Shown here piece after piece: positions 1 to 64,000 of a stretch of 64,000 bases of DNA. The notes below the pieces were generated by a model, which did not search any database, was not told the origin of the DNA, and was given only the letters and a program-made list of their open reading frames with translations. The stretch covers positions 1,432,501-1,496,500 of the forward strand of contig NZ_CP022121.1 of NCBI RefSeq assembly GCF_002224645.1, written 5' to 3'. Source of the stretch: Dehalobacterium formicoaceticum. GTDB taxonomy: Bacteria; Bacillota; Dehalobacteriia; Dehalobacteriales; Dehalobacteriaceae. A program made the position numbers and the translations under genes. Position 1 is the first letter of the stretch; each line of letters begins with the position of its first letter.

Positions 1-28
1 CGCTTAGTTCCTGATCGGTTCAACTAAC

Positions 29-62
29 TGTCAGTAGGGGATGAAGAAAACCCCTGCTGACA
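29..62 (+). other. Perfect 12-bp stem-loop, possible structured RNA
   Basis: The arms TGTCAGTAGGGG and CCCCTGCTGACA pair along 12 bp (one G-U) around a 10-base loop. The flanks AACT (22-25) and AGTT (65-68) could extend the pairing. It is followed by only a short T5 run (73-77), so it could be the terminator of a gene left of the window or the core of a small structured RNA. No reading frame in this first stretch looks like a gene. Confidence 0.5.
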
Positions 63-78
63 GAAGTTTCGCTTTTTG

Positions 79-130
79 AGGATGAGGTTCAAGACGCCAG
101 CTGCTGTTTTGCACCTCATCTTTCTGTTTT
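79..130 (+). terminator. Second stem-loop, terminator-like
   Basis: GATGAGGT at 81-88 pairs exactly with ACCTCATC at 113-120 and is followed by TTTCTGTTTT. It sits just after the first hairpin, so the two could be tandem terminators for a gene lying upstream of the window. The remaining bases up to the first gene (131-311) hold no feature I can name beyond a GGAGGAG ribosome-binding site. Confidence 0.45.
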
Positions 131-311
131 GCCCATGAAAATCAGGGAACAAATGACCCAATTATTTCGTCAATAAGTTGGTAAAGTTTCTGCTATCTTT
201 GGACTATGGATGGAGCTCCTGAAACTCTATAAAAAGTTCGAAAATTTGCAGGAAGATGAATGCCTCTGAGGGAATTAAGAACAGAGGAAAAGAATGAAAG
301 GAGGAGATGGT

Positions 312-1589
312 ATGAAGAAAAGGTTTTTTGGGATGATCCTGGTAATGTTGTTGGCTGTCTCGGGTACAGCATGGGGCGCAGAGGATGACGGTACCTTTAC
401 CAGGGGAGATTTTGCCGCCATGTTGGTAGACGCAGCTCAACTGACAGGAGAGGAAGGGGATCAAGGTCCGGCTTCTTTGCTGGTGGAAAAAGGAATTATT
501 CAGGGATATCCGGGAGGAGATATGGGTTTGGAAAAAGAAATCTCCCGCCTGGAAGCTGTCAGTTTTGTGGGACGGACCTTGGGGCTGAAGGATGATATAA
601 GTCCGCCGGAACAGGGTAATGCTCCTTTAGACGCCACACATTGGGGCTATAATCTTTATTCCTGGCTCAATTATCATGGCTTGATCACAGGAGAACCCGG
701 CGACATATTAAACGCGGAAGAAGGGGCTGCTTTTCTGAATAAGGTCTTTACTTCCCAACCGGAAGCGCTTCAAATCGTAGAAAAAACTCAAGAAGCTGTT
801 CAGGCAAAGAACCAGACCTTGAGTATGGTTTTGGAGGGCACCATGAAGATGACCCCAAGATTAGGGGTAGCGGGTGCCGAAGAAATTCCTCTCGGGGATT
901 CGAAGATGAGAATTGAACAGGAAATGGTATTGCCGGATCAGATCCATCAGAAAATTACCATGACGATGGTCCTGCCGGGCAGCGGGGAAGAAACGATGAC
1001 GATGGAAACCTATATGGCTGGCGGTGAGATGTATCAACAGCTCCCAGATGAGGAAATCGGAACCATGAAATGGTACCGTTATCCAAAAGAACTGATGCCT
1101 GATCTGAAGGAAATCATGGAAATGGCTGAAAAGCAGGGGAATGCTATCCCGTCGGAATTAGAAGAGTACCTTCATTATAATTTGCTGGGGACGACACAGG
1201 TTGGCGGAGAAGAGGTTCACCGAATCGCTTTTTATGGCCGTATCGATGATCTCAGCAAATTCTTAAACGCCGCCATGGGTCAATTTGGGGATAATGCGGA
1301 TTTACAGCAAGCCATGAGCCAGTCTATAGAAATCATTGATTCTATAACCTACTGGGGTATTGAACATATCGGTGTTGCTGACTATTTACCCCGCAATGCC
1401 GAACTTAACATCATCATGACATATAGTGATGAATTCATGGGAGAACCCATGCCCATCAGCGCTTTGGAGATGATGATGAATTTTGAGGAGTATCGTTATG
1501 GGGATGATTTGGTGATTCAGGTTCCTCAGGAAGCATTAGATGCCCCGATGCTGGAGCTGCCGGACATGAACCAGCCCATGATACAGTAA
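312..1589 (+). CDS. Exported SLH-domain protein with DUF6612-like C-terminal region
   Basis: About 425 aa. The chosen ATG (312) follows GGAGGAG at good spacing; an in-frame ATG at 294 lies upstream of that site and is less likely. It opens with a signal peptide (MKKRFFG, hydrophobic stretch, cleavage near AWGA). SLH-like segments follow (FTRGDFAAMLV; KGIIQGYPGG; ISRLEAVSFVGR), typical of proteins attached to secondary cell-wall polymers. The rest is a Met-rich beta-type region (QKITMTMVLPGSG, KWYRYPKEL) resembling the DUF6612/LppX-like fold of surface lipoproteins. The ligand is unknown. It is transcribed convergently with ynfA, four bases beyond its stop. Confidence 0.7.
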   Translation: MKKRFFGMILVMLLAVSGTAWGAEDDGTFTRGDFAAMLVDAAQLTGEEGDQGPASLLVEKGIIQGYPGGDMGLEKEISRLEAVSFVGRTLGLKDDISPPEQGNAPLDATHWGYNLYSWLNYHGLITGEPGDILNAEEGAAFLNKVFTSQPEALQIVEKTQEAVQAKNQTLSMVLEGTMKMTPRLGVAGAEEIPLGDSKMRIEQEMVLPDQIHQKITMTMVLPGSGEETMTMETYMAGGEMYQQLPDEEIGTMKWYRYPKELMPDLKEIMEMAEKQGNAIPSELEEYLHYNLLGTTQVGGEEVHRIAFYGRIDDLSKFLNAAMGQFGDNADLQQAMSQSIEIIDSITYWGIEHIGVADYLPRNAELNIIMTYSDEFMGEPMPISALEMMMNFEEYRYGDDLVIQVPQEALDAPMLELPDMNQPMIQ

Positions 1590-1593
1590 TTGT

Positions 1594-1923
1594 TTATCCT
1601 TGCCGTGGTGCCCAAAGAATCACGGCAACGCCTGCCAAACAAATGAGGGCGCCAATCCAATCATAAATGTCCGGGGTTTTGCGGTCAATACCCCAACCCC
1701 AGAGGACAGAAAGTATGACAAAAACTCCCCCGTATGCGGCATATACTCTGCCGAAACTGGGGAATTTTTGTAATGTAGGAATAATTCCGTACAGAACTAA
1801 AATCAGACCTCCCGTCAGGCCGTACCAGGCAGGTCTGGATTCTCGGAGCCATAGCCAGATCAAATAGCCGCCGCCGATTTCTGCCAGACCTGCCAGAATA
1901 AAAAGCATCACTGCATGGAGCAT
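1594..1923 (-). CDS. ynfA: YnfA-family (UPF0060) small membrane protein
   Basis: 109 aa, matching the usual 107-110 aa of the family. The start (ATG at 1923) sits behind GGGAGGGAAAGG, whereas the longer frame would add 14 non-homologous residues. It has four predicted membrane helices and the family signatures [17 protein letters not shown] near the N-terminus, [20 protein letters not shown] in the middle, and a [20 protein letters not shown] end. UPF0060 proteins resemble small multidrug-resistance transporters, but their substrate is not settled. It is divergent from the pyrophosphatase gene. Confidence 0.85.
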
Positions 1924-2060
1924 TACCTTTCCCTCCCTAATGAGTATTTCGTTCAGTATACACAAAAAGGGGAGCGGTGTCTATTTACTTATTTTAATAG
2001 TAAATGTATCATAAATGATAAGGATGATCTTCAGTCAAAAACTAAAAAAGGGGTCAAAAA

Positions 2061-3692
2061 ATGCCAAAGACGATATATGTATTGGGCCATAAAAACCCGG
2101 ATACGGATTCCATTTGTTCTGCCATTGCCTATGCGGAGTTAAAAAGAAAGCAGGGTTTGGCGGCCGTACCTGGCCGGCTAGGTGAGCTGAATCAAGAAAC
2201 GGAGTTTGTCTTGAACTATTTTGAGGTGGAAGCACCCCAATTAGTGAAAACGGTCAAAAAGCAAGTCTCAGACTTAAATATGGATGTGGTGCCTAGCCTC
2301 TCACCAGAGATTCCGATCAAAACAACCTGGAACGTTATGAAAAAATCCAATTTAAAATCCCTGCCCGTGGTGGATGATAATGAACGACTCTTGGGCGTAG
2401 TGACCTTATCGGATATCACAGAAAAATATATGGATGCGGTGGATAATAATATGATTGCGGCCAGTAAAACTCCTTTGGGCAATATCGCTGATACCTTAAA
2501 TGCTAAAATTATTTGGGGGGAAGAAAAGGATTATAATACCACCGGCAAGGTTTTGATCCTGGCGGCTGATCCTTCTCAGTTGGAATTCTTTGTGGAAGAG
2601 GGGGATATTGTCATTGCCGGTAATCGCCGGGACAGTATTGTAAAAGCCATGGAGTTAGGAGCCAATTGCGTGATTTTGACCTGTCAAAACGAAGACGATC
2701 CCTCTCTGATTGAGGCTGCTCAAACGGCGGGCTGCATTTTAATGACCACCCAAACTGATACTTTTACGGCGGCCCGTTTGATTAACCTGAGCATTCCCAT
2801 CAGTTATGTGATGACCACCAAGGAGTTAGTAAAATTCTCTATTGATGATTTTGTGGATGAGGTTAAGGAAACCATGATGACGACGCGTTATCGCAGCTAT
2901 CCTGTGGTTGACAAAAATAATAAGGTGTTAGGCTTTATCTCACGCTATCATGTGATCTCACAAAATAGAAAGCAGGTTATTTTAGTAGACCATAATGAGA
3001 TGGGTCAAACAGTGCCGGGTATAGAAGAGGCGGAAATTTTAGAAATTATTGATCACCATCGATTAGGGGATATTCAGACAGGCAAACCGATTTTCTTTAA
3101 AAATGAACCGGTGGGTTGTACCTCAACCATTATTGCCAATATGTATTTTGATGGCGGCATCAAACCTTCAAAAAAAATGGCCGGGCTGATGTGTTCGGCG
3201 ATTTTATCCGACACCTTACGCTTTCAGTCTCCCACCTGCACTTATCTGGATCGGGTTACGGCGGAGAAATTAGGGGAAATCGCCAATATTGATATTGAGT
3301 CCTATGCTCTGCAAATGTTCAAGGCCGGTTCCGGTCTGAAAGGTAAAAGCCCCCGGGAAATACTTCTTGATGATTTTAAGGAACTGACTTTTAATAAAGG
3401 AAGAATCGGCATTGGCCAGGTTTATACCATTGACCGGGAGAGCATAGAAGAAATGAAGGCGGATTTGTTGTCCTTTATGGCCAGCTTTTGTCAGGATGGC
3501 AACTATGGTTTAATCCTTCTTTTAATTACCGATATTATTAATCAGGGTTCCGAAATTCTCTTTGTGGGAAAATTAAAGGATGTGATCGGAAAGGCTTTTG
3601 ACGTACAGACTATGGAACATAGCGTATATTTGCCGGGAGTTGTCTCCAGGAAAAAACAGGTAATACCAAATATCAGCACCGTATTGGAATAA
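2061..3692 (+). CDS. ppaC: Manganese-dependent inorganic pyrophosphatase with CBS and DRTGG regulatory domains
   Basis: 543 aa. Family II pyrophosphatase hydrolysing PPi to phosphate in the cytoplasm. The DHH-type metal centre is visible as GHKNPDTDS near residue 8, VDHNEMGQ near 310 and DHHRLGDI near 332, with the DHHA2 domain (KSPREILLDDFKEL) toward the C-terminus. The insert between the first two motifs carries two CBS halves (LKSLPVVDDNERLLGVVTLSDI; YRSYPVVDKNNKVLGFISR) flanking a DRTGG-like domain. Such CBS-PPases are known to be regulated by adenine nucleotides, with the DRTGG form tied to diadenosine polyphosphates. A ribosome-binding site (AAAAGGGG) precedes the ATG. The next promoter begins four bases after its stop. 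Confidence 0.93.
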   Translation: MPKTIYVLGHKNPDTDSICSAIAYAELKRKQGLAAVPGRLGELNQETEFVLNYFEVEAPQLVKTVKKQVSDLNMDVVPSLSPEIPIKTTWNVMKKSNLKSLPVVDDNERLLGVVTLSDITEKYMDAVDNNMIAASKTPLGNIADTLNAKIIWGEEKDYNTTGKVLILAADPSQLEFFVEEGDIVIAGNRRDSIVKAMELGANCVILTCQNEDDPSLIEAAQTAGCILMTTQTDTFTAARLINLSIPISYVMTTKELVKFSIDDFVDEVKETMMTTRYRSYPVVDKNNKVLGFISRYHVISQNRKQVILVDHNEMGQTVPGIEEAEILEIIDHHRLGDIQTGKPIFFKNEPVGCTSTIIANMYFDGGIKPSKKMAGLMCSAILSDTLRFQSPTCTYLDRVTAEKLGEIANIDIESYALQMFKAGSGLKGKSPREILLDDFKELTFNKGRIGIGQVYTIDRESIEEMKADLLSFMASFCQDGNYGLILLLITDIINQGSEILFVGKLKDVIGKAFDVQTMEHSVYLPGVVSRKKQVIPNISTVLE

Positions 3693-3695
3693 TGC

Positions 3696-3724
3696 TTGAC
3701 AAAGCAGGATTGCTGTTATAAAAT
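3696..3724 (+). promoter_or_regulatory. Sigma-A promoter of the ylxM-ffh operon
   Basis: TTGACA (3696-3701), a 17-bp spacer and TAAAAT (3719-3724) form a near-consensus promoter four bases after the pyrophosphatase stop. It starts transcription near 3731, which rules out the longer ylxM reading whose first TTG is this -35 box. Confidence 0.85.
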
Positions 3725-3764
3725 GTGTAAAGTAAAAATACTTAACAGGCGGGTGAAAATCAGG

Positions 3765-4115
3765 ATGAAAAAATTAGCCCGCATGACCATGCTTTACGAT
3801 TTTTATGGGCGGTTATTGACCAAAAGGCAGCAGGAAATCATGGAAATGTTTTATGAAGATGACCTGTCCTTGTCGGAAATAGGGGAAGAATACAGTATTA
3901 GCCGTCAGGCCGTTTATGATCTGTTAAAAAGAACGGAAAAAAATTTAGAAGGTTATGAAGAAAAGCTTTCTTTAATGGATAAATTTGAAAAGCAGCAGGG
4001 TAAAATAGTTGATATTGGCGCATTGGTCACAGAACTGCGCAAAACCGGAAATTTGGATTTATTGGAGCAAATTGAGTTTATCATTCAGGAAATCAATGAC
4101 CTGGAAAGAAAGTAG
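3765..4115 (+). CDS. ylxM: YlxM, SRP-associated helix-turn-helix protein
   Basis: 116 aa from the ATG at 3765, which begins MKKLARMTMLYDFYGRLLT, the normal YlxM N-terminus; a GTG at 3753 is the alternative. The fold is sigma-70 region-4-like: TKRQQEIMEMFYEDDLSLSEIGEEYSISRQAVYDLLKR at about residues 20-60, then a coiled C-terminal tail. YlxM proteins are encoded beside ffh and modulate SRP function in streptococci. The gene ends eight bases before the ffh start, so the two are co-transcribed from the promoter at 3696. Confidence 0.9.
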   Translation: MKKLARMTMLYDFYGRLLTKRQQEIMEMFYEDDLSLSEIGEEYSISRQAVYDLLKRTEKNLEGYEEKLSLMDKFEKQQGKIVDIGALVTELRKTGNLDLLEQIEFIIQEINDLERK

Positions 4116-4123
4116 GTTTTAAA

Positions 4124-5479
4124 ATGGCTGTTTTCAGTTCTTTAGCGGATAAACTGCAGGAAACATTCAAAAAGTTAAAAAATAAAGGGAAGTTAACGGA
4201 AGCAGATGTGGCGGAAGCCATGCGGGAAGTGCGGGTAGCTCTTCTGGAAGCAGATGTGAACTTTAAAGTGGTCAAAGATTTTGTGGGCAAGGTGCGGGAA
4301 CGGGCAGTAGGACAGGAAGTTTTGGAGAGTTTGACGCCGGGACAGCATGTGGTAAAAATTGTCCATGAAGAATTAACTTCCTTAATGGGCAGCAGTCAGT
4401 CAAAAATTGTAATTTCTCCTAAACCACCCACGGTGATTATGTTAGTAGGCTTACAGGGTGCCGGGAAAACCACCAGCGGCGGGAAACTGGCCAATTACTT
4501 AAAAAAACAGGGGCGACAGCCCTTAATGGTAGCGGGAGATATCTATCGGCCGGCGGCCATTAAACAATTGCAGGTCTTAGGGGAGCAATTGCAGATTCCG
4601 GTCTTTAGTTTGGGGACAGATGTTAGTCCGGTGGAAATAGCCCGTCAGGCGATGGAAAAAGCTTCCGCCCAAGGCAATGATATGGTCATTATCGATACGG
4701 CGGGACGTTTGCATATTAATGAAGAATTGATGGATGAGTTAAAAAACATCAAAGCAACGGTGCATCCCCATGAAATCCTTCTCGTTGTGGACTCCATGAC
4801 CGGGCAGGATGCGGTTAATGTAGCCGAGTCTTTTAATCAGGAGCTGGGCATTGACGGCTTGATTTTAACCAAATTAGACGGAGATACCAGGGGGGGTGCC
4901 GCCCTTTCTGCGAAAGCTGTCACCGGTAAGCCCATCAAGTTTGTGGGGATGGGAGAAAAATTAGATGCTTTGGAACCCTTTTATCCCGAACGGATGGCCT
5001 CGCGCATTTTAGGCATGGGAGATGTGCTGACCTTAATAGAAAAAGCTCAGGTCAATTATGATGCCAAAAAAGCTAAGGAAATGGAAGAAAAGATGCTTAA
5101 GGCAGACTTCTCCTTAGAAGATTTTTTGGATCAGATGCAGCAATTTAAAAAAATGGGTTCCGTCCAGGATCTCTTGGGCATGATTCCCGGCTTGGGCGGA
5201 AATAAAAAATTAAAAGATCTGCAAGTGGATGAAAATGAATTTGTCAAGATTGAAGCCATGATTCAATCCATGACACCCCATGAACGGAGGCATCCCGAGA
5301 TCATTAACGGCAGCAGAAAACAGAGAATTGCCCGGGGCAGCGGTTCCAAGGTGCAGGATTTGAATAAGCTGCTCAAGCAATTTGCCGACACCAAGAAAAT
5401 GATCAAACAATTCGGCGGCAGTGCTATGATGAAAAAAGGCAAGAAAGGAAAGCTGCCCTTTAACCTGCCCTTTATGTAA
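4124..5479 (+). CDS. ffh: Signal recognition particle GTPase Ffh (SRP54)
   Basis: 451 aa, the normal length. It binds signal peptides on the ribosome and delivers them to FtsY and SecYEG. Domain order is complete: N helical domain (about 1-85), G domain with G1 [16 protein letters not shown]3 [15 protein letters not shown]4 [14 protein letters not shown], and the Met-rich M domain (about 300-451) with the RNA-binding segment [18 protein letters not shown]. It is second in the ylxM operon and is followed by rpsP, the order conserved in Firmicutes. Nothing unusual was seen. Confidence 0.97.
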
Positions 5480-5564
5480 ACATGGTGATAAAAAGCAGGG
5501 GCGGATGGCAGTGATCAGATAGATTTTTTCGCAGTAATGGATTATATTAAGGGAGGTGAAAAAA

Positions 5565-5825
5565 TTGGCAACAAAAATCAGATTAAAAAGAATGGGTGCG
5601 AAGAAAGCTCCTTTTTACAGAGTAGTGGTAGCAGATTCCCGCTCCCCCAGAGATGGCCGCTTTATTGAAGAAATTGGTTTCTACAATCCGACGAAGCAAC
5701 CGGCAGAATACCAAATCAACGAGGAAAGAGCTCTGAAATGGCTTTCCGACGGCGCAGCGCCTTCTGAAACAGTAAAAGCCTTATTCAAAAAGGCCGGCGT
5801 GATGAAAAAATTTGCTGAACAATAA
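5565..5825 (+). CDS. rpsP: 30S ribosomal protein S16
   Basis: 86 aa starting at a TTG (5565) six bases after GGGAGGTG. The TTG gives the standard N-terminus [20 protein letters not shown]; the GTG at 5556 overlaps the ribosome-binding site and would add three residues. It binds 16S rRNA early in 30S assembly. The whole S16 fold is present, including [21 protein letters not shown]. Same operon as ffh and khpA. Confidence 0.96.
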
Positions 5826-5863
5826 TCGGGTCTTAACTATGCAACTGGGGGTAATAGTTAAAA

Positions 5864-6091
5864 ATGAGGGAATTAGTGGAATATATAACCAAATCCCTAG
5901 TGGAAAATCCAGATGCAGTTTCCGTAGAAGTTAAGGAAAAAGATAATCATACTGTATTGGAGTTACGGGTGGCGCCGGAAGACATGGGCAAAGTCATCGG
6001 TAAACAAGGACGTATTGCCAAAGCAATCCGCACCGTGATCAAAGCAGTTGCCACCAAAGAAGGGAAAAAAGTAAGCGTAGAAATTATTTGA
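5864..6091 (+). CDS. khpA: KhpA, KH-domain RNA-binding protein
   Basis: 75 aa, a single type-II KH domain with the RNA-contact loop GKVIGKQGRIAKAIR at about residues 42-56. KhpA (YlqC) works with KhpB as an RNA chaperone linked to cell division and elongation in Gram-positives. It sits between rpsP and rimM, its normal place. A terminator overlaps its stop codon, so rimM may be partly under separate control. Confidence 0.93.
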   Translation: MRELVEYITKSLVENPDAVSVEVKEKDNHTVLELRVAPEDMGKVIGKQGRIAKAIRTVIKAVATKEGKKVSVEII

Positions 6092-6120
6092 AAAAGGGGG
6101 CAGCTGGTCCCCTTTTTTGC
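6091..6120 (+). terminator. Intrinsic terminator after khpA
   Basis: AAAAAGGGG pairs with CCCCTTTTTT around a 9-base loop, starting on the last base of the khpA stop codon. It separates the ylxM-ffh-rpsP-khpA unit from rimM-trmD. Confidence 0.8.
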
Positions 6121-6252
6121 ATTTTCATAAAGGATAAACTTTTAAAGCTTGTAATTAACAATTTTCTTTAGATTTTTCGAATGAACCAGTAATCATCACG
6201 GAAATGATTATGATTATATAGATCAATAATTGCGACGAAAGGAGACTAGATA

Positions 6253-6756
6253 TTGGAAAAGATTATTATCGGGAAAATCCTTTCACCCCATGGTGTGAAA
6301 GGTGAACTTAAAGTAATGCCTTTAACCGATTACCCGGATCGGTTTTATCGTACCCCTCGTGTATGGATTGACGGCATCAATCATTTAGTGGAAATGGAAG
6401 AAATAAGGGAGCAAATGGACAAATTTCTGATTAAATTTCACGGGGTGGACGATCGTGACGAGGCAGCAAAATTAAGTAATCGCCATCTGGCCATTGATCA
6501 GGAACAGATGATTGAGCTCCCGCCCGGGCATTTTTATCACTTTCAAATTATTGGGCTTCAAGTTTATGAACCGCAGGGAACTTTGCTGGGAGATTTGGTT
6601 GAGATCATTGAAACAGGGTCCAACGATGTTTATGTGGTAGAGAGAGCCGGAAAAAAGGATTTATTGATTCCGGCGCTGAAAAGCATTGTACGGGAAATTG
6701 ATATCCATGATCAAAAGCGTATGGTCGTTGATTTGCCGCCGGGATTGGACGATTAG
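6253..6756 (+). CDS. rimM: Ribosome maturation factor RimM
   Basis: 167 aa from a TTG start (6253) preceded by AAAGGAG. It helps mature the 30S head together with S19. The N-terminal beta-barrel domain begins IIGKILSPHGVKGELKVMPLTDYPDRF and the C-terminal PRC-barrel contains LLGDLVEIIETGSNDVYVVE and the conserved DLLIPALKSIVREID, DLPPGLDD end. trmD follows 12 bases later, as usual. Confidence 0.95.
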   Translation: MEKIIIGKILSPHGVKGELKVMPLTDYPDRFYRTPRVWIDGINHLVEMEEIREQMDKFLIKFHGVDDRDEAAKLSNRHLAIDQEQMIELPPGHFYHFQIIGLQVYEPQGTLLGDLVEIIETGSNDVYVVERAGKKDLLIPALKSIVREIDIHDQKRMVVDLPPGLDD

Positions 6757-6768
6757 AGGTGGAAAGCT

Positions 6769-8061
6769 TTGAGAATTGATATTTTAACCCTTTTTCCGGG
6801 GATGTTTGCCCCACTCAAGGACAGTATCTTGAAAAGGGCGGGAGAAAAGAGTCTGGTGGAAATCAATGTGATTAATATTCGCGACTTCGCTTTTAATAAG
6901 CATCGCATGGTCGATGATGTTGTTTATGGCGGGGGTGCAGGTATGGTCATGAAACCGGAACCGATTTTTGAAGCCATCCAAGATATTAAAGCATCAACAA
7001 ACTCCTCCCCGCGTATTATTATTACCAGCCCCCAAGGGGAGCTTTTCAGCCAGAAAAAAGCTGCAGAATTATCTCGGGAAGAGCATTTGGTTTTTCTCTG
7101 TGGTCATTATGAGGGCATAGATGAACGCATCAAGGAAATCTTCCGGGCCGAGGAACTTTCTATCGGAGATTTTGTTCTCACCGGTGGGGAGCTGCCCTCG
7201 ATGGTCATGGTTGATTCTTTGGTACGGCTGTTACCCGGCGTTTTAGGTGATGATCTTTCCTCATCTGAGGAGTCTTTTGAGGAGGGTCTGTTGGAATATC
7301 CTCACTATACCAGACCCCAGGAATTTCAGGGGCTCAGGGTTCCTGAAGTTTTGTTGGGGGGGCATCATAAGGAGATCCGGGTTTGGCGCCGGCAGCAATC
7401 TTTAGAAAAAACCTGGAAAAACCGGCCGGATTTATGGAAAAAAGCTCCTTTGGGCCCGGCAGATTTGCAGCATATGGAGAAGATCAAGGGACCGGTGAAT
7501 GAAAATATCCGCCTTTTTACCGCCTTGGTACATTACCCCGTTTATAATAAAAAGGGAGCCGTAATTAATACATCTTTTACCAATTTGGATTTACATGACA
7601 TCGCCCGGGCTTCCGCCACTTTTGGTGTGGAGAAATATTTTGTGGTGCAGCCGATTCATGCCCAGCATGAATTGATCCATACCTTGATTAATCATTGGAT
7701 AAAAGGTTTTGGCGCCCGCTACAATCCGGATCGGAAAACAGCCTTGACCAGACTCAACTTGGTCGATTCAGTAGAAGAGGTCAAATTACAAATAAAAGAG
7801 GAGTATGGCAGTTTACCGCTGGTGATTTCCACTGCGGCCAAAGCTTATGCACAAAATATTGGTTATGAGGAATTAAAGGATGTAATGGAACGTCAGGAAG
7901 GCAACTATCTGATTCTCTTTGGTACCGGATGGGGGCTGGAAGAATCCTTGATTGAAAATTCGGATTATGTTTTAAGGCCGATTTATGGACCAGGTGTCTA
8001 TAATCACTTATCTGTGCGGAGTGCCGCCTCCATTGTTTTAGATCGCTTAAGAGGAGAATAG
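6769..8061 (+). CDS. trmD: tRNA (m1G37) methyltransferase TrmD fused to a second SPOUT-type RNA methyltransferase domain
   Basis: 430 aa, about 180 longer than ordinary TrmD (about 240). Residues 1-247 are a complete TrmD: MRIDILTLFPGMF, the substrate motif VYGGGAGMVMKPEPIF, the knot region LCGHYEGIDERI, SIGDFVLTGGELP, and EYPHYTRPQEF. Residues 248-430 match the family of TM1570-like SAM-dependent SPOUT proteins (Methyltrn_RNA_4): FTALVHYPVYNKKG, TSFTNLDLHDIARASATFGVEKYFVVQP, LILFGTGWGLEESLI, YNHLSVRSAASIVLDRL. In many bacteria that domain is a separate gene beside trmD. The start is a TTG behind AGAGGTGG. rplS, usually next in this operon, is absent. Confidence 0.92.
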   Translation: MRIDILTLFPGMFAPLKDSILKRAGEKSLVEINVINIRDFAFNKHRMVDDVVYGGGAGMVMKPEPIFEAIQDIKASTNSSPRIIITSPQGELFSQKKAAELSREEHLVFLCGHYEGIDERIKEIFRAEELSIGDFVLTGGELPSMVMVDSLVRLLPGVLGDDLSSSEESFEEGLLEYPHYTRPQEFQGLRVPEVLLGGHHKEIRVWRRQQSLEKTWKNRPDLWKKAPLGPADLQHMEKIKGPVNENIRLFTALVHYPVYNKKGAVINTSFTNLDLHDIARASATFGVEKYFVVQPIHAQHELIHTLINHWIKGFGARYNPDRKTALTRLNLVDSVEEVKLQIKEEYGSLPLVISTAAKAYAQNIGYEELKDVMERQEGNYLILFGTGWGLEESLIENSDYVLRPIYGPGVYNHLSVRSAASIVLDRLRGE

Positions 8062-8086
8062 TTGGAATATTAATGGAAGATTGTTC

Positions 8087-8115
8087 TTGCACCGTATCAA
8101 AATTTGTGGTAAGAT
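8087..8115 (+). promoter_or_regulatory. Promoter of the Mn-riboswitch transcript
   Basis: TTGCAC (8087-8092), 17-bp spacer, TAAGAT (8110-8115). It lies about 40 bases before the riboswitch and 320 before the P-type ATPase gene, so the long leader is transcribed. Confidence 0.6.
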
Positions 8116-8149
8116 TAGTTAGAAGATGAAAGTTAAAAGTTCATAGTTA

Positions 8150-8247
8150 TTCCGTGGGGGAGTAGTTTGCAAAGCTATCGCGATGCGGTAAATCAACATT
8201 ATGGTCGTTTTCGGCCTGGTTTACCTTGATGAACGAGACTCATGGGT
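8150..8247 (+). promoter_or_regulatory. yybP-ykoY (Mn2+) riboswitch
   Basis: The leader carries the conserved blocks GGGGGAGTAG (8156-8165), GGCCTGGT (8213-8220) and GAACGAGACTCATGG (8231-8245) in the order and spacing of the yybP-ykoY aptamer. A P1 helix can form between CCGTG (8152-8156) and CATGG (8241-8245). The same CATG bases belong to the left arm of the terminator that follows, so metal-stabilised P1 would block termination and turn the gene on. The downstream P-type ATPase matches the known association of this aptamer with Mn2+ exporters. Confidence 0.82.
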
Positions 8248-8277
8248 GGTTTTTAAACTGCCTATGAGTCTTTTATT
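8237..8277 (+). terminator. Riboswitch-controlled terminator
   Basis: ACTCATGGGTGGTTT pairs with AAACTGCCTATGAGT (three G-U pairs) around a tiny loop and is followed by TTTTATTATATTT. Its left arm overlaps the 3' side of the riboswitch P1 helix, giving mutually exclusive structures. Confidence 0.8.
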
Positions 8278-8433
8278 ATATTTATCCTGATTCTTGCTGT
8301 TTTTGGGCATGCTAAATGAAAAAGCTAGCTCAAATCGAAAGGAGAAAAATAAAGGAGGATTTAATCCATGTGATCCTAATGAAAGTAAGGACGAAATGAT
8401 GTGTTAAAAAATTCAGTTAAAGGAGCGATGTCT

Positions 8434-11091
8434 ATGTGGTTTTCAAAATCCCAGGAAGAGGCTTTAAAAGAACTGGAAGTAAATCCGGCAATCGGTCTTA
8501 CCAGTGAAGAAGCCCAGGAGAGATTAGAAAAGTACGGGGAAAACAAGTTAAAAGAGAAACCGAAGAAAAGCATCATAGCCCTCTTTTTTGCCCAATTAAA
8601 TAATATGTTAATTTATGTTCTTTTGGGCGCTGCTGCTATCACCATGGCGATTGGTGAATATGTTGATTCGGTGATCATTCTTTTAGTAGTCATTTTAAAT
8701 GCTGTGATCGGTGTGTTCCAGGAATATAAGGCAGAGAAAGCCATAGAGGCACTGCAAAAATTGACCACGCCCAGATCCCTGGTCAGACGAGACGGGGATA
8801 TCAAGGAAATCGATTCAACAGAAATCGTTCCGGGAGATATCGTGATTATTGATGCCGGCCGATATATCCCGGCCGATCTTCGGCTAATTGAAAGTGTTAA
8901 CCTGCAAATTGAGGAATCCGCCCTGACAGGGGAATCCGTACCTTCGGATAAAAATGCCCGGGATATTCATGAAGATCCCAAAACGCCTATTGGAGACAAG
9001 TCGAATATGGCTTTTATGTCCACCCTGGCTACATATGGTCGTGGTGAAGGTTTAGTTGTAGGTACGGCTATGGAAACAGAAATCGGGAAAATCGCCAAGA
9101 TTCTGGATGAGGATCATGAAGAGATGACTCCTTTGCAGAGACGTTTGGACGAACTGGGGAAAATTTTAGGATTCTTAGCCATTGGTGTTTGTGCGCTCAT
9201 CTTTGTTATTGCCCTTTTCCAGGACAGAGAAATATTTGACATGTTCTTAATCGCCATCAGCTTAGCCGTAGCGGCGATACCCGAGGGTTTAGCAGCAATT
9301 GTTGCTATTGTTTTGGCCCTGGGTGTGACCCGAATGTCTAAGATCAACGCCATTGTCAAGAAGCTGCCGGCTGTGGAAACCCTGGGCTCCGTAAATATTA
9401 TCTGTTCTGATAAAACAGGTACCTTGACGCAAAACAAGATGACCGTTGTAAAGCAATATACCTTAAACCATTTCCAGGAAATACCCCCAGGGGAAACCAG
9501 CCTTCAGGGAACCCAAGATGAGCAGGAATTAATTAAATCTTTTGTCCTCTGCTCCGATGCTACCTATGAAAATGGGGAAGGTACGGGAGATCCCACCGAG
9601 GTTGCCTTAATTGTTCTTGGCGATAAATTCCAACTGGCGAAAAAAGCATTAAATGACAAGCATCCCCGGGTGGGGGAAAAACCCTTCGATTCCGATCGCA
9701 AACTGATGTCAACCTTGAATCAGGAAGGTAAGGGGTACCGTGTCCATACCAAAGGAGCCTTGGATAATATTTTAAAAATCTCCACCCATGCTTTGGTGGA
9801 CGGTGGGATTGTACCTCTAACGGAAGAAATGAAAAAAACGTACCTGAATGTGGCAGAGGAGATGTCCAATGATGCTCTGCGGGTTCTGGGTGCAGCTTTT
9901 AAGGATACCAATTCCGTCATCCCACCGGAAGAAATGGAAGAAAATCTGGTCTTGATCGGCTTTGTGGGCATGATCGACCCCCCCAGACTGGAAGTGAAGG
10001 ATTCTATTCACCAAGCCAAATTAGCCGGAATTACTTCCGTGATGATTACGGGAGATCATAAGAATACAGCCGTGGCCATTGCCAAAGAGCTGGGGATTGC
10101 TGAATCCATCGACCAAAGCATCACCGGAACAGAGATTGATCAATTATCCGACGAGGAATTCAGCCATAGAATTAAAGATATCCGCGTTTTTGCTAGGGTA
10201 TCACCGGAACACAAGGTAAAAATCGTCAAGGCCTTCAAATCCCATGGTAATATCGTCTCCATGACCGGTGACGGGGTAAATGATGCTCCTTCCCTGAAAT
10301 ATGCAGACATTGGTGTGGCAATGGGCATTACCGGCACCGATGTTTCCAAAGGTGCCAGTGATATGATTCTGACGGACGATAACTTCTCCACCATTGTCAA
10401 TGCCATTGAAGAAGGAAGAAACATCTATAACAATATCAAAAAGTCAGTGGTCTTCCTGCTCTCCTGTAACCTGGGTGAAGTGATTGCCATTGTGGCCTCC
10501 ATTCTCTTCGGCTGGCCGGTGCCGTTACTTGCGACTCAAATTTTATGGATCAATCTGATTACAGATTCATTGCCGGCCATCGCCTTGGGGGTAGACCCGG
10601 GAGATAAGGACGTGATGAAACAAAAACCGAGAAATCCGAAGGAAAGCTTCTTTGCCCACGGGGCCGGATTCCGCGCTGTTCTGGGTGGTACCTTAATTGG
10701 GATCTTAACCTTAACAGCCTTCTACTTTGGCTTAGCTGAACATGGCTATAGTTTAGGTTCACGGGATATTCCCGAAGATATCTTAACTTATGCCCGCACC
10801 ATGGCCTTTGTTGTTCTGGCGGGATCACAATTGTTTTATTCCTTGTCCATGAGAAATGAAATCAAGTCCATTTTCCAAGTTGGCTTGTTTACCAATAAGT
10901 ATCTCGTTGGAGCCATCATTGTCGGTTTTATCCTCCAGTTAGGTGTGATTTCGGTGCCCTTCCTGGCGGAAGCCTTCAAAGTGCAGAATTTAAGCCCCTT
11001 GGATTGGAGTATTGTCATTGGTTTCTCTTTAATTCCATTGACTGCTAATGAGATTATTAAAATCTTTATGAGGACTGGTGCCAAGAATTAA
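8434..11091 (+). CDS. P2-type cation-transporting ATPase, probable Mn2+/Ca2+ exporter
   Basis: About 885 aa from the ATG at 8434, eight bases after AAAGGAG; upstream in-frame GTG/ATG codons are badly spaced. Layout is that of a SERCA/PMR1-like pump: cation_ATPase_N (about 1-60), A domain with EESALTGESVP, M4 ion site AVAAIPEGLAAIVAIVLALG, phosphorylation site CSDKTGTLTQNKM, N domain, and hinge MTGDGVNDAPSLKYADIGVAMG, then a C-terminal membrane domain starting NLGEVIAI and LWINLITDSLPAIALG. By sequence alone it would be called a Ca2+-ATPase. The yybP-ykoY riboswitch ahead of it argues for Mn2+ efflux, as for the riboswitch-controlled YoaB pump of Lactococcus. Confidence 0.92.
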   Translation: MWFSKSQEEALKELEVNPAIGLTSEEAQERLEKYGENKLKEKPKKSIIALFFAQLNNMLIYVLLGAAAITMAIGEYVDSVIILLVVILNAVIGVFQEYKAEKAIEALQKLTTPRSLVRRDGDIKEIDSTEIVPGDIVIIDAGRYIPADLRLIESVNLQIEESALTGESVPSDKNARDIHEDPKTPIGDKSNMAFMSTLATYGRGEGLVVGTAMETEIGKIAKILDEDHEEMTPLQRRLDELGKILGFLAIGVCALIFVIALFQDREIFDMFLIAISLAVAAIPEGLAAIVAIVLALGVTRMSKINAIVKKLPAVETLGSVNIICSDKTGTLTQNKMTVVKQYTLNHFQEIPPGETSLQGTQDEQELIKSFVLCSDATYENGEGTGDPTEVALIVLGDKFQLAKKALNDKHPRVGEKPFDSDRKLMSTLNQEGKGYRVHTKGALDNILKISTHALVDGGIVPLTEEMKKTYLNVAEEMSNDALRVLGAAFKDTNSVIPPEEMEENLVLIGFVGMIDPPRLEVKDSIHQAKLAGITSVMITGDHKNTAVAIAKELGIAESIDQSITGTEIDQLSDEEFSHRIKDIRVFARVSPEHKVKIVKAFKSHGNIVSMTGDGVNDAPSLKYADIGVAMGITGTDVSKGASDMILTDDNFSTIVNAIEEGRNIYNNIKKSVVFLLSCNLGEVIAIVASILFGWPVPLLATQILWINLITDSLPAIALGVDPGDKDVMKQKPRNPKESFFAHGAGFRAVLGGTLIGILTLTAFYFGLAEHGYSLGSRDIPEDILTYARTMAFVVLAGSQLFYSLSMRNEIKSIFQVGLFTNKYLVGAIIVGFILQLGVISVPFLAEAFKVQNLSPLDWSIVIGFSLIPLTANEIIKIFMRTGAKN

Positions 11092-11095
11092 AGAT

Positions 11096-11124
11096 TTGAC
11101 AACTGCTGTGTTTTATTATATGAT
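11096..11124 (+). promoter_or_regulatory. Promoter of the thiamine leader
   Basis: TTGACA (11096-11101), 17-bp spacer, TATGAT (11119-11124), close to consensus. It begins just after the ATPase stop and drives the TPP riboswitch transcript. Confidence 0.8.
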
Positions 11125-11139
11125 GTTTTTAATTTCATA

Positions 11140-11228
11140 CAGGGGAGCTTGTTGATGCAGGCTGAGAGGAAGCACATCAGCTTCGACCCTTAACCTGATT
11201 TGGATAATGCCAACGGAGGGAACTCACC
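11140..11228 (+). promoter_or_regulatory. TPP riboswitch (THI element)
   Basis: All conserved blocks are present: GGGGAGC (11142-11148), the helix around GATGC with GCTGAGAGGAAG (11161-11172), CTTCGACCCTTAACCTGATTT (11181-11201) and GGATAATGCCAACGGAGGGAA (11202-11222). The terminator at 11236 follows, as expected for TPP-dependent attenuation of the HAD-thiD unit. Confidence 0.95.
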
Positions 11229-11235
11229 TAAAGAC

Positions 11236-11272
11236 GAAATGGGATACACTTTTTGGTGTATCCCATTTTTAA
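11236..11272 (+). terminator. TPP-riboswitch expression platform terminator
   Basis: AAATGGGATACAC pairs with GTGTATCCCATTT around TTTTTG and runs into T residues. It lies between the THI element and the first gene. Confidence 0.88.
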
Positions 11273-11347
11273 TATTTTCAAAAAGTATAAGTGCTGTTTT
11301 CTTTATAGGTTCAAGCTTGATGGTACAGCAAAGGAAGTGTTTGTAAA

Positions 11348-11992
11348 ATGAAGATCAAATATGCTATTTTCGATTTGGACGGAACGCTGCTGGATTCCAT
11401 GCACATCTGGGATAATATCGGCGGGAAGTTTCTGGAATTGTATGATATTACACCGGAACAGGAGCTGGAGGAAGTTTTAAAGCCTTTAAGTGTCAAAGAT
11501 GCTGCCTCCTATTTAAAGACCAGCTATGCACTGGATCTGGATGAAAATCAAATCGCCGATCAAATCTTTGGTTTAGCAGAAAAAGAATATCAGGAGAACA
11601 TCATCCTTAAGCCTCGGGTGGCAGATTATTTAAAAAAGCTTTATTCCCAAAAGACAAAAATGTGTGTGGCTACAGCTTCTGATCATGGCACCACGGAAGA
11701 GGTTCTGGACCGTTTGGGGATTCTCAGGTATTTTGAATTTGTCATAACCTGCCCGGAAGTGGGATGCGGCAAAGAAAGCCCCCGGATTTATCAGTTGGCA
11801 GCTCAACGTCTGGGCTGTGATCCCATGGAGGTTGTGATTTTTGAAGATGCCCTGCACTGTATCAAAACTGCCAAAGATGCCGGCTTTTATGTGGTAGGGG
11901 TAAGGGACAAATCTACAGAGCAGGAAAAAGAGGAAATCGAGAGCTTGTGTGACTATTACATTAATTCCTTTGATGAAATGGGGGCCATCTAA
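11348..11992 (+). CDS. HAD-superfamily phosphatase in the TPP-regulated operon
   Basis: 214 aa. HAD hydrolase of the beta-phosphoglucomutase-like group: nucleophile motif FDLDGTLLDSM (residues 8-18), helical cap (about 16-85), motif II Thr in CVATASDH, motif III Lys in VGCGKESPRIYQLA, and motif IV VIFEDALHCIKTAKDAGF. It shares a 1-bp stop/start overlap with thiD and lies behind a TPP riboswitch, so a role in thiamine phosphate metabolism (for example HMP-P or thiamine phosphate dephosphorylation) is likely. The substrate is inferred from context only. Confidence 0.85.
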   Translation: MKIKYAIFDLDGTLLDSMHIWDNIGGKFLELYDITPEQELEEVLKPLSVKDAASYLKTSYALDLDENQIADQIFGLAEKEYQENIILKPRVADYLKKLYSQKTKMCVATASDHGTTEEVLDRLGILRYFEFVITCPEVGCGKESPRIYQLAAQRLGCDPMEVVIFEDALHCIKTAKDAGFYVVGVRDKSTEQEKEEIESLCDYYINSFDEMGAI

Positions 11993-12768
11993 TGAAAAAA
12001 GTATTAACCATTGCCGGTTCCGACTGCAGCGGCGGTGCGGGGATTCAAGCAGATATTAAGACGATGACGGCACATAAAATATATGCCATGAGCGTGATCA
12101 CCGCTTTAACGGCGCAAAATACCACCGGTGTTTATGGAGTCTTGGATGTTGCTCCGGATTTTGTCGGACAGCAAATTGACTGTGTAATGACGGATATTTT
12201 TCCTGATGCTGTAAAGATCGGTATGGTTTCAGCTCCATCCATTATCCTGAAAATTGTTGATAAATTAAAAGAATATCAGGCGCAAAATATTGTGGTGGAT
12301 CCGGTGATGATTTCTACCAGCGGAAGCAGGCTTCTCAGTGACGATGCCATGGAAGCCTTAATGACTCAGCTGATCCCTCTGGCGCTGATTATTACGCCAA
12401 ATATTCCGGAGGCGGAATGCCTGGCGGATATGAAGATTCATTCCAAGGAGGAAATGGTGCGGGCTGCACAAAAAATCGGCGAATCTTATTCTGGGCATAT
12501 TTTAATCAAAGGGGGCCATTTAAAAGACTCTGCCGATGATTTACTGTATCATCAAGGGGAGCTCACCTGGTTCCCGGGGAGAAAGATCGCTAATGAAAAC
12601 ACGCACGGCACAGGATGCACTTTGTCCTCCGCGATTGCATGCAATTTGGCGGAAGGGTACGGTGTTCTGGAAAGTGTGCACATGGCAAAGGATTATATTA
12701 TCTGTGCCTTGGAGGCCAAACTTAATTTGGGACAAGGCAGCGGACCCTTGAACCATTGCTGCTGGTGA
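11992..12768 (+). CDS. thiD: Hydroxymethylpyrimidine (phosphate) kinase ThiD
   Basis: 258 aa, ribokinase-fold enzyme that phosphorylates HMP and HMP-P for thiamine synthesis. Visible features: ITIAGSDCSGGAGIQADIKT at the N-terminus, VVDPVMISTSGSRLL, TPNIPEAECLA, ILIKGGHL, and the catalytic anion hole NTHGTGCTLSSAIACNLA. The start overlaps the HAD stop (TAATG). No other thiamine genes are adjacent, so this is a short salvage-type operon. Confidence 0.94.
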   Translation: MKKVLTIAGSDCSGGAGIQADIKTMTAHKIYAMSVITALTAQNTTGVYGVLDVAPDFVGQQIDCVMTDIFPDAVKIGMVSAPSIILKIVDKLKEYQAQNIVVDPVMISTSGSRLLSDDAMEALMTQLIPLALIITPNIPEAECLADMKIHSKEEMVRAAQKIGESYSGHILIKGGHLKDSADDLLYHQGELTWFPGRKIANENTHGTGCTLSSAIACNLAEGYGVLESVHMAKDYIICALEAKLNLGQGSGPLNHCCW

Positions 12769-12829
12769 TGGTGAAAAAAGCAATTCGACTTTTTCGAATA
12801 AAACATTTCACACATTTCACACAATCTCC

Positions 12830-12858
12830 TTGACACGTATAGTAATACGTGGTAGAAT
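12830..12858 (+). promoter_or_regulatory. hicAB promoter with an internal palindromic operator
   Basis: TTGACA (12830-12835), 17-bp spacer, TAGAAT (12853-12858). The spacer contains the palindrome ACGTATAGTAATACGT (12835-12850: ACGTAT / ATACGT), placed so that a bound protein would block RNA polymerase. HicB antitoxins autorepress their operon, making this the probable HicB operator. Confidence 0.75.
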
Positions 12859-12880
12859 ATATTTGTCAGGACGGTGCTTC

Positions 12881-13078
12881 ATGAAGTCATATTCTTCAAG
12901 GGAAATAATTAGGATAATAAAGAACGACGGTTGGTACTTCGTAAGTTCTGTCGGAGACCACCATCACTACAAACATCCAAATAAAATCGGTAAAGTAACA
13001 ATAACGCACCCCGTTAAAGACATCCCGATAAAAACCTTAATGAATATAGAAAAACAGGCAGGGATTAAGCTTAAATAA
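12881..13078 (+). CDS. hicA: HicA mRNA-interferase toxin
   Basis: 65 aa from the ATG at 12881 (GGACGG ribosome-binding site); a longer frame beginning at 12830 would start inside the -35 box. The small dsRBD-like fold is plain: SSREIIRIIKNDGWYFVSSVGDHHHYKHP with the catalytic His in GDHHHYKHP, then VTITHPVKDIPIKTLMNIEKQAGI. It cleaves mRNA when free of HicB, which is encoded 36 bases downstream. Confidence 0.9.
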   Translation: MKSYSSREIIRIIKNDGWYFVSSVGDHHHYKHPNKIGKVTITHPVKDIPIKTLMNIEKQAGIKLK

Positions 13079-13114
13079 TACCTGCACAAGCCATATCTTG
13101 GAAGGGGTTTTAAT

Positions 13115-13543
13115 ATGAAAAAAGATTATTATATCTACCCTGCCATATTTGACTTTGGTGGTGACGGCATTTCAATTGAGTTTCCAGATCTCCCTGGGTG
13201 TATTCCTTGCGCAAAAACAACCGAGGAAGCAATAAAAAACGCAAAAGAAGCTATGGCTCTTCACTTATGGTCAATGGAACAGGACGGTGACCCTATTCCA
13301 GATCCTACCCCGGTTGACAAGCTAAGGTTTGAACCAAATCAGATTTCTATGTTAGTCGAAGTCAATATGCCTATTTACCGGGATGCAATTGAAAATACTT
13401 CTGTAAAAAAGACTTTAACGATTCCTCAATGGTTGAACCGTGTTGCCGAAGAAAATAAAGTTAATTTTTCTCAGGTTCTTCAAAGCGCATTGAAAAGCCA
13501 TCTCAGCTTAGAATCAAAGAGGAAAGCAAAAAAGCAGTCCTAA
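13115..13543 (+). CDS. hicB: HicB antitoxin
   Basis: 142 aa. The N-terminal partly degraded RNase H-like domain (YPAIFDFGGDGISIEFPDLPGC, TTEEAIKNAKEAMALHLW) neutralises HicA. The C-terminal segment (LTIPQWLNRVAEENKVNFSQVLQSALKSHL) is a ribbon-helix-helix-type DNA-binding domain, fitting autoregulation at the palindrome in the promoter. Its last codons form the left arm of the terminator. Confidence 0.9.
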   Translation: MKKDYYIYPAIFDFGGDGISIEFPDLPGCIPCAKTTEEAIKNAKEAMALHLWSMEQDGDPIPDPTPVDKLRFEPNQISMLVEVNMPIYRDAIENTSVKKTLTIPQWLNRVAEENKVNFSQVLQSALKSHLSLESKRKAKKQS

Positions 13544-13562
13544 ACGACTGCTTTTTTGCTTT
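13523..13562 (+). terminator. Long terminator hairpin at the end of hicB
   Basis: Seventeen bases, AAAGCAAAAAAGCAGTC, pair perfectly with GACTGCTTTTTTGCTTT around a 6-base loop; the A and T tracts allow it to work in both directions. It overlaps the hicB stop. Confidence 0.85.
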
Positions 13563-13830
13563 CCTCGCAAGGGGGTATTCCGGGTTTTGGAGTTTAACGT
13601 TGCGCCTGATATACAGTACAATAAGGGCTGTTAGTACACCGACAAGAAATACTGCACGCCAGCCAAATGCCGGTTGAACAACCATGACAACCAGCGCGCC
13701 CAAAATACTGCCCCATGCAAAACAACTTTGCATAACACTGCCAGCCTTAGATCGTTGTTTAGCAGGCCCAGTTTCTGAAAGTAAGGTTGCCGCGACTGCC
13801 CATTCTCCCACGCTCTTCATTAGAAAATCT
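13563..13830 (-). pseudogene. Remnant of an MFS transporter
   Basis: On the minus strand a stretch reading VGEWAVAATLLSETGPAKQR, then SKAGSVMQSCFAWGSILGAL and FGWRAVFLVGVLTALIVLYI has the loop and helices 4-6 of a major-facilitator sugar/organic-acid transporter. A full protein would be about 400 aa; less than 90 remain, with no start region and no second half. It is enclosed by two toxin-antitoxin loci, so it is probably host sequence left after their insertion and associated deletions. Confidence 0.75.
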
Positions 13831-13966
13831 TTATCGAAAGAAATCAAGGAAATAGGTAACAAATATGGTCCGGTAAAAAATATAGAAAACGGGCTGGAAT
13901 AACTTGTAAGATATATTTGCAGCAGTTATAATAATATAAAATATAACATTATAAATTGGTGAGAAT

Positions 13967-14275
13967 ATGGAAAAAAAGGTATATCAGATTAATGAAATTA
14001 AATCGAAGCTGTATCCAGTTTTTGAGGCTTCTCCTGTATATCGAGCCATATTATTCGGGTCTTATGCAAAAGGCAACGCCACAAGCCAAAGTGATGTTGA
14101 TATTGTTATCGACAGTAAAGGTGAACTTCTAAATATGGCATTTTATGGTGTGCTGGAGGATATTACAGAACAACTTAATAAACGTGTTGATTTATTTGAA
14201 ATATCTGAAGTAAAAAGAAATTCCGTTATTTGTTCCGCTATAGAACGGGAGGGAATTGTTATCTATGAGAAGTAA
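13967..14275 (+). CDS. mntA: MntA-type nucleotidyltransferase antitoxin
   Basis: 102 aa minimal nucleotidyltransferase with an exact GSX10DXD signature (GSYAKG...SDVDIVID, residues about 31-47) and the third acidic residue in RVDLFEIS. In HEPN/MNT modules this protein blocks the HepT RNase by adding AMP residues to it. The hepT start lies inside its last codons (20-bp overlap), so translation is coupled. An AT-rich stretch with TATAATA boxes lies upstream (13928-13935). Confidence 0.9.
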   Translation: MEKKVYQINEIKSKLYPVFEASPVYRAILFGSYAKGNATSQSDVDIVIDSKGELLNMAFYGVLEDITEQLNKRVDLFEISEVKRNSVICSAIEREGIVIYEK

Positions 14276-14654
14276 AGACAGGATTATTCTGCAAAAAATA
14301 GGCGGTTATATTAAAGACGTAATTCAGTATATAGATGGATATACTTTTGAGCAGTTTATGACAGACAAAAAAACTATTTCCGCATGTGCCTTTACTGTCT
14401 CTCAAATTGGTGAACTGGCAAAAGATATCACCACGGACACTCAAGAAAAGCATTCTAGCATTCCATGGAAAAGCATAAAGGGTATGAGAAATAAAATTGT
14501 CCATGATTATGAAAATATTGATTTAGCCGTGCTTTGGGGGACGATCGCAAAAAGTTTGCCAGAAATCATGAATCAAATTGATGGAATCTTGTATCACGAA
14601 ATAGAGGAGACGAATATCTTTAACAATGAAGAAGATGAGAAATTCAAGAGATAA
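14256..14654 (+). CDS. hepT: HepT-type HEPN RNase toxin (DUF86)
   Basis: 132 aa, all-helical HEPN protein. The active site RNKIVHDY (residues about 78-85) is a perfect RX4HXY motif, where Arg and His form the RNase centre and Tyr is the residue AMPylated by MntA. FTVSQIGELAKDI matches the conserved second helix. Part of the second toxin-antitoxin pair within 1.8 kb. After the stop, 225 bases to recQ are AT-rich with no gene recognised. Confidence 0.9.
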   Translation: MLSMRSKDRIILQKIGGYIKDVIQYIDGYTFEQFMTDKKTISACAFTVSQIGELAKDITTDTQEKHSSIPWKSIKGMRNKIVHDYENIDLAVLWGTIAKSLPEIMNQIDGILYHEIEETNIFNNEEDEKFKR

Positions 14655-14879
14655 TTTGTAAGTAAACACTCCCTAAACACCAAAATTGAAATGGGGCAAT
14701 AATCTTATTCTTATAATCTTCTCAAACCAGTTGTGTGAGGCAAATCACATAATTGTGTATTCCTGATTACCGGTTCAAAGATATTTCCCCATACGCATTG
14801 TTGACTCCTGGTTCATATCCGGCCATAATATTAGATAGAGCTATGAATAAATAAGTACAAACCAAGGTGGATATGAGAC

Positions 14880-17074
14880 ATGATGGAAAATGCACTTAAA
14901 CTATTAAAAACCTATTTCGGCTACCAATCTTTTAAAGAGGGTCAGGAGCAAATTATAGAAAACATTTTAGCAGGCCGTGATACTCTGGGCATTATGCCTA
15001 CCGGGGGCGGAAAGTCACTTTGCTATCAGATACCTGCTCTTATTTTTGAAGGGACGACTTTGGTTATTTCTCCCCTAATTTCATTAATGAAGGATCAGAT
15101 TGATACCTTATTAAACTTGGGAGTTGCTGCCTCTTTTATTAACAGCAGTTTAACGCCCCGCCAGGTGCAGGAACGGATTGCCCATGCAGGGGAGGGCCGG
15201 TTTAAATTGCTTTATATCGCTCCGGAACGCTTAGAATCAGAGAACTTTCGGGGATTGCTTCAATCCTTGTCCATTAATTTAATAGCCATTGATGAAGCCC
15301 ACTGTGTTTCTCAATGGGGCCATGATTTTCGTCCCAGCTACCGGCATATTGGACAGTTCATTCAGGAAATTCCGGAGCGTCCGGTGATTACAGCTTTTAC
15401 GGCCACCGCCACAGAAGAAGTGAAAGAGGACATCATCAAACTCTTAGGTCTGAAAAATGAAAAAGTTTTCGTGACCGGATTTGATCGGGACAACCTGTCC
15501 TTTGAGGTCAGAAAGGGCGAGAACAAAAGAGACTTTTTGCTGGATTATTTGCAGGAAAACCGGGAGGAATCAGGGATTATTTATGTTGCTACCCGGAAAG
15601 AAGCGGATAATCTCTTTCTTTTTTAGAGAAAAAAGACCTTCAAGTGGGTAAATATCATGCCGGCATGAAGGATCGGGAAAGAGCAGCCGCTCAAGATGCA
15701 TTTTTGTTTGATGAGGTCAGAGTCATGATCGCCACCAATGCCTTTGGCATGGGCATTGACAAATCCAATGTGCGTTTTGTGATTCATTACAATATGCCGA
15801 AAAACATGGAATCCTATTATCAGGAAGCGGGCAGGGCCGGACGGGACGGGGCACCGGGGGAGTGTATTCTGCTTTTCAGCCCTCAGGATATTATCATCCA
15901 AAAATTCTTAATCGAAGAAACCATTTATGCGACCGCTCGAAAAACCAATGAGTATCAGAAGCTTCAGCTCATGGCAGATTATTGTCATACGGATCGCTGC
16001 CTGCGTAAGTATATTTTAGAGTACTTTGGTGAAAGAGTTTCCTACGAAAACTGCGATCATTGCGGTAACTGTACTCAGGAAACGGAAATCGTTGATATTA
16101 CCATTGAGGCGCAGAAAATATTTTCTTGTATGCGCCGCATGAAGGAACGTTTTGGTCTTAAGATGGTAGCCTCTGTCTTAAAAGGCTCTAAAATCGCAAA
16201 AATCAAGAAATTCGGTTTTGATCGCTTATCAACTTACGGTCTGATGGCCGAAAAGACAGAAAAGGAAATTTTGGATTTATTGAATCTTCTGGTGGCAGAG
16301 GGATACATCCATCTGACGGAAGGCCAGTATCCTGTGGCCAAGCTTTGTCCTGAAGCAGCCCCTGTTCTCCGGGGGGAACAACAAGTCTTTCGCAAAACCC
16401 CGGTCAGGCAGGAAAAGGATATTTCTGCTGCCCATGCTCTTTTTGAAATGCTGCGTCATCTGCGTAAAGAAATTGCCCAAGCAGAAAATGTTCCTCCTTA
16501 TGTGGTGTTCAGTGATCATACACTGCAAGCCATGAGTGAGAAAGTCCCGCTGAACCGGTTTTCACTAAGGACCATCAGCGGATTGGGAGATGTCAAACTG
16601 GAGAAGTATGGGGAACGCTTCCTGGAAGTGATCACTGAGTTTGTGGCGGAAGATCACGGCCTGCAGGATGGGCAAGATAATCAAATTAAGCAAGAGAATC
16701 AAAATAAGCAAAGCGAAAAAAATGAACAACATGCGGGAAAGGTGTCAGCAGATCATGCAGAGAAGGAACCCAGTCATCTGATCAGCTATCAACAATTTAT
16801 GGAAGGTAAGACCTTAGAGGAGATTGCCCAGAAGAGAAATCTCAGTCTGACTACCATTGAGAGTCATATCATCCGTTCAGGGGAAGAGGGGCACCCTATT
16901 GACTGGGATGCCTTGATTACCAAGGAAGAGGAGTTATTAGTGCTGAAAAAGGCGCAAGAAATTGGCAGTGAAAAACTGAAACTGCTAAAGGAGGTTCTGC
17001 CTGAAGAGATTGATTATTTTACGATTAAAGCAGTTTTGCTGAAACAAAAACTTGATACCATTTCATCTGACTAA
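14880..17074 (+). pseudogene. recQ: ATP-dependent DNA helicase RecQ, split by a one-base frameshift
   Basis: Full RecQ architecture over about 731 codons in two frames. Frame 1 (14880-15626) has motif 0, Walker A MPTGGGKSLCYQIPAL, DEAH in IDEAHCVSQWGHDFRP, and TAFTATAT. Frame 2 (active from about 15625) has motifs V-VI MIATNAFGMGIDKSNVRFVIH, QEAGRAGRDG, the Zn-binding Cys set (CLRKYIL, CDHCGNC), RQC, HRDC (about 16420-16640), and an extra C-terminal HTH region. The break is at a T6 run (15619-15624); one more T restores the frame as NLFLFLEKKDLQVG. Everything else is intact, so this is a recent mutation, a slippage switch, or a sequencing error. Confidence 0.88.
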
Positions 17075-17097
17075 GCATTGGAGTGAATTAAATGAAA

Positions 17098-17135
17098 GAA
17101 AAGGGTACTCTGATCAAAGGAGAACCCTTTTAAAT
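17098..17135 (+). terminator. Terminator after recQ
   Basis: AAAAGGGTACTC pairs with GAGAACCCTTTT (one bulge or mismatch) around TGATCAAAG, then a TAAATATTTT tail. Confidence 0.75.
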
Positions 17136-17210
17136 ATTTTAAGCAGCAGGGTGTAAATTCCCTGTTATTTATTTAATCATTGGATATTAGTTGAAAAGCG
17201 AGGATAATAG

Positions 17211-18200
17211 ATGAACAAAGAAATAAAGGAAATATTTAAGAATATATACAAAATAGAAATTCCTCTGCCTCAAAACCCCTTAAAAGCGACCAATTCTTAT
17301 TTTATTTCGGGAACCGAGAGGAATCTTTTAATCGATACAGGGTTTAACCAGCCTGAATGTCGTCAAGCAATGGATGAGGCCAGGCGGAAATTAGGCTTCT
17401 CTTTGGATCGGACAGATCTTTTCGTTACCCATGTTCATGGGGATCATTGCGGATTAGTGGGATATTTGGCGGAACCAAAAACGAAGGTTTATTGCGGGGA
17501 TTACTGTGCACAAGCTTTAATGGGAAAACATGACTGGGATCAATTTGAAGCTCTGATTATGGAAAGCGGCCTTAAGGCCCAAGGATTTTCCTATGATGTT
17601 TCAGTTCATCCTGGAAATAAGTATGCCAGTACCATCATTCCTCACGCCGAGATTGTTGAAGACGGGGATATCCTTCAAGTGGGGAATTTTACTTTCCATT
17701 GCATTTTGACCACCGGCCATGCACCGGATCATTTTTGTCTATATGAACCCCAGCACGAAATCCTTTTTTCCGGGGATCATATTTTGGGGAAAATCACGCC
17801 CAATAATACCATCTGGGGTACACCCTGGTCGATCAATGTTGACTATTTAGGTACTTACCTGGAAAACTTAGAAAAAATTAAAGCTTTGGAAATCAAGACA
17901 GTTTTACCGGGACATCGGGATCTTATTACTAACTGCAATGGCCGGATTGAGGAATTAAAAAACCATCATCAACGAAGATTACAACATATTTTGGATATTA
18001 TTGGGGACGGGAAAATGACAGGAGCGCAGGTTGCCAGTTTGATGAAATGGGATATCAGAGCGAATAGCTGGGATGACTTTCCCCCGGCTCAGAAATTGTT
18101 TGCCACAGGGGAGGCTTTGGCTCATCTTACTCATTTGGTTTTTCAAGATGTGTTGGTTAAGGAATTGATGGATGGGGTGGTATATTATAGGGAAGCGTAG
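17211..18200 (+). CDS. Metallo-beta-lactamase-fold hydrolase
   Basis: 329 aa. Zn-binding motif THVHGDHCG (H74, H76, D78, H79), further ligands in TGHAPDHFCLY, LFSGDHILG and LPGHRDLI. The C-terminal 80 residues resemble the winged-helix extension of LACTB2/YqgX-type glyoxalase-II-like enzymes. The substrate is unknown; thioesters such as glutathione-like or CoA adducts are typical of the group. Monocistronic between two defective genes. Confidence 0.85.
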   Translation: MNKEIKEIFKNIYKIEIPLPQNPLKATNSYFISGTERNLLIDTGFNQPECRQAMDEARRKLGFSLDRTDLFVTHVHGDHCGLVGYLAEPKTKVYCGDYCAQALMGKHDWDQFEALIMESGLKAQGFSYDVSVHPGNKYASTIIPHAEIVEDGDILQVGNFTFHCILTTGHAPDHFCLYEPQHEILFSGDHILGKITPNNTIWGTPWSINVDYLGTYLENLEKIKALEIKTVLPGHRDLITNCNGRIEELKNHHQRRLQHILDIIGDGKMTGAQVASLMKWDIRANSWDDFPPAQKLFATGEALAHLTHLVFQDVLVKELMDGVVYYREA

Positions 18201-18569
18201 ATACGGTTCCTTTGCTTCCTAGTCATTTTCCGAGTATGTTTTGTTTTTATTAATAGTATTCTCTACCTGTTTTTAAAGGGATGAAACCACTTCTTCACTC
18301 AAAGTATCCTATAGTATTTTCATTTCTTTGCAATTTTGGACTGTACTTTTATTGTAGCACTCGAAACGGCATTATAGCCTAAACCATATAACAAAATATA
18401 AGTATTAACGATTATGCAACATAAGTAAAAACAATTATAATAATATTGTAAAGAAAATCTATACCGTTTAGTAAACGATTTGTTTGTTCCATATTACGCG
18501 CGCATAGGATTAGATATGGGAGAAAGCAAGAAAAATTTACTATAATATAAAAATAGGAGGCGTATCCCT
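18201..18569. other. AT-rich intergenic region
   Basis: About 370 bases with no recognisable gene or RNA. A TATAAT box (18541-18546) and an AGGAGG site (18555-18560) serve the next gene. An isolated GCGCGC at 18497-18502 stands out in the AT-rich background but forms no clear structure. Confidence 0.5.
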
Positions 18570-19436
18570 ATGACTGAATTGCATGAAAGAAATGTGAAAT
18601 CAGTGTCTACACCAGCACCACCTGCCGATTCTTACGATTATGAAAAGTTGTTATATAAAATGCCTACCAAAGATGAATATAAAGCGCACTACGAAAAAGA
18701 AGAAGAGTATAGACAATTATATCCTCATTTATTTAGTCCTTATACAATTAAAAAGACTACATTCAAAAATAGAGTATTTAATGTGCCCCATGGAATGACA
18801 TATATAGTTACACCTGAAGGGTTTATCAGTAAATCAGGTATTTTTGCTTTTGGTGACAGAGCCAGGGGCGGCGCAGCGGTTGTTACTACTAATGAAGCAC
18901 GTATAGATCCTTTAAATGGTTGTGCTCATGACTATCAAATCAATGTTATAGATGAGAAAAGCATTCGTACTCTAGCCCAATTAGCAGATTATATTCATGT
19001 GTGGGGTGGTCTTGCTAATTTAGAATTAGAACACTGTGGGCCTTTTGCTTTACCGCCGTATAACGGTGGCAGAAATCCCATTGGACCGTCTAAGAATGTC
19101 TTAGCTACCGGTGTTGAAGTTGATGAGATGGATGAAGAAGAAATGGATCGTGTGGCAAATTGTTTTGCTAACGCGGCCCAAATGGGAAAACGTTCAGGTT
19201 TTGATATGTGCTTGATCCATGGTGCACATAACTGGTTATTGGCTTCATTCTTGTCACCACTGGAAAATAGAAGAAAAGATAAATACGGCGGTAGTTTAGA
19301 GAATAGAGCAAGATTCCCAATGATGGTTCTTGACCGCATTCGCCAAAAAGTAGGCCCTGACTTTATCCTAGAATATAGAATCAGTGGTTCAGAATTAACC
19401 GATGGTGGTTTACAAGTAGAAGAAGTTTGTGAATAA
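18570..19436 (+). pseudogene. Truncated Old-Yellow-Enzyme/2,4-dienoyl-CoA reductase-like flavoprotein
   Basis: 288 aa, only the first part of the FMN-binding TIM barrel: LFSPYTIKKTTFKNRVFNVPHGMTY, the FMN region, CLIHGAHNWLLASFLSPLENRRKDKYGGSLENRARF and the barrel strand ending EYRISGSELTDGG. Full BaiCD/FadH-type enzymes run to about 650 aa and add a 4Fe-4S site and FAD/NAD domains; all of that is missing. The frame stops at EEVCE, after which the sequence is unrelated. It also has an unusual N-terminal leader of about 55 residues. The start is well supported by AGGAGG. Probably a decayed or deletion-truncated gene. Confidence 0.8.
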
Positions 19437-19509
19437 GGGTTGGCTTCACAACCTTGATTCGTGATACGATCAGTGGTGATACTGTATCAGCTATAGAGGG
19501 AGGAACATC

Positions 19510-20205
19510 ATGGGTTGGAGGTTTTGGGAAAATAAAAAGAAAGTTGATGAAGAGCATACGTTAGTATCATTGAAAGAAGAAATCTCTCAAATAATCAGAA
19601 AATCTGATAAAGTTGAAGAGGATTTAAAAAAAATAGAGAATAAAATAGATAATAAATTGGAAGGGATAAATCACCAATTAGAAAATAACGAGGAGGCAAT
19701 TCAAAAATCGTTAAGATTGGAGTATAAGTCTTCCCAGGAGATCTTAAAGAAATTAAATCAAGTTAATGAAAGAATAACTGAAAGTATAGATTATTGTGAG
19801 AAATATTTAGAATTTGAGCGTGAGAAGGATAGTTTTTTTAAGGAAAGAAACTTTATTTTAGAAAGAATTATTCAGTGGTTAGATGATATTGATTTAATTT
19901 GCGAAAAAATTGATGGACATGAGCAGGAATACTGGCTTCAGGTATTGAAAAGCTGGCAAAAACAAATTGTAGAATCGTTAAAAATGTTAAGCATATATGA
20001 GATCGATATTTTAGGAAAGACCTTTAATCATGAAGTAGCCGAATCTGTGGGTACAAAGAAAAGGGAGATTAACAAAGATTATTTGCCTTATGAAGTTGTT
20101 AATGTATTGCAAAGAGGTTTTATCCTTCAAGATGGGACTTTATTGAGAAAAGCAAAAGTTATTACGATCGAAGAAAAGGAGAGAACAGGAGCTTATGAAC
20201 AATAG
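19510..20205 (+). CDS. Divergent GrpE-like nucleotide exchange factor
   Basis: 231 aa. A long charged coiled coil (about residues 15-105) is followed by a helical part and a short beta region ending [25 protein letters not shown], which is the signature end of GrpE (V..Q.GY....LLRPAKV). The middle FNHEVAES also recalls GrpE. It shares an 11-bp overlap with the Hsp70 gene, whose nucleotide exchange it presumably catalyses. It is more divergent than housekeeping GrpE and starts with an unusual [17 protein letters not shown] precedes the ATG. No CIRCE element was found upstream. Confidence 0.75.
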
Positions 20206-22024
20206 TAATCCCATAGAAAATGGATTTCGTCCCATTGTAGGCATAGATTTAGGAACAACAAATTCTGCTATAGGTTATATTTATGACAGGAAACCCCAGA
20301 TATTAAAAACTCTTAAAGGTGAAAGAATTCTCCCTTCTGTAGTACTAATCGATTTGGAGGATAATGTTGTAGTCGGTCAGGATGCCTTGGATTCACTGGT
20401 TGCTATGCCGGAACGCACAGTTGCAGCAGTTAAAAGGAGGATGGGTTCAGCTGATCTGATTCATATCGCCGGTAGAAACCTATTACCCCAAGAAGTGTCC
20501 GCATTGATTTTGAAGGAATTAAAAAAGAGTGTCGATGATTTATATGGAGAAGGAGAAAAGGAAGCAGTAATTACAGTACCTTCTTATTTTACGGATGCCC
20601 AACGACGAGCTACGAAGCAAGCCGGGGAGTTAGCAGGGTTTTTCGTTGAGCGTATTATAAATGAACCAACAGCAGCAGCTTTAGCTTATGGTTTGGACAA
20701 TTTAAAAAAAGATGGCTATATCCTTGTTTATGACTTGGGCGGGGGAACCTTTGATGTATCTGTTGTAGAATTGATGAGTGGGATATTGGAGGTTAAAGCC
20801 TCTACAGGAAATAATTTCTTAGGCGGAGAGGATTTTGACTGGCGGCTTGTGGACTGGCTTGCCCAGAAAGTAATAGATGAGCACAATATAGATCCTAAAG
20901 ATGATCTCCGGGCAAAAGCTTTATTAAAACATGAGGCAGAAAACATTAAGATTAAACTCTCTTCAGAGGAAAGTGTTCAAGTGGTTATACCAGTGGTAAT
21001 GGTAAAGGATAACCAACCTATCGGTTTAAATACCAGAATTCATCGCGGAGAATTTATTAATTTAATTGATGATTTACTTCAAGGAACGATAGATCTAACA
21101 CAAGAGGTTTTAAAAGATGCAGACCTTTCTGCTGCAGATATAGATGAAATACTGCTTGTGGGGGGATCAACCAGAATCCCCAGGGTATTTGAATTGATTT
21201 CGAATCTTTTTGGTAAAAATCCCAAGAACGATATTAACCCTGATGAAACAGTGGCATTAGGTGCTGCTGTTCAGGCGGGACTAAAATCAGGAGTACTATC
21301 AAAAAGCGGGCTGATAGCTACAGATGTAGCACCGTTTTCTATGGGGATTGCTGTCATGAAGGAATGGGGATTATCAAATTTTAGACCTGGTGGTTTTGCA
21401 ATAATTATACCAAAAAATACAACTATACCTGTAACCCGAAGTGAAGAATACACGACCACATATGATGGACAAACCAGTGTGTCCATCGAGATATATCAGG
21501 GAGAGCATGAATGGGTTAAAAACAATTATAAATTAGGAGAATTTCTGTTGGAAGGCATTCCAGCCGCTAATGCCGGTGAGGAAGTTATAGAAGTTAAATT
21601 CAGGTATAACCTTAATGGGATATTAGAAGTTAATGCTAAATGTATTTCAACCGGAAAAGATATGACAGTTACGGTTCAAGATGCCCTAAACCGTGATTCG
21701 CAAAAAACTTTAGAAGACAGTATGGAGAAGATAAAATCCCTTTATCATGAAGAAGATAAAGAAATTGAGGATTTTGAAGATTTGGATGATATTGAAGAGA
21801 TCTTTAATTTAGATGATGAATATACATGGGAATCCTTGACTGAGGAAGCTAAGACCCATATCAATGATTTAAATACCTTGAAAAATAATATGGATGAAAG
21901 ACAACAAAAGCAAGCTAATAAATTAATCCTAGGCCTTCAAGAGGCAATAGGGGATGAAAATGAAGATAGCTTACAAGCTATCATTGAAGAGACAATAGAT
22001 TTTATGATAGATTTAGAGTTATAG
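20195..22024 (+). CDS. Hsp70-family chaperone (non-canonical DnaK paralogue)
   Basis: 609 aa. The ATPase domain is complete: [15 protein letters not shown] (phosphate 1), [32 protein letters not shown] (phosphate 2) and [15 protein letters not shown] (adenosine). The interdomain linker, DVLLLDVTPLSLG in DnaK, reads [14 protein letters not shown] here (about 371-384), losing the run of leucines that couples the domains. The beta substrate domain follows ([20 protein letters not shown]). The helical lid is short and acidic, ending FMIDLEL. It lies between a GrpE-like and a J/TPR gene, so this is a self-contained chaperone set, most likely a specialised paralogue. Confidence 0.9.
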
Positions 22025-22035
22025 GAGTTGAAAAG

Positions 22036-23283
22036 ATGACAGGGGGAACACAAAAGAGAAAAACCAAAAAAAAGAATGCCGAAAATTTATATAAAATATT
22101 GGGCACCCGGTCTAATATTGGTCAGGATAGAATTAAGGAGAAATATATCGAGAAACTAAGAGAGTTTCCCCCTGAAACACATCCAGAAGAATTCCAGGAG
22201 ATCAGAAGAGCTTATGAAACACTAAAGGATGTTAATAAGCGCAAACAATATGATATGTTACGTAAATATGGGGATAAACTTGAAAAGACGATGGATGATG
22301 TTATGTTTTTAAGATCCACAGGGGAATACCAAAAAGCAATGGAGCTAGTAGACTATGTGCTGGAAATAGAACCAGATAATACTGCTGTTAGACTAGAGCA
22401 GGCGGAATTATTCTTAGATATGGAAAATATTGAGGAATTTAATCGTATTTTTAATAAAATCTTGGAAACATGTGATATTGCCGAAAAGCAATATGTATTA
22501 TTTATTCAGTTCAAGATGCTCTATTCAGAGGGCTATTATGATGAGGCATTGGCTGCACTGGAAAAAAACAAAGAATGTATCACAGATTTAGAGAATTACC
22601 ATAAACTTCGCGCAATGGCATTTTTGGACTCACGGGATCTTCCAGAAGGATGGAAAGAACTTAAAAATGCCCTGCCACCGATAGATAATTTAACTATTGA
22701 GGATTTAGAAATTTTGTTACTTTGGTTAAATACGGGCATTGCATTAGAAAAATGGGGGGAAATTTCCAAGATTCAAAGTTATTTCCGCAAACTATCAAAA
22801 ACAATCAACGATGAAGAAGATTTGGCCATCCTTAAGGATCATTTATTGGAAGAAGCAGAGTCGTACGTAGAGGCAAATCGTTATCGAGCAGCGGATGTTA
22901 TTATGCAGTTAGCTAGTCAAATTTTCAAAAAAGATCTATTCATCAAGGAGCGTAAGGAAGAAATTCAGTCAATTGCCCGATTAGATATGGAGTTAAAACA
23001 ATCATCAAAAGACCAGGAGTTATTTCCGTATGTCCAAATAAAGATTGTAGGAATGTTTATTGAAAGGCATTCTACTCCAGAAGATTATGAGGAATTTTTA
23101 GGTGATTACCCTCACGAACTGATGGAGGAATGGGAATTGATGAAAGAAAATATAGCTCATGGAATACTACGAATTAAGAAGAAATATCCTTCATTATATA
23201 AAGAATTTAACCAAGAATTGACAATATTATTTAATGAATCAACGGAAGGTCTGAATCGTGAACAAAGAAGGGGTTTAAGGTAG
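22036..23283 (+). CDS. Degenerate J-domain protein with TPR-like repeats
   Basis: 415 aa. Residues about 18-75 align with a J domain: LYKILGTRSNIGQDRIKEKY, then EFQEIRRAYETLKDVNKRKQYDML, but the catalytic HPD between helices II and III is replaced by FPPETHPEEF. The rest is helical with TPR-type repeats (YQKAMELVDYVLEIEPDNTAVRLEQAELFLD; YDEALAALEKNKE). There is no Gly/Phe or zinc region. It follows the Hsp70 gene by 11 bases and probably guides client choice for that chaperone. Whether it can stimulate ATP hydrolysis without HPD is doubtful. Confidence 0.8.
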   Translation: MTGGTQKRKTKKKNAENLYKILGTRSNIGQDRIKEKYIEKLREFPPETHPEEFQEIRRAYETLKDVNKRKQYDMLRKYGDKLEKTMDDVMFLRSTGEYQKAMELVDYVLEIEPDNTAVRLEQAELFLDMENIEEFNRIFNKILETCDIAEKQYVLFIQFKMLYSEGYYDEALAALEKNKECITDLENYHKLRAMAFLDSRDLPEGWKELKNALPPIDNLTIEDLEILLLWLNTGIALEKWGEISKIQSYFRKLSKTINDEEDLAILKDHLLEEAESYVEANRYRAADVIMQLASQIFKKDLFIKERKEEIQSIARLDMELKQSSKDQELFPYVQIKIVGMFIERHSTPEDYEEFLGDYPHELMEEWELMKENIAHGILRIKKKYPSLYKEFNQELTILFNESTEGLNREQRRGLR

Positions 23284-23336
23284 AAGAGGTATTTAGTTTC
23301 ATTATAGCAATCTGGGGAGATGGGAAGGGATATTTA

Positions 23337-24533
23337 ATGTCAGTGACAAAAACCTATGAAGAGATTAATGAGAAAATAAAAAAAGGCAAGGCCGTAGTAG
23401 TTACTGCAGAAGAAATTATTGACCTGGCCAAGGAAGAGGGCATCAGCAGTGCGGCTGCTAAGGTTGATGTAGTGACTACAGGTACCTTTGGTGCCATGTG
23501 TTCTTCCGGAGCTTTCCTTAATTTTGGTCACTCCAAGCCCAAAATGAAAATGCAGAAGGTTTGGTTAAATGGGGTTTCCGCATATGGAGGGATTGCAGCC
23601 GTAGATGCTTATATTGGGGCTACGGAATTACCTGATGATGATCCTTGCAATAAAGTACACCCGGGCAACTTTAACTATGGGGGCGGACATGTTCTTGAGG
23701 ATTTGGTAAGCGGAAAACCGGTAAAACTTGAAGCGACAGCTTACGGTACCGATTGTTACCCAAGAAAAAAACTGGAGACGACCATAACGATTCATGATTT
23801 AAACTATGCGCTTTTGTTTAATCCCCGCAATGCATATCAAAACTATAATGTGGGGATTAACACAACCGATAAAACGATTTATACTTATATGGGCGTACTG
23901 AGACCTCATATGATGAATGCCAATTATTCCTGTGCTGGACAGCTAAGTCCCTTAATGAATGATCCTTATTATCGGACGATTGGGATTGGAACGAGAATCT
24001 TTTTAGGCGGCGGGATCGGCTATATTGCCTGGCACGGGACCCAGCACAGCCCGTCAGAAGAGAGAACGGATAAGGGAATTCCTACCGGCGGGGCGGGGAC
24101 ATTGGCTTTAATGGGTGATTTAAAACAGATGAGCCCGGAATGGTTAAGAGGATTAAGTATCCTTGGATATGGGGCGAGCCTGGCGGTTGGGGTGGGGATA
24201 CCCATACCTATTTTGAATGAAGAAATTCTGGAATATACCTTGGTGACAGACGAAGATATTTTTGCCCCGGTGGTTGATTACGGAACAAATTATCCTAATG
24301 CAGAACCTGGTAATTTGGGTTTAGTCAGCTATGCCCAATTAAAATCCGGAAAAATTGAAATTCAGGGCAAAGAAGTAAAAACTGCCCCGATGTCCAGTTA
24401 TCCAAAAGCGAAAAAGATCGCAGAAACACTAAAAGATTGGATTAATAATGGTAAGTTTCTCTTAACCCAACCGGTAGAAAAATTACCTTCCGTTGAAGAT
24501 GATATTAAAATCAACCCGTTAATAATCAAGTAG
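23337..24533 (+). CDS. Homocysteine biosynthesis protein (DUF39 family, MA1821-like)
   Basis: 398 aa. DUF39/COG1900 protein that, with the next gene product, converts aspartate semialdehyde and sulfide to homocysteine in anaerobes, as shown for methanogens. Family hallmarks include TTGTFGAMCSSGAFLNFGHS with Cys54, HPGNFNYGGGHVLEDLVSG, YGTDCYPRK with Cys140, and ARG-poor glycine-rich GIGTRIFLGGGIGYI. Two conserved cysteines are thought to carry sulfur. It is 13 bases from the ferredoxin-NIL gene, as in other genomes. Confidence 0.9.
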   Translation: MSVTKTYEEINEKIKKGKAVVVTAEEIIDLAKEEGISSAAAKVDVVTTGTFGAMCSSGAFLNFGHSKPKMKMQKVWLNGVSAYGGIAAVDAYIGATELPDDDPCNKVHPGNFNYGGGHVLEDLVSGKPVKLEATAYGTDCYPRKKLETTITIHDLNYALLFNPRNAYQNYNVGINTTDKTIYTYMGVLRPHMMNANYSCAGQLSPLMNDPYYRTIGIGTRIFLGGGIGYIAWHGTQHSPSEERTDKGIPTGGAGTLALMGDLKQMSPEWLRGLSILGYGASLAVGVGIPIPILNEEILEYTLVTDEDIFAPVVDYGTNYPNAEPGNLGLVSYAQLKSGKIEIQGKEVKTAPMSSYPKAKKIAETLKDWINNGKFLLTQPVEKLPSVEDDIKINPLIIK

Positions 24534-24546
24534 GAGGCTCACACTT

Positions 24547-24957
24547 ATGACCGTATCTAAAAAAGTAGTACTTAGGTTGAACGCGAAGATCGTTGATCAA
24601 CCGATTATATATTCATTAATAAAAGATTATGGATTAATTCCTAATATCTTAAAAGCGGAAATTAACCCTCAGAAAGAGGGTTACCTGGTCGTGGAAATTC
24701 AGGGAGAAGATTTGCAATATGCGGCAGGCCTGGAATTTCTGAACTCTTTAGGTGTAACCATAGATGCCCTGAATGAGAAGGTCGTTAGAAATGAAGCAAA
24801 ATGCATTGAATGCGGGCATTGCACTGGGGTTTGTCCTACCCATGCGTTGACATTAAACAGACCGGAAATGACCATAAGCTTTGATGGGGAAAAATGTGTG
24901 GTATGTGAAATATGTGTAAAAAGCTGCCCCGTAAAAGCTATGGAACTGTATTTTTAA
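24547..24957 (+). CDS. NIL-domain/4Fe-4S ferredoxin partner of homocysteine synthesis (MA1822-like)
   Basis: 136 aa. An N-terminal NIL domain (about 1-75) is followed by two 4Fe-4S clusters: CIECGHCTGVCPTHA and CVVCEICVKSCPVKA. The family supplies electrons or sulfur for the DUF39 enzyme. GGAGG precedes the ATG. Together with its neighbours it makes a sulfide-assimilation operon that bypasses O-acetylhomoserine. Confidence 0.9.
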   Translation: MTVSKKVVLRLNAKIVDQPIIYSLIKDYGLIPNILKAEINPQKEGYLVVEIQGEDLQYAAGLEFLNSLGVTIDALNEKVVRNEAKCIECGHCTGVCPTHALTLNRPEMTISFDGEKCVVCEICVKSCPVKAMELYF

Positions 24958-24999
24958 CCACTTAGCAAATTAAGAACTTGCGTCAAAGGGTGTGCAGAA

Positions 25000-25737
25000 A
25001 TGTATGTGGATCGAATCTATCGGAATGATGTTATATCGAATTTAAAAACCTTCAATATAAAAATAAAAGAAACGGATTTGTTAATTTCCCTTAGAGCAGA
25101 AGACTATCATCCGGAAATAGAAGATACGGTTACTCAATATACATTTTTGCTGCGTAATGAGTTAGAAGAATATATTAAAAGTGATCCTGTATTCTTTACC
25201 AGTCTTACGCCCCATCTTGTTCGCCCGGAGGCACCGGAGCTGGCAGTCAGTATGGCTAAGTATGCCAATATGGCCGGTGTGGGACCTATGGCAGCTGTTG
25301 CCGGGGGATTTGCCCAGATGGTAGGGGAGTATGTGGGTCAGTTTTCTCGGGAAGTGATTGTGGAAAACGGAGGAGATATTTATCTGAAATCTGCTCAAAC
25401 GAGAACAGTGGGGATATTTGCCGGTAAGTCACCTTTTAGTAATCGTATCGGGATAAAAATTCCCTCCTATAAGACTCCTTTAGGAATCTGCACCTCCTCC
25501 GGTACGGTGGGGCCGTCTTTAAGCTTTGGTCAGGCTGATGCGGCTATTATTTTAGCTAAATCGGTATTTTTATCAGATGCAGCTGCCACTGCAGCAGGAA
25601 ACCTGGTCAATACTCCGGAAGATTTTGATGCGACCATTAAATTTATCCGAAAGATAAAAGGTATCAGTGGCATCGTGTTAATTAAAGATGATAAGATGGC
25701 CCTATGGGGCTCAGTTGAGATTGTGCCTATAAAGTAA
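25000..25737 (+). CDS. UPF0280-family protein (ApbE-related fold)
   Basis: 245 aa with the typical UPF0280 core: VGPMAAVAGGFAQMVGEY, IVENGGDIYLKS, FAGKSPFSNRIGIKIP, PLGICTSSGTVGPSLSFGQADAAIILA. It is distantly related to ApbE flavin transferases and co-occurs with the DUF39/NIL genes in sulfide-dependent homocysteine synthesis, where its exact role is unknown. It lies 42 bases after the ferredoxin gene behind an AAAGGG site and is the last gene before a terminator. Confidence 0.85.
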   Translation: MYVDRIYRNDVISNLKTFNIKIKETDLLISLRAEDYHPEIEDTVTQYTFLLRNELEEYIKSDPVFFTSLTPHLVRPEAPELAVSMAKYANMAGVGPMAAVAGGFAQMVGEYVGQFSREVIVENGGDIYLKSAQTRTVGIFAGKSPFSNRIGIKIPSYKTPLGICTSSGTVGPSLSFGQADAAIILAKSVFLSDAAATAAGNLVNTPEDFDATIKFIRKIKGISGIVLIKDDKMALWGSVEIVPIK

Positions 25738-25810
25738 ATCTGATAAATCCGAAGAATGTTCCTGAATGGAAGCGAAGCGGTAAATATCTTTGTTTATTTC
25801 TAAAATGAGA

Positions 25811-25856
25811 TAGCCACGATTGGGCGTTTATGATGCGCCCTTTCGTGGCTTTTTTA
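25811..25856 (+). terminator. Terminator of the homocysteine operon
   Basis: AGCCACGA-TT-GGGCG pairs with GCGCCC-TTT-CGTGGCT around TTTATGAT, then TTTTTAT. A strong two-part stem. Confidence 0.85.
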
Positions 25857-25912
25857 TGCCGGGGAACTTTCTGAGTGGGACATGTGTTCCATTTTCATAT
25901 GATCTGCGGATA

Positions 25913-26233
25913 TTATTTGCGGCTGTCAAAAGGTGTGTACTTGTCCTCAAACTGATCAATCAAGGGATAGAATATCGCAATCGTCATCAGACTGAGATAT
26001 GCGGTGACAAAGCCGAAACTAAGCATAGACAGTAAAAAGCTAAGTTTAAAGGCGAATGGATGGAATACGAGGAAGACGCCCAAGCCGCACCAAAAGCCCT
26101 GGCAAAAAGGACAGCTAAGAAGTTTCCAAAATACATAACCTTTTGTACTAAGATAGGTTCTGACATTTTTAAACAAGACAAAATCAAACAAGAAAAAACG
26201 GATGCTTAAGACCAATAATATTTGGAATATCAT
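25913..26233 (-). CDS. Small membrane protein, DUF1360-like
   Basis: 106 aa with about three membrane segments and the motif KLLSCPFCQGFWCGLGVFL, which matches the CPxCxGxW pattern of DUF1360 proteins, a family of unknown function found in spore formers. Its ATG overlaps the stop of the 59-aa gene upstream (TAATG), so the two are translationally coupled. Its extreme C-terminus is hydrophilic. Confidence 0.65.
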   Translation of the reverse strand: MIFQILLVLSIRFFLFDFVLFKNVRTYLSTKGYVFWKLLSCPFCQGFWCGLGVFLVFHPFAFKLSFLLSMLSFGFVTAYLSLMTIAIFYPLIDQFEDKYTPFDSRK

Positions 26234-26412
26234 TACAAATCACCTTCGCGATGCAGATATTCTTCTAACAGAATCTTAAACTGATCATTTGTCAAAGATA
26301 CTTTGCCGCCGAAATCATCTTTAATGATTACCAGATTTGCATCAGGATTAAATTCTATGGTTGGACAACATCCCTTCTGACAAAGAGTCAGCTTAATTGG
26401 CTCTTTCATCAT
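26233..26412 (-). CDS. 59-aa cysteine-containing protein
   Basis: The frame starts MMKEPIKLTLCQKGCCPTIEF and ends EEYLHREGDL. The N-terminal CxxxCC could bind a metal or form a redox site. The preceding sequence (AAGGAGCTGTTAC before the ATG) supplies a ribosome-binding site, and the stop overlaps the start of the membrane protein gene. I do not recognise a family; coupling and codon structure support it as real. Confidence 0.65.
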   Translation of the reverse strand: MMKEPIKLTLCQKGCCPTIEFNPDANLVIIKDDFGGKVSLTNDQFKILLEEYLHREGDL

Positions 26413-26593
26413 GTAACAGCTCCTTCATATTTTGTGGTTCTAATTATAATATGAAAGCAAATGAGAGCTTGCCACTAATCCGCTGTAAATAGTAAATAAC
26501 AATAAAATCAGCTTGGACCTGAAAATAGTGGTTTTAATTACAGCTGTCGACACATACAATGCGTGGTAGGAATGAAAAATCAACCATTTCTAA

Positions 26594-28228
26594 GTGGAAA
26601 AAGAGGTGAGCCACCTGGATAAGGATTTGGAAAATCCTGCAGAAATTCCATCAGAAGAGCTGACTGAAACACCTTTGGAGTCGGAGGAGGCAAGGGCGGA
26701 AACAATTCCGGAAAAAATCCCGGAATCATCAGAAGCTGAAGCAGAAGCAGCGCAGCCTGAAGAAGAAAACGTCGGACACCCCTTAAAAACAAAAATCAAA
26801 GAGCTGGTAATAAACAAACGAAAATTTCTTATCGCGGGGATAATAATCCTTGTAACTTTTCTTTTGGTTTATTTTGGCATGGCACGATACTATACCCAGC
26901 ACTTTTATTTTCGTACTGAAATCAATGGAATCAATGTTTCCGGAAAGACTCTAGAGGAAGCAAAAATGATCATGACGGCTAAAGTTAAGGAGTATACGTT
27001 AAACATCAAGGAGCGGGATGGAAGGAATGAACAAATAAAGGCGGCTGATGTAGGCTTGGAGAATATTCCGGATGAGGAAATTAAAAAGATTTTTGACAGC
27101 CAGAAGGGTTTTAAGTGGGTCGGATCATTTTTTGCGGGAGAAGAATCCCACAACAAGACTATTGCTTTAAAATATGACGAGAAACTGCTGGATGAAATGA
27201 TAGATCAACTTTCTTGTGTTCAACCGGTCAATATTGTTGAACCGGCAAATCCTACTTTTAAATACGCAGACAGCACCTATGTAATTATTGACGGTGCCCT
27301 GGGCAAAAAAGTGGATCAGAAAATTTTACAGTCAGTTGCGGCTGTCGCCATCAGTAAGATGGAGGCAGAAGTTGATTTGGAAGCAAGGAATTGTTATTTC
27401 AAGCCCCAGTATGATGCCCAGTCCCCTGAAATCATAGCAACTAATGATACCCTTAAGAAATATATCGCAACAAAAATTATTTATTCCAGTGGAGATTGTG
27501 AAAAAACCTTAGACGGCTCCCGGATCAACCAATGGCTGACCGTAGATGAAAATCTCAATATTAATGTGAACGAAGAAATGATGTGGGATTTTATCAATGA
27601 GCTGGCTCAGACCTTTAATACCACCGGCAAGACCAGATCATTTGTCACATCCCCAGGAGAAAGGATCGAAGTCAGCGGCGGTGATTACGGCATGGCACTT
27701 GATAAGGAGCAAGAAAACCACTATTTGATGTCTGTCATTCCCAAAGGGGAGAATGTCACAAAAGAGCCCTTATTTAATCAGATTGTTTTTCCTCAAGGGG
27801 AAAAGGACGGGGGTAATGATTCAGAAAAAAATCCAGGTGATTTAGGGCAAAATGATATCGGAAATACCTATGTAGAAATATCCCTGGAAGAACAGCATAT
27901 CTGGTTCTATAAAGACGGCTCTTTAATCGTGGATGGAGATATTGTGTCGGGGAATGAAAGTAAAAATCACGCCACCCGGACAGGAGTTTATCGCTTGAAA
28001 TATAAATCAAGAAATGTGGTTCTGAAGGGTCCCGATTACGCTGTGCCCGTAGACTATTGGATGCCCTTTGACGGAGGAATCGGGATCCATGATGCCACCT
28101 GGAGAAGCAGATTTGGATCTTCCATATACAAGACCAATGGTTCTCATGGTTGTGTAAATACACCCCATCATGTATCTAAGGAGATCTTCCGGCATATTGA
28201 GCCGGGCACCCCGGTTGTCACTTATTAA
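26594..28228 (+). CDS. Membrane-anchored L,D-transpeptidase (YkuD) with peptidoglycan-binding domains
   Basis: 544 aa from a GTG; a second GTG at 26606 sits better behind GGAAAAAGAG and may be the true start. An acidic Glu/Ser-rich cytoplasmic segment (about 1-65) precedes one membrane helix (FLIAGIIILVTFLLVYFG, about 77-94). Two PG_binding_4-type domains follow (FYFRTEINGINVSGKTLEEAK onward), then the YkuD domain (about 420-544) with the catalytic SHGCVN (Cys520) and the upstream His in GIGIHDATWR. It forms 3-3 cross-links in the wall or anchors proteins to it. Monocistronic. Confidence 0.9.
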   Translation: MEKEVSHLDKDLENPAEIPSEELTETPLESEEARAETIPEKIPESSEAEAEAAQPEEENVGHPLKTKIKELVINKRKFLIAGIIILVTFLLVYFGMARYYTQHFYFRTEINGINVSGKTLEEAKMIMTAKVKEYTLNIKERDGRNEQIKAADVGLENIPDEEIKKIFDSQKGFKWVGSFFAGEESHNKTIALKYDEKLLDEMIDQLSCVQPVNIVEPANPTFKYADSTYVIIDGALGKKVDQKILQSVAAVAISKMEAEVDLEARNCYFKPQYDAQSPEIIATNDTLKKYIATKIIYSSGDCEKTLDGSRINQWLTVDENLNINVNEEMMWDFINELAQTFNTTGKTRSFVTSPGERIEVSGGDYGMALDKEQENHYLMSVIPKGENVTKEPLFNQIVFPQGEKDGGNDSEKNPGDLGQNDIGNTYVEISLEEQHIWFYKDGSLIVDGDIVSGNESKNHATRTGVYRLKYKSRNVVLKGPDYAVPVDYWMPFDGGIGIHDATWRSRFGSSIYKTNGSHGCVNTPHHVSKEIFRHIEPGTPVVTY

Positions 28229-28244
28229 CTTAAAGCTTAACTTA

Positions 28245-28288
28245 AAGCCCCCCAAGGAGACTGCTTCAGCGGGGGGCTTGTTGTTTTT
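28245..28288 (+). terminator. Terminator between the transpeptidase and the YeeE/YedE genes
   Basis: AGCCCCCC (28246-28253) pairs exactly with GGGGGGCT (28271-28278), followed by TGTTGTTTTT. It lies between convergent genes. Confidence 0.8.
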
Positions 28289-28309
28289 GAGGGAGTGAAG
28301 ATTTAAATG

Positions 28310-28726
28310 TTAAATATTAGGGTTGTTTTTAGAGATCAGGGCATATAAATAAGTTCCGATGATGATACCGAGCATGGTAAACAGCCCTAATAATTTACCC
28401 TCTCCGACCTGGGCCAGTGCGGTGCCCGGACAAGCGCCTGACATGGCCCAACCGGTGCCAAAAATGAGTCCGCCATAAATATTGTACTTATTCAATGGTT
28501 TCTTACTGACGGTGATTTCCTGTCCGCGAAACCCTTTATTCCCGGCCAAGGCCAGGATTTTCATCCCGATGGCAGCAGTGACGATGGCAGTGATGATGAC
28601 TAGAGCCAGTTTAAAATCCTGGCCGCTGAACATCGCGTAAATAAGATCATAATCGGAAGCACCAACTCTGCTTAAAGCAAAGCCGAATACGGTTCCAAAT
28701 AGGAGAAAAGCTATTTTCCTGGACAT
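28310..28726 (-). CDS. YeeE/YedE-family sulfur transporter, C-terminal half
   Basis: 138 aa with four membrane helices and the transporter signature GTGWAMSGACPGTALAQVGEG, the second half of the YeeE/YedE (Sulf_transp/TsuA-like) fold, which carries a conserved cysteine. YeeE proteins import thiosulfate. It shares its first base with the last base of the upstream half gene, so the two are coupled and together give a full-length transporter. Confidence 0.85.
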   Translation of the reverse strand: MSRKIAFLLFGTVFGFALSRVGASDYDLIYAMFSGQDFKLALVIITAIVTAAIGMKILALAGNKGFRGQEITVSKKPLNKYNIYGGLIFGTGWAMSGACPGTALAQVGEGKLLGLFTMLGIIIGTYLYALISKNNPNI

Positions 28727-29250
28727 TAAATCACCCCCAAAACCAGCAATCTAAGCAGGTAAACCGTGATCGTTCCGGCAATTAAAAAGGATACCGTCGC
28801 CAACAGGCTGGACAGATGAAAGTTTGCCAGGCCATGGATGCTGTGGCCGGAAGTGCACCCTCCCGCAATACGTGCTCCCACTCCTAAGAGGATGCCGCCG
28901 GAGAGAAACCATAGAGCACTTAGAGCAAAAGGCCATGGGAGAGTTTTCGTAAAGAGACCCATTTCGGGCGTCACAAGACTTAACCCTGCGGTCCGGGCTG
29001 AAATAAAGGCGCCAATCACGATGCCCGCTAGGAAAAAGAATCTCCAGTTGAATATCCGGGCATAAGCTGGTGTGTTCAACCACTTCAGCTTGGTCTTAGG
29101 GACAAATAATTTGACCAGGTTACCAAAACCTGAGGAGACACCAAGGGCAGTGTTCAAAAAATAATACATGGCGGGTACCAGGAGACCAATGAAGATTCCG
29201 CCCAGCCACCAAGGCCAGGGCTCAACAAAAATTGTACTGATCAAATTCAA
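28726..29250 (-). CDS. YeeE/YedE-family sulfur transporter, N-terminal half
   Basis: 174 aa. Membrane protein with the conserved Cys motif GARIAGGCTSGHSIHGLANF. With the following gene it makes a split YeeE/YedE transporter for thiosulfate or another sulfur compound. The presence of sulfide-to-homocysteine genes 3 kb away suggests sulfur supply. GGAGG precedes the start. Confidence 0.87.
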   Translation of the reverse strand: MNLISTIFVEPWPWWLGGIFIGLLVPAMYYFLNTALGVSSGFGNLVKLFVPKTKLKWLNTPAYARIFNWRFFFLAGIVIGAFISARTAGLSLVTPEMGLFTKTLPWPFALSALWFLSGGILLGVGARIAGGCTSGHSIHGLANFHLSSLLATVSFLIAGTITVYLLRLLVLGVI

Positions 29251-29332
29251 CTACACCACCTCCTCATAATGTTGCCCATCCTATCTGGGACAATCGTTGC
29301 ATTTCTTTTTTTGCCCTCACTTTAGTTTCTGA

Positions 29333-30622
29333 TCAATTCCAGACGATATTGATCACCAAGGCAGCGCAAATACCTGCTGCCAAGGCAATCATAAGACCGG
29401 TTTTAATAAAACTCTTTCGGGAGAACCCGGTACTGTTCATAACCACCAGGGTTGCCTGATGGGTTGGAATAACGATAGCAAGACTGGCTCCGGCAGCAAC
29501 CGCCATGAGCAAGGCATCGGCAGTGACAGCAACAGCTCCTGTTTGGTAAAGCTGAATTACCAAGGGCGACATCAGTACTGCTGAAACCGAGTTATCGACA
29601 AAATTTGAAACCAATGCGGTGACAAATAAGACAGACAGAATCAGTAAAAATGGGGGAAAAGAAAGAACCGGGGGAAGAATAAGGTCTGCAACCGTCTGCA
29701 GTGCGCCGATATCAGTCAGGATGTTGGCAATGCTTAACATGCTGCCCAGAAACAGGATAATGGGTATATTGATATTTTCATAAGCAGTTGTCGATGAAAG
29801 GACCCCGGTACCAGGCCAGACAAAAACCACGAAGCCAAAACCAACCGCAGGATGGATCAGCCCAATGCTCGTTAGTATAATCACCGGTATCAATGTTAGG
29901 AGTACAATTCTCGTTTTTCTGGGATTGCGCTTATATGCAGGTTCAATGAGCAGCACATTGGTTTCCGGAAGGTGCTTGTTTTCGGCGTTGGCTGTTGCCT
30001 GACCAAAATTAAAGCCGCATACCTGGCAAAAAAACAAGATAATAAAAGCAATCCCCACCATAACCAGTCCATGAGCGGCAAAGTCAAACATTTTAAATGG
30101 TTCCCCTAAGGATTGCATTCTGAATGTGGAAACGATCAGATTGGAAGCAGTTCCGATTAATGTTACCGAACCGCTGAGAATCGTGATATATACTAAAGCC
30201 ATGCCAACATTGGCTTTACTGTATCCAGCTCTTTGGGCCATTCTTTGTGAGGTAGGGAGCATGATGCCTACTGTGCCCACGTTGTTGACAAATCCCGAAA
30301 CCACTGTCGTTGCAAGCAGCAGTGTCAGAATCTGATTTTTTGGTTTTTTGATTCTCCTGGCGATGCTTTTGCCAAATCCGTTGAGAATGCCAGATTCAAC
30401 GATTCCCGCACTCATAACCAGGACAATAGCAACTGTAAAGAGAGCAGGGGATGAGAAACCGGAAAAAAGGGTGGAGGGCGGTGCGATCTGAAGTAATCCC
30501 AGCAAAAGCAATCCGCTAAAGGCTGCGGCATCAAACCTGATCTTCTCCGAAATCAGAGCATAGAGTATTAATAACAATATCAGCCAGGTTGCTATTTGTT
30601 CCCCATTTAAATCAATCTCCAT
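29333..30622 (-). CDS. SLC13/ArsB-type anion permease
   Basis: 429 aa, about 11 membrane helices, ion-transporter superfamily. Features: FVNNVGTVGIMLPTSQRMA and VSNFVDNSVSAVLMSPLVIQL (paired re-entrant SNNVGT-like loops), and LAIVIPTHQATLVVMNSTGFSR. The regulatory TrkA_C domains seen in the larger sulfate permease-like members are absent. The substrate could be sulfate, dicarboxylate or another oxyanion; proximity to YeeE/YedE favours a sulfur anion, by context only. Confidence 0.8.
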   Translation of the reverse strand: MEIDLNGEQIATWLILLLILYALISEKIRFDAAAFSGLLLLGLLQIAPPSTLFSGFSSPALFTVAIVLVMSAGIVESGILNGFGKSIARRIKKPKNQILTLLLATTVVSGFVNNVGTVGIMLPTSQRMAQRAGYSKANVGMALVYITILSGSVTLIGTASNLIVSTFRMQSLGEPFKMFDFAAHGLVMVGIAFIILFFCQVCGFNFGQATANAENKHLPETNVLLIEPAYKRNPRKTRIVLLTLIPVIILTSIGLIHPAVGFGFVVFVWPGTGVLSSTTAYENINIPIILFLGSMLSIANILTDIGALQTVADLILPPVLSFPPFLLILSVLFVTALVSNFVDNSVSAVLMSPLVIQLYQTGAVAVTADALLMAVAAGASLAIVIPTHQATLVVMNSTGFSRKSFIKTGLMIALAAGICAALVINIVWN

Positions 30623-30904
30623 TTCATATCATTTCCTTTGATGCTTTTTCTTGTTTTGTTTAGTATTGTAACAGGTAAAAGATTAGGGCTATTCTGATTC
30701 GTTCAACAGTTCTATTATCAGCTTATAAAAAGTCTACCATATTTCCTCATTTCAGACAATCTTTCCGATGGAAGGGATATCCCCTTGTGGATAATATCAT
30801 CCAATCATGCCGATTGAGTTAGAGGGATTATAAAAATTGTCAGTTCGACTTGAGTTGAAGGTAGATTATTACATATGGATCATCTGACCCACTGGTACAC
30901 TGGT
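30623..30904. other. Intergenic region upstream of the permease
   Basis: No gene is seen. It must contain the permease promoter on the minus strand. A near-palindrome, GGAAGGGATATCCCCTTG (30770-30787), is the only ordered element and could be an operator. Confidence 0.4.
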
Positions 30905-30951
30905 TAAAAAAACCCTGCACCCCTTGTTTAAACAAGGATTACAGGGTTTTT
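30905..30951 (-). terminator. Terminator of guaA
   Basis: Read on the minus strand, AAACCCTGTAATCCTTG pairs with CAAGGGGTGCAGGGTTT around TTTAAA and runs into T residues. It ends about six bases after the guaA stop. Confidence 0.8.
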
Positions 30952-30956
30952 ATTTA

Positions 30957-32264
30957 TTATTCCCACTCAATTGTCGCGCAAGGTTTTGGACTCAAATCAT
31001 AGCAAACCCGGTTTACATTGGGTACCTCGTTCAAAATCCGGTCTGTGATTTTCAGTAGAATCGGCCATTCAATTTGTTCGATACTGGCAGTCATGGCATC
31101 AATGGTGTTAATCGCCCGAATGATAACAGGATATTCGAAACTCCGGGCATCATTCTTGATACCTACGGATTTAAAGTCCGGCACAATCGTAAAATATTGC
31201 CATACCTTTTTATTCAAACCGGCAATTTTAAACTCTTCCCGCAAAATAGCATCGGATTCCCTTACCGCTTCCAGACGGTCCTTGGTGATGGCGCCGAGGC
31301 AGCGCACGCCTAGTCCCGGTCCCGGGAAAGGTTGACGGTACACCATTTCTTCCGGCAGACCAAGTTCAAGGCCGCAGGCCCTGACCTCATCCTTAAAGAG
31401 ATGAAAAAGAGGTTCTACCAGCTCGAATTTTAAGTCTTCGGGCAAACCACCCACGTTATGATGGGATTTTACAATAGCGGCCGTCTTAGTTCCGCTTTCG
31501 ACGATATCAGGATAGATTGTTCCTTGAGCCAGGAAATCGATACCTTCCAATTTTCGAGCTTCTTCTTCAAATACGCGAATAAATTCGGCACCGATGATTT
31601 TTCTTTTTTCCTCGGGATCTGCGATATTTTCCAATTTATTCAGGAAACGCTCACTGGCATCAACGTAGACCAGGTTTGCATCCATTTGATTTTTGAATAC
31701 TTCAATGACGCTTTCCGACTCATCCTTGCGCATCAGACCATGATTGACATGAACGCATACCAGTTGTTTGCCGATGGCCTTGATCAGTAAGGCAGCGACA
31801 ACGGAGCTGTCCACGCCCCCGGAGAGGGCAAGTAAAACCTTCTTATCACCCACTTGTTTTTTGATCAGATCGATTTGGTCATCAATGAAGTTTTTCATAT
31901 TCCAATTTGTTTCTGCCCTGCAGATATCAAAGAGAAAGGATTTTAGCACTTCCCTGGTTTCCGCTTCTGTTTCCGGCCAGCTTTCTCTTTTATTTTCACC
32001 CTTGGCCAGCTGATGATTGACGGCCAGGATCGGATAACCGGCATCGTAGATGGCATGGTTTGTGTCAATTGGGACTCCGCCAATGAGATTGTTTTTGCCC
32101 CCGTTGATGATGATGCCCTTTACGTTTGGTAATTGGGAAAGCTTATCCAATGAAATGTCATGGGGATGAATTTCACTATATACACCAAGGTCACGGATCA
32201 TCCTGGCAATGACTGTGTTTATTTGGCTGCCTAAATCCAAAATGACAATCATATCCTGTTTCAT
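30957..32264 (-). CDS. guaA: GMP synthase with a deleted glutaminase centre
   Basis: 435 aa from the ATG at 32264, which follows CAGGAGGACAAG; normal GuaA is about 510-520 aa. The N-terminus starts as usual (IVILDLGSQINTVIARMIRDLGVYSEIHPHDIS, IIINGGKNN), but after GYPILAVNHQLAKG it jumps to ETREVLKSFLFDIC, skipping the GICYG nucleophile Cys and the HPE His/Glu pair. The synthetase half is complete: LALSGGVDSSVVAALLIKAIG, VHVNHGLMRKDES, ESGTKTAAIVKSHHNVGGLPEDL, RQPFPGPGLGVRCLGA and the C-terminal KPCATIEWE. It should adenylate XMP but depend on free ammonia or a separate amidotransferase. Confidence 0.93.
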   Translation of the reverse strand: MKQDMIVILDLGSQINTVIARMIRDLGVYSEIHPHDISLDKLSQLPNVKGIIINGGKNNLIGGVPIDTNHAIYDAGYPILAVNHQLAKGENKRESWPETEAETREVLKSFLFDICRAETNWNMKNFIDDQIDLIKKQVGDKKVLLALSGGVDSSVVAALLIKAIGKQLVCVHVNHGLMRKDESESVIEVFKNQMDANLVYVDASERFLNKLENIADPEEKRKIIGAEFIRVFEEEARKLEGIDFLAQGTIYPDIVESGTKTAAIVKSHHNVGGLPEDLKFELVEPLFHLFKDEVRACGLELGLPEEMVYRQPFPGPGLGVRCLGAITKDRLEAVRESDAILREEFKIAGLNKKVWQYFTIVPDFKSVGIKNDARSFEYPVIIRAINTIDAMTASIEQIEWPILLKITDRILNEVPNVNRVCYDLSPKPCATIEWE

Positions 32265-32453
32265 CTTGTCCTCCTGAAAAAGATTTATTTTTATCCTACG
32301 ATTATAGCACTGTGGAGTTAACCTCACAAGATCAGTTGCTATGCTGGATTCAAAGAAACTTAAAAATATGTAAAATAATTCGTAAGGGTATTCGTTTATT
32401 TTATATTTTGTTATAATAGTGAGATATTCGCTTGTATCGAGGAGAATCCCTGT

Positions 32454-33215
32454 ATGTTTAACAATCAATTATTAAGCCGCATCTTGGATATTGGGGAACA
32501 AATGCTGATCAGCGGAGCTGAAATCAGCCGTGTCGAGGATTCCATCAGCCGAATGTGCATAGCTTATCAGGTCAAAAGGGTCGATGTATTAACCATTACG
32601 TCGGTGATCCAGGTATCCGTGCATTTAGAGAATGGTGAAGTATTCACTCAAAGCAGAAGAATTCGGGCGTACGCTACCAACTTAAACAAATTAGACAAGT
32701 TGAACAAGCTATCCCGGAATATTTGCAGCTCCTTACCGGATTTAGAGTATATTGACAAAGAGTTGGAAGAAATCAACAAGGAGCAACCTTATTCCCAATA
32801 TGCTCATTATTTGATTTATGCCTTGGTCGCCGGTTCTTTCACCATCTTCTTTGGCGGAAATATGGCCGATGGTTTGGCATCTGCCATGATTGGGATGCTT
32901 TTAAAATTCTTGGTTAATGCTGCCCAAAAAGTGGATAAAAATTTACTTATGATCAATATTTTCTGTTCTTTTGCCGTTGGTGCTGTGGCTATTTTCGCTG
33001 TTCAATGGGGGTTTGGCAATAATTTGGAGAAAATTTTAATCGGAAATATCATGTTGATGATTCCCGGATTAGCCCTGACCACTTCGATTCGGGATATGAT
33101 CAGCGGTGACACCATATCCGGCTTGCTGCGATTTAGTGAAGCCATTTTACTAGCAACATCTATTGCTCTTGGCTTTGGACTTGCCGAGATCCTTTTTGGA
33201 GGTAGATTGGTATGA
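32454..33215 (+). CDS. ThrE-type threonine/serine exporter, DUF1212 subunit
   Basis: 253 aa. The N-terminal DUF1212 part (ILDIGEQMLISGAEISRVEDSISRMC...YQVKRVDVLTITSVIQVSVH) is followed by five helices (HYLIYALVAGSFTIFFGGNMADGLASA, NIMLMIPGLALTTSIRDMISGDTISGLLR). In Corynebacterium ThrE both halves are one protein; in Firmicutes they are split as here. The gene overlaps the next by 4 bp. A TATAAT box (32412-32417) and GAGGAG site precede it. Confidence 0.88.
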   Translation: MFNNQLLSRILDIGEQMLISGAEISRVEDSISRMCIAYQVKRVDVLTITSVIQVSVHLENGEVFTQSRRIRAYATNLNKLDKLNKLSRNICSSLPDLEYIDKELEEINKEQPYSQYAHYLIYALVAGSFTIFFGGNMADGLASAMIGMLLKFLVNAAQKVDKNLLMINIFCSFAVGAVAIFAVQWGFGNNLEKILIGNIMLMIPGLALTTSIRDMISGDTISGLLRFSEAILLATSIALGFGLAEILFGGRLV

Positions 33216-33673
33216 TGAGTATAATTCAAATCTTTACAGCTTTTCTAGCTGCACTAGGTTTTGCCATGCTTTATAATGTTCGGGGGATTAAGCTGCTGTA
33301 TGCGGCGATCGGCGGATTATTATCCTGGTCAGTCAATCTCTTGGCGGGGTATTGGCTGCATCATGAGGCGTTTCAATTCTTCATCGCTGCTTTTTCAGTG
33401 ACCATCTATGCTGAAATCTGCGCCCGCATAAATAAAACCCCAACAACCACTTTTTTACCGGCTTCAATTATTCCTCTCGTACCCGGAGGGGCTTTATATT
33501 ACTCGATGCAGTATGCAGTTAATAGCATGCTGGATGAGTTTCTTAGCAGGTCTTTATATACGGCCTCTCTGGCTATCGCTATAGCAGCGGGCATTTTGCT
33601 GGCCTCTTCTATTTGGAAAGTATGGCTGACGGCGCTGAATTTTTTGGAATCCGGTCTGAAGCGTTACAAATAA
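33212..33673 (+). CDS. ThrE-type exporter, DUF3815 subunit
   Basis: 153 aa, four or five membrane helices, with PATTFLPASIIPLVPGGALYYSM-like core (reads TTTFLPASIIPLVPGGALYY). It completes the split threonine/serine exporter with the preceding gene, to which it is coupled by a 4-bp overlap. Substrate is inferred from the family. Confidence 0.85.
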   Translation: MMSIIQIFTAFLAALGFAMLYNVRGIKLLYAAIGGLLSWSVNLLAGYWLHHEAFQFFIAAFSVTIYAEICARINKTPTTTFLPASIIPLVPGGALYYSMQYAVNSMLDEFLSRSLYTASLAIAIAAGILLASSIWKVWLTALNFLESGLKRYK

Positions 33674-33689
33674 TGACTGATTTTGGGAC

Positions 33690-33719
33690 TTGACAAGTAT
33701 AGGAAGATATGATTATGAT
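33690..33719 (+). promoter_or_regulatory. Promoter of the dapA leader
   Basis: TTGACA (33690-33695), 18-bp spacer, TATGAT (33714-33719), about ten bases before the riboswitch. Confidence 0.75.
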
Positions 33720-33728
33720 AGGACTTAA

Positions 33729-33905
33729 TATCATAGATAGAGGTGCATTATGCAATCAGTAGCCAAAACAGTTGTCGGGTTTACGCAAGACCTGTGTTTT
33801 GGGGAAAGGTGCCGATGCCGAAGCCGGTCTTCATTGCAGGTGGATTGGCTGGGGGGACAAAATAAGATTTGTTCAACTGCCGCAGTTGCGGAGAGCTATC
33901 TACAT
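33729..33905 (+). promoter_or_regulatory. Lysine riboswitch (L box)
   Basis: Conserved L-box pieces appear in order: GATAGAGGTGCA (33735-33746) with P1 partner GAGAGCTATC (33891-33900), GGGGAAAGGTGCCGATGCCGAAG (33800-33822), GGCTGGGGGGA (33847-33857) and GCCGCAGTTGCGGAGAG (33879-33895). It is followed by a terminator and dapA, the first enzyme of the lysine branch, so lysine should switch dapA off. Confidence 0.92.
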
Positions 33906-33940
33906 TACAGGTATGATTAGCAATATTCATATAGGTAATT

Positions 33941-33982
33941 TAGCAGCTGACTTCGGATCAGCTGCTTTTATGTTTTTATACT
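33941..33982 (+). terminator. Lysine-riboswitch terminator
   Basis: AGCAGCTGA (33942-33950) pairs with TCAGCTGCT (33958-33966) around CTTCGGA; TTTATGTTTTT follows. Confidence 0.85.
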
Positions 33983-33997
33983 TTTAGAAAGTAACTA

Positions 33998-34050
33998 GTG
34001 CTTCTGCTGCCATAGGCTTGGCGCAAACTAAATTTTCTAGTTAAAGGAGA
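33998..34050 (+). repeat. Diverged palindromic repeat, copy 1
   Basis: The stretch GCTTCTGCTGCCATAGGCTTGGCGCAAACTAAATTTT-like (given in parts: GCTTCTGCTGCCATAGGCTT, GGCGCAAACTAAATTTT) resembles 37132-37195 (GCTTCCGCTAGCCAACGGCTTAGCG). Both contain a GCYRSCC...GGCTTRGC inverted repeat and sit just upstream of a gene. Confidence 0.4.
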
Positions 34051-34057
34051 TGCTCGC

Positions 34058-34954
34058 ATGGAAATGAAAAAGAAAAATGTTTTTAAAGGCATTGCTACAG
34101 CTCTCATTACACCTATGGATGAACAAGGCGTTAATTATGAACAGTTTGGGAAAATAATTGATTGGCAAATTGCAGAAGGAATTGATGCCCTGGTGATTTG
34201 CGGTACCACAGGTGAGTCCTCAACCCTGAGCGATGATGAACACAGAAAAGTCATTGAATTTGCCATTCAGCAGGCAGCTGGCAAGGTGCCCATCATAGCA
34301 GGCACAGGCAGCAATGACACCGCTTATGCTCTGGACCTTACCCAGCATGCTTGTGCAGCCGGTGCGGATGCGCTGCTGATTATCACCCCATACTATAACA
34401 AGGCAACGCAAAAAGGTTTAATCAAAATGTTTACTCAAATTGCCGATCAGAGTACAAAGCCTATCATTGTTTACAACGTGCCTTCAAGAACGGGTGTGAA
34501 TATTGAACCTGCCACCTACGCGGAATTAGCTGAACATGAAAATATCGTAGGCATCAAAGAAGCAAACGGCAATATTTCAAAAATTGTGGAAACCATGTCT
34601 TTGGTACACGGCAAGCTGGATTTGTATACCGGTAATGATGATCAGATTGTGCCTTTGATGTCCCTGGGTGGAGTGGGGGGCATTTCCGTAATCTCCAACA
34701 TTATGCCGGCAAAGACACGGGAGATTTGTACTCGTTTCTTCAATGGTGATCTTACCGGCAGCGCTGAATTGCAATGCCAGCTTTATCCTCTTATCAATGC
34801 ACTGTTTTCAGAGGTAAACCCCATTCCTGTAAAAGCGGGGATGGCAGCCATGGGTTTCTGTAAGGATTATCTCAGATCACCCCTTACTCCTATGGAGGAA
34901 GCAAACCGTGAGAAACTGCTCATACAGATGAGAGCATGGGGATTAGACGTATAA
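34058..34954 (+). CDS. dapA: 4-Hydroxy-tetrahydrodipicolinate synthase
   Basis: 298 aa (beta/alpha)8 aldolase condensing pyruvate with aspartate semialdehyde. Visible are GTTGESSTLSDDEH, the Tyr of ITPYYNKATQKG, VYNVPSRTGVNI, and the Schiff-base Lys in IVGIKEANGN. GGAGATG precedes the ATG. It is controlled by the lysine riboswitch at 33729. Aspartate semialdehyde is also the substrate of the homocysteine genes at 23.3 kb, so the two routes share a precursor. Confidence 0.96.
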   Translation: MEMKKKNVFKGIATALITPMDEQGVNYEQFGKIIDWQIAEGIDALVICGTTGESSTLSDDEHRKVIEFAIQQAAGKVPIIAGTGSNDTAYALDLTQHACAAGADALLIITPYYNKATQKGLIKMFTQIADQSTKPIIVYNVPSRTGVNIEPATYAELAEHENIVGIKEANGNISKIVETMSLVHGKLDLYTGNDDQIVPLMSLGGVGGISVISNIMPAKTREICTRFFNGDLTGSAELQCQLYPLINALFSEVNPIPVKAGMAAMGFCKDYLRSPLTPMEEANREKLLIQMRAWGLDV

Positions 34955-35038
34955 GAATGAGCAGAAATCATGGCCTGAGAAAGATCTGGTACATTGACAT
35001 TGAGTAGTGATCATTGTATATTCATATTGAGGTGATTT

Positions 35039-35455
35039 ATGATGTCTGATAATGTACTAAGTCTAATAGATAAAAACATTAAGTGCTCCTGCAGGGGCTA
35101 TAACCTTGATAAGCTCATCCAGCCAAACGTTTTAACAATCCTTGCCCAACAAGATCTTCATGGATATATGATAATCCAGGAATTGGAGAAAAAGAATTTA
35201 TTTAATGACGAAAAATTGGACAACACTGGGGTTTATCGAGCGTTGAAGACCTTGGAAGATCGGGGAATGGTTTGTTCTGAATGGCTCTTTGATGATGCCG
35301 GTCCCGCGAAGAAAAACTATAAAATCACCGACAAAGGTATTGAATGCCTGCAAACGTGGATTTCTACCCTGGAGGATTATAAAAAGTCTATTGAAAATAT
35401 CATAGCAGACGCAAAAAATGTATTGCTGCAAGACGACCATCATCAAAAATCATAA
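35039..35455 (+). CDS. PadR-family transcriptional regulator
   Basis: 138 aa. A leader with CSCRGYNLDKLIQPNVL (two cysteines) is followed by the PadR winged helix: ILAQQDLHGYMIIQELEKKNLF, LDNTGVYRALKTLEDRGMVCSEW, KKNYKITDKGIECLQTWISTLEDYKKSI. GAGGTG sits before two adjacent ATGs. Regulated gene unknown; dapA ends 85 bases upstream and a terminator follows. Confidence 0.85.
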   Translation: MMSDNVLSLIDKNIKCSCRGYNLDKLIQPNVLTILAQQDLHGYMIIQELEKKNLFNDEKLDNTGVYRALKTLEDRGMVCSEWLFDDAGPAKKNYKITDKGIECLQTWISTLEDYKKSIENIIADAKNVLLQDDHHQKS

Positions 35456-35460
35456 AACGC

Positions 35461-35508
35461 CTAAAAAGACCCATGGTTCTTATGAATTGTGGTTCTTTTT
35501 TTATTTGG
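35461..35508 (+). terminator. Probable terminator after the PadR gene
   Basis: AAAAAGACCCATGGTTCTT and GAATTGTGGTTCTTTTTTT form an imperfect stem followed by a seven-T run. Confidence 0.55.
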
Positions 35509-35521
35509 ACAAAGGAAAACT

Positions 35522-35662
35522 TTAATCCAGTACGGACTCCAACATTTCCAGGATGTCATCAAAAAGTGCAATCGCTGTGTTTTCAGCATTTGCTTCTTTT
35601 GCATACCAGGATCTCATTTTGATTACCTCGGCTAATACTTCTTCAATAGCATGATTTGTCAT
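35522..35662 (-). CDS. 46-aa hypothetical protein
   Basis: Reads MTNHAIEEVLAEVIKMRSWY to the end ILEMLESVLD; acidic and helical. A good GATGAGGAGCAACAATC ribosome-binding site precedes the ATG. No family recognised. It is convergent with the PadR gene. The strong start site and amphipathic pattern support it. Confidence 0.55.
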   Translation of the reverse strand: MTNHAIEEVLAEVIKMRSWYAKEANAENTAIALFDDILEMLESVLD

Positions 35663-35838
35663 GATTGTTGCTCCTCATCATTTGTATTTTGATGCTGTTA
35701 TTTAAAAAGAATAACGCAGATCTAATTATAGCACCGGGCAGATTGGAAATATGTCGAAAGGCGTCTCCGGTCAATTATTAACCTAAAATCTCATGGAATC
35801 ATATGCTATAGAAAATATTGAGATACGGGGGATGCAAA

Positions 35839-36342
35839 ATGATAAGATACGGGTCTTTCTCTGGGTTCATCACTATGATCGATGATTTTTGGACAGGAGA
35901 TGAGGAAACAAGGGGCTGTTATAAAATGATGACTGTGCAAGATATGGAGGGAGGGATCGTGAATTTTGTCGTGACACCGTCAACTTACTTTGTAAACCAT
36001 GTCATGATGGGCATAGGAGATTGGGTCATCGGCTTTTATGATTTAGATGCACCTGTCCCTGCCATTTATCCGCCCCAATATCGGGCGCTTGTAATGGCAA
36101 AATTAAGACCGGGACTTAGTATCAAGGTGGACTATTTTAACTCAGAACTGGTCAGCTCAGATGGCACCTTAAAATTAAACATAGGTCCCTGGACCCGGAT
36201 CATCCTGGAAAACGGGCAAATTTTCACAGAAAGTCCTGCAAACCATACTTTAATTGTTCTTTATGGCCCTGTGACCAGGAGTATCCCGGCCCAAACGACT
36301 CCTTACAAAATAATTGTTTTGTGCGATAGGGATCTTGAATAA
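35839..36342 (+). CDS. Hypothetical protein
   Basis: 167 aa from the ATG at 35839 (GGGGGATGC upstream); an in-frame TTG at 35818 lacks a site. Starts MIRYGSFSGFITMIDDFW, contains DMEGGIVNFVVTPSTYFVN and YPPQYRALVMAKLRPGLSIKV and ends YKIIVLCDRDLE. It looks like an all-beta cytoplasmic protein related to small clostridial proteins that resemble OB folds; no function can be assigned. No signal peptide or membrane helix. Confidence 0.6.
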   Translation: MIRYGSFSGFITMIDDFWTGDEETRGCYKMMTVQDMEGGIVNFVVTPSTYFVNHVMMGIGDWVIGFYDLDAPVPAIYPPQYRALVMAKLRPGLSIKVDYFNSELVSSDGTLKLNIGPWTRIILENGQIFTESPANHTLIVLYGPVTRSIPAQTTPYKIIVLCDRDLE

Positions 36343-36554
36343 CAGTGGGGGAGTTTTATATATCTCCTACTTATAAATTAAAATAAGTTACGTTCAATTG
36401 ACGTAACAACAAAAAAACGGTAATATTATTTGGGTTAAAACTTTTGCCAGGCTTATGAGGAATTAAAAAGACGATATTATTATGGGAGATAATATTGAAA
36501 CAGAAATAGTATTTCCTTTAGCTAAAATAAGATGGAGTATATTGGAGGATATTG

Positions 36555-37025
36555 ATGAAAGAAACTGAAAAGATGCTTGCATATATTGACAGCTACTATG
36601 ACAGTTATTATCGCATCGATTATTTGTATTATGAGTGGGCGGCAGACCATGGGATCAAGGATACCACATTATTTGTTTTGCATGAAATTTATATGGAAAA
36701 GGATGAATGCACGCAAAAGAATGTAACGGAAAACCTTGGTTATCCTAAGCAAACGGTTTCTTTTGTCATGAATAAGCTGGAGCGGCAGGGAATCATTACC
36801 CGCAAAAAAATGCCCCTTGATCAGCGCAACAATCTGGTAAAATTAACAGAAGAGGGGGAAATTTTTGCGAGCAAAATGATTCGGGAGATGAAAAAACATG
36901 AAATTGCTGCCTATCTGAATATGACGGAAGAGGAGAGGATTTTGGTTACAGAGGGTCTGAAAACCTTGGCCAATGCGTTGGAAAGAAGTTTTCAGAAAAA
37001 GAAAAAACCGATCACAAGAGTTTAA
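36555..37025 (+). CDS. MarR-family transcriptional regulator
   Basis: 156 aa with the winged helix TQKNVTENLGYPKQTVSFVMNKLERQGIITRKKMPLDQRNNLVKLTEEGEIFA. The ATG at 36555 lies behind GGAGG. The downstream permease promoter carries a palindrome that is a candidate binding site, suggesting it controls the permease-dipeptidase unit. Confidence 0.88.
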   Translation: MKETEKMLAYIDSYYDSYYRIDYLYYEWAADHGIKDTTLFVLHEIYMEKDECTQKNVTENLGYPKQTVSFVMNKLERQGIITRKKMPLDQRNNLVKLTEEGEIFASKMIREMKKHEIAAYLNMTEEERILVTEGLKTLANALERSFQKKKKPITRV

Positions 37026-37039
37026 CAGTAACATCATGA

Positions 37040-37088
37040 TAAAGGGATTGCAGCCAAGGAAATGTAACTTTGCTGCAGTCCTTTTTTG
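37040..37088 (+). terminator. Terminator after the MarR gene
   Basis: AAAGGGATTGCAGC pairs with GCTGCAGTCCTTTTTT around a 17-base loop. Confidence 0.75.
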
Positions 37089-37127
37089 CTTTCAGAAAGT
37101 ATAAGTTTTTAAAGGTTGTACAGTATA

Positions 37128-37195
37128 AATGCAAGTAAGGCTTCCGCTAGCCAACGGCTTAGCGTAAAGTAAGTTTTTTTACAGAACTAAATTTT
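37128..37195 (+). repeat. Diverged palindromic repeat, copy 2
   Basis: Contains GGCTTCCGCTAGCC and GGCTTAGCG as an inverted repeat, then AACTAAATTTT, shared with 33998-34050. About 15 extra bases (GTAAGTTTTTTTACA) separate the palindrome from the AACTAAATTTT end here. Confidence 0.4.
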
Positions 37196-37199
37196 GCTA

Positions 37200-37248
37200 T
37201 TGACAAAGGTACAATCTGGGACTAATATAATAGTACGATATTGTACTA
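37200..37248 (+). promoter_or_regulatory. Permease promoter with palindromic operator
   Basis: TTGACA (37200-37205), 17-bp spacer, TAATAT (37223-37228). Immediately after it lies TAGTACGATATTGTACTA (37231-37248), whose outer six bases on each side are inverted repeats (TAGTAC/GTACTA). Its place across the transcription start suits a repressor such as the adjacent MarR protein. Confidence 0.65.
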
Positions 37249-37322
37249 AAATTTCATTAGTTTATGTAAAAGATGTACCCAAATGTCATGCAAAAATAAA
37301 ATGAAAAGGAGTAGTGAGTTAA

Positions 37323-38741
37323 ATGTCAGACAGTGCATTAAATCCAAACAACCAGGCCGAGAACCAGGGTGAAATCAGAGACTATGATATTACAGAATAC
37401 GTTCCCGCGGAGGGAAGGCACTTTTCGTTTAAAGATATGATGGCCACCTGGACCTGTGCCAATGCAAATCCGACATCTTGGTATGTGGGAAATGTGATCG
37501 GTGCTTTGGGCTTGACCGGAGCGGTTCTTGCCGCATCAGTTGGAAATCCTGTCGTCTACTTTATTCTTGCTTTAGTTGGTTACATGGGATACAAGGTAGG
37601 TACGTCTACCATGGGTTTGGCTCGCGTTTCCTTTGGTATTACAGGCAGCAAGGTTCCCTCTGTCATCAATTCCATGCAGTTTTTTGGCTGGTGTAGTGTC
37701 AACACCTACATTGCTGCCATTTCTATGACCTATTTACTGAACTATCTTTTCAAAGTACCGGCATATGGAACCCCTGGAGGTTCGGGAACCATGGCAGTCT
37801 CCATTTTCGTAATTATGATTATTACGGGAACCATCGCCATGTTCGGCGGATCCAGAGCCATTAAATTATCGGAAAATCTGGCTGTTGTTGCTTTGGTCAT
37901 CCTTAGCGTGTGGATTACTTACGTTGCTCTGACCACTTTCTCTTTAAGTGATATTATCGCCTGGAAACCGGATGAAAGCATTAAAATTACCTTTGGGTCA
38001 GCGATTGATGCCATTGCCGCACTGGGTATTGCCTGGGTGATGGCAGTTGCAGACTATACCAGATATACGAAAACAAAAGCGGCGTCTACCGTTGCTCCCA
38101 TGCTGGGCGCTACCTTCGGTATGTTCTGGTTTTGTTTGGTAGGAAGCTTAAGTGTAATTGCCGTTGCGGTAAGTACCGGTGTTTTTGACCCATATACCGC
38201 AGACCCGGCTACCATCTGTGCCATGCTGGGCTTAGGACAGATCGCCAATGTACTGATTATTGTTTCCACCATCGCTGTGAATTTAATTAACGTTTATTCC
38301 GCCGGTTATTCCACGGCTAATTTCAGTGAAACCTTAAAGCCCAAAACCTCGATGATGATTGTAACAGCTTTAGCGATTGTTGTGGCTTTAATTCCACTAT
38401 TTGTGGGCAGTTTCCTGGACTTATTTCAGGTTTTCCTGGGTTACCTGGGAGCTGTATTTCCTCCTTGTATTGCTATTATATTGGTGGATTATTATTTGCT
38501 CCGTAAACAAAAATATGATATCAGTCAGCTGGGGACAAAAGGAGGAGCTTATTGGTACGGTAATGGTATCAATTGGTATGCAATGCTTTGTTTTGCTGCC
38601 GGGGTTGTCTCTTACTTTGCCTCGATGAAACTGGCTTTTGTTTCCAATTACTTTGGATCTGTATTTTTCTGTTTCTTTTTCACCGCAATTCTCTATTATA
38701 TTGTAGGGTCTGCTGTTAAAGGAAAAATGATCGTTGATTAA
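37323..38741 (+). CDS. NCS1-family permease (cytosine/purine/allantoin type)
   Basis: 472 aa, about 12 membrane helices. NCS1 features include the N-terminal MMATWTCANANPTSWYVGNVIGALG, GLARVSFGITGSKVPSVINSMQFFGW, WVMAVADYTRYTKTK and the C-terminal FPPCIAIILVDYYLLRK. CodB-like members carry cytosine; others carry hydantoins, thiamine precursors or amino-acid-like rings. The dipeptidase gene follows 62 bases later. Ribosome-binding site AAAGGAG. Confidence 0.85.
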   Translation: MSDSALNPNNQAENQGEIRDYDITEYVPAEGRHFSFKDMMATWTCANANPTSWYVGNVIGALGLTGAVLAASVGNPVVYFILALVGYMGYKVGTSTMGLARVSFGITGSKVPSVINSMQFFGWCSVNTYIAAISMTYLLNYLFKVPAYGTPGGSGTMAVSIFVIMIITGTIAMFGGSRAIKLSENLAVVALVILSVWITYVALTTFSLSDIIAWKPDESIKITFGSAIDAIAALGIAWVMAVADYTRYTKTKAASTVAPMLGATFGMFWFCLVGSLSVIAVAVSTGVFDPYTADPATICAMLGLGQIANVLIIVSTIAVNLINVYSAGYSTANFSETLKPKTSMMIVTALAIVVALIPLFVGSFLDLFQVFLGYLGAVFPPCIAIILVDYYLLRKQKYDISQLGTKGGAYWYGNGINWYAMLCFAAGVVSYFASMKLAFVSNYFGSVFFCFFFTAILYYIVGSAVKGKMIVD

Positions 38742-38803
38742 TTGAATCATTTAGCACAATAAGTAAGATTTAAAAAATATTTTCTATTTCAGGAGGTAGC
38801 ACT

Positions 38804-40237
38804 ATGTGTTTTTCACTCATCGTCGGGAAAGATGCCACCCAAGATGGTTCCGTCATTTTGGGCGCCAATAACGACTGGCCGGGATACCCCGGACATATCC
38901 TTTATACACCGAGAAAGCAGCATGGAAAAGATGCTAAATCCCTTCTCGCCAGTGGTAAGGAAATACCGGAGCTGGATGAGACCTTTGCTTATACCCATAC
39001 CACAACAGCCTATACTACCGGTACACGTGATGAATCGTGGATGTATGGCGTTAATGAAAATCAGGTCGCAGTTTCCATCATGGGCGTATATGCATTTAAA
39101 CAAATCCCATCAGCTAATGGCATTGAAGCGGACGACCTTACCATATTGGTTTTGGAACGGGGTAAAACTGCCCGGCAAAGTGTGGAGATGTTGGGTGAAC
39201 TGATTAAAGAACATGGTTTTAGCGTATCCTCCATCGAAGGGGCAGCGGGTTCCGTGGTCATGGGTATTGCAGATCCTAAAGAAGGATTTTGGCTGGAAGT
39301 GATCCCGGGAGGACACTGGGTGGCGAAAAGAGTGCCTGATGATATGGTCTCTGTGCGGCCAAATTGCTTTGGCGTGCAAGAGGTTGATTTTCAGGATCCG
39401 GATAATTTCTTATGGTCGGAAGGTGTGGCAGAATTTGCCGAAGCACAAGGTTGGCATCGTCCCAATGAGGGCACGAATTTTAATTTTTCTTCCTGCTATT
39501 CTGATGATGTGGCGATTTGTGCTTATGGTAAGGCAGATGATCCGGTGAATGCCTATCGCAGATGGCGAGCTATGAATATCGCTACCGGGATCGATTATCC
39601 TTTGGATGAATTGGTTTACGAAGCTGTGCCCAAAGAAAAAATTTCGGTCAAGGATGCTATGAATATTTTGCGCGACACTTTAGAAGGAACAAAATATGAT
39701 TTAACAAAGGCGCCGGAAGCAGGTGTGCATAAAAATCCATTTTGGATGGAAGTAAGCAGCAGCATTGGGCAAGGCGGCACCGTATTAAGTATGATCGCTC
39801 ATTTAAGGGACAATATGCCCAATGAGATCGGAGGCCAGATGTGGTTCTCCCTGGCCAACGGCCACTTGAGCACATTCCTTCCTTGCTACATTGGCAGCAA
39901 AGGAATGCCGGCGGAATTTAAAATTGGAGAAATTATGGAATTCGATGAAAATTCCGCTTGGTGGGTCTTTCAGGAATTGGGAGAGCTATGCTACCGGAAC
40001 TATCAGGAAATTGCCAAAAAAGAGGTCATTCCTGTATTTCGAGCCATGGAAGATGAAACCTTGGCCCAGCTTTCTGTGATGGAGAAATGTTTTTTGGAAC
40101 TCTATCAGGAAAACCCTGAATTGGCTTTAGACACAATGAAATTTTTCACTACCGGAAAAGCTTTAATAGCACTGGATGTGGCTAAAAAGCTATCCCGTAA
40201 GATCAAAGGGAAATATTTAGCTAACGTGATCATGTAA
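38804..40237 (+). CDS. C69-family dipeptidase
   Basis: 477 aa. Ntn-hydrolase peptidase of family C69/U34; the nucleophile Cys2 follows the initiator Met (MCFSLIVGKDATQDGSVILGANNDW), and no propeptide or signal is present, so it is cytoplasmic. VSIMGVYAFKQ, EGFWLEVIPGGHWVAKRVPDDMVSVRPN and HKNPFWMEVSSSIG are typical. Pairing with an NCS1 permease suggests uptake and hydrolysis of a cyclic or dipeptide-like compound. AGGAGG precedes the ATG. Confidence 0.87.
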   Translation: MCFSLIVGKDATQDGSVILGANNDWPGYPGHILYTPRKQHGKDAKSLLASGKEIPELDETFAYTHTTTAYTTGTRDESWMYGVNENQVAVSIMGVYAFKQIPSANGIEADDLTILVLERGKTARQSVEMLGELIKEHGFSVSSIEGAAGSVVMGIADPKEGFWLEVIPGGHWVAKRVPDDMVSVRPNCFGVQEVDFQDPDNFLWSEGVAEFAEAQGWHRPNEGTNFNFSSCYSDDVAICAYGKADDPVNAYRRWRAMNIATGIDYPLDELVYEAVPKEKISVKDAMNILRDTLEGTKYDLTKAPEAGVHKNPFWMEVSSSIGQGGTVLSMIAHLRDNMPNEIGGQMWFSLANGHLSTFLPCYIGSKGMPAEFKIGEIMEFDENSAWWVFQELGELCYRNYQEIAKKEVIPVFRAMEDETLAQLSVMEKCFLELYQENPELALDTMKFFTTGKALIALDVAKKLSRKIKGKYLANVIM

Positions 40238-40267
40238 ATTTTTGGCCAATGATATTTAAATTGCTAT

Positions 40268-40306
40268 TCGGAAGGAACGAAAAAATCGTTCCTTCCTTTT
40301 ATTTTA
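40268..40306 (+). terminator. Terminator after the dipeptidase gene
   Basis: GGAAGGAACGA pairs perfectly with TCGTTCCTTCC around AAAAA, followed by TTTTATTTT. Confidence 0.88.
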
Positions 40307-40410
40307 AGAAGGCTTGGGTCATTATTCTCTTTTTGGGCTTGGTGAATATACTATGATATGGTACTTGATCCGACCGGGTACTTGAACGTGTCTCAGGAAA
40401 GGAATTTTCA

Positions 40411-40629
40411 ATGGTGAAGCTTGCTTTGATTGGCTGCGGGAAGTGGGGTCGTCACTATCTGAAAACACTCACGTCCATCAAAGAATGTGAATTAAGATGG
40501 GTCTGTGATCTTGATCTCACAAAACTTGAGGAAGAGTTTTTGTCATACCCTCAAGTCAAATTTACGGAGAATAAAGAGGATATCTTCAATGATTCCGCTA
40601 TCAAGGGAGTAGCACCATATCAGAGGTAA
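40411..40629 (+). pseudogene. Gfo/Idh/MocA oxidoreductase, N-terminal fragment
   Basis: 72 codons: the NAD-binding start VKLALIGCGKWGRHYLKTLTSIKECELRWVCD and the next strand with EDIFNDSAIKGV. Intact enzymes have about 330 residues. The frame loses homology at about 40606 and reaches a stop at 40627, inside sequence that reads as ATP-grasp in another frame. The ATG retains an AGGAAAGG site, so a short peptide may still be made. Confidence 0.8.
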
Positions 40630-41107
40630 GAAAAATTTAATCATCCAGGAATATATTCCCTGTGGGGAGCTGGAATTTACCGTGGGAATTTGCTTGGGCC
40701 ATCAGGGAAAAGTGCTTTCAAAAATTGCTTTAAAACGGAAGTTGCAGGACGGAATTTCTATCGCCGCAATCTCCGATGATTATCATGAGATTGCAGATTA
40801 TTGTGCTAGGGTTGCCCAATCATTTAGCTTGTTGGGCGCCTATGGAGCTATCAATTTTCAGCTGCGTCTTCAAGAGGGTAAAAAAGATGGGCAGCCGATT
40901 ATCTTCGAAATCAATCCCCGGTTCAGCAGTTCCACCGGTATGAGGAGTCTTCTCGGGATCAACGAGCCGGAGATTTTACTGCGCTCTCAGGTGCTGCGCC
41001 AAGAAGTACCTCCCATGATGCCTAAAACCGGTCTGGTCTTGCGTCAATACTCCGATTATTATTTGCCCTTAGCAATGTTCAAAGGTATTGGTTCGATCGC
41101 TTTTTGA
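40613..41107 (+). pseudogene. ATP-grasp enzyme, C-terminal fragment
   Basis: The open frame begins after a TAG at 40610 and reads NLIIQEYIPCGELEFTVGIC, FEINPRFSSSTGMRSLLGIN, the metal/ATP-binding end of a CarB-like ATP-grasp ligase (IFEINPRFS). About 200 N-terminal residues are missing. It is joined directly to the oxidoreductase fragment in a different frame, so one deletion probably fused two neighbouring genes of a sugar or polysaccharide cluster. Confidence 0.8.
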
Positions 41108-41149
41108 GATTATAATAGAAGAATAAAAGGTGAGAACCAAATGAGGTGA

Positions 41150-42232
41150 ATGATTATTTTGCACAGACGAAGAAATCAGTGGATTTTGTTATTGATGCTA
41201 TTTTCAATGATCTTTACAACGAGCTGTATGGACAAGAATGCAGAACCGGAAAAAATCAGTAAAGACATATTTACCATGGATACGATGATTAATATTACCG
41301 CCTATGCCCGTGACTTAACAAAAGGCCGTGAGGCGGTAGAACAGGCGGCAGGGGAATTTCAGCGCATCAATGATCTCGTCGGCCGTTTTCCGGGAGAACA
41401 TCTTCCTGATACTCAAAAGAGCGATATTATCCGGCTAAACGAAAAAGCGGGCATCGCACCTGTGACCGTAAGTGATGATACCCTGGCCATGGTTGGGCGG
41501 GCAATTTATTGCGCCAAACTGAGCGCGGGAGCTTTTGATATTACCATTGGACCGGTGATGGATCTTTGGGGTTTTGGCGGCGAACAATATCATGTTCCCA
41601 CTGAGGATGAATTAAACCGGGTATTGCCGTTAACGGATTATCGGAAAATTATCATCGACAAAGAAGCAAAAACGATTTTTCTCCCTGAAAAAGGGATGAT
41701 TATGGATTTGGGGGGTATTGCCAAGGGATATGCGACGGATTTGGCGGTGCAAAAATTGCGCGCAGGGGGTATTGAGAGTGCACTGGTGAACGCCGGGGGT
41801 AATGTATTTGCTTTGGGCAGCAAACCGGACGGTTCACCTTGGCAAATTGGCATTCAGGACCCCCGGGACAGCACAGCAGTGGCAGCTATTCTTAGTGTGA
41901 CCGATAAAGCTGTGATCAGCTCCGGGGACTATGAACGCTATTTTGAGGAAAAGGGTGTCCGGTATCATCATATTATTGATCCGGCCAGCGGCCGACCGGC
42001 CCGGGGGGTCATGGGGACAACCATTGTCACGAATAATTCCACAGACGGCGATATTTTTTCTACCTTAATGTTTGTGTTAGGCCCCGAAAAAGGAATGGCT
42101 CTGCAAAAGACATGGCAGGAGATGGAAGTGGTCTTTATTACTGATCAGAAGGAGATTATTTACAGTCACGGTCTTGATGGTTTGATCGAGTTTACAAATC
42201 AGACAGATTATTCGGTACGTCAATCCCTTTGA
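41150..42232 (+). CDS. apbE: FAD:protein FMN transferase ApbE (lipoprotein)
   Basis: 360 aa. Lipoprotein signal (RNQWILLLMLFSMIFTTSC, lipobox Cys26 or so). ApbE motifs: FTMDTMINITAYA, GAFDITIGPVMDLWGFGG, MIMDLGGIAKGYATD, ALVNAGGNVFALGSKPDG, HHIIDPASGRPARG and TIVTNNSTDGDIFSTLMFVLG. It attaches FMN covalently to Thr/Ser of extracytoplasmic redox proteins. Its 3' end overlaps the convergent Gx-transporter gene by 41 bp. Start ATG 41150 is crowded by GAGGTGA; TTG 41159 is the alternative. Confidence 0.93.
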   Translation: MIILHRRRNQWILLLMLFSMIFTTSCMDKNAEPEKISKDIFTMDTMINITAYARDLTKGREAVEQAAGEFQRINDLVGRFPGEHLPDTQKSDIIRLNEKAGIAPVTVSDDTLAMVGRAIYCAKLSAGAFDITIGPVMDLWGFGGEQYHVPTEDELNRVLPLTDYRKIIIDKEAKTIFLPEKGMIMDLGGIAKGYATDLAVQKLRAGGIESALVNAGGNVFALGSKPDGSPWQIGIQDPRDSTAVAAILSVTDKAVISSGDYERYFEEKGVRYHHIIDPASGRPARGVMGTTIVTNNSTDGDIFSTLMFVLGPEKGMALQKTWQEMEVVFITDQKEIIYSHGLDGLIEFTNQTDYSVRQSL

Positions 42233-42716
42233 GATGCTTGAGCAAATATTTTAAAATGAAGCCGGTAAATAGCCCTGTGGGAATGGCAGCCAGGAGCAGA
42301 ACCGGCAGATAAAAGAAAATAGCCATGTGTTCGATTAATAACCCGGCCATAGCCAACTGACCCAGGTTGTGAAAAACCGCACCCACGACGCTGACACCAA
42401 TCACACTGAATCCGGTAAAAAAATAGAGGCAGAGGGCCATCATCAAAGTGCTGGTTATCGCACCGGCAAAACTGAGAAAAAAGCCTGTGGTGAGTAAACT
42501 GCCGCTTAGGAGAGAGCCCAGCATGATCCTAAGAAAAGCCACCAGAAAACCTGTTTTCCAACCAAAGAGAACCAGGGTCAGCAGGGTGACAATGTTTGCC
42601 AAGCCTAATTTTGCTCCCGGGATCGGTAAGGGACTGGGGAAAAAGGATTCGATGACATGCAGTACCGTGGCCAAGGCGACCAGTACGGAAACCGTTGTTA
42701 ATTCACGTGTTTTCAT
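42192..42716 (-). CDS. Gx-transporter family membrane protein (EetB-like)
   Basis: 174 aa, five or six helices: FPSPLPIPGAKLGLANIVTLLTL is the signature of Gx-transporter proteins (once called heptaprenyl diphosphate synthase component I), then GSLLSGSLLTTGFFLSFAGAITS. They are S-component-like and occur with NusG-domain-II proteins and ApbE in flavin-based extracellular electron transfer loci. It follows the NusG-II gene by nine bases. Confidence 0.82.
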   Translation of the reverse strand: MKTRELTTVSVLVALATVLHVIESFFPSPLPIPGAKLGLANIVTLLTLVLFGWKTGFLVAFLRIMLGSLLSGSLLTTGFFLSFAGAITSTLMMALCLYFFTGFSVIGVSVVGAVFHNLGQLAMAGLLIEHMAIFFYLPVLLLAAIPTGLFTGFILKYLLKHLKGIDVPNNLSDL

Positions 42717-42725
42717 TTTGCCTCC

Positions 42726-43100
42726 TTAGCGTGAAATGCTATCGATCTTTTTATCTTCAGATACAATACGCAGGATGATGCGATTAGGGACACAGATAGC
42801 TGTCTGTCCGGCCAATTTAATCCAGCCTGTCCGGACACAAATTTTGTCCGGACAGGGGGATTCAACAATTCTTGCTCTGCCCTCTTGGATCTGGACAATC
42901 GTATTGCCTAGAGGCCCCGGAACAGAAAACTCTTCTTGCTGCATCACACTTTGCAGGTCAATATGTTGCACCACTTTGCCGTCAGCGGAAATTTCCGCCG
43001 CAATGTTTCCTTGACCTTTGACCCCCAAATAAGGCACAGCAAAACTTGCCAGGGCGATCAGCACCAACACCATGATTAAAATGAGATCTCGTTTTGTCAC
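42726..43100 (-). CDS. NusG domain II-containing membrane-anchored protein (EetA-like)
   Basis: 124 aa. One N-terminal membrane helix (LILIMVLVLIALASFAVPYLG), then a small extracytoplasmic beta domain with VQIQEGRARIVESPCPDKICVRTGWI and AICVPNRIILRI, the typical CPDKxCVRxG motif. Not a transcription factor despite the name. First gene of the two-gene minus-strand unit, head-to-tail with the Gx transporter and convergent with apbE. Confidence 0.85.
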   Translation of the reverse strand: MTKRDLILIMVLVLIALASFAVPYLGVKGQGNIAAEISADGKVVQHIDLQSVMQQEEFSVPGPLGNTIVQIQEGRARIVESPCPDKICVRTGWIKLAGQTAICVPNRIILRIVSEDKKIDSISR

Positions 43101-43194
43101 GATTTATCACCCTTATTACTTGATAACTTGATTTTTTAAGTCTACTATGTTTTCTTCCATATAGCAAGTAAACCAGGGGAAACTGGTTTACTTA

Positions 43195-44154
43195 TCAGGC
43201 GATGGCTTTCTTGATTGCCCCTTTTTCACATTTGTTGCCCCAGGCATCAATTAATTCATCCTCTCGATAGACACAAATGATTTCACAGTTATTGGAGCAT
43301 TTCCCACACTCCGCCCCCTGGGTGGTAAATTCAATACTTGCGATATCAAAGGTAAATTCCTTTTCCACCTTTGATTTTTTTGCCAGCACTGCCACGCCTA
43401 AGGCACCGGTCAAGTGACCGTTTGGGTCTACGATAACCGGGTAACCGGTGGCATATTCAAAAGCTTTTTTCACTCCTTCATTCTTGCTTACGCCCCCTTG
43501 AAAAACGATGGGAGGAAGAATTTTTTTCCCTTTTCCTACATTATTAAGATAATTGCTCACCACGGATTTGCATAAACCGGCAATGATATCTTCCTTTTTA
43601 TGACCGATTTGTGCTTTGTGAACAAGGTCAGATTCGGCAAATACCGTGCAACGGGCGGCAATTTGGGTCGGTTTCTTTGATGTTAAAGCCAGTTTACCAA
43701 ACTCCTCCACCCCAACTCCCAGGCGATGAGCCTGGCTGGAGAGAAAAGCCCCTGTTCCCGCTGCGCAAAGGGTATTCATAGCATAATCCACAACAATGCC
43801 GTTTTCGATTAAAATGATTTTTGAATCCTGTCCCCCTATTTCAAAAATCGTGCGCACCTCGGGATAAAGGGAGGTGGTGCCGATGGCATGGGCGGTAATT
43901 TCATTTTTTACCACCGTTGCTTCGGTCACGACTCCAATCAGCTTCCGGGCACTGCCGGTTGTCCCCACCGCGACAACCTGATATTGTTCCTGATCCAGCT
44001 GATCCTTTAAAATACTCAACAATCTTTTTACTGCCCCGATAGGGTTTCCCTCCGTCCACAGATATTCCTTAGCTTTGATTTCATTATTTTCATCGATGAC
44101 CACACCTTTGGTCGAGATGGAACCAATATCGATCCCTAAATATGCTTTGTTCAT
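43195..44154 (-). CDS. Acyl-CoA dehydratase activase-like ATPase (HgdC/BadF family)
   Basis: 319 aa ASKHA-fold ATPase: YLGIDIGSISTKGVVID, VAVGTTGSARKLIGV, TIFEIGGQDSKIILIENG, NTLCAAGTGAFLSSQAHRLGV and CTVFAESDLVHKAQIG, with the two Cys that bind the bridging 4Fe-4S cluster. A C-terminal Cys cluster (CGKCSNNCEIICVY) is extra. Family members transfer electrons to 2-hydroxyacyl-CoA dehydratases, benzoyl-CoA reductases or double-cubane proteins with ATP hydrolysis. Last gene of a three-gene operon. Confidence 0.9.
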   Translation of the reverse strand: MNKAYLGIDIGSISTKGVVIDENNEIKAKEYLWTEGNPIGAVKRLLSILKDQLDQEQYQVVAVGTTGSARKLIGVVTEATVVKNEITAHAIGTTSLYPEVRTIFEIGGQDSKIILIENGIVVDYAMNTLCAAGTGAFLSSQAHRLGVGVEEFGKLALTSKKPTQIAARCTVFAESDLVHKAQIGHKKEDIIAGLCKSVVSNYLNNVGKGKKILPPIVFQGGVSKNEGVKKAFEYATGYPVIVDPNGHLTGALGVAVLAKKSKVEKEFTFDIASIEFTTQGAECGKCSNNCEIICVYREDELIDAWGNKCEKGAIKKAIA

Positions 44155-44160
44155 GCTATT

Positions 44161-45231
44161 CTAATTCTCCTTTCGCATCATGATCATATCATAAAAGGCC
44201 TCAAGTCGTGTTTGGATCCCGATATCGCTGGTCTGAGAATCAAAACTGAAATATAATACCGGGATTTTATAATCGGCGCTGATGTTTTGCAGCACCGGCA
44301 TAGCATCTATTTCCGGTGTGCATCCGGATGATTTCACATGAATGATGCCGTCATAACCTTTTTTGGCAAATTCCAAGGCTTTATCGATGGTAAACATACT
44401 GGTAGCCCCCATATTGTATTTCGCATAATGTTTAATACGTTCTTTGTCCTTTTTCTGTGGTCGATGAAGCAAAGAATTTGTAACATTCATCCACCGGTCA
44501 ACGACAATGCCCATCTGGGCAAGTTCTTTCTCCATATAATGATTGCTGAAGGGCTCCATAATCGTATAATATTCACCTACGATGCCAACCCGCAGAGGGT
44601 TTTGGGGGATCTGCACTTTAATTTCTTTTAAGTACTTCCCATATTTATGATATGTCTTTTTTAATTCCTGTTTTGTTCGGACCTGCCTAAGTTCTGCCAG
44701 AAAATCTTGATGCACACTTGTGAAGCTGCCCTGCTCTTCTTCAAAGCCAATATTTTTACGGATATAATCTTCAAATTCGTCGATGTATTGCACCATTTGC
44801 AATGCCACAGGAAGGATCTGGGCAATTTTATTCAGGGAAAGATCCGGATTGATCTCCTTAAAATAATTATAAAAAGTATAAGGTTTTGAAATCTGAGCTT
44901 TGGCCAGATTAACAAAGCGTACCTCGTATCCTAAATCCCTCAGAATCTGCTCATCAAGTTCGCCGTAATAACCTAATCGGCACACCCCGCCGGCTTGAAC
45001 CAGGGTATTGGCCCCCGCTTCAATGGTTTCTATAAAATTCCCCAGGGTATATTTAAAGGGGGCACAAACAGAATCCGGACTGTACCGGCTGCCGATTTCC
45101 AGGGTTCTTTTTGTGATCGGGGGCGGGATGATGTATTCAACTCCTAATCCTTCAGTAAATAAAACTTCCAGTGGAACATAATAATTTCCCAGTTGAGGGA
45201 AGCTGACTTTATATTTAGCCACGGTAATCAT
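44161..45231 (-). CDS. 2-Hydroxyacyl-CoA dehydratase-like protein (COG3581/DUF2229 type)
   Basis: About 356 aa. ATG at 45231 (MITVAKYKVSFPQLGNYY) or GTG at 45222 are plausible starts; it overlaps the stop of the upstream gene. Cys residues suited to an Fe-S cluster lie in PDSVCAPFKYTLGNFIE, GGVCRLGYYGE and VKSSGCTPEIDAMPVL. The protein resembles the B-subunit fold of the dehydratase family but is of the uncharacterised COG3581 group. Probably reduced by the activase in the same operon. Confidence 0.8.
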   Translation of the reverse strand: MITVAKYKVSFPQLGNYYVPLEVLFTEGLGVEYIIPPPITKRTLEIGSRYSPDSVCAPFKYTLGNFIETIEAGANTLVQAGGVCRLGYYGELDEQILRDLGYEVRFVNLAKAQISKPYTFYNYFKEINPDLSLNKIAQILPVALQMVQYIDEFEDYIRKNIGFEEEQGSFTSVHQDFLAELRQVRTKQELKKTYHKYGKYLKEIKVQIPQNPLRVGIVGEYYTIMEPFSNHYMEKELAQMGIVVDRWMNVTNSLLHRPQKKDKERIKHYAKYNMGATSMFTIDKALEFAKKGYDGIIHVKSSGCTPEIDAMPVLQNISADYKIPVLYFSFDSQTSDIGIQTRLEAFYDMIMMRKEN

Positions 45232-46135
45232 CCTTTTTGAATTTAATAATGTCAAGAAAGCTTTCCAGTCTTGTTTCCATCCCGGCGCTTCCTTCCTGGC
45301 CGTCTACTGTGAGATTAAGGATGGGCTTATTCTTCACCCTTCTGATAATGATTTCGTTGACTAAGGAATCCGGTCCGCAGTTAAAGGAACTGATCAGAAT
45401 AATACCGTCAACCCTCTCCCGGTACAGGGCAATGGATCCGACTAATTCCTTGCTGTATTTCCAAGGCAAGGTATCAGAGATCTCAACAGATTTAGCCAGA
45501 GCCGACTTCTTATCGGCCAGATCCCCGATAATAGGCACCGCCCCCATCTCATTTAGGTAATCGATTATCGGTTTTCCGATATGTTTGTCAAAAATATTGT
45601 AATCATGGGCGAAGAGGAGAATTTTTATCTTATCTTCATTTAATAATTGCTCTTGATGTTTTTCATCCATGATCCGGGCAGTTTTTTCAGCCTGTTTTGC
45701 AAGGTAGTAAGCCCGCATCGCCGCAGATTTTCTTTTGCCCAGGAATTTTCCCATTTTAAGAAAAGCATTCATTTCAATCTCTAAATTCTTATAATCAATG
45801 TTGTAGTGCAACAATTTAATCCCCCTGTCCCGGAATGTGTTTTGCACAATATCATAAATAGCCTGAAACTTAGTACATACGGTTCCTTCACTGCCATAGT
45901 TGGAGATGCGAGGGACCAGGATATAATCGCATTTTCCGATTAAATATTCTACATGACCTAAATAAATCTTAGAAGAGAGACAAGCTTCATCAATGGCATA
46001 GCCCAGCCCTTTATCCATGATTGCTTTGTTTGTATCCGGACTGATGATATAATCTATGTCTAATTCATCAAAAAAAGTTTTCCAGAGATAAGAGTATCTA
46101 TAATATAAAAGCCCTTTAGGTATACCGATTTTCAT
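45215..46135 (-). CDS. Activase-related Fe-S protein (COG3580/DUF2229 type)
   Basis: 306 aa starting MKIGIPKGLLYYRYSYLWKT with GCAGGAGGTGCAA-type site upstream. Conserved cysteines in DEACLSSKIYLGHVEYLI, EGTVCTKFQ and ISSFNCGPDSLVNE match the paralogous COG3581 protein downstream. In several Clostridia this domain, COG3581 and the activase are one protein of about 1,400 residues; here the three are separate genes. The reaction is unknown. Confidence 0.8.
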   Translation of the reverse strand: MKIGIPKGLLYYRYSYLWKTFFDELDIDYIISPDTNKAIMDKGLGYAIDEACLSSKIYLGHVEYLIGKCDYILVPRISNYGSEGTVCTKFQAIYDIVQNTFRDRGIKLLHYNIDYKNLEIEMNAFLKMGKFLGKRKSAAMRAYYLAKQAEKTARIMDEKHQEQLLNEDKIKILLFAHDYNIFDKHIGKPIIDYLNEMGAVPIIGDLADKKSALAKSVEISDTLPWKYSKELVGSIALYRERVDGIILISSFNCGPDSLVNEIIIRRVKNKPILNLTVDGQEGSAGMETRLESFLDIIKFKKDDYRG

Positions 46136-46196
46136 ACAAATTGCACCTCCTGGCTGTCCTTTGAGCCCTTTTCATTATTATATTTATATAGGAGAA

Positions 46197-46412
46197 CTAT
46201 ATATAGGAACGTATTTTGTCAATTAATGATCTATTTACATCTTTCTTCTCACATAAATCCAGAATCAAGGCCCGCGCCATGCGGTTAGGCGCCACTCTAT
46301 TGTTTTCCCAACGGTTTACAGTGGAAAAGCTGACATGAACCGCTTCGGCAAAATTAGTCTGGGTCATTTGGAGCTCCCGGCGGATTGCCTTAATCGTTTC
46401 AGCAATACTCAT
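46197..46412 (-). CDS. XRE-family DNA-binding protein
   Basis: 71 aa from ATG 46412 (GGAGGGTGATCAAT site); an in-frame ATG at 46421 is too close to the site. The HTH reads MTQTNFAEAVHVSFSTVNRWENNRVAPNRMARALI. No effector domain. It starts just upstream of the activase operon on the same strand, 60 bases away, and is divergent from the DUF1638 gene, so it could control both. Confidence 0.85.
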   Translation of the reverse strand: MSIAETIKAIRRELQMTQTNFAEAVHVSFSTVNRWENNRVAPNRMARALILDLCEKKDVNRSLIDKIRSYI

Positions 46413-46639
46413 ATTGATCACCCTCCTTAAAAAGTTCCTAAATAGATTATAGCATTATCTATATAGCATAGTCTATAGAAGAACCTTCGAACCTTCTCCT
46501 TGATTCGAAAAGTATTTTGGGGTTGCTTTACAAAATTGATTAAATATTTGCCGACTTGCCGCCTATTTGGGATGTGATCATGATATAATATTTTATAATT
46601 GATTCTGAAACAGAAATTAATAAACAGGGAGGTAAGGGA

Positions 46640-47329
46640 ATGAAAGCCGTGATTTGTGCTTGTCGTACGATTGAAGACGAGCTGAATTTTGTCTTGCAGG
46701 AAAATAAGATTGATTTTCCAGTCATATATATGGAAGCAGGTCTTCATGATGATCCGGAAAAATTGAAGAGCGTTCTTCAAAATACGATCGATAGGATTGA
46801 AAATATAGATTATATTTTACTGGGTTATGCTCTGTGCGGCAATGGCTTGATTGGTCTTTCCAGCAAAAAGGCTGCCTTGGTTCTGCCCCAATATCATGAT
46901 TGTGTGGCGATGTTCCTGGGGTCAGATGAAAGATACCGGGCTAATTTAGGCACTGAAATGGCCGCACTTTTTATAACCGGAGGGTCAATGCGCCATTTTA
47001 ATCCGAAATATACATTTTATGAGAAGATGATTCCCCGACTTGGTGAAAAAAAAGCTTTACGTTATTCCCAATTAGTTTTTCAAAATTATAAAAGGTTTGC
47101 CTTGGTGGAAACAGGGGCTTTTAGTGCGGAACCCTTATTTCAGGAAATGAAGGATCAAGCTGAATTCTTTAACTTGGAGACCCACCGAATGAAGGGAACT
47201 GTTGATATTTTTCGTAAATTAGTGCTGGGGCAATGGGATGAACACTTTCAGATAGTTCCTCCGGGACAAAAGATACAGATATGGAATTTGTCCAGCAATA
47301 TCGATAATAAAATCATGCCCGGCTTATGA
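46640..47329 (+). CDS. DUF1638 protein
   Basis: 229 aa. Family signatures: VICACRTIEDELNFVL, YILLGYALCGNGLIGLSSKKAALVLPQYHDC, MFLGSDERY and ETGAFS. DUF1638 proteins are of unknown function and tend to lie near corrinoid methyltransferase or activase genes in anaerobes. GGGAGG precedes the ATG. It faces away from the activase operon and the XRE gene, suggesting a shared functional locus. Confidence 0.85.
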   Translation: MKAVICACRTIEDELNFVLQENKIDFPVIYMEAGLHDDPEKLKSVLQNTIDRIENIDYILLGYALCGNGLIGLSSKKAALVLPQYHDCVAMFLGSDERYRANLGTEMAALFITGGSMRHFNPKYTFYEKMIPRLGEKKALRYSQLVFQNYKRFALVETGAFSAEPLFQEMKDQAEFFNLETHRMKGTVDIFRKLVLGQWDEHFQIVPPGQKIQIWNLSSNIDNKIMPGL

Positions 47330-47346
47330 TGGTCAGCCTTTGATAA

Positions 47347-47388
47347 CCAAAAAACCTGCTCTCAATCATAATGAGAAGCAGGTTTTTG
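47347..47388. terminator. Bidirectional terminator
   Basis: AAAAACCTGCTCTC pairs with GAGAAGCAGGTTTTT (one bulge) around AATCATAAT. It separates the convergent DUF1638 and exported-protein genes. Confidence 0.8.
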
Positions 47389-47395
47389 TCAATTT

Positions 47396-47995
47396 TCAGA
47401 TCTGAAGCTGAGCTCTGAGGGGCGGGTTATCACTTTCGTAAATGACCCACCAAGGATGGTCTTTGTCATACCAGATCTGGATCCCTTTATCTTCAGACAA
47501 TTCAATTTTTACTTTTTCGTTGACTAGTAAGAACAAGTTCAGATATCTTTTCCTTTGCGGGGAGAAAAATTCCGATCCATACAAAGAGAGATAAAAAAAC
47601 TCATCAATACCCATGACTTTTTCATTGCGTTCATTCAAGCAAAACCCATCAACAACTTTTAAATCGTCAGAGTAATAAATTAATAGTTGTGTTACTCCGG
47701 GGAGTAACTGATCACCCTTGATGTCCCTGACTTGAAGACACCAGAGAGAGGGGTCAGATGACTGAGGGGATTCCTGTCTGGTCAGCTTCATGTTCAATTC
47801 ATTGATCATGATCCAGGGTGGATCGGCGTCCATCATCTGGTTCGCCTTCTGGTAGACATTTACCTGCCATTCCCCGCCTTTTTCCCACTTAAAGCCGGGC
47901 TGATTCAATATGAAAAAGGACAAAAGAAAAGTACAGATTATACATACGAAAATCATCAATGCTTTAATGGACATGATATTTTTTATCATTTTCAT
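47396..47995 (-). CDS. Membrane-anchored or exported hypothetical protein
   Basis: 199 aa with one N-terminal hydrophobic segment (ALMIFVCIICTFLLSFFIL) and a beta-rich extracytoplasmic part (ANQMMDADPPWIMINELNMKL, YLSLYGSEFFSPQRKRYLNLFLLVNEKVKIEL). Its start overlaps the stop of the transglutaminase-like gene by 4 bp, so they act together. No family recognised. It might be a chaperone, inhibitor or partner of that enzyme. Confidence 0.7.
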   Translation of the reverse strand: MKMIKNIMSIKALMIFVCIICTFLLSFFILNQPGFKWEKGGEWQVNVYQKANQMMDADPPWIMINELNMKLTRQESPQSSDPSLWCLQVRDIKGDQLLPGVTQLLIYYSDDLKVVDGFCLNERNEKVMGIDEFFYLSLYGSEFFSPQRKRYLNLFLLVNEKVKIELSEDKGIQIWYDKDHPWWVIYESDNPPLRAQLQI

Positions 47996-48969
47996 CGGTT
48001 TTCACCTTGCCCTACAATTTCGAGATATTGGGAGTGCCCTAGAATCGGGTGACTCTTGGCGACCGCTGGATACCATATAAAGTCAGGATGCTTTTTCCTG
48101 CTGTCACCGCTTGACCCCCAACCTCCTTCTTTGGCAGTCTCCCAAGCTCCAGAAGTGGGATTACCTTTCTCACCTTCAATCCAGTAAAAATAATCTTCAG
48201 TAAATGTTTTCAATTCCAACGCGCTGGGACGGGTTGTATCCGTGAACCACAGCCGGCAATGAACATGGGTTTTTTCCTTGTTGTCTTTATCCGGACGATA
48301 GGATAACTTGTATTGAAAGGCCGGGAAGTTCCACACCTGAGGATTTGACCTTTCTGAGGTGCCTCCGCTGATATCCATAATGATGGGCAGACCTTGCTTA
48401 CCAATGTAGCTGATGATCATACGATGAAATTCATGGGGGAAAATGTCATCAGCGTTATCATTTTCGTCGTAGTAGCGCGTACCATAAAAGGCGACGGCGG
48501 AGTCAAACCAATGCCATTCGGATAATAAGCCCATGATGTCATTTACTTCAAAATGAACCTCTGTTACATCCTTGGGATTTTGGGGTTCAACTTCGAGGAC
48601 GGCAGCGGCAGCCCAGCCATTACAATGGCCAAACCAACCTTCACTTTTTTTGTCGGTATAATGATGCTCTTTTTCCCAGGACATAGCCCCTGGATTGGGC
48701 TGACCACGGTTAATGCTCACCTGGTCATATTTATCCATCGGCCCATCAGGATTGTATAGATTGGGGGGCGCTTTTTCATAAAAAGGCCACCACCAGCCGG
48801 ACCAGGGTGTGTTCTTGGATTTCCCTTCATTGAGGAGAGGATCGTCCGGATCATGTAATGCCGGAAAGGTGGGGATCACCTCTTGGGAAATGGTTGACTG
48901 ATAATCAAAACCGGCTAAAACAGTAAGCAGGATCAGACAAAGGCAGAAAATGAACTTCAGAATCTTCAT
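47992..48969 (-). CDS. Exported transglutaminase-elicitor-like protein
   Basis: 325 aa. Signal peptide (ILKFIFCLCLILLTVLAG). The motif SEGWFGHCNGWAAAAVLEVEP (about 110-130) with candidate nucleophile Cys resembles the active-site segment of the TGase elicitor family known from oomycetes and sporadically from bacteria. Candidate His residues lie in THVHCRLWFTD and SHPILGHSQYLE. Trp-rich N-terminal region (WSGWWWPFYEKAPPNLY) follows the signal. The likely role is peptide cross-linking, or hydrolysis, in or outside the wall; inferred from motif only. Confidence 0.7.
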   Translation of the reverse strand: MKILKFIFCLCLILLTVLAGFDYQSTISQEVIPTFPALHDPDDPLLNEGKSKNTPWSGWWWPFYEKAPPNLYNPDGPMDKYDQVSINRGQPNPGAMSWEKEHHYTDKKSEGWFGHCNGWAAAAVLEVEPQNPKDVTEVHFEVNDIMGLLSEWHWFDSAVAFYGTRYYDENDNADDIFPHEFHRMIISYIGKQGLPIIMDISGGTSERSNPQVWNFPAFQYKLSYRPDKDNKEKTHVHCRLWFTDTTRPSALELKTFTEDYFYWIEGEKGNPTSGAWETAKEGGWGSSGDSRKKHPDFIWYPAVAKSHPILGHSQYLEIVGQGENR

Positions 48970-49106
48970 ATGTTATTTTCACCGACCTATACCAGATGCC
49001 TGCTTCATTCTATGCACCTAATTATACTTTCATCCCTAAAATAAAACGAATCAGAATAATCAAGAATCAAACTCGGGGAATTGGGAATATTTTCTTGGCA
49101 GGATTT

Positions 49107-49367
49107 CTAAAACAGCTCTCGCAGAATTAGCTCAGTCACTCCAGGATTCATACCGTATTGGATTCTCTTAACCTTGGGGTTGCCTTTATATTCTTTACGC
49201 ACCATATCCCGCAGCTCTGTTCCACTATGATAACCATGGACGACACGAATGATATAGATATCTGCCGCGGCACTCTTTAGACGGTTATCAATTAATATCT
49301 TGGCCTGGTATTTGTTCATGCCATGAATGTCCAGATCAACGATGCCCTGTGGTTGATTCGTATTCAT
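49107..49367 (-). CDS. Small Smr-domain protein
   Basis: 86 aa from ATG 49367 (AGGTGAGACC upstream). A stand-alone Smr domain: GIVDLDIHGMNKYQAKILIDNRLKSA, IIRVVHGYHSGTELRDMVRKEY. Smr domains nick or bind branched DNA or act on stalled ribosomes/mRNA; the LDxHG and HGxxxG motifs are present, with HGYHSGTELR in place of HGxGxGxLR. It is about 150 bases from the divergent LysM gene. Confidence 0.8.
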   Translation of the reverse strand: MNTNQPQGIVDLDIHGMNKYQAKILIDNRLKSAAADIYIIRVVHGYHSGTELRDMVRKEYKGNPKVKRIQYGMNPGVTELILRELF

Positions 49368-49522
49368 GATTGGTCTCACCTCATTTTCCTATTAATGTAA
49401 GCCCTAAATTATTCCGTAAAAAATCAGACAACTAGTTATTTAAATAAGGGATGCAACATAAATATAATAATAAATATCGCGGTGAATATCCAGCATAATA
49501 GGAAAAACAGGAGGTGAAAAAA

Positions 49523-50617
49523 ATGCCTGCGGTTTTATATACGGTACAGCTGGGAGATACCTTGTATGGCATTGCCCGCCAGTACGGAACTACTGCACAG
49601 GCAATTGCTTCTGCCAATAATATTCCTGACCCGAACTTAATCATGCCCGGCACTCAACTGATTATACCAACTCAGGTCATGGAACCGCCCGGGGGTCCGC
49701 CTCCCGGAGGTATCATTTATACGGTGCAATCAGGGGATTCCCTCAATCGCATTGCACAAAGATATGGGATCACGGTGCCAAGTATACTAAACTTGAATAA
49801 TATTTCCAATCCGGATGTCATTTTTCCCGGAACAAAACTGCTGCTCCCGGAAAATACACGGGAACCCGGTATGATTACCTATGTAGTAATGCCTGGTGAT
49901 ACTTTATATCATATTGCACTAAGATTCAGAACCACAGTGCCCGATTTGATCCGCATAAACAGCATTCAAAATCCGGATATGCTGCAAGTGGGGCAAATTC
50001 TAAGTATACCTACACCGGGAATCGGTCATGCAATTTACCAGGGCAACCCCAATAAAAGGATGGCTGCACTTACTTTTGATGCTACTTATGGTGACAATCA
50101 AACCACAACGCTGCTCAATATTCTGGCCCAAAACAATATTAAAGCTACTTTTTTCTTATCCGGAATTTGGCTGGAGAACTTTCCCCAATTAGCCAGGGAC
50201 ATTGCCGCTGCCGGACATGAAATCGGCAATCACAGTTACACACACCCTCATTTGCCTCAATTAACTGTCAACGAAGTAACAGATCAGATTTTGCGCACCG
50301 GAACCGTCATCAGAACTATAACAGGAAGAATATCTTATTTGTTCAGGCCTCCTTTCGGTGAATATACGCCGACAATTTTAAATGTCATTGCCAGCTTAGG
50401 TTATTTGACCATCATGTGGACTGTGGATTCATTGGATTGGCAAAACCCGGGGGTGGAACCGATTGTGAACCGGGTTGTCAATAATATTAAACCGGGTGCC
50501 ATTGTCCTGATGCATCAATCAGCTGTCCAAACACCCCAAGCACTGCCTGCCATTATTGAAGGACTGAGGGCACTGGGGTATTCCTTTGGGACTGTGACAG
50601 AGGTGTTGGATCCGTAA
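49523..50617 (+). CDS. LysM-repeat polysaccharide deacetylase
   Basis: 364 aa from the ATG at 49523 with CAGGAGGTG upstream. Three LysM repeats (about 5-50, 73-115, 122-166: YTVQLGDTLYGIARQYG; YTVQSGDSLNRIAQRYG; YVVMPGDTLYHIALRFR) precede a NodB deacetylase domain (about 180-364) with LTFDATYGDN, GNHSYTHPHL, RPPFGEYTP and VDSLDWQNPG. The catalytic DD pair of motif 1 reads D-A-x-x-G-D, as in PdaB/C-type enzymes. There is no signal peptide, so it may reach the spore cortex or coat from the mother cell. Confidence 0.9.
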   Translation: MPAVLYTVQLGDTLYGIARQYGTTAQAIASANNIPDPNLIMPGTQLIIPTQVMEPPGGPPPGGIIYTVQSGDSLNRIAQRYGITVPSILNLNNISNPDVIFPGTKLLLPENTREPGMITYVVMPGDTLYHIALRFRTTVPDLIRINSIQNPDMLQVGQILSIPTPGIGHAIYQGNPNKRMAALTFDATYGDNQTTTLLNILAQNNIKATFFLSGIWLENFPQLARDIAAAGHEIGNHSYTHPHLPQLTVNEVTDQILRTGTVIRTITGRISYLFRPPFGEYTPTILNVIASLGYLTIMWTVDSLDWQNPGVEPIVNRVVNNIKPGAIVLMHQSAVQTPQALPAIIEGLRALGYSFGTVTEVLDP

Positions 50618-50687
50618 AACATAGACGATTTTCTCGATCGATGATATTATAAAGAAAAATGATCTTGAGAAAGCAAGGGGATTGCAC

Positions 50688-51473
50688 ATGAGTAAAAAAA
50701 TTGAAGCAGTTATTTTTGACTGGGCAGGTACAACAGTAGATTTTGGTTCTTTTGCCCCTGTACAAGCACTTATTGAAGCTTTTAAGCAGTTTGGCGTAAC
50801 TCCCACTGTTGAAGAAGTTCGTGAGCCCATGGGAATGCCTAAATGGAATCACATTGAAACGATGATGAAGATGACAAGAATTTCTGAAGAATGGGAAAAG
50901 ATTCACGGAAAGGCTTCTACAAAAGAGGATGTAGATACTGTCTATGCAGCAAGCGAAACCTCAATTATGGGTATTTTGAAAGATTTTGCAGAGCCTAAGC
51001 CCTTTGTTTTGCAAGCTATCAAGGATCTTCGCGGAAGAAATATTAAAGTCGGTTCGACCACAGGCTATACAGATGAAATGATGAGTATAGTTGTGCCAAA
51101 GGCTGAAGAAAAAGGTTATAAGCCTGATTTTTGGTGTACCCCAAACGCAGTCAACAATGTGGGCAGGCCTTATCCCTATATGATTTTCAAAAACTTTGAA
51201 GCCCTTGGTTTAGCAGATGTTTCTTCCGTAATCAAGGTTGGTGATACGGTTGCAGACATCAAAGAGGGCAGAAATGCAGGACTTATCTCTGTTGGTATAA
51301 TTGAGGGCAGCTCAATTATGGCTCTTTCGGAAAGTGAGTTCAATGCTCTTTCTCAGGAAGATAAAAACAGAGAATATGAGCGTGTGGAGTCTGTATATAA
51401 ATCCTGTGGTGCTGATTATATCATTAAAAATATGAGTGAGCTTCTTCCACTTATTGATAGTCTTGAGAAATAA
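50688..51473 (+). CDS. phnX: Phosphonoacetaldehyde hydrolase
   Basis: 261 aa HAD enzyme cleaving phosphonoacetaldehyde to acetaldehyde and phosphate. It has the nucleophile motif FDWAGTTVDFGS, the Schiff-base Lys in MGMPKWNHIE, STTGYTDEMM, and VIKVGDTVADIKEGRNAG. The ATG at 50688 follows AAGGGG; a TTG at 50682 is less likely. No phnW transaminase or phosphonate transporter is in the window, so it is an orphan here. Confidence 0.92.
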   Translation: MSKKIEAVIFDWAGTTVDFGSFAPVQALIEAFKQFGVTPTVEEVREPMGMPKWNHIETMMKMTRISEEWEKIHGKASTKEDVDTVYAASETSIMGILKDFAEPKPFVLQAIKDLRGRNIKVGSTTGYTDEMMSIVVPKAEEKGYKPDFWCTPNAVNNVGRPYPYMIFKNFEALGLADVSSVIKVGDTVADIKEGRNAGLISVGIIEGSSIMALSESEFNALSQEDKNREYERVESVYKSCGADYIIKNMSELLPLIDSLEK

Positions 51474-51589
51474 ACCAAAACGTTTGAGTTAATATGCTTC
51501 ATGGTTTTAAGTAGATATCATGGAAGTACAAAATTGTCAGAATGTGAAAGTTCAAAGGATAAGTCAGATAAGGATTAAATAAAATAGTG

Positions 51590-51656
51590 AAAAGTATGGC
51601 CTTTTGTGGTATTGTTTATTCGAAAAAATTAAACAATCCAGAAAGGACATACTTTT
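51590..51656 (+). repeat. 67-bp MITE-like palindromic element, copy A
   Basis: Begins AAAAGTATGGCCTTTTGTGG and ends AGAAAGGACATACTTTT. The two ends are inverted repeats of about 25 bases. The other copy is at 59333 in the same orientation, also 67 bp, with most differences in the central loop. It lies in a 300-base gap with no gene. Confidence 0.75.
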
Positions 51657-51773
51657 ATTAATTATTACTGAATCATTCATAGGAATAAATTTTAAACCCA
51701 TGCATTAAAAACATGGGATAAGTTGGTACGTGACATAAAATTTTACAAAAGTGTTACCGAGAGGAGTAAGATC

Positions 51774-52271
51774 ATGCTGGGAAAATCAGAAATCTATGAT
51801 CTTTTAAACAGGAGAGAAATAGAGTACACTGCTTTTGAACACATTCCTGTGTATACCATTGGGGAAATGATGGCACTTGATCTGCCTGCGCCGGAAAAAG
51901 TAGTCAAGAACTTGTTCTTGCGTGATGATAAAGGACGCAATCACTATCTGGTGGTTTTAGCCGGTCACAAATCTGTAAATTTAAAGGATCTGGCTGCGAA
52001 AATTTCCAGCCGCAGCTTAAGCTTCGCCAGTGAATCACGGCTGAAAAAACATTTGGGCCTTGAGCCGGGAGGGGTGACACCCCTGGGTATTTTAAACAAC
52101 GCAGCTCATGATGTCACCGTAGTATTTGACCATGAATTGAAAGATCAGGATTTAATCGGTGTGCATCCCATGGAGAATACGGCAACCATTTTCATGAAGT
52201 TTGAAGATCTTCTCAAATTGGTGCAGGAACAAGGAAATCCGATCGTATTTTGTGAAATTTTAGCTGATTAA
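51774..52271 (+). CDS. Prolyl-tRNA editing domain protein (ProX/PrdX type)
   Basis: 165 aa from ATG 51774 behind GAGGAG. Stand-alone YbaK/ProRS-associated domain: YTAFEHIPVYTIGEMMALDLP, VVKNLFLRDDKGRNHYLVVLAGHKSVNLKDL, and PGGVTPLGILNNA. It resembles ProXp-ala, which removes Ala from mischarged tRNA(Pro), more than YbaK. Monocistronic. Confidence 0.88.
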   Translation: MLGKSEIYDLLNRREIEYTAFEHIPVYTIGEMMALDLPAPEKVVKNLFLRDDKGRNHYLVVLAGHKSVNLKDLAAKISSRSLSFASESRLKKHLGLEPGGVTPLGILNNAAHDVTVVFDHELKDQDLIGVHPMENTATIFMKFEDLLKLVQEQGNPIVFCEILAD

Positions 52272-52426
52272 CTTGGCGTAAGTCATGTATTTGCAGTTCA
52301 CTTTTTAATTATGACGGATCCTGATTAAAGATGATAGTAAGAATTATATTAAGATTTAGGGTGTATCTGGTAAAGATGCTTCTAAGTCTTAATTTTTATA
52401 TTGCAACGGAAAAATGCAGGTAATCA

Positions 52427-52455
52427 TTGACTATAATCAAGATAAAGTATATTAT
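52427..52455 (+). promoter_or_regulatory. Promoter of the MarR-ftsH unit
   Basis: TTGACT (52427-52432), 17-bp spacer, TATTAT (52450-52455), about 85 bases before the regulator start in an AT-rich leader. Confidence 0.65.
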
Positions 52456-52540
52456 ATATATAACATAGATAATTTAAAACATAGAAATCATGATATTAGA
52501 GCGCAAGAATCAAAATTGAATCAAATTCAGGAGGGAGAGC

Positions 52541-52987
52541 ATGGATCATGCCAATTTCAAAAACCTTATTTTGGAATATACCAGAAAAATCAACGAGAAT
52601 ACTAATAAGACCTTGAGTCCGGCTTGTGAGCAATACGGACTAACCATTTCTCAGGCCAGAATCCTCTTGATGCTGTATCAACAAGGAATCCATACCATCG
52701 GCAGTTTAGGCAATGACCTGTGTGTAGCGGGAGCTAATATCTCTGCCATGTGTAAAAAGCTTGAAACCAGGGGATTGGTGCATCGTACCCGGGATCAGGA
52801 TGATGAAAGAGTTGTTGTGGTTAGCCTGACAGCAGAAGGAAATCAAATTATGCAGGAAGTGGACGAAGCGCTGAATCGAAAGCTTATGCAGCATCTGGAA
52901 GAGCGAACGGGCGAAAATTTTGAAGAAATGATTGAGGTATTAAAAAAACTCAATGAGCTGATGGAAAAGATTAATTCTGAAAAATGA
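52541..52987 (+). CDS. MarR-family transcriptional regulator
   Basis: 148 aa. Winged helix LSPACEQYGLTISQARILLMLYQQGIHTIGSLGNDLCVAGANISAMCKKLETRGLVHRTRDQDDERVVVVSLT. GGAGGGAG precedes the ATG. It is 25 bases upstream of ftsH and may autoregulate the transcript. Two cysteines in the recognition region (DLCVAGANISAMC) could sense redox state. Confidence 0.87.
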   Translation: MDHANFKNLILEYTRKINENTNKTLSPACEQYGLTISQARILLMLYQQGIHTIGSLGNDLCVAGANISAMCKKLETRGLVHRTRDQDDERVVVVSLTAEGNQIMQEVDEALNRKLMQHLEERTGENFEEMIEVLKKLNELMEKINSEK

Positions 52988-53012
52988 TTTTGTAATGAAA
53001 GGGGTGTTCTTT

Positions 53013-54881
53013 ATGAAAGAAGACCAAAACCCGAAGAGACCGCTAATTTATTATTACCTATTAGTATTGGGCGCCATTTTAATCTTAAACACTTTTGTTG
53101 TCCCCCTGTTTTTGCAGGGACAAATTACTCAAGTTGATTACGGAACTTTTTTAAATCAAATTGAGTCGGGGCAGATCAAAAGCGTAGAAATTCAAGCTAA
53201 TCAAATCGGTTTTACCACCAAGGATAGCGAGGCAAGTGGAAACTTATTTATTACCGGTCGGGTGGACGATCCGGATTTGGTGAACCGACTTTATAACGCC
53301 GGGGTGGAATTCAGCCAGGTGATACCCAGGGAAAATTCTCCTTTAGCCAGTTTCTTATTAACCTGGATTCTTCCTATGATTATCTTTATCATTATTGGCC
53401 AGATGCTGATGCGCAGATTCCAGGGCAAAATGGGCGGCATGGGCAATGCCATGAGCTTTGGCAAAAGCAATGCCAAAATATATGTGGAAGCTGAAACCGG
53501 GAAATCCTTTGCCGATGTAGCCGGTCAGGATGAAGCAAAAGAAGCCTTGATGGAAATCGTGGATTTTCTTCATAACCCCAAGCGCTACAAGGAGGTAGGA
53601 GCCAAAATTCCAAAAGGGGCATTGTTGGTTGGGCCTCCGGGTACAGGGAAAACCCTTCTCGCCAAAGCGGTAGCAGGTGAATCGAAAGTTCCTTTCTTCT
53701 CCATATCAGGATCAGAATTTGTGGAGATGTTTGTGGGTATGGGGGCAGCCCGGGTTCGGGATTTATTTAAACAAGCTCAGGAAAAGGCGCCCTGCATTGT
53801 CTTTATCGACGAAATTGATACCATCGGTAAAAGCCGTAATGCCGGTGCCATGGGGGGAAATGATGAAAGAGAGCAGACCTTAAATCAGCTCCTCACAGAA
53901 ATGGATGGTTTTAGCCCTGACACCGGAGTGGTGATTCTGGCGGCCACCAACAGACCGGAAACATTAGACAAAGCCCTTTTACGACCGGGTAGATTTGATC
54001 GGCGTATCCCTGTGGAATTACCAGATTTGAACGGCAGGGTAGCAATTCTAAAAGTCCATGCCAAAAACGTGAAGATGGCTTCGGATATCGATTTCAATGC
54101 CATTGGTCGGGCGACTGCCGGAGCATCCGGTGCAGACCTGGCGAATATCATCAATGAAGGTGCCCTGCGGGCTGTAAAAATGGGACGGAGAGAAATTATT
54201 CAAAGCGATCTGGAAGAATCCGTGGAAGTGGTCATTGCCGGATATCAAAGAAAGAATGCTGTTATTCCCATGAAAGACAAATTAACCATTGCTTATCATG
54301 AGATTGGACATGCCTTGGTGGCCGCGAAGCAAAGCCATTCCGCTCCGGTGCATAAAATCACCATCATTCCTAGAACATCAGGGGCTTTAGGTTACACCAT
54401 GCAATTGGATGAAACGGAGCAGGTACTGATGAGTAAGGATCAGGCTTTAGACAAGATTGCTACCTTTATGGGCGGGCGCGGGGCTGAACAAGTGGTCTTT
54501 AATACCATGACCACAGGAGCGTCCAACGATATTGAACAAGCCACGAAGATCGCCCGGGCCATGGTAACCAGATATGGTATGAGTGACCATTTCGGCATGA
54601 TGGCCTTGGAAACCCAGAACAATCCCTATTTGGGAGGAGATACATCCCTTTTGGTTTGCGGGGATACCGCTTCTAAGATTGATGAGGAAGTGCATAGCAT
54701 CCTTCAATCCTGTTATCAGCGTGCCGTTCAGATCCTGGAGGAAAATAAGGATAAAATGCACGAATTGGCCAAATATCTTCTGGAAAAAGAAACTATTACG
54801 GGAGAGGAATTTATGGCCATCCTGACAAAAAAGGCGGAGACATCCATGCCTGAAGACCAGGCATCAGCATCAAAAGAATAG
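53013..54881 (+). CDS. ftsH: ATP-dependent zinc metalloprotease FtsH
   Basis: 622 aa from ATG 53013 (AAAGGGG upstream); an in-frame ATG at 52995 lies before that site. Two membrane helices (about 10-32 and 110-135), AAA+ domain with [34 protein letters not shown], second region of homology [24 protein letters not shown], and the zinc protease [12 protein letters not shown]. It degrades misfolded membrane and regulatory proteins. The position behind a MarR gene is unusual; housekeeping ftsH normally follows tilS-hpt, so this may be a second copy. Confidence 0.94.
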
Positions 54882-54894
54882 GAGAGGAACCAAA

Positions 54895-55713
54895 ATGAAT
54901 GTGCTGGTCACGCTGAATTCCAAATATCTGAAACCTTTGAAGGTGATGTTAAAATCTCTTTTTTTGAACAACCTTCAGGAGACTTTTACCATTTATCTCA
55001 TGCACTCCAGCATTAAAAAGCAAGAGCTGGAAGATTTGGATCAATATGTCCAGCATCATGGCAGCACATTGAAGGTAATTCTGATGGAGGATCGTTTTTT
55101 TCAGAATGCACCGATCCTCCTTCATTATACCAAGGAAATGTACTATCGCCTGCTGGCCTTCAAATTCTTGCCTCAGGATTTGGAACGTATTTTGTATTTA
55201 GACCCTGATCTGTTAGTGATTAACCCGGTGCGCGGTCTTTATGAAACAGATTTGGGAGACAATTTATATGCTGCCGCTTACCATGATATTGGGGCTATCA
55301 GTGAAATTAATAAAATTAGATTTTATCCTTACGGAATTGAAGCGTATCATAATTCCGGAGTGCTTTTGATGAATCTGAATCAGCAAAGAAAGTCCATTGA
55401 TGAAAAGGAAATCTTTGAATTTGTGGAAAAACATCGATCTACATTAATCATGCCCGATCAGGATATTATGAATGCTCTTTATGCTAAGGAAATTTTAAGC
55501 CTGGATGAAAAGATATATAATTATGATGCCAGGTATTTTCAGTACTATAAGTTGAAGACCAACGGCGCTTGGGATATGGATTATTTGATTTATCACACCG
55601 TGATTATTCACTTTTGCGGCAAAAAGAAACCATGGCATAAGAGCTACAACGGTAAATTTCATTCTCTCTACAAACATTATGAAAAACTTGCCCTGCAAAT
55701 AAATGCATTATAA
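54895..55713 (+). CDS. Glycosyltransferase family 8 protein
   Basis: 272 aa. GT-A fold retaining glycosyltransferase: MNVLVTLNSKYLKPLKVMLKSLF, RILYLDPDLLVINP with the metal-binding DPD, YHNSGVLLMNLNQQRK, LIMPDQDIMNALY, and HFCGKKKPWHKSYNGKF. Such enzymes add galactose or glucose to surface glycans or lipopolysaccharide-like acceptors. It follows ftsH by 13 bases. Confidence 0.88.
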   Translation: MNVLVTLNSKYLKPLKVMLKSLFLNNLQETFTIYLMHSSIKKQELEDLDQYVQHHGSTLKVILMEDRFFQNAPILLHYTKEMYYRLLAFKFLPQDLERILYLDPDLLVINPVRGLYETDLGDNLYAAAYHDIGAISEINKIRFYPYGIEAYHNSGVLLMNLNQQRKSIDEKEIFEFVEKHRSTLIMPDQDIMNALYAKEILSLDEKIYNYDARYFQYYKLKTNGAWDMDYLIYHTVIIHFCGKKKPWHKSYNGKFHSLYKHYEKLALQINAL

Positions 55714-55741
55714 AAACAGTTGCACAAGGGGGAAGGTATAG

Positions 55742-56410
55742 ATGGTTACCTATCAGGAAGTCGCTGCCATGATTGATCATGCAGTATTAAAGGCTAATCT
55801 CACGGATGAAGAAATCAAAGCAGGCTGTCATTTGGCTGATACATACGGTGTTGCTGCAGTTTGCGTACGTCCTGCCGATGTGAAAATGGCAGTTCAAGTA
55901 CTTCAGGATAGCATTACAGCGGTAGCTGCGGTGATTGGCTTTCCCCACGGTAGCACCACTCCCTTAACCAAGCTGGCTGAAAGCAGAGAAGCCTTAGAGA
56001 ACGGCGCCCGGGAACTGGATGTGGTCTTAAACATTGGCAAGCTAAAATCCGGAGCTTACGATTATGTCCGGGAGGAATTGAAGGAGATCGTTGATTTGGC
56101 CCATCAGGAAAAGGCTTTGGTGAAAATCATCTTTGAAAATTGTTATTTGAGCGATCAAGAAAAAATTACGGCCTGCCGAATCGTAAATGAAATCGGAGCC
56201 GACTTTGCCAAGACCTCCACCGGATTTGGTTCCGGCGGCGCTGTGGAAAATGATGTGATGCTAATGAGAGCCCACTGTCAACCGGAGGTGGGGATTAAAG
56301 CCTCCGGAGGAATCAAAACCTTGGCAGATGCCATTCGTTACAAGGAATTGGGCTGCAGCCGTCTGGGATGCTCACAAACGGCGGAGATTCTGAATGCGTT
56401 AAAAAAATAG
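55742..56410 (+). CDS. deoC: Deoxyribose-phosphate aldolase
   Basis: 222 aa. Cleaves deoxyribose-5-phosphate to acetaldehyde and glyceraldehyde-3-phosphate. IDHAVLKANLTDEEI, ELDVVLNIGKLKSGAYDYV, VKIIFENCYL, and the Schiff-base Lys of FAKTSTGFGSGGA are intact. AGGGGGAAGG site before the ATG; 28 bases from the GT8 gene. Confidence 0.95.
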   Translation: MVTYQEVAAMIDHAVLKANLTDEEIKAGCHLADTYGVAAVCVRPADVKMAVQVLQDSITAVAAVIGFPHGSTTPLTKLAESREALENGARELDVVLNIGKLKSGAYDYVREELKEIVDLAHQEKALVKIIFENCYLSDQEKITACRIVNEIGADFAKTSTGFGSGGAVENDVMLMRAHCQPEVGIKASGGIKTLADAIRYKELGCSRLGCSQTAEILNALKK

Positions 56411-56548
56411 TTTTACAATTATGAGGGAAACATATGGATGTTTCCTTCTTCTGTTTCTGTGAAAAATTATTTTTAAGACAAGGAATCGATGGGATGGGAA
56501 GAGAAGATAGGATTAAATAGAGGATAAATGATAAAGGAAAGATTTGAA

Positions 56549-57856
56549 ATGAAAGAAAGAGATCAGGTTCAAGCATTTTTGCACAAATATCACATGGATG
56601 GAAGTGAGACTCCTTTTCAGGAACAGTGTGCGCTTTTTCGCCGAGAAATGAAACAGGGGCTGGCAGGGAAGGAAAGTTCCCTGTCCATGCTCCCTGCCTA
56701 CATTCAGCCGAAAGATCAAATCCCTGCTGATGAGAGGGTTATCGCTTTGGATGCCGGAGGGACCAATCTTCGGATTGCTTCCTTGTATTTTACCCCCACG
56801 GGCCGGCCGGTGATTGAAAACTTTCAAATACACCCCATGCCGGGAAGCAAAGGGGAAATTTCCAAGGATGAATTCTTTCGGACGCTGGCTAGTTTTGTGA
56901 AACCCCTGCTCAATTATTCCCAGCGCATCGGTTTTTGTTTTTCCTATCCCATGGAAATGAGATCTGACGGAGATGGCCGTTTAATACGTTTTACCAAGGA
57001 AATCTTGGCCCCTGAGGTGGAAGGAGCAGCTATCGGGAAAAACCTGATGGAGGCGATCCGGGAGCAAGGCACGGGAGATGAGAAAAAAATTGTCCTTCTC
57101 AATGACACAGTAGCTACCTTGTTAGCGGGGCAAGGTGCTACTGACGGGAGATCTTACGATGGTTTTATCGGCTTTATTTTAGGGACAGGGACCAATGCTG
57201 CTTATCTTGAACAAAATAAAAATATTCAAAAAGTTTCGGACTTAGATCCTGAAAAAAGCATGATTATCAATATGGAATGGGGCAATTACAGCAAAGCACC
57301 CCAGGGTCTTATTGACCAGTCTTTGGATCAGACCTTTTCCGACCCGGGAGCATATCTTTTTGAAAAAATGGTAGCCGGTGCTTACTTAGGTAAACTCACC
57401 CTGGCAGTGCTGAAAAAAGCCGGGGCGGATGGACTGTTTTCTCCGGATTTTACGGAATCCCTGACTAAGGTGTCTGATTTGGAAACAAAGGATCTGGATG
57501 ATTTTCTGGCTTTTCCCCCGGGAGAAAAGAATCCTTTGACGTCCTGCATCCAGGCGGGCCGGGAAAAGGATCGTATCTTGGTTTATTGGCTGATAGATGG
57601 GCTCCTGGAAAGAGTGGCTCTTTTTACAGCCGTCAACTTAACCGGGCTGATTTGCCATCTGGGAAAAGGTAAGAATCCCTGTGCGCCCATTGGCATTATG
57701 ACCGAAGGCACCACATTTTTTGCCTTAAAAGGCTTGCGTGGCAAGATAGAATATTATTTAAAAAAATGTCTGGCAGATTACTCCGGGGTCAGCTATGAAT
57801 TCCTCAGTCTGGAACATGCCTCCTTGATTGGCGCTGCCATTGCCGGACTAAATTAG
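56549..57856 (+). CDS. Eukaryote-type hexokinase
   Basis: 435 aa from ATG 56549 (AAAGGAAAG upstream); 56528 is the alternative start. It belongs to the classical hexokinase family (hexokinase_1/2), not the ROK or GlcK groups usual in Firmicutes. IALDAGGTNLRIASL binds phosphate, FCFSYPMEM is the sugar-binding region (S-Y-P), LNDTVATLLAG contains the catalytic Asp, GFILGTGTNAAYLE binds the sugar and EHASLIGAAIAGL closes the fold. It converts glucose or another hexose to hexose-6-phosphate. Confidence 0.9.
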   Translation: MKERDQVQAFLHKYHMDGSETPFQEQCALFRREMKQGLAGKESSLSMLPAYIQPKDQIPADERVIALDAGGTNLRIASLYFTPTGRPVIENFQIHPMPGSKGEISKDEFFRTLASFVKPLLNYSQRIGFCFSYPMEMRSDGDGRLIRFTKEILAPEVEGAAIGKNLMEAIREQGTGDEKKIVLLNDTVATLLAGQGATDGRSYDGFIGFILGTGTNAAYLEQNKNIQKVSDLDPEKSMIINMEWGNYSKAPQGLIDQSLDQTFSDPGAYLFEKMVAGAYLGKLTLAVLKKAGADGLFSPDFTESLTKVSDLETKDLDDFLAFPPGEKNPLTSCIQAGREKDRILVYWLIDGLLERVALFTAVNLTGLICHLGKGKNPCAPIGIMTEGTTFFALKGLRGKIEYYLKKCLADYSGVSYEFLSLEHASLIGAAIAGLN

Positions 57857-57889
57857 GGTAAATTAGGGTACGGAAAGGAATATGACTCA

Positions 57890-58330
57890 ATGATTGTTAA
57901 AATAATCACTGAAGATGATGAACTGCAACAAGCGATGCAAATCAGAATAGAGGTCTTTGTCAAAGAACAGGGTGTTCCCTTGGAAGCTGAAATTGATGAA
58001 TTTGATACAATAAATGGGAGGGTTGCCCATGTTCTCGTTTACCATCATGACCAGACGGTGGGTACCGGACGAATTCTTTTTATGGACGGGTATGGAAAAT
58101 TAGGCCGGATCTGCATCTTACCCACATTCAGAAAATTAAGCCTGGGCAAAGAAATTATCAAAGCATTGGAAGAAATAGCTTTGGATCATGGGCTGGATCA
58201 GGTGCGCTTGCATGGTCAAACCCATGCGGAAGGATTCTACCACAAGCTTGGTTATCAAACGGCTTCTGATGTCTTTATGGAAGAGGGCATTCCCCATGTT
58301 TTAATGGTAAAGAAGTTAATTTTACAATAA
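57890..58330 (+). CDS. GNAT-family N-acetyltransferase
   Basis: 146 aa. ElaA/YjcF-like: IRIEVFVKEQGVPLEAEIDEFD, VAHVLVYHHDQTVGTGRILF, the acetyl-CoA loop RKLSLGKEIIKALE, and RLHGQTHAEGFYHKLGYQ. Substrate unknown. An 11-base tandem duplication (TAAATTAGGGT twice, 57853-57871 area) lies just upstream. Last gene before a terminator. Confidence 0.85.
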   Translation: MIVKIITEDDELQQAMQIRIEVFVKEQGVPLEAEIDEFDTINGRVAHVLVYHHDQTVGTGRILFMDGYGKLGRICILPTFRKLSLGKEIIKALEEIALDHGLDQVRLHGQTHAEGFYHKLGYQTASDVFMEEGIPHVLMVKKLILQ

Positions 58331-58386
58331 TCCTATTGTAATCCATTTGATGCTTAAATTGATGATATTGCCTCACCAATAAGACA

Positions 58387-58434
58387 GAAAAAGAAGTCTG
58401 TGGTCACTTTCAATCACGGACTTCTTTTTGTTTC
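58387..58434. terminator. Bidirectional terminator
   Basis: AAAAAGAAGTCTGTG pairs with CACGGACTTCTTTTT (one G-U) around GTCACTTTCAAT between the convergent GNAT and cooC genes. Confidence 0.88.
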
Positions 58435-58444
58435 AAACCTTGTT

Positions 58445-59209
58445 CTACAAATCTTTAAGGATATTGGCTTGCTGCAGTATTTTATCCACTGCCTTCAGTG
58501 AGATCGCCTCATCAGGCAAATCAAAGAGGGGTTTACCCATAATATCATATTGGGATATTAATTTATCTCGTGGAATATCTCCAATTAACTGTAACCCAGT
58601 TTGAGCAATTTCATCAGCTAGAGATGTCAAACTGTTTTCAATCGTATGAGTAACTACTAAATAAACTTCACCAATATCAGCATGTAATTCCCGGATCAGG
58701 TCATGAATTCGTCTGGCTGTACGAATTCCCCGCGCTGAGGAATCACTGACTACAAACATTATATCAATGCGGGGAATTGTCAGTCGGCTAATATGTTCCA
58801 TTCCAGCTTCAGAATCAACCAATACAAAATCATAATTATTACCAAGGGCCTCCATAAACATTCGCAAAATGTTATTAGGATAACAATAACATCCGGGACC
58901 TTGGGGATCTCCCATAGCAAAAAAATCAAAGTCAGGAGTTTTAATAACGCATTGCTCCAGTTCAGTCAAAAAAGGGGCTTTGAGTGTTTTATCCTCAAGT
59001 GTCTTGATATTCTTGTTATCCTCAATAAGTCCGGAAATAGTAAAAGTGACTGTTATTCCTAAGGCCTCATTTAAATTTGCATTAGGATCGGCGTCGACAG
59101 CCAAAATAGAAGCTTTCCTTTTTTCACGTATCATTTGCCTTAACATCAGAGTTATAAAGGTTGTTTTTCCCACGCCGCCCTTTCCAGCTACAGCAATATA
59201 TTTTACCAA
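58445..59209 (-). CDS. cooC: CooC-type CO dehydrogenase maturation ATPase
   Basis: 254 aa MinD/SIMIBI-class ATPase. Deviant Walker A VAGKGGVGKTTF (about 7-18), VDADPNANLNEALG, the metal-binding CxC in GPGCYCYPNN, DFVLVDSEAGMEHISR (Walker B) and VVSDSSARGIRTARRIHDL. CooC inserts Ni into the C cluster of CO dehydrogenase. It is 1.5 kb from the cooS-like gene but on the opposite strand, and GGAGGGGT precedes the start. Confidence 0.92.
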   Translation of the reverse strand: MVKYIAVAGKGGVGKTTFITLMLRQMIREKRKASILAVDADPNANLNEALGITVTFTISGLIEDNKNIKTLEDKTLKAPFLTELEQCVIKTPDFDFFAMGDPQGPGCYCYPNNILRMFMEALGNNYDFVLVDSEAGMEHISRLTIPRIDIMFVVSDSSARGIRTARRIHDLIRELHADIGEVYLVVTHTIENSLTSLADEIAQTGLQLIGDIPRDKLISQYDIMGKPLFDLPDEAISLKAVDKILQQANILKDL

Positions 59210-59332
59210 TCTAACCCCTCCTTAATTTAATTATCTTTTAAAAATGCAATCTAACCTCCATTATTATACATTTAATTATCGCAAAAGTCTTTAGGAATAA
59301 TACATATGACAAAATAACACGGGCACAAAATA

Positions 59333-59399
59333 AAAAGTATGCCCTTTTTGTGGTATTGTTCAATCGTCAAACAATACACCCCAGAGAGGACATACTTTT
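59333..59399 (+). repeat. 67-bp MITE-like palindromic element, copy B
   Basis: Begins AAAAGTATGCCCTTTTTGTG and ends CAGAGAGGACATACTTTT. Same size, termini and orientation as 51590-51656. It lies between cooC and the Tlp gene with no gene of its own. Confidence 0.75.
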
Positions 59400-59423
59400 C
59401 TTTTGTGACTATAACATTAATTG

Positions 59424-59654
59424 TTAATCCTGATATCCTTGTTTTTTGTCCCAGGCTTCATCCTTAATTTCTTCTTTCATACCGTTTAAGGCATCCATGC
59501 GCCGGCTGTTTTTCTCTTTCAGATCTTTCCGTATCTTAGGATCATCGGTTTCCTGGATCAGTTCTTCCGCTGCTTCGATGTTCCCGATGGTATGATTGAT
59601 GTTTTTTTGTATTCTATCCACATTATCCCTGCGATCATCTCGATTACGTTTCAT
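59424..59654 (-). CDS. tlp: Small acid-soluble spore protein Tlp
   Basis: 76 aa, charged and Asn/Arg/Asp-rich: KRNRDDRRDNVDRIQKNINHT, then IEAAEELIQETDDPKIRKDLKEKNSRRMDALNGMKEEIKDEA, matching the thioredoxin-like SASP (Tlp) family made in the forespore. GAGGATATTCATC precedes the start. It is direct evidence that the host forms endospores. Confidence 0.9.
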   Translation of the reverse strand: MKRNRDDRRDNVDRIQKNINHTIGNIEAAEELIQETDDPKIRKDLKEKNSRRMDALNGMKEEIKDEAWDKKQGYQD

Positions 59655-59863
59655 GATGAATATCCTCCTTTGTAAGTTGACTGTCTAAGACTATCTGGTC
59701 AGGTTTATTATTTGATGAATTCATGGGGATTATACCAAAAAAACGGTTTCCTAAAGAAGGGGTTCTTCAATTCCTATCGAAATCAAAGAGAGACGAAAAA
59801 ATTTCCCCAAAATCCCATGGCTTTAGCCATTAAAGTGTCAACAAAAGGAGTTAAAGAATTTAC

Positions 59864-60676
59864 ATGGATATCAGTCTGAACATTTTTTTATTTGCTTTTG
59901 GTCTTACTCTTTTTGCCGGATTATCCACCGGAATCGGCAGCATTTTGGCTTTCTACACAAAACAAACCAATAAAAAATTCTTAACTGTCGCTTTGGGGTT
60001 TTCAGCCGGGGTGATGCTCTATGTTTCCATGCTGGAGATCTTTCCTGAGGCCAGGGCCTCTCTGGAAGGGATTTATGGTGCATCCCTTGGTTATCTGATT
60101 ACGACCATTGCCTTTTTTGCCGGAATTGGACTGATTGCCCTTATTGATAAGTTTGTTCCCTCCGAAGAAAATCCCCATGAAATGCACGATATTAACGATA
60201 TGGAAAAACATCAGGAGAATGACCCTGCCTTATTACGCATGGGTTTATTTTCCGCTCTGGCCATTGCCATCCATAATTTCCCTGAAGGATTGGCCACCTT
60301 TATTTCTGCTATTGAAGACCCTGCTTTAGGGGTGAGTATTGCTATTGCTATCGCCATACATAATATCCCGGAAGGCATTGCCGTATCGGTGCCGGTCTTT
60401 TTTGCCACAGGCAGCAGAAAAAAAGCATTTAAGTATTCCTTTTTGTCCGGATTATCTGAGCCATTAGGTGCCATTGTGGGATATTTGCTCTTACAGATCT
60501 TTTTCCATGAAGCCATGTTTGGCTTAACCTTTGCCGGGGTAGCGGGCATTATGGTCTATATTTCTTTAGATGAATTGCTGCCCACGGCAGAAAAATACGG
60601 TGAGCATCATCTGGCTATTTATGGTCTCGTTGCCGGGATGGCCGTGATGGCCGTTAGTTTAATTCTTATGGCATAA
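59864..60676 (+). CDS. zupT: ZIP-family metal transporter (ZupT type)
   Basis: 270 aa, eight helices. The metal-site helices carry [12 protein letters not shown] and [14 protein letters not shown] (HNxPEG twice), and the cytoplasmic loop is EN/H-rich ([20 protein letters not shown]). ZupT imports Zn2+, and in some species Fe2+, Mn2+ or Ni2+. It lies between the tlp and cooS-like genes, so metal supply to Ni-Fe cluster assembly is possible but unproven. AAAGGAG precedes the ATG. Confidence 0.9.
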
Positions 60677-60753
60677 CCATAATCTTTTTTGCATAAATCA
60701 CCTCAGACTTTGGAAAACTTCATTAAGAATGATCTTTTTTAGGAGGGATTTTT

Positions 60754-62667
60754 TTGGATGGGACGATTATGGAAAAGAGCCAGGGGCGCGTTAGTTATCA
60801 TGATTCTGTTGAGGAGATGGTTAAAAGGATCCGGGAAGATGGGTTAAGTAACGTTTTTGATCGTTATGCGGCTCAGGAAAAGATTCGGTGTAAATTTTGC
60901 CTGCAAGGATTAAGCTGCAAGCTATGCTCCCAAGGACCTTGCCGGATCAGTGAAAAAGGCGGACAGGACAAGGGTGTTTGCGGGATCGGGCCTGATGCCA
61001 TGGCTATTCGGGCTTTCTTGTTACAAAATATCATGGGTGCAGGCACATACAGTCATCATGCCTATGAAGCTTATCGCACATTACGGGCTACCGGTGAAGG
61101 GAAAACACCCTTTACCATTAAGGATCCAGATAAATTAAAATGGATGTGTGAAAAGTGCGGCCTTGAGACCGATCAAGATCAAAATATGATGGCTGTTGCT
61201 TTGGCTGATTTTCTGGAAAAAGAAATGGGGAAGGATAGCGAAGATCCCAGTGTAATGGTAGAAGCTTTTGCCCCGAAAAAAAGAAAAGCTGTTTGGAAGA
61301 AACTAGGAATTTATCCCTCAGGGGTTGTGCATGAAGAACAAAATTGTGTCGCCAGCTGCTTAACCAATGTGGATGGGGATTATGTTTCTTTGTCTCTCAA
61401 AGCACTGCGATTAGGTCTGGCTACAATTTATACGGCACAAATCGGTTTGGAGATGGTACAGGATATTTTATTTGGGACACCTGCACCTCATGAAGTAGAC
61501 GTGGATCTGGGCATCATGGATCCGGATTTCGTCAATATTGTTTTTAACGGTCATCAACCCTGGGTAGGTGTTGCCACCTTGGAAAAAGCCCAGAGCCCGG
61601 AAGTACAGGAAAGGGCTAAAGCTGCCGGAGCCAAAGGTTTAAGGATTGTGGGCTCTATCGAAACGGGACAAGAGCTGTTGCAAAGATTCCCCATGGACGG
61701 CGTTTTTGTTGGTCTGATGGGCAACTGGCTGGCCATTGAGCCGTTGCTGGCTACCGGTACCGTGGATGTGATCGCCATGGAGGAAAACTGTTCCCCGCCG
61801 GCCATTGACCATTATGCGGAGAAATATCAAATTACCTTGGTTAGCGTCAGTAACATTATTGGTGTTCCCGGTTTGAAGGAAAAAATGGAATATCATCCGA
61901 GGGAAGTTTCCAATATGGCAGACCGTTTGATTGATCTGGCCATCGACAATTTCAAACAGCGCAAGGGGAAAATTGTACCAAAAGTGCCCAGGATGACCCA
62001 AAAGGCCATGGCCGGGTTTTCTACTGAAGCGGTGCTTCAAGCTTTGGGAAATAAACTGGATCCTTTGGTAGATGTGATTACGGCGGGCAAAATAAAGGGT
62101 GTGGTGGCCCTGGTCAACTGCTCCACCCTGCGTAACGGCCCCCAGGATTGGAACACCATTAATCTGGTGAAGGAATTAATCAAGAAAGATATTCTTGTGG
62201 TGAGTGCCGGCTGCGGCAATCATGGACTGGAGGTGGCCGGTTTATGTAATCTCCAGGCCATTGATCAGGCGGGACCCGGTTTGCAACAAGTGTGCAAATT
62301 ATTAAAAATACCTCCGGTTTTAAGCTTTGGCACCTGCACCGATACAGGCCGTATCTCCATGCTGGTCACAGCACTGGCGGATCATCTCGATGTGGATGTT
62401 CCTGATCTGCCCATTGCCGTGACTGCACCGGAATGGATGGAGCAAAAAGCCACCATTGACGGCGTATTTGCTTTGGCCTTCGGCACATACACCCATCTAT
62501 CCCCTACGCCCTTTGTGACTGGGGCACCAAAATTGGTACAGCTGCTTACCGCTGATGTGGAAGGTCTGACCGGGGGCAAAATTGCCCTGGGTGACGATCC
62601 GAAAGAAGTAGCAAATGGCATTGAGGCGCATATTAATAAGAAAAGACAAGGTTTGGGTTTAAAGTAA
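60754..62667 (+). CDS. cooS: CO-dehydrogenase-like protein CooS with atypical C- and D-cluster ligands
   Basis: 637 aa from a TTG seven bases after AGGAGGG; a later ATG at 60769 is too far. The B-cluster region is C46-x2-C49...C55-x2-C58...C63...C76 (IRCKFCLQGLSCKLCSQGPC); the position of the usual VCC is S54-C55. C-cluster ligands seen: NGHQP His near 268, EENCSPPA, ALVNCSTL, VVSAGCGN, FGTCTDTG. The usual GICCTGNE segment is GSIETGQE (300-307), so one cysteine ligand is missing. The catalytic Lys region APEWMEQKAT is kept. It could be a redox enzyme with a hybrid-like cluster, as in CODH-V-type proteins, rather than a true CO dehydrogenase. Confidence 0.88.
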   Translation: MDGTIMEKSQGRVSYHDSVEEMVKRIREDGLSNVFDRYAAQEKIRCKFCLQGLSCKLCSQGPCRISEKGGQDKGVCGIGPDAMAIRAFLLQNIMGAGTYSHHAYEAYRTLRATGEGKTPFTIKDPDKLKWMCEKCGLETDQDQNMMAVALADFLEKEMGKDSEDPSVMVEAFAPKKRKAVWKKLGIYPSGVVHEEQNCVASCLTNVDGDYVSLSLKALRLGLATIYTAQIGLEMVQDILFGTPAPHEVDVDLGIMDPDFVNIVFNGHQPWVGVATLEKAQSPEVQERAKAAGAKGLRIVGSIETGQELLQRFPMDGVFVGLMGNWLAIEPLLATGTVDVIAMEENCSPPAIDHYAEKYQITLVSVSNIIGVPGLKEKMEYHPREVSNMADRLIDLAIDNFKQRKGKIVPKVPRMTQKAMAGFSTEAVLQALGNKLDPLVDVITAGKIKGVVALVNCSTLRNGPQDWNTINLVKELIKKDILVVSAGCGNHGLEVAGLCNLQAIDQAGPGLQQVCKLLKIPPVLSFGTCTDTGRISMLVTALADHLDVDVPDLPIAVTAPEWMEQKATIDGVFALAFGTYTHLSPTPFVTGAPKLVQLLTADVEGLTGGKIALGDDPKEVANGIEAHINKKRQGLGLK

Positions 62668-62705
62668 GTCATAGTTATTGGTAAAACAAAAGTAAGAACC
62701 TAAGT

Positions 62706-62745
62706 CAAAAACGGCATTTGGATATTCCTGATGCCGTTTTTCTCT
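62706..62745 (+). terminator. Terminator after the cooS-like gene
   Basis: AAAAACGGCAT pairs perfectly with ATGCCGTTTTT around TTGGATATTCCTG, then CTCTTT. Confidence 0.82.
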
Positions 62746-62775
62746 TTCAGAAGAGAAAATTTTTTAGAAAAGGGA

Positions 62776-62838
62776 TTGATTTTACCGGCGTTTATGTGTA
62801 CAATATATCATATGAACACATATTCATATGATATATTG
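62776..62838 (+). promoter_or_regulatory. Promoter and ArsR/SmtB-type operator
   Basis: TTGATT (62776-62781), 17-bp spacer, TACAAT (62799-62804). Overlapping the -10 is a perfect 16-bp inverted repeat: CAATATATCATATGAA (62801-62816) and its complement (62823-62838) with a 6-base spacer. The inner ATGAAC...TTCAT core is that of SmtB/CadC/CzrA sites. Binding would hide the start of transcription near 62811 and release on metal. Confidence 0.82.
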
Positions 62839-62840
62839 AT

Positions 62841-63227
62841 TTGGGGGCGATTATAATTGTAAGAGAAAAGGTAAACAAAGTAGAAAGCTGTACATGTAAC
62901 ATCATTCATGAAGATGTGGTAGCTCAGGCGAAAGAGAATATGCCCCAGGAGGAAATTCTTATTGATTTAGCGGAGCTTTTTAAGATTTTTGGTGATAGTA
63001 CCAGAATCAAGATTATCTGTGCCTTGTTTACCTCAGAAATGTGCGTATGTGACATTGCTGCTCTTTTGGAGATGAATCAATCCGCCATTTCCCATCAATT
63101 AAGAATCCTCAAGCAGGCACGATTAGTTAAATATCGTCGGGAAGGCAAGGTGGTATATTATTCCCTGGATGATGAACATGTGCAACGGATTTTTGATTGT
63201 GGTTTGGTCCATCTTAATCATCAATAA
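62841..63227 (+). CDS. ArsR/SmtB-family metal-sensing repressor
   Basis: 128 aa from TTG 62841; the start is uncertain because no Shine-Dalgarno precedes it, and an ATT at 62856, eight bases after GGGGG, is an alternative. Metal ligands are suggested by ESCTCN near the N-terminus and CVCD (EMCVCDIAALLEMNQSAISHQLRILKQARLVKYRREGKVVYYSL) in the alpha3 region, the CadC/ArsR Cys pattern. It should repress itself and the CadA ATPase that follows 40 bases later. Confidence 0.88.
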   Translation: MGAIIIVREKVNKVESCTCNIIHEDVVAQAKENMPQEEILIDLAELFKIFGDSTRIKIICALFTSEMCVCDIAALLEMNQSAISHQLRILKQARLVKYRREGKVVYYSLDDEHVQRIFDCGLVHLNHQ

Positions 63228-63266
63228 TGAAGCCTAAATTTAAAAAGAAATGGGAGGAAGGAGAAA

Positions 63267-64000
63267 ATGGTTAAAGAATTTATCTTGGAAGGGTTAAATT
63301 GTGCTAATTGCGGTGCCAAGATTGAGCAGGGGGTATCCCGGCTTCCCGGCGTTACCAATGCTACCGTCAATTTTCTTAATAAAACCTTGATATTGGAAAC
63401 GGAAGAGACGGCAAACTTCCCTGAGTTAATTAGGAATACCGAAGGGATTGTGAAAAAATATGAACCTGAGGTTAACGTCATCGAAAAAAAAGAGGTAAAA
63501 ATAAAAGATGATGGGGATCAAAATGAGGAAGAAAATCAGAAAAAGCGCCTCATCTCTTTAGGACTGGGGGGAGGACTTTTTACTTTGGCTTTTCTTCCCT
63601 TCTGGAGTCCCGGCATCGAGTTTGCTTTGTTTCTGTTAAGTTATCTTATTGTCGGCGGGGAAGTGCTGATGCGCGCCGGTAAGAATATCTTGCGGGGACA
63701 GGTCTTCGATGAGAATTTCCTGATGTCCATTGCCACCCTGGGTGCTTTTGCTATTAGGGAATACCCGGAAGGTGTGGCGGTGATGCTGTTTTATCAGATC
63801 GGGGAGTATTTTCAGGATCGGGCGGTGGGTCAATCGAGAAGATCCATTAAAGCCTTGCTCGATATCAGACCGGAGTATGTCAATTTGTCTTTCAACGGGG
63901 TAATTAAGAGAGTATCTCCGGAAGAAGCGGCCATTGGGGATATGATGATCATCAAGCCCGGGGAAAGAGTGCCATTAGACGGAAAAGTACTGGAAGGCCA
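63267..64000 (+). CDS. cadA: CadA-type heavy-metal P1B-ATPase (N-terminal part, runs off window)
   Basis: At least 244 aa; the gene continues past the window end. N-terminal metal-binding domain with LNCANCGAKIEQGV (CxxC), an acidic linker (DDGDQNEEENQKKR), the first helices, FDENFLMSIATLGAFAIREYPEGVAVMLFYQIGEYFQ and the start of the A domain at IIKPGERVPLDGKVLEG. This is the Zn2+/Cd2+/Pb2+ branch (CadA/ZntA). GGGAGGAAGGAG precedes the ATG. Paired with the ArsR gene. Confidence 0.92.
   Translation, partial: MVKEFILEGLNCANCGAKIEQGVSRLPGVTNATVNFLNKTLILETEETANFPELIRNTEGIVKKYEPEVNVIEKKEVKIKDDGDQNEEENQKKRLISLGLGGGLFTLAFLPFWSPGIEFALFLLSYLIVGGEVLMRAGKNILRGQVFDENFLMSIATLGAFAIREYPEGVAVMLFYQIGEYFQDRAVGQSRRSIKALLDIRPEYVNLSFNGVIKRVSPEEAAIGDMMIIKPGERVPLDGKVLEG

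Follow-up and report, generated by a model that had tools for sequence, protein, structure and literature searches.

A CO dehydrogenase-like protein of Dehalobacterium formicoaceticum with the ligand set of the CooS-V hybrid cluster and a conserved upstream element

Does a protein that databases label a CO dehydrogenase (CODH), and in which a cysteine of the C cluster is replaced, still oxidize CO, and if it does not, what is its job? The question is raised by an open frame in a stretch of 64,000 nucleotides of the Dehalobacterium formicoaceticum genome (contig NZ_CP022121.1, positions 1,432,501 to 1,496,500; hereafter the window). The CO-metabolism reading is easily made from the label and is wrong for the CooS-V sub-clade of the family. 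The wider question is the job of a hybrid cluster inside a CODH scaffold. The frame is intact, with 637 codons from a TTG, from which the residues are numbered here; an alternative in-frame ATG at 60769 would give 632 aa. In this numbering the translation bears out what the first-pass annotation had read: GSIETGQE at residues 300-307, with the cysteine missing there; C46, C49, S54 and C55 at those residues; and EENC, VNCS, SAGC and FGTC where they had been placed.

The best match in the PDB is CooS-V of Carboxydothermus hydrogenoformans (CooS-V_Ch; 7b7q, E 2.5e-262, 874.8 bits), the second being 6t7j at 429.4 bits. Full-length identity is 61.4% to CooS-V_Ch vs. 30-38% to active CODHs. An AlphaFold model, built from 24 sequences and with a mean pLDDT of 88.8, has the CODH fold (Z 54-57 to several CODHs). 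Its top-ranked Foldseek match is CooS-V, and its agreement with 7b7q_A (Z 61.3, rmsd 1.1 Å, 627 residues, 61% identity) exceeds that with every CODH. The profile of hybrid cluster proteins (HCPs), TIGR01703, gives 48.9 bits, below its cut-off of 360.8. Judged by its sequence, the window protein is of the CooS-V type and falls into structural group D-1 of clade D. The closest structure, CooS-V, and the full ligand set thus support the earlier suggestion that the protein resembles CODH-V and has a hybrid cluster without Ni. The altered residues are those by which an already published group is defined. The anomaly was known because the features of group D-1, in which Glu stands for the first C-cluster Cys, the D-cluster is of type III and Tyr replaces His, were described by Inoue et al. 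(2019; PMC6344411). The window protein has all three, and none of the features tested sets it apart from the group.

Without a gap, Glu303 occupies the position of Cys295 when the protein is aligned with Ni,Fe-CODHs (6t7j and both canonical CooS of the same genome). No replacement cysteine flanks it in this alignment. Five of the six C-cluster residues are retained, as is Lys565, and the Ni,Fe-CODH ligand set (five Cys and one His) is therefore incomplete. Three more substitutions, absent from the first-pass annotation, put Glu563 where the canonical residue is Ser, Asn345 where it is Gln and Tyr99 where it is the acid-base His; each is common to CooS-V and to 82/82 relatives. The acid-base pair of Ni,Fe-CODHs is broken, with Lys565 kept and His replaced by Tyr99, and Glu563 and Asn345 restore HCP-like residues around the cluster. 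Every cluster ligand of CooS-V is found, and all ligand types of the hybrid cluster (His, two Glu and four Cys) are present. The D-cluster motif is of type III, Cx2Cx5C (C46-KF-C49-LQGLS-C55), with C49 for Gly and Ser54 for the usual Cys (Table 1).

Table 1. Features of the locus, in window coordinates.
Feature	Position	Strand	Basis or remark
Promoter-like element TTTTGCATAAATCACCTCAGACTTTGGAAAACTTCATTAAGAATGATC	60687-60734	+	kept upstream of most CooS-V genes; putative function
Shine-Dalgarno AGGAGG	60741-60746	+	7 nt before TTG; read from sequence
CooS-V-type (clade D, structural group D-1) hybrid-cluster protein gene	60754-62667	+	637 aa from TTG
C46-x2-C49, bridging D cluster ligands	60889-60900	+	[2Fe-2S] by homology to CooS-V (PMC9311411)
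C55, C58, C63, C76, B cluster [4Fe-4S] ligands, unchanged	60916-60981	+	alignment
Tyr99, position of CODH acid-base His	61048-61050	+	alignment
His267, active-site cluster ligand (CooS-V His259)	61552-61554	+	alignment
Glu303, in place of C-cluster Cys295 (CooS-V Glu295)	61660-61662	+	alignment
Asn345-Cys346, HCP/CooS-V-type NC for CODH QC (CooS-V Asn337-Cys338)	61786-61791	+	alignment
Cys456, cluster ligand (CooS-V Cys449)	62119-62121	+	alignment
Cys487, cluster ligand (CooS-V Cys480)	62212-62214	+	alignment
Cys528, cluster ligand (Cys521, persulfide-bearing in oxidised CooS-V)	62335-62337	+	alignment; PMC9311411
Glu563, second carboxylate ligand (CooS-V Glu556, HCP Glu494; Ser in active CODHs)	62440-62442	+	alignment

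The protein has 80 relatives in GTDB genomes, at 75-85% identity and across Clostridia. In an alignment of 82 orthologues, which includes the window protein and CooS-V_Ch, Glu303, C46, C49, Asn345 and Glu563 are invariant (82/82); residue 54 is Ser or Thr, and all other cluster residues are invariant as well. Since they are kept throughout the 82 orthologues, the substitutions are not a matter of chance.

With CooS-V_Ch the window protein shares the fold, the full hybrid-cluster ligand set, Cx2Cx5C and the Tyr for the acid-base His. It differs in belonging to a sister sub-clade and in the second shell (EENC for DMNC, APEWMEQK for APMYMEQK). The HCPs (class III, 7e0l, and classes I/II) are alike in Asn-Cys, in a ligand of the Glu563 type and in the alignment of the cluster cysteines, and 7e0l matches the fold at Z 29.8 and 3.1 Å. 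However, the identity to the HCPs of the same genome is about 23%, the HCP Glu ligand is out of register with Glu303 in the sequence alignment, and HCPs are without an interfacial cluster. The CODH of D. vulgaris (group E-2, 6b6v) has a [2Fe-2S] D-cluster and the same Cx2C gain, but it has Cys at 295, a Ni,Fe cluster and CO activity, and is 34% identical.

The structures of CooS-V_Ch (PDB 7B7Q/7B7T/7B95/7B97/7B9A; Jeoung et al., 2022; PMC9311411) revealed a [4Fe-3S-nO] hybrid cluster whose arrangement changes with the redox state, a bridging [2Fe-2S] cluster and a channel whose gating is redox-dependent. The protein has neither Ni nor CO activity, and its sub-clade is marked by Glu in place of Cys295 and Cys in place of Gly41 (PMC9311411). 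In the literature we found no purified protein from the sub-clade of the window protein, the characterised CooS-V_Ch being 61% identical. The family, ligand set, fold, conservation and genome distribution are established here, and the cluster chemistry, channel gating, CO inactivity and slow hydroxylamine reduction are carried over from CooS-V_Ch.

We consider it very probable that the window protein is a homodimer of the CooS-V type, with the CODH fold and a Ni-free Fe/S/O hybrid cluster, which does not oxidize CO and reduces a small oxidised substrate. By homology, electrons would enter at the bridging [2Fe-2S] D cluster, held by C46 and C49 of both subunits, and would pass through the [4Fe-4S] B cluster to the hybrid cluster. 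The latter, a redox-morphing [4Fe-3S/O] cluster, would be held by His267, Glu303, Cys346, Cys456, Cys487, Cys528 and Glu563. When this cluster is reduced, the sulfur of the Cys528 persulfide would shift into it and open the gas channel; a small oxidised substrate could then bind the reduced cluster and be reduced, and the oxo-bridged state would re-form. The steps up to the behaviour of the cluster were demonstrated for CooS-V_Ch only. For the cell, the protein may be a low-potential reductase or a redox-responsive stress protein, a role for and against which we find the chances evenly balanced.

What might the substrate be? The first-pass annotation had offered hydroxylamine, and the protein could serve as an additional HCP that detoxifies hydroxylamine or NO, the ligands being HCP-like and an HCP being also present in 37/37 genomes examined (that of the window and 36 other carriers). 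Such a role appears unlikely, and hydroxylamine is not supported as the natural substrate: CooS-V_Ch turns it over very slowly, at 0.13 per second with a kcat/KM of 20 per M per s, less than HCPs and even the CODH of R. rubrum; NO reduction was not detected, and the redox potentials lie about 300 mV below those of E. coli HCP (PMC9311411). Among 249 genomes sampled evenly from the phylum, HCP co-occurrence is not enriched (37/45 with CooS-V vs. 146/204 without, Fisher p = 0.19), and the association, not being significant there, was dropped as a functional link. CRP/HcpR-like sites (TTGTGA-N6-TCACAA) lie upstream of only 2 loci vs. 0.7 expected.

The main alternative to a reductase is a redox sensor or regulator, in which the rearranging cluster would inform a partner of the redox state. 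The redox-dependent gating of the channel in CooS-V_Ch (PMC9311411) is consistent with such a role, as are its proposal for clades C and D (PMC13056359) and one lineage without the cluster ligands that keeps the scaffold and the B and D clusters. No conserved regulator or partner gene adjoins the gene, however, and the invariance of the whole ligand set argues for chemistry at the cluster; we hold sensing in place of catalysis to be improbable.

Far less credible is an active Ni,Fe-CODH that tolerates Glu at Cys295. The NCBIfam CODH equivalog TIGR01702 does score 873.9 bits, above its cut-off of 478, and the retained C-cluster residues and Lys565 would suit such an enzyme. But the C295A and C295E variants of CODH-II, made in E. 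coli, are Ni-deficient and CO-inactive (PMC9311411), CooS-V_Ch is as devoid of Ni and CO activity, and the window protein has Tyr for the acid-base His and Glu for the Ser near Lys. Decay into a functionless CODH paralogue is scarcely conceivable. The loss of the canonical Cys295 might point to it, as might the case of C. autoethanogenum, in which knock-out of the clade D gene (cooS2; PMC13056359) has little phenotype and leaves autotrophy possible (PMC4895105). But the frame is intact at 75-85% identity across Clostridia, the invariant ligands already contradict it, the upstream element is conserved and the gene is retained in genomes without other CooS.

The genome itself (3.77 Mb, one contig) has two other CooS, with the canonical His-Cys-Gln-Ser set, and two HCPs; the organism therefore does not rely on the window gene for CO or for HCP chemistry. 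Beside one of the canonical CooS genes is a 460-aa frame that looks like a subunit of the Wood-Ljungdahl/ACS cluster. The window gene is preceded by a ZIP transporter and followed by an ArsR regulator and a heavy-metal ATPase (62841-63998, +). Next to CooS-V loci no conserved operon partners or regulator genes were found, and the neighbors vary by lineage. ArsR and the heavy-metal ATPase are found together no more than 6 kb from CooS-V at about 8/81 loci; their orientation varies, and the association was not considered functional. A CooC-like ATPase (AAA_31/CbiA; 58445-59209, -) is encoded 1.5 kb away from this CooS, which should have no need of nickel; near other CooS-V loci it was not found.

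CooS-V is the sole CooS (threshold E 1e-40) in 13 of the 36 named genomes that carry it (G004, G007, G010, G014, G015, G018, G020, G021, G024, G028, G031, G032 and G036). In the even phylum sample, 11 of the 45 CooS-V genomes are without another CooS. It should be noted that these counts cover the CooS type, with Cdh-type CODHs outside, and that many of the genomes are drafts. According to Jeoung et al. such genes occur only together with other CODH genes (PMC9311411), a statement that fails in the present sample on account of the 13 genomes.

An unsupervised search of 69 non-redundant upstream regions yielded a motif some 80 nt ahead of the start codon, (G/A)TACATAtTTA-N7-ttt-atGaGnAAACTTnnTATAG, in which TACATA and AAACTT are spaced by 24-25. 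The score of the element is above the 99th percentile of shuffled sequence in 50/69 loci, of which set 41/69 had helped build the matrix. Outside the training set it scores 17.3 at L207 (a Carboxydothermus-type CooS-V) and 24.0 at L211 (closely related to a training sequence), vs. 5.6 for the 99% null; at thirteen other D-1 loci outside the set it is below the 99% null. The element is present upstream of most of L006-L085. In its own genome the strict pattern occurs once, and in a profile search of 20 genomes the site upstream of CooS-V is the top match in most, with weaker matches elsewhere. A regulon of the element was considered and set aside, the strict pattern being single and the profile search topping at the CooS-V site. 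No shared palindrome was found upstream of CooS-V loci, none of the known regulator sites sought there (CRP/FNR/HcpR, Rex, Fur, PerR, CcpA, CooA, NikR and sigma54) was clearly enriched, and Rfam gave chance matches only, under the gathering scores. The element is asymmetric and specific to CooS-V genes, and from its position and conservation it may act as a promoter.

Tentatively, and with somewhat more doubt than confidence, we propose that CooS-V is a stand-alone, separately regulated class of enzymes, independent of CO metabolism, and that its genes have an asymmetric promoter element of their own, shared by Carboxydothermus, Clostridium and Desulfosporosinus. If so, knowing the protein that reads this element would show what induces the gene and thereby hint at the natural substrate. 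The CooS-V-only genomes and the conserved element are clean material for tests by expression, deletion and DNA affinity. Together with a lineage lacking the cluster cysteines, they are our additions to published work, and modest ones.

In a tree of 61 rows (L215, translated in a wrong frame, left out), the 38 rows with Glu303 are all on one side of a single branch (support 85/61, 86% of bootstrap trees). A set of 33 rows holds both the window protein and CooS-V_Ch (99/100), and the window protein's sub-clade of 19 rows (100/99) stands beside that of CooS-V_Ch. The root is unsafe, given the long HCP branch, and the direction of the change between Cys and Glu is not read from the tree; the literature has CooS-V either derived from CODHs (PMC9311411) or near the ancestral state (PMC10502027). 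The rows were given clade names by comparison with residue patterns described in PMC6344411. Groups D-2 to D-4 and clade C (L185-L196, L198 and L217) resemble the window protein in already having the HCP-like Asn345 and Glu563, and Tyr or Asn at 99, but differ in having Cys at 303; the four sampled sequences assigned to clade C also have Gln for Lys565. The His-Cys-Gln-Ser set (or His for Ser) is limited to the E/F-type sequences sampled. The type of cluster in CODHs of D-2 to D-4 and clade C is worth attention.

One relative of CooS-V, L179 (G206:C21:59435-61318, -), is an intact protein of 628 aa, 67-69% identical to its nearest normal relatives. It retains His267, Glu303 and the cysteines of the B and D clusters, and has Gly or Ser at the positions of Asn345, Cys346, Cys456, Cys487 and Cys528, and Asp for Glu563. 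Its residues mark it as a putative CooS-V scaffold without the active-site cluster, found in one genome.
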